Positions 1-38,603 of a stretch of DNA of 38,603 bases are shown here, piece by piece; within the stretch, counting starts at the first letter, position 1; each line of letters starts with the position of its first letter. The stretch is from Thermanaerothrix sp. (GTDB lineage Bacteria > Synergistota > Synergistia > Synergistales > Synergistaceae): contig JAOACP010000020.1 of NCBI GenBank assembly GCA_026417795.1, positions 1-38,603 on the forward strand, read 5' to 3'. The translations under genes and the position numbers were made by a program. The notes under the pieces are model-generated. The model was not told where the DNA came from. It was given only the letters and a program-made list of their open reading frames with translations, and ran no database searches.

Positions 1-13
1 AAAGATCCCTGCC

Positions 14-75
14 TTCGTTTAGATTTTTACATGAGGCAACCCGTCTCGTTCGTTTAGATTCTTAAGAGAGGCAAC
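14..75. repeat. Imperfect direct repeat of 27 bases at the 3' end of pdp
   Basis: Two copies of a 27-base unit lie at 14-40 and 49-75, 35 bases apart, with about 23 of 27 positions identical (shared core ttcgtttagatt and shared end gaggcaac). The copy at 49-75 holds the last codons and the TAA stop of pdp on the minus strand; the other copy lies just downstream in the 3' untranslated region. It looks like a small tandem duplication of the gene's tail. Confidence 0.75.
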
Positions 76-1396
76 ATAGGGGATAAAGGATGTCCCCCAC
101 CAAGGGGATGGGGTCTACCGGGTCTTTAGAAACCGCCAAAGAACCACTGAGCGCCTCAGCGACTTCCTCCGCAGATCCCTTAGTCCTGCCTAGAACCTCC
201 AACAACACATCTCCTCTGCTCACCGCCTGCCCCACCGAACAGTGAACTTTTATGGCCACCCCGTGATCAATGGGATCTTCCTTCCGCATGCGTCCGCCGC
301 CCAGCGCCCGGAGGGCCTCCCCTATAGCCCTGGTGTCAATCCTGGCCATAAAACCTTCTTCTCTGCAGACCACGCAGGCCCGCTCCGGCGCCAAAGGCAA
401 CAATTGATCCCAGGTGGAAGGGTCGGTAACATGGGGGTCTCCACCCTGGCGCTCCACCATCATGGCAAACCTCTCAAGGGCCAAGCCATCATCCAAAGCG
501 CGACGGCACATATCAAGGGCCTCATCGGGATTTGATGCTTTACCAGCCAAAAGCACCATCTCCCTGGCCAGCAACAGGGAAACCTCCCTTGTTGAACTGG
601 GGCCCTGCCCCATAAGCACCTCAAGTGCCTCCCGCACCTCCGCCGCGTTGCCAACCCAGCTACCTAAGGGCTGCTCCATGCTGGTAAGCACCGCCCTGCT
701 CGGATGCCCAAGGGAACTAGAAAGATCCACCAGGAGCCTTCCAAGGGCCGTGGCACCCTCGTAGGTTTCCATCAAAGCCCCACGTCCCCATTTCACATCG
801 AACACAAAGCCATCGGCACCTCCAGCTATCTTCTTGCTGACGATGCTGGTGGCGATCAGCCCCATAGAAGGAACCGTGGACGTGACGTCCCTGAGGTGGT
901 ATAGCTTCCCCTCCGCAGGAGCAAGCTGAAGCGAGTGGCCGCTTACCGCACAACCTATCTGGGTCACCTGGGCCTTGAAATCCTCTATGGATAGGTGCAT
1001 GTTCATCCCCGGTATGGATTCCAGCTTGTCCACCGTGCCTCCGGTAAATCCAAGCCCCCGACCGCTCAACTTCGCCACCGGAATTCCAAGGGATGCCACC
1101 AGGGGGACCAAAACCAAGGTAACCTTATCACCAACTCCCCCGGTGCTATGTTTGTCCACAGAAAAACCCACCGCTGGAAGTTTAAACACATCTCCAGAGT
1201 GGGCAAGGGCGGTGGTTAGGTACGACATCTCCTCCACCGTAAGCCCCCGTATAAAGGCCCCCATCAGCCAGGCAGCAGCCTGATAGTCCTTCACCGAACC
1301 GTCCATGAGGCCCCTTACAAAACCCTCTATATCAGATCTGGAGTGCTCCCCTCCATCCCTTTTCACTTCGATGAATTTGAGGATGTTAAACCCCAC
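62..1396 (-). CDS. pdp: Pyrimidine-nucleoside phosphorylase
   Basis: The 444-residue protein matches the usual length of the thymidine/pyrimidine-nucleoside phosphorylase family, which splits uridine or thymidine with phosphate into the base and (deoxy)ribose-1-phosphate in the cytosol. Visible family signatures are VKRDG at residues 11-15, the phosphate-binding DKHSTGGVGD at 81-90, SGRGLGFTGGT near 110-120, and LRDVT followed by SKKIAGGADG near 175-195. The start is GTG, with GGAGG nine bases upstream inside the end of pnp, so the two genes overlap by 11 bases and are probably coupled. With pnp next door the pair covers both purine and pyrimidine nucleoside phosphorolysis; no phosphopentomutase gene is present here. 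The tail of the gene is partly duplicated downstream. Pdp versus a stricter thymidine phosphorylase cannot be settled by eye. Confidence 0.93.
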   Translation of the reverse strand: MGFNILKFIEVKRDGGEHSRSDIEGFVRGLMDGSVKDYQAAAWLMGAFIRGLTVEEMSYLTTALAHSGDVFKLPAVGFSVDKHSTGGVGDKVTLVLVPLVASLGIPVAKLSGRGLGFTGGTVDKLESIPGMNMHLSIEDFKAQVTQIGCAVSGHSLQLAPAEGKLYHLRDVTSTVPSMGLIATSIVSKKIAGGADGFVFDVKWGRGALMETYEGATALGRLLVDLSSSLGHPSRAVLTSMEQPLGSWVGNAAEVREALEVLMGQGPSSTREVSLLLAREMVLLAGKASNPDEALDMCRRALDDGLALERFAMMVERQGGDPHVTDPSTWDQLLPLAPERACVVCREEGFMARIDTRAIGEALRALGGGRMRKEDPIDHGVAIKVHCSVGQAVSRGDVLLEVLGRTKGSAEEVAEALSGSLAVSKDPVDPIPLVGDILYPLCCLS

Positions 1397-2222
1397 TCTT
1401 CATCACCTCCAAAAAGGCAGGCAGAAGCTTACATAGATCCACGGTGGCCCTCGATACCTCCGACAGGACCTCTTCATGGGTCAGTTTGGTCTTAGAAATC
1501 CCCGCCGCATAATTCGCCACGCACGAAAGGCCCAAAACCCTCATCCCCATGTGTCTTGCGGCTATCACCTCGGGCACCGTCGACATTCCCACCAAGGTTG
1601 CACCCAACCTTTGCAGCATCCTTATCTCCGCAGGGGTTTCAAAACTAGGACCCGGCATGGCGGCGTAAACCCCCCTGCCGATCACAACCCCAACCCGGGA
1701 TGCAGCCCGCTCCATCATGTCCATCAAGACCCTGTCGTAGGCCTCCGTCATATCCGGGAACCTTACACCCCAACGATCCTCATTGGGACCCATCAGAGGA
1801 TTTGCCCCCATAAGGTTTATGTGGTCCTCTATGAGCACCCACTGACCCGGCGAGTAAGAGGTATCGATGCCGCCGGAGGCATTGGTGACAACAAGCGTCC
1901 CAGTTCCCCATTCCCCCATGACGCGGACTGGGAACACCACCTCTTCCATCGAATACCCCTCATAGTAATGAACCCTACCCTGCATAACCCCAATGGTAAG
2001 GCCGTCAATGTTGCCTATCCGCAAAACCCCCTGGTGCCCCGGAGCAGTGGATCTGGGCCACCAAGGGATCTCCTCATAGGGTATGGAAACCGGGTCTTTC
2101 AAGATTTTAACGAAGTCCCCCACCCCGGATCCCAAAACCATCACAACGTCGGGGGCGGAAGGAACCAGCTTCTTAAGGGTCCCAAGCGCCTCAAGAACCT
2201 TGTCCCTAGGTGTCACTGGCAT
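1386..2222 (-). CDS. Purine nucleoside phosphorylase, trimeric (class I) type
   Basis: This 278-residue enzyme belongs to the trimeric inosine/guanosine phosphorylase family. Signatures are GSGVG near the N-terminus, GRVHYYEGY, TNASGGI, GPSFETPAE, GMSTVPE and an Asn before YAAG, the residue that in this family accepts the 6-oxopurine ring. It should release hypoxanthine or guanine and (deoxy)ribose-1-phosphate. The ATG chosen shares its A with the upstream stop (TGATG). The AAGGGAG ribosome site sits only three bases before this ATG, so a GTG at 2216 (nine-base spacing) or a TTG at 2225 are possible alternatives. The gene lies between xer and pdp. In this genome it could also act on methylthioinosine made by MtaD (see findings), but that is inference; the family call itself is firm. 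Confidence 0.9.
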   Translation of the reverse strand: MPVTPRDKVLEALGTLKKLVPSAPDVVMVLGSGVGDFVKILKDPVSIPYEEIPWWPRSTAPGHQGVLRIGNIDGLTIGVMQGRVHYYEGYSMEEVVFPVRVMGEWGTGTLVVTNASGGIDTSYSPGQWVLIEDHINLMGANPLMGPNEDRWGVRFPDMTEAYDRVLMDMMERAASRVGVVIGRGVYAAMPGPSFETPAEIRMLQRLGATLVGMSTVPEVIAARHMGMRVLGLSCVANYAAGISKTKLTHEEVLSEVSRATVDLCKLLPAFLEVMKSGV

Positions 2223-3112
2223 CAACTCCCTTGCGATCTAGGATGACTTCTGTCATAGACATCTCTGAGTTCCAGGTCGAAATGGGTATATACTTCGGTG
2301 GTCCTAACCGACGAGTGCCCCAAAAGACACTGAAGGGCCCTCAGGTCCATGCCGTGCCTTAGAAGATGGGTAGCACAAGAATGGCGCAGCACATGGGGGT
2401 GAAGCCTCGACGAAGCTATGCCGGCTTTCGTTCCCCTGCGTCTTATGATCTTCCACACATCCTCCCGTTTAAGCCCCTTGCCCCCATTGGAAAGGAAGAC
2501 TGGGCCGTCGGATGATCCCCGCATGGAAAGATACCGCTCCAAGGCCTTGCGGGGCTCACCAACCAAAGGCAACACCCTAACCTTTTCTCCCTTGCCAAAA
2601 ACACGAACGGTACCGGAGGACAGGTCCAAATCCCGCATGGACAACCCGCACAGCTCTGAGGCCCTAAGACCGCACCCATAAAGCAACTCTATTATAGCCC
2701 TGTCCCTTACGTCCAAAACCCCTTCTCCTGACGTGGCCTCAAGGAGCCGCGCAACCTCCCCCTCTGTCAGAATCGAAGGCATCGCAGAGGGTTTGGAGGG
2801 CAGCATCGGCACCTTGCCGGGCTCCTCCCCGCACTCCCCGAGGAAACGGCTTAAAGACCTTATACAAGCTCCAGCCCTCTGAACCGAGCTCTTGGCATAG
2901 CCCAACCGCTGAAGGTCAACGAGGAACAGAGATACCGTTTCGGGATCCGGCGGGATGGCGTCCCTGCCTCTTTTTGCGCAAAAATCGGCATACTTAATGA
3001 GATCCAATCGGTACGCGGAGATGGTGTTACCACTTAAGCCTCTCTCCAACGCCAGGTATTCCAGGAAAGACCCCATCCGGGGATCCATCGGAAAGTTTAA
3101 GCCATCTACCAT
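2222..3112 (-). CDS. xerD: Xer-type tyrosine recombinase
   Basis: The product, about 296 residues, is a tyrosine recombinase of XerC/XerD length that resolves chromosome dimers at dif sites during division. The N-terminal SAM-like core-binding domain (about residues 10-95, with LALERGLS and NTISAYRLDL) is followed by the catalytic domain. Active-site residues are Arg in GCGLRASEL, Lys in the GKGEK region, His and Arg in HPHVLRHSC, His in LLGHSSV and the nucleophile Tyr in TTEVYTHF. I chose the ATG at 3112 because AGGTGA lies eight bases upstream; a GTG at 3124 overlapping the NUDIX gene is possible. It sits in a housekeeping run (nudix, fmt, def), with no attachment site or other mobile gene nearby, so it is a chromosomal Xer protein rather than an integrase. 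XerD versus XerC is not certain. Confidence 0.88.
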   Translation of the reverse strand: MVDGLNFPMDPRMGSFLEYLALERGLSGNTISAYRLDLIKYADFCAKRGRDAIPPDPETVSLFLVDLQRLGYAKSSVQRAGACIRSLSRFLGECGEEPGKVPMLPSKPSAMPSILTEGEVARLLEATSGEGVLDVRDRAIIELLYGCGLRASELCGLSMRDLDLSSGTVRVFGKGEKVRVLPLVGEPRKALERYLSMRGSSDGPVFLSNGGKGLKREDVWKIIRRRGTKAGIASSRLHPHVLRHSCATHLLRHGMDLRALQCLLGHSSVRTTEVYTHFDLELRDVYDRSHPRSQGS

Positions 3113-3116
3113 GGCC

Positions 3117-3701
3117 TTAATCACCTACAGGTGGAGTTGTAATGCAAAGATCCCTCATGGAATTTACAAACCACAGGATGGCCAGGATCGTCTTACCATC
3201 CAATATCTCCCCACTTGAGACCATCCCTAAAGCAGCTTCCACGGTGACCGCATGAACCTTCACGAACTCATCGTCATCGCAATCCAATGGATCTTGCACC
3301 AGTTCCTTGCCTACGAATATGTGAATCTCCTCATCACAAAATCCGGGGGAGGGGAAAAAAGAAGGGCCCCTTTCCAGGACACCGACCCTACAGCCGGTCT
3401 CCTCCCGGAGCTCCCTTTGAGCAGCCCCAACTGGATCCTCTCCCTCCTCAAGAAGTCCTGCGGGGATCTCCCAGATCACCTTCTTGAGCGGATGACGATA
3501 CTGGCGGATCAGCAGTATTCGCCCATCGTCCAACACCGGCAAAACCGCAACCGCCGGCCTATGAATAGCCACCTCCCGGAAGGTGGTCCTTCCATTGGGC
3601 AGCTCAACCTCATCCCTGGCCACCGATACTATCTTGCCTTCGTAGAGCATCTCCCTTTGAAGGAACCTCTCGGACAGATTGGAATCGGACAAGAAGATCA
3701 C
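3117..3701 (-). CDS. NUDIX hydrolase, ADP-ribose pyrophosphatase type
   Basis: The 194-residue protein carries a complete NUDIX box: Gly, five residues, Glu, seven residues, then RELREETGC, within GLLEEGEDPVGAAQ and what follows. The order (YEGKIVSVARDEVELPNG N-terminal strands, then VAVLPVLDDGRILLIRQYR, then the box) is that of the ADP-ribose pyrophosphatase (NudF/YqkG) subfamily, which cleaves ADP-ribose to AMP and ribose-5-phosphate with magnesium. The last box position is Cys rather than an aliphatic residue. The start is GTG with GGGAG six bases upstream; only three bases separate it from the fmt stop. In many bacteria this gene lies beside xerD, as here. The exact substrate cannot be read from sequence. 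Confidence 0.88.
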   Translation of the reverse strand: MIFLSDSNLSERFLQREMLYEGKIVSVARDEVELPNGRTTFREVAIHRPAVAVLPVLDDGRILLIRQYRHPLKKVIWEIPAGLLEEGEDPVGAAQRELREETGCRVGVLERGPSFFPSPGFCDEEIHIFVGKELVQDPLDCDDDEFVKVHAVTVEAALGMVSSGEILDGKTILAILWFVNSMRDLCITTPPVGD

Positions 3702-3704
3702 CTC

Positions 3705-4625
3705 TCACTCCCAACGGCAGTCCACCTCGTAGGACCTTAAACCAGCCAACCAGGACTCCCCTGACATGGGCCTTTTCCCATCCGGCTGTACCTCCAAAAG
3801 GATAAGACCCCGCTGGTCGTTGCACGCCACCACCGGGAGTTTACCCCTTAAATAGCCATTTCCTGCCTCAAGGCCAGGGGGGAGCTGATGATCTATGGAT
3901 GCCTTAAGGATCTTAACCCGTTTCCCGTTGACCGTAGACCAAGCCCCGGGGCGAGGTGCAAGGGCCTTAATCATACAAAGGATTTCAAAAGCCCCCTTTC
4001 GCCAATCAACCCGGGTCTCTTCGTTGCTGATCTTTGGGGCATAAGTGGGTTCCCCCGCCTGAGGAACCGGGCTGAACGAATGGGGGTCCTTTAGAAACTC
4101 AGCGGTCATCTCCGCGGAGAGCGACGCCAGCTTGGCCATGAGGGTTCCCGCATCATCGGAATCATCTATTATGCTTCGCCGCTGCATGAGCACTGGCCCC
4201 GCGTCCATCTCCTCCACCAACCGGAACAAGGTGACGCCGGTCTCCCTAAGCCCCATCCAAAGAGCCCGCTGGATAGGGGCGGCCCCCCTTAAAAGGGGTA
4301 AAAGGGATGGATGAAGGTTTAAACACCCAAACCTTGGAAGGCTAAGCAAGGGCTCCCTGATGAAGAACGAACAATCCACCACAAAAAGGGCGTCCAACCC
4401 TTGGTTAGCAAGGGAGCGGACGCTCTCCAGGGGAGAGGATGTCCGGAGCACCCTTATCCCCAACCGGGAACAAGCTGCTTCAACATCCGTGGGCCTCTCC
4501 TTATACCCTCTGCCGGCGGGCCTTGGGGGCTTGGTAAGAACCCACTGAGGGTACACCCCAAGATCCGCAAGTCCATTAATCCAAAGAGCACCAAAGGGAC
4601 CAGCGCTTAGGATTCCCCAGTTCAT
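3705..4625 (-). CDS. fmt: Methionyl-tRNA formyltransferase
   Basis: Fmt formylates the methionine of the initiator tRNA using 10-formyl-tetrahydrofolate. The 306-residue length is normal. Seen here are the N-terminal formyltransferase domain with RPAGRG near residue 37, the catalytic region NLHPSLLPLLRGAAPIQ (Asn and His of the active site), the catalytic Asp in EEMDAGPVL, and a C-terminal OB-like domain from about residue 205 (LAPRPGAW, NGKRVKI). The ATG overlaps the def stop as ATGA, so the deformylase and formyltransferase are translationally coupled, a very common arrangement. The C-terminal end is slightly short but no truncation is evident. Confidence 0.94.
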   Translation of the reverse strand: MNWGILSAGPFGALWINGLADLGVYPQWVLTKPPRPAGRGYKERPTDVEAACSRLGIRVLRTSSPLESVRSLANQGLDALFVVDCSFFIREPLLSLPRFGCLNLHPSLLPLLRGAAPIQRALWMGLRETGVTLFRLVEEMDAGPVLMQRRSIIDDSDDAGTLMAKLASLSAEMTAEFLKDPHSFSPVPQAGEPTYAPKISNEETRVDWRKGAFEILCMIKALAPRPGAWSTVNGKRVKILKASIDHQLPPGLEAGNGYLRGKLPVVACNDQRGLILLEVQPDGKRPMSGESWLAGLRSYEVDCRWE

Positions 4626-5107
4626 AGCTCCTCCGTGGACCTCTTCTTAAGCTTGGATGTTATAATATGCCGCCTCATGGGGGAGACATGGTCTATAAGA
4701 AGCTTACCCTTGAGATGGTCTATCTCGTGCAAAAACACCCTGGCAAGGAAGCCTTGAACCTCCATCTCCCTTAAACTGCCGGTCTCATCTTGAAAACGCA
4801 CCCGTATCCTGGTGGGCCTATGAACTTTCACGAAGATGCCCGGGAAGCTAAGACACCCCTCTTCCCCTTCTTCGTCGCCATCTGCCTCAAGGACCTCAGG
4901 ATTTATAAGAACGTAGCGATCCCCATGGTAGTCAATGACCGCCAGACTCTTGGATATGCCCACCTGGGGCGCCGCAAGCCCCACCCCGTCCTTGGCATAC
5001 ATGGTGGCCCACATGTCAGCCAAAAGTCCGGACAGGTCAGGCCCAAAGTCCTCCACCGGGCTCACCGGCTCCCTCAAGACCGGATCTGGGAACACCCTAA
5101 TTTTCAT
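4622..5107 (-). CDS. def: Peptide deformylase
   Basis: This 161-residue metalloenzyme removes the N-formyl group from nascent proteins. All three deformylase motifs are intact: GVGLAAPQVG at residues 41-50, EGCLSFPG with the metal ligand Cys85, and HEIDH with ligands His127 and His131 and catalytic Glu128. An upstream in-frame ATG at 5134 would add nine residues, but it has no ribosome site, whereas the ATG at 5107 follows AAGGGAA by about six bases and gives the standard N-terminus (KIRVFPDPVLR). It is the first gene after the S1 gene terminator, so it probably leads the def-fmt-nudix-xer-pnp-pdp run, though I see no convincing promoter in the 81-base gap. Confidence 0.95.
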   Translation of the reverse strand: MKIRVFPDPVLREPVSPVEDFGPDLSGLLADMWATMYAKDGVGLAAPQVGISKSLAVIDYHGDRYVLINPEVLEADGDEEGEEGCLSFPGIFVKVHRPTRIRVRFQDETGSLREMEVQGFLARVFLHEIDHLKGKLLIDHVSPMRRHIITSKLKKRSTEEL

Positions 5108-5147
5108 TATATTTCCCTTAATATTACGCGACATGATTAGAGCTTAA

Positions 5148-5169
5148 GGGCCGGTCCGAAGACCGGCCC
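5148..5169 (-). terminator. Hairpin with UUCG loop downstream of the S1 gene
   Basis: A perfect 9-bp GC-rich stem (5148-5156 with 5161-5169) closes a four-base loop that reads UUCG, closed by C-G, in the minus-strand RNA, a very stable tetraloop. It lies 20 bases after the S1 gene stop. The following bases (ttaagctct) are only a weak U-tract, so termination may be partial or Rho-aided and some readthrough into def is likely. Confidence 0.6.
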
Positions 5170-5188
5170 GTGCACCTCCATCCTATGA

Positions 5189-6688
5189 TTACTGATTAAG
5201 GTTCAGGTGATCTCCTATGGTGAAGGTGAACTCCTCCTGCTGGGGGAAGAGCTGCTTTGAGGAACCGTGAGACTCCTCCCTGGAAGGACGGCGCTTCCTC
5301 TCCTCCTTGCGCTCCTGGACCGGTTCCTCCTCCAGGGCCCTCAAGCTCAAGCGTATGCGCCTTTCCGCAGGGTTAACCTCCAATATCTTGGCCTGTACCT
5401 CCTGTCCCTCCTTCAGGACGTCGGAAGGCTTCTCCACCCTCTGACGGCTCAGCTGGGAGATGTGGATGAGTCCCTCAACCCCATCCTCCAGCTCCACAAA
5501 GGCCCCAAAATCAGCCAGCCGCACAACCTTGACGTTAACCACCTGATCCTTGGAGTACTTCTCAGCAACACCGCTCCAGGGATCGTTGAGCTGCTTGAAG
5601 CCCAACCCTATCCTGCGGCGGTCACCGTCCACCTCAAGGATCACCACCTCAACCTCCTGCCCCTTCCGGAGGACTTCCTTGGGGTGCTTCACCCGGCTCC
5701 AGCTGAGGTCACCTATGTGGATAAGCCCCTCAACCCCAGGCTCTATCTCCACAAAAGCACCGAAGTCCGCCAGGTTGGTGACGATCCCCTTGGTCCTTTG
5801 GCCAACGCTCCACCGGGAGGTTACGTTAACCCACGGATCCTCCTGGGCCTGCTTAAGGCTCAGGGATATCCGGTTGTTCTCCCGGTCTATGCCTATCACC
5901 TTGACCCTTACCCTATCACCCTTCTGAACTATATCCTTGGCCTTGGCCCCCCTCTGCCAGGACAGCTCGGTCACGTGAACCAGCCCCTCAAGGGCTCCAA
6001 GGTTAACGAAGACGCCGAAGGAGGTCACGCTGCTCACATCCCCCTCCAGGATGTCACCCTCGTGAACGTTGGCGTAGAAATCCTCCCGCAGCGACGAGAG
6101 CTCCTCCTCGAGGATGCTGCGCCGGGAGAGAACCAGGCGGCGCTTCCGGCGGTCCTTCTCCACCAACTTGACCGGGAAGGTCTTGCCCACCAGGTTGGAG
6201 GGGTTAATGCCACGCCCCTCTTCTGCCAGATGGGAGATGGGGATAAAACCCTCGAGGCCACAGCAGTCCACTATAAGGCCGCCCTTCACCTTCCGGATGC
6301 CTTCCACCTCTATGACATCCGATTGGGCCAGCTTCTCCTCCAGTACGTTCCAACGCTCATCGAACTCACAACGCCAACGGCTCAGGTTAAGCTGGGCCTC
6401 CTCACCCTGCCCCACGTTGGTAACCTGAACCCTTATGCGATCCCCTATCTGGGGCTCCCCGACCTTCTCAACTATGGCCCGGTGGGTCCACTCGCGCCGG
6501 GGCAAGAAGCCCTCGCACTTGTAACCCACGTCCACAAGCCAACCGTCCTCCCGGGCATCCACCACCGTGCCCTCCACAACGCTGCCCCGATGTATGTTCA
6601 CGGAGTCAATCTGCTCCATGATGCTCTCCATCGTCTCAGGCTCCGGATCACACACTCCGGAATTGTTAATCATCGACTCGTCCACCAT
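5189..6688 (-). CDS. rpsA: S1 RNA-binding domain protein (ribosomal protein S1-like)
   Basis: The product is about 499 residues with five S1 (OB-fold) domains at roughly 34-104, 121-189, 209-279, 295-365 and 382-450, counted from the chosen ATG, followed by a charged, disordered tail of about 45 residues. The last three repeats carry the classic pattern FGAFV(E/N) ... EGL(I/V)H(I/V)..LSW. Such proteins bind mRNA and help load it on the ribosome. E. coli S1 has six domains; five or fewer are usual elsewhere. The ATG at 6688 has AGGAGG ten bases upstream; a TTG at 6724 would overlap ispH. The gene follows ispH by 22 bases; in many Clostridia the two are one fused protein, so the linkage is old. 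A stable hairpin follows the stop. Confidence 0.9.
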   Translation of the reverse strand: MVDESMINNSGVCDPEPETMESIMEQIDSVNIHRGSVVEGTVVDAREDGWLVDVGYKCEGFLPRREWTHRAIVEKVGEPQIGDRIRVQVTNVGQGEEAQLNLSRWRCEFDERWNVLEEKLAQSDVIEVEGIRKVKGGLIVDCCGLEGFIPISHLAEEGRGINPSNLVGKTFPVKLVEKDRRKRRLVLSRRSILEEELSSLREDFYANVHEGDILEGDVSSVTSFGVFVNLGALEGLVHVTELSWQRGAKAKDIVQKGDRVRVKVIGIDRENNRISLSLKQAQEDPWVNVTSRWSVGQRTKGIVTNLADFGAFVEIEPGVEGLIHIGDLSWSRVKHPKEVLRKGQEVEVVILEVDGDRRRIGLGFKQLNDPWSGVAEKYSKDQVVNVKVVRLADFGAFVELEDGVEGLIHISQLSRQRVEKPSDVLKEGQEVQAKILEVNPAERRIRLSLRALEEEPVQERKEERKRRPSREESHGSSKQLFPQQEEFTFTIGDHLNLNQ

Positions 6689-6710
6689 ACCTCTCCATCC
6701 TCCTCGCGAC

Positions 6711-7550
6711 CTACAGTTTCTCAAGCCTTTCTATCAATTCCCGGATTAACCAGTCCGGCGTGCTCCCGCCGGCGGCCAAACCGATGGAACCCCTTCCTCT
6801 AAGCCACCCCAGATCCAGCTCATCCGGATGCTCTATCCACAACACCGAGGCCCCGGCCTCCTGCGCTATCTGAACCAGCTTCCTGGTGTTGGCACTGTTC
6901 CTCCCGCCTATCACCAGGATGCCATCCACCATGGACGCAAGCTCACATACCGCCCTCTGCCGCTCAAGGGTGGCGCTACAGATGGTATTATACACTCTAA
7001 CCTCAGGAACGATACCCACAAGAGCCTTGGCCACGCTTGAAAAAACTTCCATTTTTTGCGTGGTCTGGCTCAGAACACCCACCTTGGCAAAGCTAGATAA
7101 CTTAGGAAGGGCAGGATCGCCGTCTCCGGACACCACCACCGCAAATCCCTTCACAAATCCCAGTATCCCCCTGACCTCTGGATGCTCCCCATCCCCCACT
7201 AAGACCACCGGGTATCCCTCTGCGGAGAGATCTCTAGCCCTCTCCTGAGCTTTCCTCACGAAGGGGCAGGTACCATCTATTACCTCCCCGCATTTCCGGA
7301 ACGCCTCCTCCAACAGGGCTGGAGCTATGCCATGGGCCCTTACGAAAAGGGGAACACCGGGGGGAACCTCATCCAAATCATCCACCACAACTAACCCCCT
7401 AGCCTTAAGGCGCTCCACCTCTTGGGGGTTGTGAATAGGACTGCCTATGGAGTAAACCCGCCCACGCTCCTCCAAGGCCCTCTCCAATGCCTCTATGGCC
7501 CTCCTGACTCCGAAACAAAGACCCGTTGGATTTGCCGCAAGGACCTTCAT
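6711..7550 (-). CDS. ispH: 4-hydroxy-3-methylbut-2-enyl diphosphate reductase
   Basis: IspH makes IPP and DMAPP from HMBPP, the last step of the MEP isoprenoid pathway, using a 4Fe-4S cluster. The 279-residue protein has the three cluster cysteines, Cys12 (GLCFGV), Cys95 (DGTCPFV) and Cys191 (NTICSAT), and the substrate-binding His40, His73 and His123 with catalytic Glu125 (GDGEHPEV). The TTQ motif near 163 and the C-terminal GGSTPDWLI also match. Its ATG overlaps the miaA stop as ATGA. Downstream lies the S1 gene, its common neighbour or fusion partner. DMAPP made here is also the substrate of the upstream gene product MiaA, so the pairing makes metabolic sense. Confidence 0.95.
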   Translation of the reverse strand: MKVLAANPTGLCFGVRRAIEALERALEERGRVYSIGSPIHNPQEVERLKARGLVVVDDLDEVPPGVPLFVRAHGIAPALLEEAFRKCGEVIDGTCPFVRKAQERARDLSAEGYPVVLVGDGEHPEVRGILGFVKGFAVVVSGDGDPALPKLSSFAKVGVLSQTTQKMEVFSSVAKALVGIVPEVRVYNTICSATLERQRAVCELASMVDGILVIGGRNSANTRKLVQIAQEAGASVLWIEHPDELDLGWLRGRGSIGLAAGGSTPDWLIRELIERLEKL

Positions 7551-8497
7551 AGCCCGTCCTCCATCCGACGCAGAACCTCCCCCCGGACCTCTTGAAGAAG
7601 CGTTTCCGGGGACACCAAGGAAAGATCGTACCAGCGATACACAGGGAACCGCTTAAACCACGTCATCTGACGCCTGGCAAATGCCTTGGTGCAACGCACG
7701 TCTAGCGCCATGGCTTCCTCAAAGGTCATCTCCCCCTTGGCCCAGGCGACCAACTCCCTGTACCCAAAACCCTGCATGGACGGCAATCGTTCGTCAAAAC
7801 CGTTCGAGAGGAGCCAAAGAACCTCTTCCGGATAGCCCGATTGAAACTGCTTCTTCACCCTTTCCTCTATGCGTCGATACAGCTCATCTCTTGGCCTGTT
7901 CAGCCCTATGTAGATCATCCGGAAACCGCCTGATGAAGGAGGGTTATTCCGATACCACCAGGTTGGGGGTTTACCGCTGGCTTTGTATATCTCAAGCGCC
8001 CTGACTATCCTATGAGAATCATTCGGATTTATGCGGGCCGCCGAATCGGGATCCAACGACTTAAGCTCCTCGTACATGGCGCCCCTGCCCCGCTCCTGCA
8101 TCTCCAACTCAATGGCACGGCGAACGTTCATATCCGACGGAAGATCCGACAAAACCCCACCCTCAAGGGCCTTGAAGTAGAACGGCGTGCCCCCCGCCAA
8201 TATGGGCACCCTCTGGCGCTTAAGTATCCTTTCCACCGCATCGGAAGCGCACTTAACGAAGTCCGCCACGGAGAAAACCTGATCCGGATCCGCAACATCT
8301 ATGCAGTGGTGGATTATCTTGCGCCTAACGTCCGGTGAAACCTTGTCTGTCCCAACGTCCAGATAGCGATATATCTGTCTTGAGTCCACGGAGATTATCT
8401 CCCCGCCCAACTCTTCCGCAAGAAGCAAACTAAAGTCCGTCTTTCCCACCGCCGTGGGACCTATTATCGCTGGCAAAACAACGGCTCGATCTCTCAT
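7547..8497 (-). CDS. miaA: tRNA dimethylallyltransferase
   Basis: MiaA adds a dimethylallyl group from DMAPP to A37 of tRNAs that read UNN codons. The protein (316 residues) has the Walker A-like GPTAVGKT near the N-terminus, DSRQIYRYLDVGTDK with the catalytic Asp, HHCIDV and AGGTPFYFKAL, and the C-terminal RRQMTWFK tRNA-contact motif. The ATG at 8497 has GGAGG four bases upstream, one base after the mutL stop; a TTG at 8521 is less likely. The mutS-mutL-miaA order is widespread in bacteria. The gene end overlaps ispH by ATGA. Confidence 0.95.
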   Translation of the reverse strand: MRDRAVVLPAIIGPTAVGKTDFSLLLAEELGGEIISVDSRQIYRYLDVGTDKVSPDVRRKIIHHCIDVADPDQVFSVADFVKCASDAVERILKRQRVPILAGGTPFYFKALEGGVLSDLPSDMNVRRAIELEMQERGRGAMYEELKSLDPDSAARINPNDSHRIVRALEIYKASGKPPTWWYRNNPPSSGGFRMIYIGLNRPRDELYRRIEERVKKQFQSGYPEEVLWLLSNGFDERLPSMQGFGYRELVAWAKGEMTFEEAMALDVRCTKAFARRQMTWFKRFPVYRWYDLSLVSPETLLQEVRGEVLRRMEDGL

Positions 8498-8498
8498 T

Positions 8499-10250
8499 TT
8501 ACCTCCCAAGCCTGGACTCAACGTCGCCCCAGGGGACTACAAAAAACGTGGACCTACCATGGGGACACTTATGCGGTACAGCACACCGGAACAGCTCCCT
8601 AATCAACCGGACAGCCCCTTCGGGATCTACAAGTTCGCCAAGCTTCATGGAACGCTTACACGCCCTCTCCGCCATGCGCCGCAAAATAAGGCCCTCCTCC
8701 GTATCCCTCCCGTCATCACTGGACGCACTTGAAACCGCCCAGCGCAACCACTCCACGGGGGACACATGGAACGCGGAAAGGGATTGGGGAATGCCTTCCA
8801 ACCAAAGGGTCTCAGGCTGCCCCAAAGTAAAACTAAATCCCAAGCGCTCCAATACACCCATGTAGAGCTTCACCTTCGAAGCCACCGAGGAAGGCACCTC
8901 AACCGGGAAGGCTAAAACCTGCGTCCCCCCGTAGGATCCATTGACTATCCGCTCGAAGGTTATCCTCTCCTCCGCCGCATGGGGATCCAGGAAGAGAACC
9001 CCCCGGGGAAGATCATATAACAGGTACCCTCGGGAGGTCTTTCCGATGTAAGACACATCCAACGGACCATCCACTCCAAAGCCATTGCCCCCGATGGAAC
9101 CAGTGGGCGTTTCATCACCTTCAGGGACGATAAAACCTTTCCCTAAGACATCGGAACTAGGGTCTTTCGTATCCCAACCGAGGCCAGAGGGCTCAGAGCT
9201 TTCCCCCCTCTGAAAGGGGGCAAGATCCGCTTGCCTTAGGGAACCCATTATCCCATGGCTTAGCTGAGCAACGTTAAAACGGCGGCCATTTACCGACACT
9301 GCGGTTCCAACAGCGGACTGAGCAGCTCCATAAACGACGTTGAAGATGTCCCTCGGCCTTTTAAAGCGCACCTCCCCCTTGGTGGGATGGACGTTAACAT
9401 CCACATCCTCCGGAGGAATGTCTATGAAGACAACCCACTCTCCCTTGGCGGAACCTACAGCTCCCTGAATCGCCGCCCTTATGCCGGTATCCCATATCCG
9501 CCTTTGATTCACAAACATCACCATGCCGCCACGGCCCTCACCATGGCCGCTCCAAAAGGCCAAGCATTTAACCCCATCCATCTCCGCAAAGCCTTCCCTG
9601 GGATCGCCCCCCCACAGGGCCTTAACCGCCTCCCGTTGGGACCCCGTCGGCCTCCGATCAAGGATTCGCCTGCCATCGGACGCCAAGGTAAACCACCGGT
9701 CATGCCAAACCAAGCTAACCTCCTGGATAAACTGGCTTATCCTGCGGGTCTCGGCGGCTGCGGCCCTCAAGAACTTCCTCCTGGCCGGGAGGTTGTAGAA
9801 GAGCTCCTCCACCCTTACGGTGGTACCCCCTTGACAGGGAAGTCTGTGGCAAGCCAGCACCTCGCCCCCTTCACACCGAATGAGCCCCCCCACGTCATCC
9901 CCTTGGAAACGGCTCCTTATCTCCATGCGGCTTACCGCACCGATGCTGGCCAAGGCCTCTCCCCTAAAGCCCAGGGATCTTATGTTAAACAGGTCATCCA
10001 GGGACTTTATCTTGCTCGTGGCATAACGCAAAACCGCCATTGGAAGGTCTTCAAAGGGGATGCCCCTTCCATCGTCCTCCACAACTATCCAACTCTTCCC
10101 CCCCTGAGACAAGGATACGCTGATGCGTCCCGCCCCAGCGTCAATGGAATTCTCCACCAGCTCTTTTACCACAGACAACGGCCTCTCTATTACCTCTCCG
10201 GCGGCTATCTTCTCCCGTACTTCCTGGGGCAGGTGTTCAATCCTTACCAC
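8499..10250 (-). CDS. mutL: DNA mismatch repair protein MutL, endonuclease type
   Basis: The GHKL ATPase half shows the four nucleotide-binding motifs: [10 protein letters not shown] with the catalytic Glu, [17 protein letters not shown], and an NQRRIWD strand. The C-terminal half carries the metal-dependent nickase motif as [12 protein letters not shown] near residue 420 (consensus DQHA-x2-E-x4-E, with Gln replaced by Pro) plus ACKRSMK and CPHGRS near residue 560. This marks the nicking form of MutL used by bacteria without MutH/Dam. About 583 residues is normal. The GTG at 10250 has GGGGGGA eight bases upstream and gives the standard N-terminus; a GTG at 10268 is also possible. It overlaps mutS by 14 bases. 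Confidence 0.93.
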
Positions 10251-12813
10251 GCGGTTTATCCCCCCCACCCCTTAGTATGTCCAAAGCCCTCCTCCTGAGA
10301 TCATATATCTTCTCCAACCCCTGAAGGGGGGTCATGTTATCCGGATCACAGGCCGCCAACTCCTCTATAATACCGTCCACCCGGGGATCAAAAAGCGAGA
10401 GCTGTACAGCCCCGGAAGGGACCTCAAAAGCGGCTCCGACATCCCTTTTACGCCTTCCCTCAAACATCTCCAGCAGCTCCCTGGAACGCCGGAGAACGGA
10501 TTCCGGGAGCCCCGCCAACCTTGCAACCTCCACCCCATAAGACCTGTCGGCGGGCCTTGGAACCACATGGTGCAGAAACACCACACCCCTTGGGGTCTCC
10601 TCCACCGCAACGCTCCAGTTGCTAACCCCCGGGAGCTGCTCCGCAAGGACCGTCAGCTCATGATAGTGGGTGGCAAATAGGACCTTCACCCCAACATCGG
10701 ACCTGTGATGCAGATACTCCATCACCGCCCAAGCTATGCTCATCCCGTCGTCGGTGGACGTCCCCCTGCCTATCTCGTCCAATATCACAAGGCTCCTGGG
10801 CCCCAAGCCGTTCAATATCTGTGCGGTCTCCACCATCTCAACCATGAAGGTGCTCTGGCCCCTCACCAGATCGTCCCTGGCACCTATCCTGGTATATATC
10901 CTGCTAAAACACCCCACCCTGGCATGGCTTGCGGGGACAAAGGAACCCATCTGGGCCATTATCGCAATGAGAGCCCCCATCCTAAGGTAGGTCGACTTGC
11001 CTGCCATGTTGGGCCCGGTCAAAAGGATCATGCGCCTGGCTCCACCGTCCAAATACATGTCGTTAGGGGTAAAGGGCTCAGGATGCAATGCAGCCTCCAC
11101 AACCGGATGCCTGGCATCCTTGAGATGAAACACGTCTCCAAGGTCCACCTGAGGCCTGGAATAACCCCTCTCCACCGCCGCGGTGGCAAGGCTCTGAAGA
11201 CAATCCAACTCTCCCACCAGCACTGACAGGGACTGAATCTCAGGGGTAGCATCAAGTATCTTGGATAAAATATCGTTCCATACCTGGGCCTCCCTTACGC
11301 TAACCGCCAGGGAGGCCTTGGACATCCTGGATTCAAACTCCTGAAGCTCCTGGGTTACGAACCTCTCGGCGTTTACCAGGGTTTGGCGCCTTATGTAGTA
11401 ATCGGGCACCCTGTCAACATTGGACTTGCTGACCTCTATGTAGTAACCAAAGACCTTGTTATACCGCACCTTAAGACCCTTTATGCCGGTTCTTTCCCTC
11501 TCCCTTTCCTCAAAGGCGGAAAGCCAGCCCTCGTGGCCGTCCACGAAGGAGCGAAGCTCGTCCAACTCCCTGTCGTATCCTTGCCTGATAACGGGGCCCT
11601 CAGAAAGGTCCTTCGGCAGCCTATCCTCCAAAGCGGCATCCAACGTCACCTTAAGGGCCTCCAAGGCGCTGGATGGTTTTATGCGCCACCTATCCGGAAG
11701 CACGTCAGCACAGGCGGCAACCTCCGGAAGGGCGGACACAAAGTCGCGGCACAGTCCCGCGTCCCTTGGGCCTCCGGTTCCAAGGTGGAGCCTCGACACC
11801 GCCCGTTCCACATCCCCCACGGATCCAAGGGAAGAACGAATGGCACTTAAGACCAAAGGGATCTCCACCAAAGATTGAACAGCATCAAGTCTTAGGTTTA
11901 TCTCATCGGGATCGTTAAGGGGATGCAGGATCCACTCCCTCAAAACCCTTTTGCCCAGAGGGGTTACGCAAAAATTAAGGACAGAAAACAGGGAGGAGTC
12001 CCTGGGTTCTAAAAGGTCAAGGTTCCTTTGGGATGTGAGGTCAAGCATTAGCCCCTTCCCAAGGCATACCCGCTTAAGAGGCCTTATATGCCCTATTGAC
12101 CTGAACTGGGTTTCCTCCGCATAACGAAGCACCGCCCCCGCGGGACCTAAGGCAGGATCCCCGCTTTGGAACCCCAACCCCTCCAGTGTGGCTACCCCAA
12201 GGCGCTGCTTCAGCAACAGCTCGTTCGCCGCCGGGGAAAAGAGATCCAGTTCCCTCTCAACCCATCTCCAAGGCATATCGTCGGGCACCTTACCCTTGGG
12301 AACCAAAACCTCCGTGGGCGAATAGATAGACAGCACCCCCTGAATCTCCAACGCGGACACCATGCCAGCCTCGAATTGGCCAGTGGAAAGGGATATCACC
12401 GCAAAGGCCCATTCCCCGCCAACCGGTTCACAGGCCGCCAAATAGACGTCCAAGGATCCCTCCGAAGGCACGAAGGTCCCGGGGGTCACTAAGCGGACCA
12501 CCTGCCTTTTAACCAGCGTCTTGCCATCTGGTTCGGAGACCTGCTCACAAATGGCCACCTTACGCCCTTGTTCCACCAACTTGGCCAGGTACTGCTCCAC
12601 CGAATGATGGGGCACCCCCGCCATGGGTATCGATCGATCCTGATCTCGGGCGGTAAGGGCTATGTCCAAAAGCCGGGACGCCTCCTTGGCATCGTCGAAG
12701 AACAGCTCGTAGAAATCACCCATCCGGAAGAAAAGAAGGTAGTCCCTGTACTTCTCCTTCCAGTAAAGGTACTGCTCAAGCATGGGGGTAAGCTTAACTC
12801 CTTCGGGTAGCAA
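10237..12813 (-). CDS. mutS: DNA mismatch repair protein MutS
   Basis: This 858-residue MutS1 protein recognises mismatches as a dimer and recruits MutL. The N-terminal mismatch-binding domain has the Phe-x-Glu wedge in MGDFYELFF (residues 31-39) and MAGVPHHSV; the clamp and connector domains follow. The C-terminal ATPase has Walker [10 protein letters not shown] near residue 600 and Walker [12 protein letters not shown], then the helix-turn-helix dimer region. The start is TTG, with GGAGGG eight bases upstream inside the end of ruvX; an ATG ten codons later has no well-placed ribosome site. It directly abuts ruvX and runs into mutL, so repair genes are co-translated. Confidence 0.95.
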
Positions 12814-13245
12814 CTAAACGTCCCTCCTGGAGTCAAGATAGCTTTGCAACAAAACCGCGGCGGCCACCTTGTCCACCTTTCCCTTTCTCTTATCCCTTCG
12901 CATATCCGCCTCCAGGAGGAACCTCTGGGCTATGGCGGTGGTAAACCTCTCGTCCAGCGTGACCACTTCCACATCCCCAAGTACACCTTTCAGCTCCTCC
13001 AGCCAGGCCTCAACCCTAAGGGCTTCAGGACCTAAGCTTCCGTCGGTTCGCCTAGGCAGCCCCACTACCACCAGGGATACCTGATTCCGCTGGATGAGCT
13101 CCTTGACCCTTGCGGGCCATCCCTCTTCCATCTTAAGGACCTCCAGGGGAGACGCAAAACAGCGAGAGGGGTCGCTCAAGGCGACCCCAATCCGCACCTC
13201 CCCGAGATCCAAGGCCATAATCCTTCCCTTGGAATCAACGGTCAT
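12814..13245 (-). CDS. ruvX: RuvX/YqgF-family putative Holliday junction resolvase
   Basis: The 143-residue protein has the RNase H-like fold signatures of the YqgF family: MALDLGEVRIGVALSD with the first catalytic Asp, VVGLPRRTDGS, TLDERFTT and KVDKVAAAVLLQSYLD with the last Asp. Family members are linked to 16S rRNA 5'-end processing and to Holliday junction cleavage; which applies here is not visible. The ATG overlaps the alaS stop as ATGA, and the alaS-ruvX linkage is common (often with a small yrzL/mutS neighbour). Longer forms starting upstream inside alaS are not supported. Confidence 0.92.
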   Translation of the reverse strand: MTVDSKGRIMALDLGEVRIGVALSDPSRCFASPLEVLKMEEGWPARVKELIQRNQVSLVVVGLPRRTDGSLGPEALRVEAWLEELKGVLGDVEVVTLDERFTTAIAQRFLLEADMRRDKRKGKVDKVAAAVLLQSYLDSRRDV

Positions 13246-15908
13246 CCTTTGATCATTCCTCCGATTATCTTCTCCACATCCTCTTTGATCGAAGACACCC
13301 TGCAAGACACCTGCTGACCCCAAACCCCGCCTCCCTGCGCGGTGTTGGCCTTTCCTCCCGCGTTGAAGCCCCAGAGGGCTCCCAGCTCCTTTATAAGCGC
13401 TCCGGCCTTAACACCCCTGGAAACCGCCTCGTCGGAGACCATCACCACCACCAGGAACTTGGAATCGTTCTTGGAGACCATAACAGAGACTGACAAGGGG
13501 TAACGGCCCTTCACCATGTCTCCCATGGCCCTCAGGGCTTCGGCATCGGCCCCCTCGGTGAAGAAGGTTACCACGTGTACGCCCTTAACGTTCAACGGGG
13601 TTGACAGCTCCCTCTCAAGCTCTCCGGCGCTTAGGGACAGCCTAAGCTGTTTAAGTTCCTTTTCCAGCCCCCTCGTCTCCCGAACCAGTTCCTCCACCCT
13701 CTGGGGCACACCTTCGGGATCCACCCCAAGAATGGACGAGGCGCTCCTTAGGGCATCAAATGCCCTGCGATATCCCTGAATGGAGGCCATCCCAGCTGTG
13801 GCGGTTATCCGTCTCAGCCCAGAGCCAATTCCCTCCTCCCGCTTGATCTTGAAGAGCCCTATCTGGCCGGTGGAGTGAACGTGCGTCCCCCCGCAAAGTT
13901 CAGTGGAGAAGTCCTTCACCGACACCACACGGACGGTATCGCCGTACTTCTCGTCAAAAAGCGCCCTCGCTCCCATGGCCCTGGCGGAATCCAAGTCGGT
14001 CTCCAGGGTGGAAACCGGAAGGTCCATCAACACAACCTCGTTTATGATGTCCTCCACCCTAGCAATCTCATCCCAGGACATGGGCGCAAAGTGGTTGAAG
14101 TCAAACCGAAGCATGTCCTCCGCCACCAAGGACCCGCTCTGCCTTACGTGCCCCCCAAGGACCCTTGAGAGGGCTTCGTGCAGCAGGTGCGTGGCGGTAT
14201 GGTGGCGCCTTATGTACCACCGCCGTTTTGAGTCCACACGACATTTAACCTGCTGTCCGACCTTGAGCAACCCACTAAGTATCGTTGCCCTATGGGATAT
14301 GAGCCCATCCATCGGACATTGAGCGTCCTCCACCTGAGCCTGGCCGCCTTCCCATAGGATGCTGCCAGTGTCTCCAACCTGTCCCCCCTTCTCCCCATAG
14401 AAGGGGGTCTCCTTAAGGAAAACCTCCACCGACTCTCCGGCGGATGCTTGATCCACGGCCTTCCCGTCCACCACAAGGGCCACCACGGTGGAGTCCATTT
14501 CCTCGGCCTCATAGCCTGCGAAAACGGTCTTGCCATGGCCTAGAACGTCGGAGTAAACTGTGCGTTTGACCGCGGAGGCGGTGTGCTTGCTGCCCGATCT
14601 AGCCATCTCTCGCTGGCGCTCCATGGCCTCCTCAAAGGCTACGGAATCAACTGTCATACCGTGCTCCGCACATATCTCCGCGGTCAGCTCCAGGGGGAAG
14701 CCATAGGTGTCATACAGTTCAAACGCCGCCTGCCCAGGGAAGGTGCTACCCCCCCCAGCCTTAAGCCTTGATATCTCATCCTCCAAAAGGACGCTTCCCT
14801 GCTCCAGGGTCTTCAAGAAGCGCCCTTCCTCAAGATCCAAGACCTGGTGGATGGTGGCCCTGTGCTCCAACAACTCAGAATACGGATCCCCCATGAGCTG
14901 CTCCACCACCGGCAGGATCTCCTTTATGAAGGGCCCGTCAATTCCTATCAAGCGGCCAAAGCGGACCGCTCTCCTGATGAGCCGCCTTAAGACATAGCCG
15001 GCCCCCTCGTTGGAGGGAAGGACACCGTCCGCCACCAGGAAGGCGGCGGCTCTTACGTGGTCGGATATGACCCGCACCGCAAGGTCCGACTTGGGAGAGG
15101 CGCCGTATGACACACCTCCAAGCGAACAGGCCTTATCTATGAGGGGTTTGAAGAGATTCGTCTCAAAATCGCTCCTTACCCGCTGTACCACCGAAGCAAG
15201 CCTTTCAAGCCCCATGCCGGTGTCTATGTTCTTCTTGGGAAGTGGCGCGAGGTTTCCTGCCTCGTCCCTGTTGTACTGCATGAACACCAGGTTCCATACC
15301 TCAAGGTACCTGTCGCAGTCACATCCAACCCCGCAGGTGGGCTTACCACAGGAGAACTCAGGCCCCTGGTCGTATATTATCTCGGAGCAGGGCCCACAGG
15401 GACCAACGGGACCGGCGGCCCAGAAGTTATCTTCCTCCCCCATGCGGATGATCCTGTCCTTTGTGATGCCAACGGAGTTCATCCAGATGGACTCCGCCTC
15501 GTCGTCATCCCTGTATATGGTTACATACATCCTGTCCGGCTCCATGCCGACCCGCTGGGTGAGAAACTCCCACGCCCACGGGATGACCTCCCCCTTGAAG
15601 TAATCGCCAAAACTAAAATTGCCGAGCATCTCAAAGAAAGTGTGATGCCTGGCGGTCCTGCCAACGTTATCTATGTCGTTGGTCCTTATGCACTTCTGGG
15701 CAGTGGTAACGCGGCTGTGGTTCGGCGCCTTAAGACCTAGGAAATAGGGCTTGAAGGGCACCATGCCGGCTATGGTAAAAAGAAGGGTGGGATCGTCGGG
15801 TATGAGCGAAGCACTTGGGTACCTGGCACAACCCTTTTCCTCAAAGAAGGATAGGAACATCTCCCTTAATTCTGCAGCGGATCGCCACTTCAACGGCCAT
15901 ACCCCCAT
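13242..15908 (-). CDS. alaS: Alanyl-tRNA synthetase
   Basis: This is a full-length AlaRS (888 residues) with the class II catalytic core (FEMLGNFSFGDYF, and the PVGPCGPCSEI segment followed by a Cys-rich CGKPTCGVGCDCD insert), the tRNA-recognition domain, the editing domain with HHTATHLLH and CGGTHVH zinc ligands, and the C-terminal DHHA1/C-Ala domain with GGKANTAQGGG. Catalysis, proofreading and oligomer parts are thus all present. The ATG at 15908 has no ribosome site; a TTG five codons later would give the common MKW N-terminus and has GGGGG eight bases upstream. A possible -10 (TAGATT) ends only six bases before the ATG (see findings). No T-box leader fits in the 63-base gap upstream. Confidence 0.96.
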   Translation of the reverse strand: MGVWPLKWRSAAELREMFLSFFEEKGCARYPSASLIPDDPTLLFTIAGMVPFKPYFLGLKAPNHSRVTTAQKCIRTNDIDNVGRTARHHTFFEMLGNFSFGDYFKGEVIPWAWEFLTQRVGMEPDRMYVTIYRDDDEAESIWMNSVGITKDRIIRMGEEDNFWAAGPVGPCGPCSEIIYDQGPEFSCGKPTCGVGCDCDRYLEVWNLVFMQYNRDEAGNLAPLPKKNIDTGMGLERLASVVQRVRSDFETNLFKPLIDKACSLGGVSYGASPKSDLAVRVISDHVRAAAFLVADGVLPSNEGAGYVLRRLIRRAVRFGRLIGIDGPFIKEILPVVEQLMGDPYSELLEHRATIHQVLDLEEGRFLKTLEQGSVLLEDEISRLKAGGGSTFPGQAAFELYDTYGFPLELTAEICAEHGMTVDSVAFEEAMERQREMARSGSKHTASAVKRTVYSDVLGHGKTVFAGYEAEEMDSTVVALVVDGKAVDQASAGESVEVFLKETPFYGEKGGQVGDTGSILWEGGQAQVEDAQCPMDGLISHRATILSGLLKVGQQVKCRVDSKRRWYIRRHHTATHLLHEALSRVLGGHVRQSGSLVAEDMLRFDFNHFAPMSWDEIARVEDIINEVVLMDLPVSTLETDLDSARAMGARALFDEKYGDTVRVVSVKDFSTELCGGTHVHSTGQIGLFKIKREEGIGSGLRRITATAGMASIQGYRRAFDALRSASSILGVDPEGVPQRVEELVRETRGLEKELKQLRLSLSAGELERELSTPLNVKGVHVVTFFTEGADAEALRAMGDMVKGRYPLSVSVMVSKNDSKFLVVVMVSDEAVSRGVKAGALIKELGALWGFNAGGKANTAQGGGVWGQQVSCRVSSIKEDVEKIIGGMIKG

Positions 15909-15940
15909 TTATTTAATCTAAAAAATCAACCTACAAGATC
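15909..15940 (-). promoter_or_regulatory. Possible alaS promoter, very close to the start codon
   Basis: In the gap between mtaD and alaS the minus strand reads TTGATC, 16 bases, TAGATT, six bases, ATG. Both boxes match the sigma-70 consensus at only four of six positions. If used, the transcript would begin at or next to the ATG. A second reading, TTGAAA with 18 bases to TAGGTT, would give a leader of about 15 bases. Confidence 0.35.
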
Positions 15941-15971
15941 AACGCCGCCGGTTTCAACCACAAGAGGTGGA

Positions 15972-17246
15972 TCACCCCTTTAAAAGCTCCTCCCGGCTTC
16001 GCAGCGCCTTCTGTATTATCTTCTCTTGGTTCAGGTGCGGGAACCTACCCTCCTGGTATAGCACACGGCCTCCCACCATCACCATGTGCACATCCGCGGA
16101 GGAACCGGCATAGACCAGGTACTCAGGGAGGGTTTTCTCCGACACCCCCATGTAATGGGGGCCCCTTAGGTCCACCACCATAAGGTCCGCGGAGAACCCC
16201 TCTCTTATAAGCCCCACGTCATGGAAACCCAAAGCCAAAGCTCCGTTCCGGGTGGCCATCCGCAAGGCCTCCCTTGCGGATATGGCGGTGGGATCCTTTC
16301 CTGCTCCCTTGTGTATGAGGGCCGCCATGCGCAGCTCTCCCCACATGTCCAAACGATTGTTGCTGGCAGCTCCATCGGTGCCCAGGGCTACGCAGACGCC
16401 CTTTTCAATCATGCGGGCTAAAGGCGCAAAGCCGCTTCCCAGTTTCATGTTGCTCGACGGGTTGTGCACCACCGTAACGTTATCCCGGGCCAAATAGGAC
16501 ATGTGCTCCTCCCTGAACCAAACCCCATGAGCCAGGATGAGGCTTTTAACCTCAAAGAGCCCGCTTCGGGCCAAGAGCTCAACCGGGTCAACCTTTAGCT
16601 CCTCCCTTATGTAGTTATCCTCCCACATGGTCTCAAGCCAATGGGTGTGGACCCCCACATCCTCCGCAATCGCCAACCTTCCGACCTCTGCTAGAAAGTC
16701 TGGCGGAACCGTGTAGGGGGCATGGGGGCCAAAGAACCCCACAAGACCGCTTCTTCCCTTAAGCTCCCTAACCAGCGAAAGCCCGTCCTCCAGTTTGGAG
16801 CGGTCGTCGCCGGTGATACCCCGGGAAAGGTTCGCCTTAAGCCCGCTCTTGAGGGCTCCTTCCGCCACCTGGTCCATGAAGAAGTACATGTCCCCAAACG
16901 CCACGGTGCCGGTGGATATCATCTCAAGGGCCGCAAGCAAAGTGCCGTTCAAGACATGCTCCGCCTTAAGCTTGGCCTCCACTGGCCATATCCTTTCCCT
17001 AAGCCAATCCATAAGGGGAAGTTCCTCCCCCAGCCCACGTAACAAAACCATGGCCACGTGGGTATGGGCGTTAACAAAACCGGGCAAGACCGCAAAGTTA
17101 CCTCCGCCGTCCAGGAGAAGATCTCCCTCCCCTTCTCCTGTCTCAAATACACCGGCCACCTTGCCGTCATTGACCACCAGGTCCCCCCTCACGGGGGACC
17201 GCATCTCCGGGTCCCATATGATGACGTCCCTAAATAGCAAGCCCAC
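15972..17246 (-). CDS. mtaD: 5'-methylthioadenosine/S-adenosylhomocysteine deaminase (amidohydrolase)
   Basis: The protein (about 424 residues) is a metal-dependent amidohydrolase of the TM0936/MtaD group. Metal and catalytic residues are visible in NAHTHVAM (HxH), GPHAPYT, HTHWLET, LILAHGVWF and LGTDGAASNNRLDMW. Known members deaminate methylthioadenosine, S-adenosylhomocysteine and adenosine to the inosine forms. It directly follows ahcY, which acts on the same substrate, supporting the call. I chose the GTG at 17246 (GGAGG eight bases upstream) because it gives the family N-terminus; ATG at 17264 or TTG at 17267 would overlap the ahcY stop. Guanine deaminase or chlorohydrolase relatives are less likely given length and context. 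Confidence 0.88.
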   Translation of the reverse strand: MGLLFRDVIIWDPEMRSPVRGDLVVNDGKVAGVFETGEGEGDLLLDGGGNFAVLPGFVNAHTHVAMVLLRGLGEELPLMDWLRERIWPVEAKLKAEHVLNGTLLAALEMISTGTVAFGDMYFFMDQVAEGALKSGLKANLSRGITGDDRSKLEDGLSLVRELKGRSGLVGFFGPHAPYTVPPDFLAEVGRLAIAEDVGVHTHWLETMWEDNYIREELKVDPVELLARSGLFEVKSLILAHGVWFREEHMSYLARDNVTVVHNPSSNMKLGSGFAPLARMIEKGVCVALGTDGAASNNRLDMWGELRMAALIHKGAGKDPTAISAREALRMATRNGALALGFHDVGLIREGFSADLMVVDLRGPHYMGVSEKTLPEYLVYAGSSADVHMVMVGGRVLYQEGRFPHLNQEKIIQKALRSREELLKG

Positions 17247-17263
17247 TCCAATCCCCTCCGGCA

Positions 17264-18502
17264 TCAATCCCTAAAGGAGTTGAGGTATTCCCTCTGCTCG
17301 TCAGTGAGCTCCTCCAGGGAAAGGTTAAGGCTTTGCAGCTTAATCCTGGCTATCTCCTCGTCCAACTCCAGGGGCATGGGATAAAGTCCAGGGTCCATAG
17401 GATTATCCATTAAATGCATCGCTGACAGCAACTGGGATGAGAAGCTCAAATCCATTATCTCCACCGGATGGCCGTCCCCTCCAGCAAGGTTTACAAGGCG
17501 CCCCTCCGCCAACAGGTGCAGCTCCCTGCCGTCTTCCATGGCGTAGGTCCTTACCCCCTCCCTGGAATTCTTCACGGAGCGGCTCATCCTCTCAAGATCC
17601 GGCAGGGAGACCTCCACGTCAAAGTGGCCGGCGTTAGCCAATATGGCCCCGTTCTTCATGAGGGCAAAGTGTTCGCCCCTTATGACATTAACGTTACCGG
17701 TGACGGTTATGAAGAAGTCACCCTCTCGGGAGGCACCCTTCATATCCATCACACCAAAGCCGTCCATATGGGCCTCTAAGGCCTTGTGGGGGTCCACCTC
17801 CACCACGATGACCCTGGCGCCAAGGCCCTGGGCCCGCTTGGCAACTCCCTTGCCACACCAACCGTAGCCTACCACCACCACACAGCTGCCGGCCACAACA
17901 CGATTGGTAAGCCTCGATATGGCATCCCATACCGACTGACCGGTGCCATACCGATTATCAAAGAGGTATTTGCTCAGAGCATCGTTGACAGCTATCATGG
18001 GAATCCTGAGGATACCCTCTTTATTCATGGCCCTGAGGCGTTTTATGCCAGTGGTGGTCTCCTCACAGCCCCCCAAAACACCGCTGAGAACCTCGGGCAT
18101 CTCTGAGTGAAGCATGTACACCATATCGGCCCCATCGTCTATTATGAAATCCGGAGCTTCCCTAAGACACTTCCTAAGGTTCTCCGAGTACTCCTCCATG
18201 GACATGCCCCTTCTGCTGTGCACCACAACCCCCCTCTCCACAAGGGCGGCACAGACGTCGTCCTGGGTGGACAATGGGTTGCTGCCCGCCGCAAAGACGG
18301 TGGCTCCAAGGTCCTTAAGGGTTAAAAGAAAACACGCGGTCTTGGCCTCCAGGTGCAGACAACACGCCAGCTTTCGTCCTGCCAAAGGGGAAGGGGAAGC
18401 GTAACGATCCCTCAGGGCCCTGAGCACCGGCATGTACCTCCAAGCCCACTCTATCTTCCTGCTCCCAGACTCCGCCAAAGACAGGGCATCCGCCTGGCTC
18501 AT
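17264..18502 (-). CDS. ahcY: Adenosylhomocysteinase, short form
   Basis: The enzyme reversibly splits S-adenosylhomocysteine into adenosine and homocysteine, removing the inhibitor left by methyltransferases. Seen are CLHLEAKTACF, the AGSNPLSTQDD loop, DDGADM, EETTTGIKR, NDALSKYLFDNRYGTGQS with catalytic Lys and Asp, and the NAD-binding VVVVGYGWCGKG. At 412 residues it lacks the insert of about 40 residues in the long bacterial/eukaryotic form and ends in EEQ-type YLNSF rather than KPDHYRY, as in Thermotoga and archaea. The ATG has GGGGGAG eight bases upstream. A promoter-like sequence lies over the end of mtnA just upstream. Confidence 0.94.
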   Translation of the reverse strand: MSQADALSLAESGSRKIEWAWRYMPVLRALRDRYASPSPLAGRKLACCLHLEAKTACFLLTLKDLGATVFAAGSNPLSTQDDVCAALVERGVVVHSRRGMSMEEYSENLRKCLREAPDFIIDDGADMVYMLHSEMPEVLSGVLGGCEETTTGIKRLRAMNKEGILRIPMIAVNDALSKYLFDNRYGTGQSVWDAISRLTNRVVAGSCVVVVGYGWCGKGVAKRAQGLGARVIVVEVDPHKALEAHMDGFGVMDMKGASREGDFFITVTGNVNVIRGEHFALMKNGAILANAGHFDVEVSLPDLERMSRSVKNSREGVRTYAMEDGRELHLLAEGRLVNLAGGDGHPVEIMDLSFSSQLLSAMHLMDNPMDPGLYPMPLELDEEIARIKLQSLNLSLEELTDEQREYLNSFRD

Positions 18503-18528
18503 TTAAACCACTCCCCCTTGTTTTAATG

Positions 18529-18557
18529 ATTTAACAATGTTTCAGGGTCATTCCCAA
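18529..18557 (-). promoter_or_regulatory. Possible promoter for ahcY-mtaD
   Basis: TTGGGA (18557-18552), a 17-base spacer and TTAAAT (18534-18529) resemble a sigma-70 promoter, each box with four of six matches. It lies in the 57-base gap between mtnA and ahcY, about 27 bases before the ahcY ATG. Confidence 0.4.
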
Positions 18558-18559
18558 CC

Positions 18560-19564
18560 TTACAACCCAAGAATGGAGCTTATGGAGGCCCCATAGGGGG
18601 GATACAGCACCCCCTTCTCGGTTATTATGGCGGATATCATATCATTAGGGGTGACATCAAAGGATGGATTCCAGACCGGGTATTCCTCGGGAAACAGCGC
18701 CTCATCCCCCAGCACCCTAACCTCATCGGGGGACCTTTCCTCTATGGGGATCGCTTCTCCGGAAGGGCAGCGAGGATCAAAGGTTGAAGAGGGGGCCGCC
18801 ACGTAGAAGGGAACACCATGATGTCTGGCCCCAACCGCCAATGAATAGGTCCCTATTTTATTTGCCACGTCGCCGTTCATGGCCACCCTGTCAGCCCCAA
18901 CTATCACCGCATCAATCCTTAGGGTCCGCATCAGCCAATGGGCCATGGAGTCACAAATCACGGTAAATTTTATACCCTCACAAAACAGTTCAAAGGCGGT
19001 AAGCCTTGCCCCTTGAAACCTTGGCCTAGTTTCATCCACAAAAACCTCCAGGTCCTTACCGGCCTCGGCGGCAGCTCTTATTACCCCAAGGGCCGTGCCA
19101 TATCCACCGGTGGCGAGGGAACCGGTGTTGCAGTGGGTTATGATCTTGGCGCTATCGGGCAAAAGGGCGCAACCGTTGGCCCCTATGGCCTTGTTTATCA
19201 TCACGTCCTCTTCCCATATGGAAAGGGCTTCTTTTAACATGGCCTCCCCCCGCCTCTTAGCGGGCAGATCCATATGGGCCTTCATTCGGTCCAAGGCCCA
19301 AAACAGGTTCACCGCAGTAGGCCTTGTGGCCCCCAATACCCCTATGGCCCGCTCAACATCCCTGCCAGCCATGGCATCCAAAGCCACCCCAAAGGCCGCG
19401 GCTATGCCTATGGCGGGAGCTCCCCGAACCGCCATGGAAACTATGGCAGAGGCCACCTGATCCGCACTGAAACACTTTAAATAGTTAACCTGAAACGGGA
19501 TCAGTCTCTGGTCAAGTATCTCCAAGGCCATATCTTCCATTGAAAACCTAAAGGAATCAGGCAT
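18560..19564 (-). CDS. mtnA: S-methyl-5-thioribose-1-phosphate isomerase
   Basis: MtnA converts methylthioribose-1-phosphate to methylthioribulose-1-phosphate in methionine salvage. The 334-residue protein has the family hallmarks AVRGAPAIGIAAAFG, the catalytic Cys145 in THCNTGSLATGGYGTALG, ETRPRFQGARLTAFEL, and the catalytic Asp225 in IVGADRVAMNGDVANKIGT. The ATG at 19564 has GGGGGGTGA eight bases upstream and overlaps the xseA stop by eight bases; an ATG seven codons later is possible. No mtnK, mtnB, mtnC or mtnD gene is in the window. In some bacteria MtnA homologues instead serve 5-deoxyribose or the MTA-isoprenoid/DHAP shunts, so the downstream fate of the product is open. Confidence 0.92.
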   Translation of the reverse strand: MPDSFRFSMEDMALEILDQRLIPFQVNYLKCFSADQVASAIVSMAVRGAPAIGIAAAFGVALDAMAGRDVERAIGVLGATRPTAVNLFWALDRMKAHMDLPAKRRGEAMLKEALSIWEEDVMINKAIGANGCALLPDSAKIITHCNTGSLATGGYGTALGVIRAAAEAGKDLEVFVDETRPRFQGARLTAFELFCEGIKFTVICDSMAHWLMRTLRIDAVIVGADRVAMNGDVANKIGTYSLAVGARHHGVPFYVAAPSSTFDPRCPSGEAIPIEERSPDEVRVLGDEALFPEEYPVWNPSFDVTPNDMISAIITEKGVLYPPYGASISSILGL

Positions 19565-20789
19565 CCGCAACGTCACCCCCCAAAGGCAAAGGCGCAATCA
19601 CCTCACCTAAAACCGCCCCATCCTTGAACCTTAAGACCACCCGCTGCCCAACCGCAAGGGCCTGGGCAGAAACTATCTTGCGCCCCTCCATATCCTCCAC
19701 CTCTGCATATCCCCTGCCAAGGATCCACAGAGGGGACAGGGACCTGATGCGGGCGTCCAAAGACCCAAGAAGCCCTTCAAGACGCGTTACCCTTAAATTT
19801 AATGAAGACTTAGAAGCCCGCAGGAGATCTGAAACTTTAGCCCCGTTGGCATCCAGCAAGTAATGAATGGATCTGGTCATGTTGTTTTTGAGGGTTAACA
19901 GTTTTCCCTGCGGAACTGTTATGCGTCGTTGCACCGATGATTTAGATAACCTTACGCTGCCGGCCACACGAATCAATAGATCCCTCCGGTCCGGGAAGAC
20001 CCTCTCAGCCGCTCCGGAGGGGGTGGGGGCGGAAAGGTCCGCCGCCATGTCTGCTATGGTAAGGTCCACTTGATGGCCGACCCCGGTCACCACGGGAAAC
20101 GGACAAGCCCTGATGGCCCTTGCCACATCCTCATCGTCAAAGGGATCCAGATCATCCCTTGATCCTCCTCCACGGACCAGCATGACACAGGACAGATCCT
20201 CCATGGCCGAGGCCTTCCTAAGGGATGAGACTATGGCACCGGGGGCCTCCACCCCCTGCACCACCGAGGGTATTATGAGCAAGGGGCATTGAGGGAACCT
20301 CTCTCCAGATACCCTTATGACATCTTGAAGGGCTGCTCCGGTGGGAGAGGTGATCACCGCCACCCTTGAGGGGACCGCAGGGATAGGTCTCTTCAAACGC
20401 TCATCAAAAAGCCCTTCTTCCTCAAGTTTCTTTTGGAGGAGCTCCTTCTGCCTTGCCCTGTCACCCACCCCCAGAGGATACAATCGGCTTACGATCAGCT
20501 GATAAGCCCCCCTGGGGGGATATAGGCCCAAACCGCCTCGCACCGCCACATCCTGTCCATCATTCGGCCAATGCAACACAGAAGATGCGCTGGAACGAAA
20601 CATGGCGCAGCTTATCCTGGACGATTTGCCTAAAAGGGTAAAGTAGACGTGCCCGCTGGAGTGCCGTTTAAGTCCCTCTATCTGGCCTTGAACCAAGATG
20701 TCTTGAAACTCCCGTACCTTAAGGGCCTCCCTTATCCTGTAGGTAAGGGAGTCCACGTCAAGGACGCGATCCCCATCAAGCTTCCCCAT
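19557..20789 (-). CDS. xseA: Exodeoxyribonuclease VII large subunit
   Basis: The protein (410 residues from the chosen ATG) has an N-terminal OB-fold nucleic-acid binding domain (about residues 20-110, with LVQGQIEGLKRHSSGHVYFTL) and the Exo VII catalytic domain with VAVITSPTGAALQDV, LVRGGGSRDDLDPFDDEDVARAI, VVTGVGHQVDLTIADMAADLSAPTPS, and a coiled-coil tail. It degrades single-stranded DNA from both ends with XseB. The start overlaps nusB by 14 bases; a longer form reaching 20870 lies inside nusB and is not supported. The usual downstream partner xseB is missing: mtnA overlaps the xseA stop instead. Confidence 0.93.
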   Translation of the reverse strand: MGKLDGDRVLDVDSLTYRIREALKVREFQDILVQGQIEGLKRHSSGHVYFTLLGKSSRISCAMFRSSASSVLHWPNDGQDVAVRGGLGLYPPRGAYQLIVSRLYPLGVGDRARQKELLQKKLEEEGLFDERLKRPIPAVPSRVAVITSPTGAALQDVIRVSGERFPQCPLLIIPSVVQGVEAPGAIVSSLRKASAMEDLSCVMLVRGGGSRDDLDPFDDEDVARAIRACPFPVVTGVGHQVDLTIADMAADLSAPTPSGAAERVFPDRRDLLIRVAGSVRLSKSSVQRRITVPQGKLLTLKNNMTRSIHYLLDANGAKVSDLLRASKSSLNLRVTRLEGLLGSLDARIRSLSPLWILGRGYAEVEDMEGRKIVSAQALAVGQRVVLRFKDGAVLGEVIAPLPLGGDVADA

Positions 20790-21222
20790 CCGAGGATGCC
20801 TCTTTCGATAAATCCTTGAACATCCGGCCCAGTACACCGTTGACGAACTTACCTGATTCGTCGGTTCCAAAGAGCTTGGCCAGCTCCACCGCCTCGGATA
20901 TGGCCACGGGGAAGGGGACCAGCCTCTCCACGTGCCCCTCCAACAGGGCCAGCCTTATGAGAACCCGGTCAACGGAAACCATCCTCTCGGGGCGCCATCC
21001 CACCAAATGTTCCCGGAGCAACCCCTCCAAAAGCTCTCGCTCCTTAAAAAGCCCTCTCACCAAGGCCGCCGCGTAGTCCCTGACCTCCGGCTCCTCCTCT
21101 TCAAGCGGCAGAGAAGCCAACACCTTCTCTATGGGCAAGTCCTGACGCATGTCCATTAAGTAGCCCAACTGCAGGGCAATCTCCCGGGCCCTTCGCCGCT
21201 TCTTGGGCAGTTCCCTGTTCAT
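20776..21222 (-). CDS. nusB: Transcription antitermination factor NusB
   Basis: The 148-residue protein is the right length for NusB, which with S10 binds boxA RNA and supports antitermination of rRNA operons. Seen are the N-terminal RRRAREIALQLGYLMD, a family feature, and the C-terminal ISEAVELAKLFGTDESGKFVNGVLGRM, which matches the NusB consensus closely. Its ATG overlaps the preceding gene as ATGA; GGGGAG abuts the ATG with no spacer, so initiation probably relies on coupling to the upstream gene. The asp23-x-nusB-xseA order is typical of Firmicutes. Confidence 0.93.
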   Translation of the reverse strand: MNRELPKKRRRAREIALQLGYLMDMRQDLPIEKVLASLPLEEEEPEVRDYAAALVRGLFKERELLEGLLREHLVGWRPERMVSVDRVLIRLALLEGHVERLVPFPVAISEAVELAKLFGTDESGKFVNGVLGRMFKDLSKEASSDGEA

Positions 21223-21698
21223 CTCCCCTTTTTCACCTCTTTGATCACCGAGTCTACCAACTTCCTGCCGTCATCGGTCAACGCAAGCCAAGCCACCCCA
21301 TAGGCAAGCCCTCCTGCGATTATGGTTTTTGCTATACCCTTAAAACCCAACTGGGCCAACACCACCAGAGCGGAGGCCCCGGCGCCCCAAGCGATAGGAG
21401 TCCGCCATACTGGACAAGATGCGTGCTCGATCTCTTGAGTTCGCTCCACCCAGTGGATGGCCACCTTTATACCGGATCGCTTAAACCGGGATTCCAAAAG
21501 CCGACCTACCCTGTCAAGCTTTTCTTGCGGCTCCCCTTCTGGGAAGCCTATGAAGATGTTAAGGGTGTCCATATCCCCAACGAAGGAAACCTCTTGGCAA
21601 ACGTATCCCCCCGGCAGCTGAAGGGCTACAAGCCGCCGCATGCCGTCACCATCTAACCATATCTTACCAAGCTTGTTGGACTTCCAAAGGTACATCAT
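21219..21698 (-). CDS. Unrecognised membrane protein between Asp23 and NusB
   Basis: I do not recognise this 159-residue family. Residues 1-90 form a soluble part with an alternating strand-helix-strand pattern (QEVSFVGDMDTLNIFIGF, a charged helix near 57-75, then KVAIHWVE). Two hydrophobic, Gly/Ala-rich segments follow at about 101-118 and 122-140, then a basic tail (KEVKKGR), giving a likely two-pass membrane protein. It takes the place held in Firmicutes by the Asp23 membrane anchor AmaP and DUF2273 proteins, though its membrane part is C-terminal, unlike AmaP. The ATG at 21698 (an ATG pair) has GGGGGTG eight bases upstream; a TTG at 21761 would add a Trp-rich leader and is less likely. 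It has its own promoter and is coupled to nusB by ATGA. A function as an Asp23 partner is only a hypothesis. Confidence 0.75.
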   Translation of the reverse strand: MMYLWKSNKLGKIWLDGDGMRRLVALQLPGGYVCQEVSFVGDMDTLNIFIGFPEGEPQEKLDRVGRLLESRFKRSGIKVAIHWVERTQEIEHASCPVWRTPIAWGAGASALVVLAQLGFKGIAKTIIAGGLAYGVAWLALTDDGRKLVDSVIKEVKKGR

Positions 21699-21777
21699 CG
21701 TACGAACACCCCCCAAAGACCAGAAGCAGAGCCGGAAAACCCCAAGCCACCACAACCCCAAGCCAAAAATCCAACAT
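21664..21777 (-). CDS. Possible 37-residue single-pass membrane peptide
   Basis: An ATG at 21777 opens a 37-codon frame ending in TAA at 21664. It encodes one hydrophobic helix (about residues 4-22, FWLGVVVAWGFPALLLVF) and a short polar tail. GAGGGAG abuts the ATG with no spacer, as also seen for nusB. It lies in the leader of the unrecognised membrane protein gene and overlaps that gene out of frame by 35 bases, so it could be a coupled small membrane protein (in Firmicutes the small DUF2273 protein sits near here) or chance. No other evidence supports it. Confidence 0.3.
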   Translation of the reverse strand: MLDFWLGVVVAWGFPALLLVFGGCSYDDVPLEVQQAW

Positions 21778-21823
21778 CTCCCTCACCCGTCCAACGGGCT
21801 AATGCCAGATAAGCCTAATCCTA

Positions 21824-21852
21824 AGTATCATTTCGCGGCACAAAGTTATCAA
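21824..21852 (-). promoter_or_regulatory. Promoter for the membrane protein-nusB-xseA-mtnA run
   Basis: TTGATA (21852-21847, five of six matches), a 17-base spacer and GATACT (21829-21824, four of six) make a sigma-70-like promoter directly downstream of the asp23 terminator. It explains how the following genes are transcribed after that terminator. Confidence 0.55.
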
Positions 21853-21857
21853 CTAAC

Positions 21858-21891
21858 AAAAAACCGGCCTTCCATGGGCTTGGAAGGCCGG
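21858..21891 (-). terminator. Rho-independent terminator after the Asp23-family gene
   Basis: A perfect 10-bp stem (21882-21891 with 21864-21873) with an 8-base loop is followed on the minus strand by six T residues (21863-21858). It starts 20 bases after the asp23 stop and is a textbook intrinsic terminator. Confidence 0.85.
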
Positions 21892-21910
21892 GAAGCGACG
21901 AATCTAAGGG

Positions 21911-22354
21911 TCAATCCTCCTCTACAAAGGAGGGTGCCTCCTCATAACCTTCGTCGTCTCGCTTCTCCTGGAAGGTTATACCCTGAACGAAAACGTTGAC
22001 CGCCCTTACGGTATAGCCCGTATAACGCTCCACCTGTTCCTTTATGGCCTCCTGAACATCCCAACAAACATCGGGAATCCTAAGACCATAGCGAACCGCC
22101 ACGTAGGCATCCACCTGAACCTCCGGGAACTCCCCCTCGGAGAGGAGGATCCTCACGCCGTTAGTGGCCTTCCTGCCAAGCCTTAGGTTGGCCATAAGCC
22201 CAGGGCTTGCAGGACGCACCCCCTCAACGCCGCTAAGGGCCTTCACCGCTATCTGGGCCACCACGTCCTCGGATATCCTTACCTTGCCGGAAGCGCCAGA
22301 GACCTGCTCAGACTCCACCTCTTCAACGAACTCCCTGTTGTCCATATCATCCAT
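21911..22354 (-). CDS. Asp23/Gls24-family envelope stress response protein
   Basis: The 147-residue protein matches the Asp23/Gls24 (DUF322) family: GKVRISEDVVAQIAVKALSGVEGV near residues 23-46, a central strand region (VDAYVAVRYG), IPDVCWDVQEAIKEQVERYTGYTVRAVNVFVQGI near 92-125, and acidic ends. In Staphylococcus aureus Asp23 is a membrane-linked protein tied to cell-envelope homeostasis; in other bacteria its role is unclear. The ATG has GGGGGAG nine bases upstream. It lies between a CD1247-type gene and, past a terminator, the gene for an unrecognised membrane protein and nusB, as in many Firmicutes. It has no membrane segment of its own, so an anchor would be needed if it acts at the membrane. 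Confidence 0.9.
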   Translation of the reverse strand: MDDMDNREFVEEVESEQVSGASGKVRISEDVVAQIAVKALSGVEGVRPASPGLMANLRLGRKATNGVRILLSEGEFPEVQVDAYVAVRYGLRIPDVCWDVQEAIKEQVERYTGYTVRAVNVFVQGITFQEKRDDEGYEEAPSFVEED

Positions 22355-22383
22355 GCTAAGACACTCCCCCTCTCCTAGGGATC

Positions 22384-22399
22384 AAAAAGCCGAAGGCCT
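22384..22399 (-). terminator. Weak hairpin with U-tract between the CD1247-type gene and asp23
   Basis: The minus strand reads AGGCC, a three-base loop, GGCTT and further T residues (five Ts in all). The stem is only 5 bp with one wobble pair, so at most a partial attenuator of readthrough into asp23. Confidence 0.3.
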
Positions 22400-22404
22400 A
22401 TTAT

Positions 22405-22803
22405 CTATTCCGGCCTGTTGAAGGGCTCACCGCAATGGGGACACAGCAAGTCCTCGTCCTCATCGTAGGAGCTGGGATCGTAAAAGAAGTCCTTACGGCA
22501 GTGGGGACAACAAACCGACACATACTCCTCCCCGTCCTCGTCATCCTCGTCATGATCGTGGCAACAGGGATCGATGCGATCCTCCAAGGAGGATATATCG
22601 TCATCCAGCTGATCCAGGTACTCGGAGATCTCCTCCAAGGCGCTCCCCTGATCCATTATGACTCCACGCTGGTCCTCCATCTCCTCCGCCAAGGCGTCCA
22701 AGGATTCTACCACCGCCGACAACACCTTGGACATGTCTGGATCGGAGATCTTAAGCCCATCTATGAGCCCCTTAAGGTACGCTATCTTTTCCCTGGAAGA
22801 CAC
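22405..22803 (-). CDS. CD1247-type protein with C-terminal zinc ribbon
   Basis: This 132-residue acidic protein has an N-terminal helical part (REKIAYLKGLIDGLKISD, then a heptad-like helix through residue about 75) that resembles the CD1247 N-terminal domain family of Firmicutes, and a C-terminal zinc ribbon with two CPHC knuckles (near residues 99-102 and 121-124). A His/Cys/Asp-rich stretch (PCCHDHDEDDEDGEE) links them. The function is unknown; the ribbon may bind metal, nucleic acid or a protein. The start is GTG with GGGGGAG five bases upstream. It lies between efp and asp23, all in one direction with short gaps, so co-expression is likely. Confidence 0.8.
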   Translation of the reverse strand: MSSREKIAYLKGLIDGLKISDPDMSKVLSAVVESLDALAEEMEDQRGVIMDQGSALEEISEYLDQLDDDISSLEDRIDPCCHDHDEDDEDGEEYVSVCCPHCRKDFFYDPSSYDEDEDLLCPHCGEPFNRPE

Positions 22804-22847
22804 CGCATCTCCCCCCTTCTTATCAACCTCGGAATCTAAATTATCCC

Positions 22848-23420
22848 TTACTTCTTCGCCCGCTCCAGATACTCACCGGTCCTGGTATCCACCACTATCT
22901 CCTCCCCGTTCTCCACGAAGAACGGAACGGTCACCACCAGGCCGGTCTCCAAAGTAGCGGGTTTACCGCTGCCAGAAGCGGTGTCCCCCTTAAAGCCCGG
23001 AGGAGTATCCACCACCTTCATGACCACGGAGTTGGGAAGCTCTATGCCCATTATCTTGCCCTCATACATCTCCAGCTGGACCTCCAGGTTGTCCACCAGG
23101 TACTTGGCCACATCCCCCAAGATGTCCCTGTGGATGTAAACCTGGTCGTAGCTCTCAAGGTCCATGAATACGTAGTTATCCCCCTCCTGGTACTGGTATT
23201 GAGCTGGCTTCTCATCGAAAACGATCCGCTCAAACCGCTCACCGGACTTGAAGGACTGCTCAATGGCAGCGCCGGTCTCCAGGTTCCTCAGCTTGCCCCT
23301 AACTATGGCGCCCCCACGCCCCATCTTGTGATGGGAGCACTCCAATATGGTCCACATGCCCCCCTCCCACTTTATCTTCATACCTGGGCGAAGGTCACTT
23401 GTGTCCACTACCTGAGCCAT
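22848..23420 (-). CDS. efp: Translation elongation factor P
   Basis: EF-P (190 residues) rescues ribosomes stalled at polyproline stretches. All three domains are present: the KOW-like N-domain (DLRPGMKIKWEGGMW), the middle OB domain (YVFMDLESYDQ) and the C-terminal OB domain (VDTPPGFKGDTASGSGKPATLETG, VDTRTGEYLERA). The loop that reaches the tRNA reads HHKMGRGGA, with Arg35 at the tip where E. coli has the modified Lys34 in KPGKG. Thermus thermophilus EF-P has a similar KLGRGGA loop. The ATG has GGGAGG nine bases upstream and the gene has a good promoter of its own after pilQ. Confidence 0.95.
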   Translation of the reverse strand: MAQVVDTSDLRPGMKIKWEGGMWTILECSHHKMGRGGAIVRGKLRNLETGAAIEQSFKSGERFERIVFDEKPAQYQYQEGDNYVFMDLESYDQVYIHRDILGDVAKYLVDNLEVQLEMYEGKIMGIELPNSVVMKVVDTPPGFKGDTASGSGKPATLETGLVVTVPFFVENGEEIVVDTRTGEYLERAKK

Positions 23421-23478
23421 AAACGAAAACCTCCCGATCTCATCAAATCACATTTTCTGGATGTCCATTGCACCGACT

Positions 23479-23507
23479 ATGATACCCCAACATTCCCCCT
23501 TGGGCAA
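23479..23507 (-). promoter_or_regulatory. Promoter for efp
   Basis: TTGCCC (23507-23502), a 17-base spacer and TATCAT (23484-23479; five of six matches to TATAAT) lie in the 101-base gap between pilQ and efp. The RNA would have a leader of about 50 bases. No terminator is visible after pilQ, so pilus transcripts may also run into efp. Confidence 0.6.
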
Positions 23508-23521
23508 ATACCGTTAAGCGG

Positions 23522-25297
23522 TTACTGCAAAGTAGTTACGTCGGAGGCCTTCACGGGAGACGTGGGAACGTCGAGTATGTGAGGGATCACTATCATGGCC
23601 ACCTCGCCCCTCTCCTTGGTGCGGCTTCTGGACTTGAAGAGCTCCCCCAGAAGCGGGATATCGCCAAGCACCGGGATTTTATACTCCGAATACTTGTCCG
23701 AATTCCTGAAAAGACCTCCAACCACAAAGGGCTCTCCATCCCTCACCCTTACGTACGAGGTAACCTCCCTGGTGCTGGTCTGGGGAACCTGCTCACCCAA
23801 ACCACCCTTTATGTACTTGGTTATCTCCCCGGTCTTAAGGGTCATCTTTATGGTGATGAACCCGTCCCTGCCCACCACCGGCAGGAACTCCATGGAGGGC
23901 CCCACCCTCTCCTCCGAGTAGGTAGGGTTCCCCGCCTGGTCTCTGGCGGATATGTACTTAACGTTCTCCGTAAGGGATATCTTAGCCTCCTTGCCATCGG
24001 CCACCACCACCGAAGGGCTGGCCAAGGCCTTGCCCTTGTCGGCGGTCTCGAGGGCCCTTATGCCTGCGTCTATCATGCTTATGTTGCCGCTCTCCGCTAT
24101 GGCGCTTATGTCCGCCGCGCCAGGCTTGTTAACCCGGTTTGAGTCATTTTTGTATATCGATGGTTCGTTTACCCTGCTGTAACCTGCAACTCCACCTTTG
24201 CTATTGAATGAGAACCACCAATACCGGTAGACCGCGTTTATGACGGACTCCAACTCCTTCATGCCGTCATCCTTGACCTCCACTATCCTGGCCTGGAGCA
24301 TCACCTGCTTGCCCGGATGGTCAGCCTGGCTCAGGAACTTCGCCACCGCCTCCAGCTGCTCCGGCCTGCCGGTGACGTAAAGAAGCCGTAGACGCTCATC
24401 CACCACGATGGGCTTTGTTATGTCAAACAGCGTCTGCACCTGGCCGGAGATCTGCTTTATATCCCCATAGGATATCTCAAAAGCCTTGGTCTTCTCCTGT
24501 CCCAACGACTTAGCCAAAGCATCCGCCTTACCCACCAGAATTGTCTTACCCATTACCGCATAGGTTATGTCATAGGTCCTCATGAGATAGGCAAAGACCT
24601 CCTTCATGGGAACCCTCTTGACGGTAAGGGTTACGGGGCTCGCCGGCACGGTGGGGTCGCAGATTATGTTGTAACCGCTGAACTCCCCCAGCATACGGAA
24701 GACATCCTTAAGCTCCACATCCCTAAGGGCCAAATCCACAGGCACGCTAAGGGCTATGGGATCCTTGCCGGAGGAAAGGCGGGGCACCACCGTCGGGGGG
24801 GTCTTGGGCCCCTTCACGGGAGACAACTCGGGGTTGGAAGCCAGGGATACAACCAAACGATTCGTCCCCGCCCCGTAAACCGACTGAACCTTAACCGGTT
24901 TGGATGCCCCAACCGCCATCCACACCCCACCTTCATCGGGGCGGAAGCTTACGAAGTTGACCAAAGGATATTCAAAGACCACATTTCTCAAGGAAGGCTC
25001 CAGGGAAGCTGGGAAGAACAGCTCAAGGCCATCCTTGCCCTGCTGGGTCTTTGAGGGGGCAGGCACCATACTACCCGTAAACTCTAACACCGCAATATCG
25101 CTGCCCCCCTGGCCGCACCTAACGTCACTTATCATTGGTATCTTGTCGCCCGATGCCGCCTCGGTGGGCCCTCCTGGGGCCGCAAGGGACTGACCAGCTC
25201 CGAAGAGCAAAACCGCCAAACATAGGCCAAGGAAAGCCAAGCCCCTATTATTAAACAAGCTGAGGTAGCGATCTTTAATTGGACTGGAGCGCCGCAT
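23522..25297 (-). CDS. pilQ: Type IV pilus secretin PilQ
   Basis: The 591-residue protein has an N-terminal hydrophobic signal segment ending near AAPGG, an AMIN-like region (about residues 50-150), a Pro-rich linker, an STN/N0 domain (LALRDVELKDVFRMLGEFSGYNI and following), a secretin N1 domain (ISYGDIKQISGQVQTLFD) and the C-terminal secretin core (RVRDGEPFVVGGLF, KIPVLGDIPLLGELFKS, VAMIVIPHIL). It forms the outer-membrane pore for the pilus, which implies a two-membrane envelope. At about 590 residues it is shorter than many PilQ proteins (around 700), with one AMIN region at most. The ATG at 25297 has GGAGAGG seven bases upstream and overlaps pilP by 23 bases. It ends the pilM-N-O-P-Q run. 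Confidence 0.93.
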   Translation of the reverse strand: MRRSSPIKDRYLSLFNNRGLAFLGLCLAVLLFGAGQSLAAPGGPTEAASGDKIPMISDVRCGQGGSDIAVLEFTGSMVPAPSKTQQGKDGLELFFPASLEPSLRNVVFEYPLVNFVSFRPDEGGVWMAVGASKPVKVQSVYGAGTNRLVVSLASNPELSPVKGPKTPPTVVPRLSSGKDPIALSVPVDLALRDVELKDVFRMLGEFSGYNIICDPTVPASPVTLTVKRVPMKEVFAYLMRTYDITYAVMGKTILVGKADALAKSLGQEKTKAFEISYGDIKQISGQVQTLFDITKPIVVDERLRLLYVTGRPEQLEAVAKFLSQADHPGKQVMLQARIVEVKDDGMKELESVINAVYRYWWFSFNSKGGVAGYSRVNEPSIYKNDSNRVNKPGAADISAIAESGNISMIDAGIRALETADKGKALASPSVVVADGKEAKISLTENVKYISARDQAGNPTYSEERVGPSMEFLPVVGRDGFITIKMTLKTGEITKYIKGGLGEQVPQTSTREVTSYVRVRDGEPFVVGGLFRNSDKYSEYKIPVLGDIPLLGELFKSRSRTKERGEVAMIVIPHILDVPTSPVKASDVTTLQ

Positions 25298-25874
25298 CGT
25301 ATATCCTCTCCTTCCACCGGAACCTAACACCAGAGGTGCTTATGCTTACGACCCTTCCCCTGCCGCCATCGAAGGATGAGCCGACCCTCAGTATTACCGC
25401 CTGTCCGTCTCCCTCGATGTCCGCCACCGCCGCAGCCTTGTCTCCCAATATCATTATGGCCTTTACGGTGACCATAGGAGGCTGAACCTCCGGAGGAGGC
25501 GCTATGGGGCTGCCGCCAGGAAGCGCAGGAGCAGTCTCCAAGGGTGGCACCTCCACCGCCATGGGAGGCTTGTTAAACGGGTTTATGCCGGAAGCGGTGG
25601 CGAGCTGGGCGGTCTGCAAAGACGAACGCCTAAGCTCCATGTAAGCCCTTTGGAACGACACCTCATCCATGGCGTCCTTCTGGGCAACCTCCGGCGAGGC
25701 ACTCCGCAACGTGTCAGGGGACACGGAAGAGGCTCCGGCTATGAGATACCCCCCGTAAGCCTCACCCAGCACCAGAGCGCCGAAGATGATCGAGAAAACC
25801 CACCTCAGCCCCCTTCCTTCAGGGGTCCTGCGGCTTAGCAAGTAAAAGATGCTTTCAGTGTTCTCACCGGTCAC
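25275..25874 (-). CDS. pilP: PilP-like inner-membrane pilus assembly protein
   Basis: This 199-residue protein has one membrane helix at about 25-46, a periplasmic helical/linker part with ATASGINPFNKPP and a Pro-rich stretch, and a C-terminal small beta domain (VTVKAIMILGDKAAAVADIEG, GSSFDGGRGRVVSISTSGVRFRWKE) of the PilP/GspC homology-region type. It should connect the PilN/PilO ring with the secretin. Classic PilP is a lipoprotein; this one has a membrane helix and no lipobox, more like GspC, so the symbol rests on position between pilO and pilQ. The GTG start has GGAGG nine bases upstream inside pilO. Confidence 0.78.
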   Translation of the reverse strand: MTGENTESIFYLLSRRTPEGRGLRWVFSIIFGALVLGEAYGGYLIAGASSVSPDTLRSASPEVAQKDAMDEVSFQRAYMELRRSSLQTAQLATASGINPFNKPPMAVEVPPLETAPALPGGSPIAPPPEVQPPMVTVKAIMILGDKAAAVADIEGDGQAVILRVGSSFDGGRGRVVSISTSGVRFRWKERIYDAALQSN

Positions 25875-26376
25875 CGCTCGTCACCTCCAAGAGGCCGCTA
25901 ACGGACATGGAGACCTTAACTTGGTCCTTGGAAGCGGCAGATACAGAAAGGGAGTCAACCCTAAGCCCCTTGGGACCTTGGCGCATATCTCCCAAAAGCA
26001 AGAGCAGGGAATCGTAGTTTCCCGTCACATCCACCTTGGCGGCCACAACGCCCTGATCCATGGATACGGGCACCACCAAGGGCTTTTCCATCTTGTTTTT
26101 GCTCATGAGAGTGTTGAGGGAGGCGTAAAAATCAACTCCATCCTTGAAACGCTTGACCATGAGGCCGCTGAGCTCCACCTCCGCCTTCTTCAGGGCTTCC
26201 ACCTTAAGGGCCCTCTGCTCGTTAACGTAATCCAGCGCAGCCTTCTGAACCTTCATCTCCGCCACCTCAGCGGCCATCTGCTTCACCCTGTACGCCATAA
26301 AAGCCTGTAGGCCTCCCAGAAAAACCACCACCAGCACAAGCCCCAGGAGAGGGGAGGATATCTTAAGGTTTTTCAT
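25864..26376 (-). CDS. pilO: Type IV pilus inner-membrane protein PilO
   Basis: The 170-residue protein has an N-terminal membrane helix (about 8-30), a coiled coil (about 32-75, VKQMAAEVAEMKVQKAALDYVNEQ region) and a C-terminal ferredoxin-like domain, the PilO layout. With PilN it forms the inner-membrane alignment complex. The ATG at 26376 has GGAGGGG eight bases upstream and overlaps pilN by 14 bases. Sequence similarity in this family is low, so the call rests on topology, size and gene order. Confidence 0.82.
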   Translation of the reverse strand: MKNLKISSPLLGLVLVVVFLGGLQAFMAYRVKQMAAEVAEMKVQKAALDYVNEQRALKVEALKKAEVELSGLMVKRFKDGVDFYASLNTLMSKNKMEKPLVVPVSMDQGVVAAKVDVTGNYDSLLLLLGDMRQGPKGLRVDSLSVSAASKDQVKVSMSVSGLLEVTSGDR

Positions 26377-26965
26377 TACTAACACCCCCTCCTTGGATCT
26401 TGCCAAGGTACTCCTTCCAACCGGACACGGTACCCTTAGTGGTTACAGCCAACCACGTTTCCTTTCCCACCTTACGTTCCTCCGTCACGGGCATTGAAAT
26501 GGAGGAGAAGACGGGCTGGCCGTTCAAAGCGGTGCTGAAGGCAACCACCTTGTTCTGATCCTTGCCGGCAGCCCCAACGGAGAAAAGCCCATCCTTTATC
26601 TCCACACCCTCAAGGAAGAAATCACTGGGGGAAGCTCCATTTATGGTGGTTAACACCTCCAGCGCAGGGGTATCTCCCAGCAGGAAAGAGATACCGTCGG
26701 ACAAGGTCTTGTTCCTCCTCTCCATGACCTGTATCTGCATGGCCAGGCGCTCCGATAAAGACTGGGCCTCTTGCATGGCCACCTCCACTTCCTCCTTCTC
26801 GGCGCCCATCTTAAGAAGCAAATATGAAGACCAACCTATGTTGCCCAAACCTATCACCACGAAAAGGGTGAGCAACAAAACGGGCACAAACGCCACGTTC
26901 ACCTCCGTGGACGTGGCCTGCACAGGCCTTACCCCCTCGGGCCTAAGATCCAACATAACCTTCAT
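26363..26965 (-). CDS. pilN: Type IV pilus inner-membrane protein PilN
   Basis: At 200 residues this protein starts with a short cytoplasmic tail (VMLDLRPEGVRP) that carries the PilM-binding type of motif (usually xINLLP), one membrane helix (about 22-50), a coiled coil to about residue 90 and a periplasmic ferredoxin-like domain. PilN links PilM in the cytoplasm to PilO. Its ATG overlaps the pilM stop as ATGA. The binding motif is divergent (LDLRP rather than INLLP). Confidence 0.85.
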   Translation of the reverse strand: MKVMLDLRPEGVRPVQATSTEVNVAFVPVLLLTLFVVIGLGNIGWSSYLLLKMGAEKEEVEVAMQEAQSLSERLAMQIQVMERRNKTLSDGISFLLGDTPALEVLTTINGASPSDFFLEGVEIKDGLFSVGAAGKDQNKVVAFSTALNGQPVFSSISMPVTEERKVGKETWLAVTTKGTVSGWKEYLGKIQGGGVSNEKP

Positions 26966-27915
26966 TCGTCATCTACCCCCCTAAGCGCAAGGCCCAAGGT
27001 GACCTCCCAACCCCACCGCTCTTCCGGGGCTCCATCAATCTCCCAAAGCTCCCAGGGATCCACCATTTCAACCGGTATCAGCGTCATGGATGAAACCGCT
27101 TCCTTAATCTCCTCCGCATAGTGCAGACCATACCCGCCTATGTATATCTTACCGATCCCAAGCCCCTTGAGCTGGGTGTTTACAAAGTTGGCGGAGGAGT
27201 ATATCTCCCGGGCAAAGGACACGAACACATCCTCTTCGGGTTGTCCATTGCCAAAACCATACGATACGTTCCTATAAAGTATTCCGCTGTCCCTATAGGA
27301 CACCACTATAAAGGAAGAATAATAGCCAGCCATGACGTATAGGTTACAACGATCGCTTGGCGGCTCGGGACCCTGCATGGCCCTGAACGCGGCCATCACG
27401 CTTGGTTCAACCGCATCCACCATAAGGCCCGTCTTGCCGCAAACTTCGATGATGGACTCAACCGGCCTCGACCTGGAAACCGCGGCCACCGCATAAGTGA
27501 CATCCCCGCCCGCATCCAGCGGGTGCTCTATTTGGGCAACGTCGAAAACCGCCTCGCCGACTGGGAAGGGGAAGTGCTTATCAAAATCCATCTTAAAAAG
27601 CTCTCTCAGCCCCCTTCCACCCTCAACCCTAGGGAGCTGTATAACCTTCACCATCACGTCCTTCGCCTGGATGCCCAACACCGCGCTTCTGAACCACCGG
27701 GCTCCGACCTCTCTCTTGATCTTGAGCATACGGTTCTCCAACATGTCGGGATCCGCCCAAAGATCCCGCTGAGAAGGGGCCGTCTCCAAGTCCACCTCCG
27801 CCTTGGCCTTGACAGACAGCCCCCCCCGCTTGGTATCCAGGGCCAGGTATTGGATCTTTTCTCCCATGACAAAGAGCCCAGCCAGCCTCTTCTTCCTTCT
27901 AACCCAAAGCCCCAC
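26962..27915 (-). CDS. pilM: Type IV pilus actin-like protein PilM
   Basis: This protein, about 317 residues, is an actin/FtsA-like cytoplasmic ATPase-fold protein that docks on the PilN tail. Recognisable are LPRVEGGRGLRELFKMDFDKHFPFP (the family's helix that selects paired regions), YAVAAVSRSRPVESIIEVCGKTGL and VDAVEPSVMAAFRAM, and IYIGGYG near the C-terminus. The usual N-terminal GLDIGS nucleotide motif is degenerate (GLFVMGEK). I chose the GTG at 27915 (GGAGGGG eight bases upstream) over the GTG at 27924, which nearly touches the ribosome site. It starts 25 bases after the pilY1-like gene. Confidence 0.85.
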   Translation of the reverse strand: MGLWVRRKKRLAGLFVMGEKIQYLALDTKRGGLSVKAKAEVDLETAPSQRDLWADPDMLENRMLKIKREVGARWFRSAVLGIQAKDVMVKVIQLPRVEGGRGLRELFKMDFDKHFPFPVGEAVFDVAQIEHPLDAGGDVTYAVAAVSRSRPVESIIEVCGKTGLMVDAVEPSVMAAFRAMQGPEPPSDRCNLYVMAGYYSSFIVVSYRDSGILYRNVSYGFGNGQPEEDVFVSFAREIYSSANFVNTQLKGLGIGKIYIGGYGLHYAEEIKEAVSSMTLIPVEMVDPWELWEIDGAPEERWGWEVTLGLALRGVDDE

Positions 27916-27939
27916 TCTATTCACCCCTCCCGCCAGCGA

Positions 27940-30900
27940 TCATCGTCTTCTCCAGTAGATCCTGTCATATTTGCCCACCTTATCCTTGTCGGCCGGAACG
28001 TTAGGTGGCAGGGATATGGTCACAAGGCCGCTATCCCACGAGGCCTTGGCATCGTTGCCAAACGCCTTTTTCAGCGCATTATCGCTGATATCCGCAAACC
28101 GCTGAACTCCCATGTAGATCTTGTTCTTATATACGGTTATGCCAGTTATCTTAAGGTTCTCCACCTCCCGATACTTAAGTCCCCCCCATCCGCTCTTCCC
28201 GGTTCGCAGCTCCACCGCGTACAACCTGCCGGTTCCTGCCACGCAGGCCCCGCTTGAAGGCGTAAAGGTGGCAAAAAGGGCGTATCCGTTCTTTATGACC
28301 GGAGGAGTCGTAGGCCTCTCCCGGTTTGCCCCAGATTCATCCAGCGGCATATACCAGCCATCGGCGGATCCAGCAGTGGATTGGTCATAGGCGTTTACAC
28401 CGTTAAGATCACCGGTCTTTGTTATGGCTCCGCTTTCCGCTCTGGCCAGGGGGAAGGAGAACATGGCCGCCCTGGTGCCGGAGGGATTATCAAGCCCCCC
28501 GTCGTCACCGGTTACCCCCGCAACCCATAAGGCCCCTCCGCTTCTGCCGATGGCAAGGCTGTGAGAAATACCCATACCCCCTGGGATAACCCCAGAAGGA
28601 ACTATACACGAAACTTCCCCCCTTGATGCGCTGCCCCTCCAAACCGCAGAGGACAGATCGCCGAAGTAGAAGAGATCTATCTCCCTGCTGCCATCCGATG
28701 GCGCCAAAGCCTTAGGAGACCCCACCACCGACTTCATGTTCTCATGGGTAAACCTACCCCGCACCTCACCTGTGAAAAGGGAAGTAAGATATACCGCCCC
28801 CTGTTTGGACATACCGGAAGGCCCCGGATAACCATTGCCCATCAACAAAACGTCTTCCCCTCCATAAGTCCCCACCACAGGGGTTGAGGTGGAGAAGAAA
28901 AGCTCCCGGTAGTCCTTCTTAGTCCCATAAGCCTGTGCGTGCGAAAGGACCTCCCTGCTCTTGGGACTCCATATCACCACTTTCGGGGAGGCGACAAAAC
29001 CGGGCATCGAGGCATCACCCTTGAAGTCGAAGACCTGATTCTCCACCGCCCAAAGGAAAGAGGGAGACCACGGGGAAGTCACGTCCATGGCATATAATCC
29101 ACACCCACCCCTTCCAAGGAGCCCCAACAACACATACCTACCCTCCCGGGTCTTCTCCACCACCAATGGACCGTCCAAAAGGTAGCGGGGAACCGAGTAG
29201 TAGGACTGCATGGGATCGGTGGTCTGAAGCCAAGCGCCCTGGAACTGTTTAAGCCCCACAAGACGGCGCCCCTCAAGCACGTTTGGAGGTGCGAAGGCCC
29301 AACGCTCAGATCCATTGGAAACATCGAAGGCATGCAACAACCCCAAATTATCCTGGGCAAAGAGAGCTATGTCCTTCCCTCCGTTAGAGTTGTACACGGT
29401 AAGCTCCACCATACCGGCGTGGTAGACGTCTCCCATCTTGTACCTCTGGCCGGCCCTCTTATGGGGATAGTTCTCATCCAAATCCTCGTCCCATTTGATC
29501 TTAAACCCGTTGGCGTCGTACTCAACGGTCCTGTCCCCCATAAGCCACCGGAGGAAAAGCTCCGCCTGGGTGGAGGCGCTTGCGCCGCTGGAAGAAAGGC
29601 CCATTTGGGAGGCCAATTGGTCTAAATAGCTGAAAGAACCGGTGTTCAACACCTTTTTAAGCCCCTCGCCGTTGACCACCGCAAAAAGGGACCGCTCCGA
29701 ATGCTCCTTAACGTTCAGCATCTCAGCGGCGCTCCACTTCCTCGTCTGGTTCCCGTCCTTATCGATCTCGTAGCACACGACATCCCCCTTCCACTGCATC
29801 GCCTTCGTGGAATTGGGCACCGAAAAGGCGGAGGAGTAAACGAAGGCCTCCCCATCCTTGCGAGGACTTACAACTGGAGCTCCACCGGAACCGGCGTTGC
29901 TGTTTATGCTCTCAAAAATACGCTTGAAGGCATCCATAAGGGCAGCCACATCGTTGGCATAAAACGGCGACGCAGAGCCGTTCTCCAACCCGTCATCTCC
30001 CACGTCCGCCATCCTCTCAAGAGTTCGCTTAAGCTGCCTACCCTTATCTGAAGTAGGGTTAGGGTTTACAAATGCCACCACAAAGACCTTAACCGGCTGA
30101 GACTTCCTATAAGCACCAGTGGCGGGATCAACCCCCCATCCCGAGTAAGATATCCTGGAGTTGTGAAGCGCCCTTACCGCCTCCACCGGATCGGTGTTGT
30201 CCCGGTTCTGTCCCCCAGCGGTCAGTATTATGGCGTAGTTGCCCTGACACCATTGCTTTATGTATGTGGGTTCACTGCTTGGACGAGAATCGTTGGTATC
30301 GTACACCCCGCTCTTCCTGGCACAGAAGAAATCACGAAGGGAGCCTTCCAGCTTTCCATAGTTAGCCCCCTCGGAGAATGCTATGGACTGGGTAAGAGGA
30401 CGCTTGCCGTCAAAACGAAGCTCCTTGTTGCTGGCATCCTCTCTACCATCAAACCACTGGATAACCTTGTCCCTCATCTGGGTGGCTACATAGGAGCCTC
30501 CGGAAAGCTGGTACATCTGGGCAGGCTGGACTATGAACATGGCCCTCTTGCTGGCCTCGTTGGTGCTGATCAAAACCCCGCGGCTCAACCGAACGCTCCT
30601 GCCGTAATAAGTCATACCACTACCACCGGTACCGGACGAGTTGGGAGAGTCATAACCAAAACGGCCGTTGGGCCAGCTGGTCTCGCGATAGGCGAAAGTC
30701 CCGTTCTTGGTGATGCCCCGATACCAATCCGCCCAAGGTAGACTGTTATCTCCCCAGCTGGAATAATCCTGCTGGACATAGGTGGCCACGCCGATGACCG
30801 CGTCTCTTACCACCTCTGGAGAACGCAAAAGACGCCACAGGACCAGTTTCATCTTAAACGCCCTGCTGTCGTTGGGAACCAGGCCATAGGATTTATTACC

Positions 30901-31401
30901 CCGCTTGTACCTCAGATAATCGTTATCCTGGGCGTAACAGTCGGGATCGTCCTCCCTGTTGTTAGATGAATCTAAATCCCTGCCCCAATATTGGTACTGC
31001 TCTCCGGTATACATCTTATACGGCTGAGATCCATCGCCATAGGTACACCAGGTCTCCGAGGACTCGTAAAAGTAATAAGGATCCCCAACCACCGGATTGT
31101 GAGGAACCGGATTAGGAAGAACGTAGTAAGGGGAGGAGCCGGACGGCCCCGAATAATTGGTGCCCGACGCAGGAACATCGTTGACGTCCCCACTGGTGGA
31201 CCACAGCATCGACGCGCTGGTATCTATGAGCAGAAACACATTAGGAGAGACCCCCTCTCCTATTCCTTTAGGGGCCTCTTTAAAGAAGGGGTTAAGGGCG
31301 ACATCGTCCGCCCCCATCAATCCTCCAGCTGATACAACCCCCAAAAGGGCCAGGGCAGCAAGGATAACCCATGGCTTGCGCAAAACTTTATTCACCATCA
31401 T
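27940..31401 (-). CDS. pilY1: PilY1-like pilus tip adhesin with VWA and beta-propeller domains
   Basis: The 1153-residue protein has a signal peptide (membrane segment about 12-27, cleavage probably near GGLMGADD), an N-terminal von Willebrand factor A domain starting with FLLIDTSASM (MIDAS DxSxS), and a C-terminal PilY1 beta-propeller (LFAQDNLGLLHAFD, LLGLLGRGGCGLYAMD, VLLMGNGYPG, IDLFYFGDLSSAVWRG). PilY1 proteins sit at the pilus tip, act in adhesion and mechanosensing and prime assembly with minor pilins. The third MIDAS position, normally TDG, reads LTAGG (see findings). The ATG at 31401 has AGGGAG eight bases upstream and overlaps the preceding pilin gene region; GTG 31410 or ATG 31407 are alternatives. 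Its place after three minor pilin genes is typical. Confidence 0.9.
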   Translation of the reverse strand: MMVNKVLRKPWVILAALALLGVVSAGGLMGADDVALNPFFKEAPKGIGEGVSPNVFLLIDTSASMLWSTSGDVNDVPASGTNYSGPSGSSPYYVLPNPVPHNPVVGDPYYFYESSETWCTYGDGSQPYKMYTGEQYQYWGRDLDSSNNREDDPDCYAQDNDYLRYKRGNKSYGLVPNDSRAFKMKLVLWRLLRSPEVVRDAVIGVATYVQQDYSSWGDNSLPWADWYRGITKNGTFAYRETSWPNGRFGYDSPNSSGTGGSGMTYYGRSVRLSRGVLISTNEASKRAMFIVQPAQMYQLSGGSYVATQMRDKVIQWFDGREDASNKELRFDGKRPLTQSIAFSEGANYGKLEGSLRDFFCARKSGVYDTNDSRPSSEPTYIKQWCQGNYAIILTAGGQNRDNTDPVEAVRALHNSRISYSGWGVDPATGAYRKSQPVKVFVVAFVNPNPTSDKGRQLKRTLERMADVGDDGLENGSASPFYANDVAALMDAFKRIFESINSNAGSGGAPVVSPRKDGEAFVYSSAFSVPNSTKAMQWKGDVVCYEIDKDGNQTRKWSAAEMLNVKEHSERSLFAVVNGEGLKKVLNTGSFSYLDQLASQMGLSSSGASASTQAELFLRWLMGDRTVEYDANGFKIKWDEDLDENYPHKRAGQRYKMGDVYHAGMVELTVYNSNGGKDIALFAQDNLGLLHAFDVSNGSERWAFAPPNVLEGRRLVGLKQFQGAWLQTTDPMQSYYSVPRYLLDGPLVVEKTREGRYVLLGLLGRGGCGLYAMDVTSPWSPSFLWAVENQVFDFKGDASMPGFVASPKVVIWSPKSREVLSHAQAYGTKKDYRELFFSTSTPVVGTYGGEDVLLMGNGYPGPSGMSKQGAVYLTSLFTGEVRGRFTHENMKSVVGSPKALAPSDGSREIDLFYFGDLSSAVWRGSASRGEVSCIVPSGVIPGGMGISHSLAIGRSGGALWVAGVTGDDGGLDNPSGTRAAMFSFPLARAESGAITKTGDLNGVNAYDQSTAGSADGWYMPLDESGANRERPTTPPVIKNGYALFATFTPSSGACVAGTGRLYAVELRTGKSGWGGLKYREVENLKITGITVYKNKIYMGVQRFADISDNALKKAFGNDAKASWDSGLVTISLPPNVPADKDKVGKYDRIYWRRR

Positions 31402-31406
31402 CTCCA

Positions 31407-32036
31407 TCACTCCCTGCCTATGATGCCTTCCTCCACGGTCATGGTCCTATCCTCCCCCAAGGCAAACCCGGACCTCTTGGCGGTGCTCCTTATGACATAG
31501 CTTGGGGGTCTGAACTTACCGGCCTCCCCAACGGAACCAACCCCACCGGAAGAGCCTGGCATGGTGGGCTCCAGGGTAACATCGGCGGTCATGGCATAAA
31601 CCAAAGCACCAAGACGAGGAGGGATACCAGCCGCATAGGACGGCACGTTAGGATAGTCAACCCTGTATATGAAGGTAGTAACTGTAGTACCATCCTGTTC
31701 GGAACGGAACACCCCTTGATCTCCGGAGGAAACCGCCACCAGATTGCCGAAGGGCACGTTTATCCCCTTGATCGTCTTGGAGGACAGCACGCCCGTTGCG
31801 GATAGATCCGCGGCGGAATCGTAGTCAGGGAACGATTTATCGGTGGTGTTAGCCAACAGCCACGCCTCAGCGGCGCTGATCCCGGACTGGGCGGATATAT
31901 AAAGCTTTTTCTGCTGCACCACGCTCTGGGTTGTGGAGAACAGGTTGTTGGCCAAGAAAAAAGCGGTTGTGACAAGCCCCAACCCAGCCAGCATTATCAC
32001 TAAGACGGTGGGCAGTGCAAATCCAGGCCTTCTCAT
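31407..32036 (-). CDS. PilX-like minor pilin
   Basis: The 209-residue protein begins with a very short class III leader, MRRPG, then FALPTVLVIMLAGLGL: prepilin peptidase would cut after Gly5. Position +5 is Thr rather than Glu, as in PilX/GspK-type minor pilins that cap the fibre. A PilX-like segment follows (AQSGISAAEAWLLA). The rest is low-similarity globular sequence. The ATG overlaps the stop of the preceding gene as ATGA and its own stop overlaps pilY1, so the minor pilins and adhesin are translated together, in keeping with their joint role in priming. Confidence 0.8.
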   Translation of the reverse strand: MRRPGFALPTVLVIMLAGLGLVTTAFFLANNLFSTTQSVVQQKKLYISAQSGISAAEAWLLANTTDKSFPDYDSAADLSATGVLSSKTIKGINVPFGNLVAVSSGDQGVFRSEQDGTTVTTFIYRVDYPNVPSYAAGIPPRLGALVYAMTADVTLEPTMPGSSGGVGSVGEAGKFRPPSYVIRSTAKRSGFALGEDRTMTVEEGIIGRE

Positions 32037-32887
32037 CGATTCCTCAACCTCCAGGAGGTCCTGACGTGCATCAGATATCCCTTGCTGTCCTCAGAAGAAA
32101 GGGTGGTACCGAACGAAGAAGGCCAGGTGGACGGCAGCCCCTTGCCAGGACCGTCCCCGCGGCTTAAGACGTGCAACGTAAGCACCCCCTGGGATAGTCC
32201 AAACCTTATATCCGCATAACCAACACCAGTTCTGGGTTGAGGAGCTCCTAACGATACATCCTCCACGTACAGCTGGCCGTCCTTCTGCTCCGCCACCAAA
32301 GCTCTGGGGTAGAACACCTCATCAAAGGGAGCCACCACCACGTCTTGGGAGTGAGGATTTAAAAGCGATACCGCCTTGCCATTGACAGAATTGATCCGCA
32401 AAGGCAGGTTTGCGGATGGGAAGACAAGCCACCCCTTCATGGTAGCGGGCGAAAGGGAATAAAGATCCGACGGCAGGCTCTCGGCAAGCTCCAGGTTGAC
32501 CACCCCGTTGGGGGGCACTGAAGCGCGATCCATGGACACTATGGTTACGCCGCTCGGAACGGCGTACAGCAACCTAAGCTTCTTCGAGGAGTCCACGACC
32601 TCCACCAGATCATTCCAGAAACCAAACTGAGAAATCCCAGGGAAGGCCTTGGAGGGCTTGTCGGCTGAAACTCCAACCGCGGCGTTCAACACCCAGTCCT
32701 GAAGGACCGCCACAGCTTCCTCCGCCCTCATCCTTGCCCTAGAAGAGAGCTCTATCCTCTCGTAATGGGATATATAAAGCCAAAACATGGCAACCGAACC
32801 CACAAGCGCTATGGCCCCCACCAGCAGGGCCATCAGGACCTCCGCGAGGGAGAAGGCCCGACTAGTTGACCTTAAGGGCCGGATCAC
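32033..32887 (-). CDS. PilW-like minor pilin
   Basis: The 284-residue protein has an N-terminal prepilin motif, RAFSLAEVLMALLVGAIALVG: cleavage would be after Ala11, leaving Phe12 as +1 and Glu16 as the +5 Glu. Ala instead of Gly at -1 is uncommon but tolerated in some prepilins. Size and position fit PilW/PilJ-type minor pilins. The start is GTG, inside the end of the preceding pilin gene (26-base overlap). The remaining sequence is not recognised in detail. Confidence 0.78.
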   Translation of the reverse strand: MIRPLRSTSRAFSLAEVLMALLVGAIALVGSVAMFWLYISHYERIELSSRARMRAEEAVAVLQDWVLNAAVGVSADKPSKAFPGISQFGFWNDLVEVVDSSKKLRLLYAVPSGVTIVSMDRASVPPNGVVNLELAESLPSDLYSLSPATMKGWLVFPSANLPLRINSVNGKAVSLLNPHSQDVVVAPFDEVFYPRALVAEQKDGQLYVEDVSLGAPQPRTGVGYADIRFGLSQGVLTLHVLSRGDGPGKGLPSTWPSSFGTTLSSEDSKGYLMHVRTSWRLRNR

Positions 32888-33203
32888 GGGGCACCACCCT
32901 CCTGAACTCCAAAGACCTGGCGCCGGAGGCTGAGTCCCAGCTTACGGTCACCACCAGAACCCTGTCCCCCGAAACATCGTAAGAGGCGCAGGAGAGGCTG
33001 TAGGGAGAAATGCTGGAAGGGGGGTTGCCCCCCCACTCCAGCGCATCCAAAGCCTCTCCCGCAAGCCACAGGGCATTCTCCTGCTGGGAGGTTCGCATGG
33101 CCATGGCGTGGGACATCATTATGGAAGCCCCCAGGACCAGCAACACCACCGCCAGAATGACCAGCGATATGAGAGCCTCCACCAAGGAGAAACCCCGTCT
33201 CAC
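32862..33203 (-). CDS. PilV/PilI-like small minor pilin
   Basis: The 113-residue protein starts MRRGFSLVEALISLVIL, with prepilin peptidase cleavage after Gly4 and Glu at +5 (Glu9). The helix runs to about residue 33 and a small C-terminal domain (ISPYSLSCASYDV, VLVVTVSW) follows. It resembles PilV/GspI-type minor pilins. The start is GTG with GGGGGTG five bases upstream, 17 bases after the pilA stop. Confidence 0.8.
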   Translation of the reverse strand: MRRGFSLVEALISLVILAVVLLVLGASIMMSHAMAMRTSQQENALWLAGEALDALEWGGNPPSSISPYSLSCASYDVSGDRVLVVTVSWDSASGARSLEFRRVVPRDPALKVN

Positions 33204-33220
33204 GTCAACACCCCCAGGGC

Positions 33221-33682
33221 TTAACGAACCTGCATGTAAATCCAGTTCTCGTTGTTATACGCGGTGGTGTTGACGGCGCTGTCAGTACCACCAAACAGAT
33301 TCTTGTCCTTAGAGGCCATGTCCTTCAGCTTTGCCTTAACGCCGTTGCCATAGCTGGTCACATTGCGGCCAATGTAGTAGTCGTTGCTAACGGCAAGCAT
33401 CTTGAACTGGGCGGTGTCAACTCCAGAGCTGCCCATGTAGGACTTAAGGTTATCCAGGTTATTGGTCCAGCTGCCATTGTCCGCATAGTACATCATGGCG
33501 GCGCTCTTCACGGTCCTAAGATCGCTTACGATACGGGTGGCCTCCGCCTTATCGGTGCCGCTGCCAGCCACAAGAAGCATCGCTCCAGCCAGTATGCCGA
33601 TGATGATGATGACGATCAGGAGCTCCACCAACGTAAAACCCTTCCGCTTCTTACCCAACAACCGCATCCACATCTGCTTCAT
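33221..33682 (-). CDS. pilA: Major type IV pilin PilA
   Basis: The 153-residue prepilin has a 15-residue basic leader ending KKRKG, followed by FTLVELLIVIIIIGILAG with Glu at +5 (Glu20): a type IVa N-terminus. The mature protein of 138 residues has the N-terminal helix and a small globular head with no cysteines, so the usual C-terminal disulfide loop is absent. The ATG has GGAGGAG six bases upstream, preceded by eight A residues: the strongest ribosome site in the pilus locus, as expected for the major subunit. It lies 27 bases after pilC. Confidence 0.92.
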   Translation of the reverse strand: MKQMWMRLLGKKRKGFTLVELLIVIIIIGILAGAMLLVAGSGTDKAEATRIVSDLRTVKSAAMMYYADNGSWTNNLDNLKSYMGSSGVDTAQFKMLAVSNDYYIGRNVTSYGNGVKAKLKDMASKDKNLFGGTDSAVNTTAYNNENWIYMQVR

Positions 33683-33709
33683 TTACATCTCCTCCTTTTT
33701 TTTAAGCCC

Positions 33710-34918
33710 CTACATGAGGCTTTGGATGGCACTTATTATGGGGAAGAATATGGACATGGCGACCACCGCCACCACTCCGCCTACGAACAGTATCAACATG
33801 GGTTCCAACGCCGAGGTAAGGGCCTTCACCTTCTCCTCCAGCTCCATGTCATACCAGTCCGCCACCTTCTCCAGCATCTCCTCCAGCTTACCGGTCTCCT
33901 CCCCTATGGCCACCATGTGGCATACCATGGGGGGGAAGAGGTTCTCTCTCTTGGCCACCACGTTAAGCGGCACACCCTTCTCCGCACCCTCCTTAAGCTT
34001 CTGAAAGGCTCCGCCCACAAAATGGTTGTTAGCGACCCCCGCTGCCATATCAAGGCACCGAAGGATCGGCACCCCAGAGGACACCAGCGTACCCAAGGTC
34101 CTAAAGCTCCTGGCCATTATCCCCTTGTAGATGACATCTCCTATCAAAGGGATACGAAGCTTAACCCGGTCCCACCTAGCCCTGAACGAGGGTATCTGCT
34201 TCAGCAACATCACCAGAACCACCAAAATCGCCAACACCAAGCCTATAAGAAGCCCGTTATCCCTGGCCCCCAGGGCAAAGGCAAAAACCAACTTCGTCAC
34301 CAGCGGCAACTCTATCCCCATCTGATTAAACACCTGAGAGAACCGCGGTATTACCACGAACACCAATATTCCCATGACCATCACGCAGATGGACAACACC
34401 ACCATGGGATAGACCAACGCCGAGGAGATCTTCTTCCGCAACGCCTCCTGTTTCTCAAGCAACGTGGCCAACCGCTGAAGGCTCAAGTCCAGGACGCCGC
34501 CCTCTTCCCCCGCCCTTATGAGGGATATCACCAAAGGAGAGAACGCCTTATCGGCGCTCATGGCGTCCGCCAAGCCACGGCCTGCCATAACACCCCTAGA
34601 TACGGTCTCAAAAGCCGAGGCCAAGGCCTTGCTGTGAACCTGTTCCTTTATGATGTTAAGAGCCCCCGCCACGGTTATGCCGGCAGATATCATGGTGGAA
34701 AGCTGCCTGAAGGCCACCGCAAGATCCTTCAGCTTCACCTTGGGCTGGAGCAGCGCAAGGCCTCCAAATAGCTTGCGCTCCCCCTCAGGGACTTCCTTCA
34801 ACTCCAAGGGCACCCAGCCCCTGCCCTTCATGAGGGAAAGGGCGGCCTCTCTGGATCCCGCCTCCAAGACCCCCGACAAATCCCCCTCGGCGCTCCTAGC
34901 TCGGTACTCGAACTTCAA
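33710..34918 (-). CDS. pilC: Type IV pilus inner-membrane platform protein PilC
   Basis: The 402-residue protein has the two T2SSF domains of PilC/GspF (about 68-190 and 270-392), with FRQLSTMISAGI, LIRAGEEGGVLDLSL, the repeat FRTLGTLVSSGVPIL and AIGEETGKLEEML, and three membrane helices (about 168-190, 222-240, 372-395). It couples the PilB and PilT motors to pilin assembly. The start is TTG; a strong promoter lies 40-70 bases upstream, between pilT and pilC, so pilC, pilA and the following genes can be transcribed apart from the motor genes. Confidence 0.93.
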   Translation of the reverse strand: MKFEYRARSAEGDLSGVLEAGSREAALSLMKGRGWVPLELKEVPEGERKLFGGLALLQPKVKLKDLAVAFRQLSTMISAGITVAGALNIIKEQVHSKALASAFETVSRGVMAGRGLADAMSADKAFSPLVISLIRAGEEGGVLDLSLQRLATLLEKQEALRKKISSALVYPMVVLSICVMVMGILVFVVIPRFSQVFNQMGIELPLVTKLVFAFALGARDNGLLIGLVLAILVVLVMLLKQIPSFRARWDRVKLRIPLIGDVIYKGIMARSFRTLGTLVSSGVPILRCLDMAAGVANNHFVGGAFQKLKEGAEKGVPLNVVAKRENLFPPMVCHMVAIGEETGKLEEMLEKVADWYDMELEEKVKALTSALEPMLILFVGGVVAVVAMSIFFPIISAIQSLM

Positions 34919-34957
34919 GTCCTGTGCCCCCCGCCTAGTCCGGCTATGATTAGCCTT

Positions 34958-34986
34958 ATTTTAACAACCCAGAAAACAAAAGTCAA
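34958..34986 (-). promoter_or_regulatory. Strong sigma-70-type promoter before pilC
   Basis: TTGACT (34986-34981) and TAAAAT (34963-34958) are each five of six consensus matches with the ideal 17-base spacer. They lie in the 80-base gap between pilT and pilC. This is the best promoter in the window and would drive pilC, pilA and the genes after them. Confidence 0.75.
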
Positions 34987-34998
34987 GGAATCAATTTT

Positions 34999-36084
34999 TC
35001 ATCGCACCAAGACAGGTCCCCCCAACAGGTGTTCCACTTCCTTCGGGTCAAAGCAGTACTGCTCCACCGCCTCCCTGGAGAGGATCCCCTCCCTGTAGAG
35101 CCTCACCAGATCCTGATCCATGGAATGCATGCCAATGGAGCTTCCCGTCTGCATCATGCTCTTAATCTGGGACGTCTTGCCCTCCCTTATGCAGTTTCTC
35201 ACCCCAGGCGTCGCCCAAAGAAGCTCCGTGGCGACAACCCTGCCGCCGCCGTCCAAGGGTATCAGCTGCTGAGAGCATATCCCTATCAGTATGTTGGCCA
35301 GCTGAAGCCTAACCTGTTGCTGTTGATAAGGGGGAAACACGTCCACGATTCGATCCACCGTTTGGGCGGCGTCAGGGGTGTGCAGCGTGGCCAACACCAA
35401 GTGGCCAGTCTCCGCCGCGGTTATGGCCGCCGAGATGGTCTCCAAGTCCCTCATCTCTCCGATCATTATCACGTCCGGGTCCTGACGCAAGACACGGCGC
35501 AAAGCCTCGGAGAATGACATGGTGTCATCCCCAACCTCCCGCTGGTGTATCATGGCCCGCTCAGATCTAAAGACGTACTCTATGGGATCCTCCACCGTCA
35601 CTATGTGGCAAGATCGGTTCATATTGATCTGCTGGATCAGGGCCGCCAACGTGGTGCTCTTACCGGATCCAGTGGGCCCCGTGACCAGGAAAAGTCCCCT
35701 CATCTTCTCCGCCACCTGCCCCATCTCCCTCGGCAGCTTCAACTGATCCATGGTCCTTATGTCCGTGGAGATGGAACGGATGGCTATGGCGGGATTCCCC
35801 TTCTCAAAGAAACAGTTCACACGGAAACGAGGCATGGTGTCCAAAGACACCATGGTGAAACTGAAATCCAACTCCCTCTTCTGGGTGAACTCCTCATGTC
35901 TTCCGGGAGGCAGAATATCCCCCAGATACTCCATCACGTCGTTAGGAGTAAGGTCCGGAAGATCAAAGGGTATCAACATCCCGTCTATTCGCAGCATGGG
36001 AGGCCTGGAAGAACTTATGTGAAGGTCGCTGGCCTTTCGCTTTACCATCTCATATAAAAGCACTTTCAATGACGGAACCGACAT
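34999..36084 (-). CDS. pilT: Type IV pilus retraction ATPase PilT
   Basis: The 361-residue hexameric ATPase powers pilus retraction and twitching. It has an N-terminal PAS-like domain (KASDLHISSSRPP), Walker A GPTGSGKST, the Asp box around VEDPIEY, Walker B DVIMIGEMRD, the His box GHLVLATLHT, and the PilT-specific AIRNLIRE motif as GVRNCIREGK. The ATG has GGAGG six bases upstream, 26 bases after pilB. The PilT motif sets it apart from extension ATPases. Confidence 0.95.
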   Translation of the reverse strand: MSVPSLKVLLYEMVKRKASDLHISSSRPPMLRIDGMLIPFDLPDLTPNDVMEYLGDILPPGRHEEFTQKRELDFSFTMVSLDTMPRFRVNCFFEKGNPAIAIRSISTDIRTMDQLKLPREMGQVAEKMRGLFLVTGPTGSGKSTTLAALIQQINMNRSCHIVTVEDPIEYVFRSERAMIHQREVGDDTMSFSEALRRVLRQDPDVIMIGEMRDLETISAAITAAETGHLVLATLHTPDAAQTVDRIVDVFPPYQQQQVRLQLANILIGICSQQLIPLDGGGRVVATELLWATPGVRNCIREGKTSQIKSMMQTGSSIGMHSMDQDLVRLYREGILSREAVEQYCFDPKEVEHLLGGPVLVR

Positions 36085-36110
36085 GTTGCACCTCCAAAGC
36101 TAAACAAGTT

Positions 36111-37784
36111 TTACTGCATGGTCTCAGACATCATCTCTTCCACACTAGTTATACCATCTAAGACCTTTTTAATTCCAGCCTTTCTCAAAGTTGTCATTCC
36201 CTTGGATATGGCTAACTTTCGGATCTCATACACCGGGGATCCCTCGGCGATGGCCCTCTTTATCTCCTCATCCACCATGAGTATCTCGAAAAGGGCGGTA
36301 CGTCCCTTGTATCCGGTGTTCCTGCAGTCGTCACACCCCACCGGAGCGAAAACCCTGGTCCCCGGCGGCAAATCAAGGGATCTTGCCACCGCATCAGGCA
36401 GCTCAATCTGCTTCTTGCACGAACTGCACAACCTCCTAGCAAGCCGCTGAGCTACAACGCCAACCACGGCCGAAGAGACCATAAAAGGCTGTATCCCCAT
36501 GTCCAAAAGCCTTGCCACCGCGCTGGGGGCGTCGTTGGTGTGCAGTGTGGAGAGTACCAAGTGACCGGTCAACGCGGCCCTTATGGCCAGCTGGGCGGTC
36601 TCTTGATCCCGGATCTCTCCTATCATTATCTTGTCCGGGTCCTGCCGAAGGATGGACCGCAAGGTCTCACTGAACGTAAGCCCTGCCTTTTCATTCACCT
36701 GCACCTGGGTAATCCCGGGCATCGTGTACTCCACCGGATCCTCCACCGTTATTATGTTCACATCCGGCGTGTTCATGACCTCAAGCAGCGAGTAAAGGGT
36801 GGTGGATTTACCGCTCCCCGTGGGCCCGGTCACCAGTATGATGCCGTACGGAAGGGACGCCATGTCCTCAAGAAGAGCCCTCTCATCGGGGCTGAAGCCC
36901 AACCGCTCCAATCCAACCATGGCCTTATCCTGGTCCAACAATCGCATGACTATCTTCTCGCCAAATATGGATGGAAGGGAAGAAACACGAAGATCCACCC
37001 TCTTGTTGCCAACCTTTAACAAGATCCTTCCGTCCTGGGGCCTCCTGCGCTCCGATATGTCCATTCCGCTCATTATCTTTATCCTGGAGCAAACAGCCGG
37101 ATGCAGGTTCTTGGGATACTCAAGGGAATCAAAGAGGGCGCCGTCTATCCTGTAGCGCACCCTCGCCCCCCTTTCAAAGACCTCTATGTGAATGTCAGAG
37201 GTACCTTCTTTAACTGCCTCCTCCATGATCGAGTTGACCAGCTTCACCACCGGGGCATCATCCACCCCCACGTCCACCAGGTTCAACGACGAATCGGATG
37301 GTTTGTCCTCCATCACCTCCACCATGGCTTCCTCCAATGTGGTGTGAACCCGGTAGAACTGCTCAAACGCCCGCCTTATCTCGGAGACCATGGCGATGCT
37401 AAGCTCTATCTCCCTACCAGTTGCCATCTTTAATTCGTCCAGCGCCACCACGTTAAGGGGATCCGAAGTGGCCACAAGAAGTCTGCCATTATCCAACAGG
37501 CTTAAAGGCACCACTTCAAGGCGCCTCGCCATGTTCTCAGGCACTACCTTTAATACCTCCGGGGTGGGCTTGTACCTGGCAAGGGACACCAAGGGCACCT
37601 TGAGCTGCCGGCTCAGGGCTTCAGCTAAGTGTTTCTCCGAAACCCAACCGTTCTTCACCAGTATCTCACCAAGCCGCATGGAGCTCACCTTCTGCTCCTT
37701 AAGCGCCGCGTTCAAGGTGCTCTCAGTCAAAACGCCGGCCTGTATCAAGATGTCTCCCAATCGCATGTGCTTGGTATCCACCAT
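36111..37784 (-). CDS. pilB: Type IV pilus extension ATPase PilB with MshEN c-di-GMP-binding domain
   Basis: The 557-residue motor drives pilus extension. The N-terminus carries two 24-residue MshEN motifs (residues 8-31 and 37-60, RLGxxL..xG..xxxxLxxxLxxQ) separated by exactly five residues, the known cyclic-di-GMP binding layout of MshE. The ATPase core has Walker A GPTGSGKST, Asp box VEDPVEY, Walker B KIMIGEIRD and His box GHLVLSTLHT. Two Cys pairs (CSSC and CDDC) form the zinc site typical of GspE/PilB. The ATG has GGAGG eight bases upstream. It is the first gene of the pilus locus. Confidence 0.95.
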   Translation of the reverse strand: MVDTKHMRLGDILIQAGVLTESTLNAALKEQKVSSMRLGEILVKNGWVSEKHLAEALSRQLKVPLVSLARYKPTPEVLKVVPENMARRLEVVPLSLLDNGRLLVATSDPLNVVALDELKMATGREIELSIAMVSEIRRAFEQFYRVHTTLEEAMVEVMEDKPSDSSLNLVDVGVDDAPVVKLVNSIMEEAVKEGTSDIHIEVFERGARVRYRIDGALFDSLEYPKNLHPAVCSRIKIMSGMDISERRRPQDGRILLKVGNKRVDLRVSSLPSIFGEKIVMRLLDQDKAMVGLERLGFSPDERALLEDMASLPYGIILVTGPTGSGKSTTLYSLLEVMNTPDVNIITVEDPVEYTMPGITQVQVNEKAGLTFSETLRSILRQDPDKIMIGEIRDQETAQLAIRAALTGHLVLSTLHTNDAPSAVARLLDMGIQPFMVSSAVVGVVAQRLARRLCSSCKKQIELPDAVARSLDLPPGTRVFAPVGCDDCRNTGYKGRTALFEILMVDEEIKRAIAEGSPVYEIRKLAISKGMTTLRKAGIKKVLDGITSVEEMMSETMQ

Positions 37785-37833
37785 TCAGCACCCCTCCAGA
37801 ATATATAAGAAACCAATATATTAATCATCGGTT

Positions 37834-37842
37834 ATTATACCA
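37834..37842 (-). promoter_or_regulatory. Extended -10 promoter element upstream of pilB
   Basis: The minus strand reads TGGTATAAT: a perfect TATAAT (37839-37834) with the upstream TGn of an extended -10 promoter. No good -35 box lies 16-18 bases before it, as is usual for this class. The leader to the pilB ATG would be about 45 bases. Confidence 0.55.
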
Positions 37843-37864
37843 CCAAATCCAAGTACCATACATG

Positions 37865-37884
37865 GGATGTTATATTATACATCC
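37865..37884. promoter_or_regulatory. Dyad GGATGT-N8-ACATCC over a second TATAAT
   Basis: A perfect 6-bp inverted repeat with an 8-base AT-only centre lies about 30 bases upstream of the extended -10 element. The centre contains TATAAT on the minus strand. The symmetry and place suggest a regulator site, but no protein is known to me for it. Confidence 0.35.
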
Positions 37885-38137
37885 ACTTGCCGTACACCTT
37901 GAAATTAAAATTCATTACCCCTGCCACAAAATCCAGATCAACAAGCCATAAAATCCCAAAAGCGGTTAAGGAATTCAACGGGAGCAATGGAATTTTGATT
38001 TGCTTAAAAATCAGCGACAGAAAGCCGCAGGGCAACGCGACCATCCCCTTTCACCTAAAAGCCGCCCACCGGGTGGTGCTGTGCCGATGCCGAGGTATGC
38101 CCTGGTGCGGGTTATTTGGTTAGTGGGCGGGGTATTG

Positions 38138-38176
38138 GGTATATGGTTATGGTATATGATTGTGGTATATGGTTAT
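38138..38176. repeat. Three tandem 13-base repeats, GT-rich
   Basis: Copies at 38138-38150, 38151-38163 and 38164-38176: the first and third are identical (ggtatatggttat), the second differs at two positions (ggtatatgattgt). Degenerate relatives continue on both sides, for example gttatggggatatgggtat at 38221-38239. Confidence 0.75.
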
Positions 38177-38282
38177 TGGAGTTACGGGATATAGGGTCAT
38201 GGGGATGGCTGTTGTTAGTGGTTATGGGGATATGGGTATGAACGAGATGACTTTCGGCATGTTTTAAGGTAGTTGGTAGCGG

Positions 38283-38320
38283 AAAAAGCAAGCAGCCTTC
38301 CAGTCATACTGGAAGGCTGC
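38283..38320 (-). terminator. Rho-independent terminator of the rRNA operon
   Basis: A perfect 12-bp stem (38309-38320 with 38292-38303) and a 5-base loop are followed on the minus strand by ttgc and a run of five T. It starts 13 bases after the 5S 3' end and closes the rRNA operon. Confidence 0.9.
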
Positions 38321-38333
38321 GTTTAAGAAAGGA

Positions 38334-38446
38334 CCGGCGGCGACCTACTCTCCCACGGGTACCCCCCGCAGTACCATCGGCGCTGGAGGTCTTAACTGCC
38401 GGGTTCGGCATGGAACCGGGTGTTTCCCCTCCGCTATGGCCACCGG
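38334..38446 (-). rRNA. rrf: 5S ribosomal RNA
   Basis: About 113 bases. On the minus strand the RNA runs from CCGGUGGCCAUAGCGG through the conserved ACCCGGUUCCAUGCCGAAC loop region to GUAGGUCGCCGCCGG; the ends pair to form helix I. The conserved GGGAGAGUAGGUC segment near the 3' end is present. It follows the 23S rRNA by about 40 bases. End positions are approximate to a few bases. Confidence 0.95.
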
Positions 38447-38459
38447 AAATCTTGCGTAT

Positions 38460-38471
38460 ACCCTTTCGGGT
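38460..38471 (-). other. Small GNRA hairpin in the 23S-5S spacer
   Basis: In the RNA sense the spacer reads ACCC-GAAA-GGGU, a 4-bp stem with a GAAA tetraloop. It lies in the 40-base spacer between 23S and 5S and may mark an RNase processing site. Confidence 0.45.
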
Positions 38472-38486
38472 TACATGAGGAAGATG

Positions 38487-38603
38487 GGGTTAAGGCCTCG
38501 GCATATTAGTACCGGTCAGCTCAACGGCTCACACCGCTTACACCCCCGGCCTATCTATCCTGTCATCTTCAGGATGCCTTACCTGGTTTCCCAGTGGGGG
38601 ATC
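38487..38603 (-). rRNA. rrl: 23S ribosomal RNA, 3' end (partial)
   Basis: The last about 117 bases of 23S rRNA are present, ending in the universal GACCGGUACUAAU, then a GCCGAGGCCUUAACC tail. Upstream parts, including GAUGACAGGAUAGAUAGGCC and GUAAGCGGUGUGAGCCGUUGAGCU, match the 3'-terminal helices. The gene is cut by the window's right edge; the rest of the rRNA operon lies beyond it. It is co-oriented with all protein genes. Confidence 0.95.

Follow-up and report, generated by a model that had tools for sequence, protein, structure and literature searches.

In this study, we asked whether the extension motor of a type IV pilus in Thermanaerothrix sp. (Synergistota) is a receptor for c-di-GMP, and whether such binding governs pilus extension. 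The gene lies in the window, the 38,603-nucleotide stretch of DNA analysed here, which is contig C20 of a host genome of 1.92 Mb in 139 contigs. Our findings favor a model, which we consider likely, where PilB is an extension motor with a c-di-GMP-binding MshEN domain at its N-terminus, binding permitting or promoting extension.

Table 1.— Features of the pilus cluster and of PilB in the window (residue numbers are those of PilB).
Feature	Positions	Strand	Basis
pilB, type IV pilus extension ATPase, 557 aa	36111..37784	-	Open reading frame and translation; PF00437 469.5 bits
MshEN motif 1, residues 8-31; contacts R8 L9 G10 L24 L28 Q31	37692..37763	-	11/11 specified consensus positions
Five-residue spacer KVSSM, residues 32-36	37677..37691	-	Translation; length 5 as in PMC5013675
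MshEN motif 2, residues 37-60; contacts R37 L38 G39 L53 L57 Q60	37605..37676	-	10/11 specified consensus positions
MshEN C-terminal subdomain, residues 62-146, including Asp108	37347..37601	-	PF05157 77 bits
T2SSE ATPase domain, residues 175-552; Walker A GPTGSGKST and four cysteines	36129..37262	-	PF00437, translation
pilT-like retraction ATPase, gene after pilB	34999..36084	-	PF00437, without MshEN domain; named by family and position only
pilC, inner-membrane platform (T2SSF)	33710..34918	-	Profile match
Pilin-like gene, N-methylation motif	33221-33682	-	Profile match
Pilin-like gene, N-methylation motif	32862-33203	-	Profile match
Weakly PilY1-like protein	27940-31410	-	Match under Pfam cut-off
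PilM	26962-27924	-	Profile match
Secretin (PilQ-like)	23522..25330	-	Profile match

The pilB gene opens a cluster that continues with pilT-like, pilC, two pilin-like, weakly PilY1-like, pilM, and secretin genes (table 1). Its product combines the traits of a PilB extension ATPase, namely a T2SSE core, Walker A, four cysteines, and a place in a type IV pilus cluster; its top PDB relatives are Thermus thermophilus PilF and Geobacter PilB, and the full-length model (pLDDT 81.6) matches GspE, PilB, and PilF structures, as expected. A GspE-type identity, a working label that we gave to 15 motif-less paralogues independently of any family search, was rejected, the window protein falling outside their 15-row clade in the ATPase tree. 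Upstream of pilB, on the same strand, lie 5S and 23S rRNA genes, the only families recovered by Rfam at gathering thresholds in the window, so that none of the known riboswitches precedes pilB. The interval between the 5S rRNA and pilB (38138-38176 and 38292-38320) carries a 13-base G/T-rich repeat in approximately three copies and, downstream of the 5S rRNA on the minus strand, a terminator-like hairpin of 13 pairs.

The first-pass annotation had singled out 37605-37763 as the site of a tandem MshEN motif, and these coordinates correspond exactly to PilB residues 8-60 (residue 8 starting at 37763, residue 60 ending at 37605). Against the consensus and the six contacts per motif taken from PMC5013675, the claimed repetition at residues 8-31 (RLGDILIQAGVLTESTLNAALKEQ) and 37-60 (RLGEILVKNGWVSEKHLAEALSRQ) fits, as does the five-residue MshE-type spacer, a length described in PMC5013675. 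Together the motifs satisfy 21/22 specified positions, the best of 20,000 shuffles of PilB reaching 13. Homology, not chance, accounts for this fit, since phmmer aligns residues 6-144 with Vibrio cholerae MshE (5HTL) at E 2e-16, the comparison with MshE that had been proposed as a check. Trp47 in motif 2, at an (L/V/I) core position, is the sole deviation in either motif. The label "textbook" needs one correction, in that the Pfam MshEN model misses both motifs. In fact, PF05157 covers residues 62-146, the C-terminal subdomain, and its cut-off is also passed by motif-less paralogues (e.g. G032:C12, 30.3 bits); therefore the Pfam name is no evidence for c-di-GMP binding, and it is the motif that points to it. 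Elsewhere in the host genome, a PF05157 search found no MshEN domain above the cut-off; other matches (13.4-14.2 bits against a cut-off of 23.1) were discounted, among them one on C14 in a frame read as FlhF.

All 12 ligand-contact residues (R/K/L, L, G, L, L, and Q, twice) are kept in the window PilB, and the predicted fold agrees. The N-domain model (pLDDT 90.6; helices 9-15, 21-33, 38-44, and 50-61) finds its best structural match in 5HTL, MshE with c-di-GMP (Z 19.4, rmsd 2.0, 138 residues aligned), which also ranks first in Foldseek; it displays a four-helix bundle and an α/β subdomain with the contacting Asp, placed by alignment at Asp108. Its counterpart in the alignment with T. thermophilus PilF GSPII-B is Asp266, a residue that touches the ligand (PMC11731258). 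Some of the 50 loci from a contig scan, mostly planctomycete, Verrucomicrobia/Lentisphaerae-type, and rumen bacteria, were used solely as rows in the alignments behind structure prediction.

How the domain relates to studied carriers of the module is instructive. V. cholerae MshE shares with it the two 24-residue motifs, the spacer of five, the six contact types per half-site, and the fold; MshE, on the other hand, serves the MSHA pilus, whereas our PilB sits in a pilB-pilT-pilC cluster, and its motif 2 carries Trp47 at an L/V/I position. T. thermophilus PilF is likewise a PilB-type motor with N-terminal MshEN and the equivalent Asp, yet has three such domains (GSPII-A/B/C) instead of one, and Lys167, Leu196, and Arg268 of GSPII-B correspond to Arg, Arg, and Leu110 in the window PilB. 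C. perfringens PilB2, C. thermophilum PilB, and M. xanthus PilB are also reported to bind c-di-GMP through their N-domains (PMC11656802; PMC11731258). The N-domains of Xanthomonas XpsE (2D28) and PilB (7LKO) have the same fold; XpsE has lost the contacts and, according to PMC5013675, does not bind c-di-GMP, nor, according to PMC10333796, does Xanthomonas PilB, which works with PilZ and FimX. A Xanthomonas-type PilB dependent on PilZ and FimX was rejected for our protein, whose contacts are intact and whose genome holds a single PilZ match, beside frames read as FlhB, FlhA, FlhF, FlhG, CheB, CheA, and CheC (names from our own reading of the translations, not from a family search).

The first-pass annotation had also suggested searching the genome for GGDEF and EAL proteins, naming a lack of diguanylate cyclases as an outcome that would tell against it. 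That case does not hold: there are 13 GGDEF matches, with GG[DE]EF present in ten and absent in three, three EAL matches at two places, and 11 HD_5 matches, ten above the cut-off. Judged by its sequence alone, the host should be able to make c-di-GMP. A search of the genome for c-di-GMP-I riboswitches gave no match, as in the control genomes. With its motifs, contacts, and fold, the N-domain of the window PilB very likely binds c-di-GMP.

We then compared pocket and GGDEF proteins across the phylum. A total of 185 genomes were searched for PilB and GGDEF, the N-termini were taken, and the 12 contacts were scored, with R, K, and L all accepted as the opening residue of a motif, following PMC11731258; a pocket was called lost at 8/12 contacts or fewer, and a genome GGDEF-less when no PF00990 match reached E 0.001. 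GGDEF matches occur in 172 of the 185 genomes. PilB counts set aside the 15 motif-less paralogues. Of 142 genomes with a PilB match at E 1e-140 or better, 137 were scored (G002, G117, G144, G091, and G156 being left out), and G007, G024, and G038, with matches weaker than E 1e-140, complete the 140 scored. Unscored rows include those of G002 (L076) and G117 (L202), each with a frame break, and G144 (L175), with a stop in the core, whose motifs read intact by eye. Nine of the 13 GGDEF-less genomes were scored, G156 being left out together with G015, G159, and G160, which have no PilB match at E 1e-140.

The pocket is lost in all nine scored genomes without a GGDEF match (contact scores 1, 1, 1, 3, 3, 4, 4, 5, and 7) and in two of the 131 with one. 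The remaining 129 keep at least 9/12 contacts: 12 genomes score 9, 32 score 10, 12 score 11, and 73 score 12. The two exceptions are G033, with one GGDEF match and 8/12 contacts, and G143, with three GGDEF matches and a score of 2, where PilB (L239) starts past the bundle, shortly after the upstream gene stops. Among the six scored genomes with a single GGDEF match, five keep 11 or 12 contacts, the sixth being G033. The nearest congener by PilB (G002, 95% identity) has 13 GGDEF matches and a pilB (L076) whose reading frame breaks inside motif 2, near position 1545 of that locus, through either a true loss or a sequence error; what stays open is a frame of 515 residues that holds the ATPase. 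G143 and G033 show that the pocket can go without complete GGDEF loss, to which G002 may add unless its sequence is faulty.

Is the loss confined to the pocket? In each of the nine scored GGDEF-less PilBs, retention of the contacts falls below that of ATPase columns matched for conservation (values between 0 of 5,000 draws and P 0.0034; G033, P 0.131). Walker A, Walker B, and the four cysteines are retained in all nine, while G007, G024, and G038 show variation in the His box. The sharpest cases are G014, G028, and G004, where conserved contact columns are kept at 6/11, 4/11, and 4/11, respectively, against 12/14, 11/14, and 8/14 of the other conserved bundle (MshEN_N) columns, 21/25, 21/25, and 20/25 of MshEN_C columns, and 179/199, 178/199, and 170/199 of ATPase columns; the comparison left out the partial rows L118, L122, L123, and L238, with L076 and L239 outside the reference set. 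In these same three genomes a second ATPase of the family adjoins pilB, in the manner of the window's pilT. In the PilB-like ATPases of G155 (L240), G158 (L241), G157 (L244), and G038 (L141), all from genomes without a GGDEF match, the bundle appears to be missing, judged by the lack of homologous sequence before the C-subdomain in frame, and the second MshEN subdomain is still recognizable; on that judgement, their scores of 1-4 reflect unrelated letters. ATPase divergence is also faster in GGDEF-less lineages, most of all in G007, G024, and G038, so that part of the motif loss in such lineages may be general rather than specific, and the evidence from these three is weaker because the whole protein is more divergent.

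On a tree of PilB's own ATPase core, used as a stand-in for the species tree, GGDEF loss takes three changes (G004/G014/G028, the genus of G007/G024, and G038/G155/G157/G158) and pocket loss five; the branches of G007/G024 and of G038/G155-158 are long, and the placement of the latter is unsure. A model of dependent loss, a rough script that starts from a root having both GGDEF and an intact pocket and that forbids regain, beats the independent one (LR 19.2 and 29.0; 13.3 and 20.1 without the G038/G155/G157/G158 group). A stricter independent-pairs sign test finds three pairs, a number with which 0.05 is out of reach, 2.9 of them concordant on average and none opposed. Coupled loss of pocket and GGDEF in some three lineages is thus strongly supported by these comparisons, yet short of proof, because there are only about three independent losses.

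What could such a site do? One c-di-GMP would span two half-sites, the first guanine in motif 1 and the other, in contact with Asp108 of the second subdomain, in motif 2; in MshE each motif holds one guanine, and in V. cholerae biofilm and pilus production are tied to binding (PMC5013675). As diguanylate cyclases raise c-di-GMP, binding would rearrange both subdomains along with the first turn of helix 1, a conformational change that we infer from PilF GSPII-B, given that in PilF the first turn of helix 1 unwinds, the subdomains reorient, and impaired binding reduces twitching (PMC11731258). The bound PilB would then permit or promote extension and, as c-di-GMP drops, extension would lessen and PilT retraction dominate. 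The first-pass annotation had predicted such control of extension by c-di-GMP; the binding site that it presupposed is strongly backed by the motif, 12/12 contacts, the fold match, the GGDEF proteins, and the coupled loss, whereas control itself is probable and, like its direction, one that we infer from MshE, PilF, and M. xanthus PilB. C. perfringens PilB2, which binds c-di-GMP with high affinity without effect on ATP hydrolysis (PMC11656802), counts against control of extension.

Another use of the same site would be structural. PMC11731258 raises this option for PilF GSPII-B, whose KD of 6 nM lies under usual cell concentrations; c-di-GMP would be bound constitutively, as a cofactor for PilB or for a partner surface, with no switch. 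For our PilB this appears unlikely: both motifs begin with Arg, which PMC11731258 ties to weaker binding (K167R, 150 nM; MshE, 500 nM), and GGDEF-less lineages retain the main ATPase motifs of PilB, with a second ATPase adjoining in G004, G014, and G028. Because these lineages keep the motor and, in those three, the adjoining ATPase, c-di-GMP seems not indispensable to the machine, and they argue that the motor can dispense with it. Given that Arg, not Lys or Leu, starts both motifs, PMC11731258 would predict a moderate rather than low-nanomolar affinity for the window PilB, which would suit a switch. A motif that is an inherited relic, without binding in the host, is a reading to which the frame break in congener G002 lends something, yet the persistence of at least 9/12 contacts in 129/131 scored GGDEF genomes over deep divergence makes it very improbable. 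Just as improbable is a different natural ligand, be it another cyclic dinucleotide or a protein: MshE does bind cGAMP, if weakly (KD 330 uM; PMC5013675), and the Xanthomonas PilB N-domain binds a PilZ protein instead (PMC10333796; title of 7LKO), but in the phylum the pocket tracks GGDEF proteins, and the only PilZ match of the host sits among frames read as flagellar and chemotactic.

The coupled loss itself could reflect lifestyle, all pilus regulation having relaxed in some lineages and each of the two, GGDEF genes and pocket, having decayed for reasons of its own, and the longer branches of GGDEF-less PilBs and the few independent events are in its favor. We nonetheless regard it as rather improbable, given that in G014, G028, and G004 the contacts go while neighboring MshEN_N, MshEN_C, and ATPase columns mostly stay, and that 11 or 12 contacts persist in five of the six scored single-GGDEF genomes. 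Loss of the pocket in bacteria seemingly unable to make c-di-GMP suggests that the site is a working control input. We lean, with some reserve, toward the reading that the Synergistota PilB pocket is kept only while the cell is able to make c-di-GMP and that the motor outlives it, c-di-GMP being a detachable input and not a structural cofactor, and the natural variants would then be constitutive PilBs. That reading includes several routes of loss: change at contact points (G014, G028, and G004), full degeneration (G007 and G024), and apparent loss of the bundle alone (G155, G157, G158, and G038). Natural PilBs without the pocket could fit the class of the MshE triple mutant Leu10/Leu54/Leu58, which does not bind and complements fully, suggesting constitutive activity (PMC5013675).

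The domain and its function are already known elsewhere; what is new is the comparative test of coupled loss over a phylum. In the literature searched we found no report of such coupling, and for Synergistota none of c-di-GMP binding by PilB or of c-di-GMP and pili, with the proviso that the supplementary MshEN tables of PMC5013675 may already name Synergistetes; a word search of PMC3910556 (Thermanaerovibrio velox) returned neither pilus nor c-di-GMP. Separately, L124 (2506-3981, minus strand), L125 (4486-5910, minus strand), and L126 (424-1944, plus strand) are ATPase-less open frames of 475-507 aa built from three consecutive MshEN domains, with two copies in G042 and one or more in G051; many contact positions are kept, and these are possible stand-alone c-di-GMP binders. 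PilZ, the other widespread c-di-GMP receptor module (PMC5013675), has matches in 77/185 genomes, and the same search found none among the 13 GGDEF-less genomes; with GGDEF in 172/185, many GGDEF-bearing members of the phylum are without a PilZ receptor. With the window PilB, a receptor class already described elsewhere reaches a phylum in which we found no study of c-di-GMP and pili and, since 108/185 genomes have no PilZ match, PilB may be the main recognizable c-di-GMP receptor in many of its members. Whether c-di-GMP is a regulator or a fixed structural part of such motors, a question raised in PMC11731258, is one to which the coupled loss brings a natural experiment.
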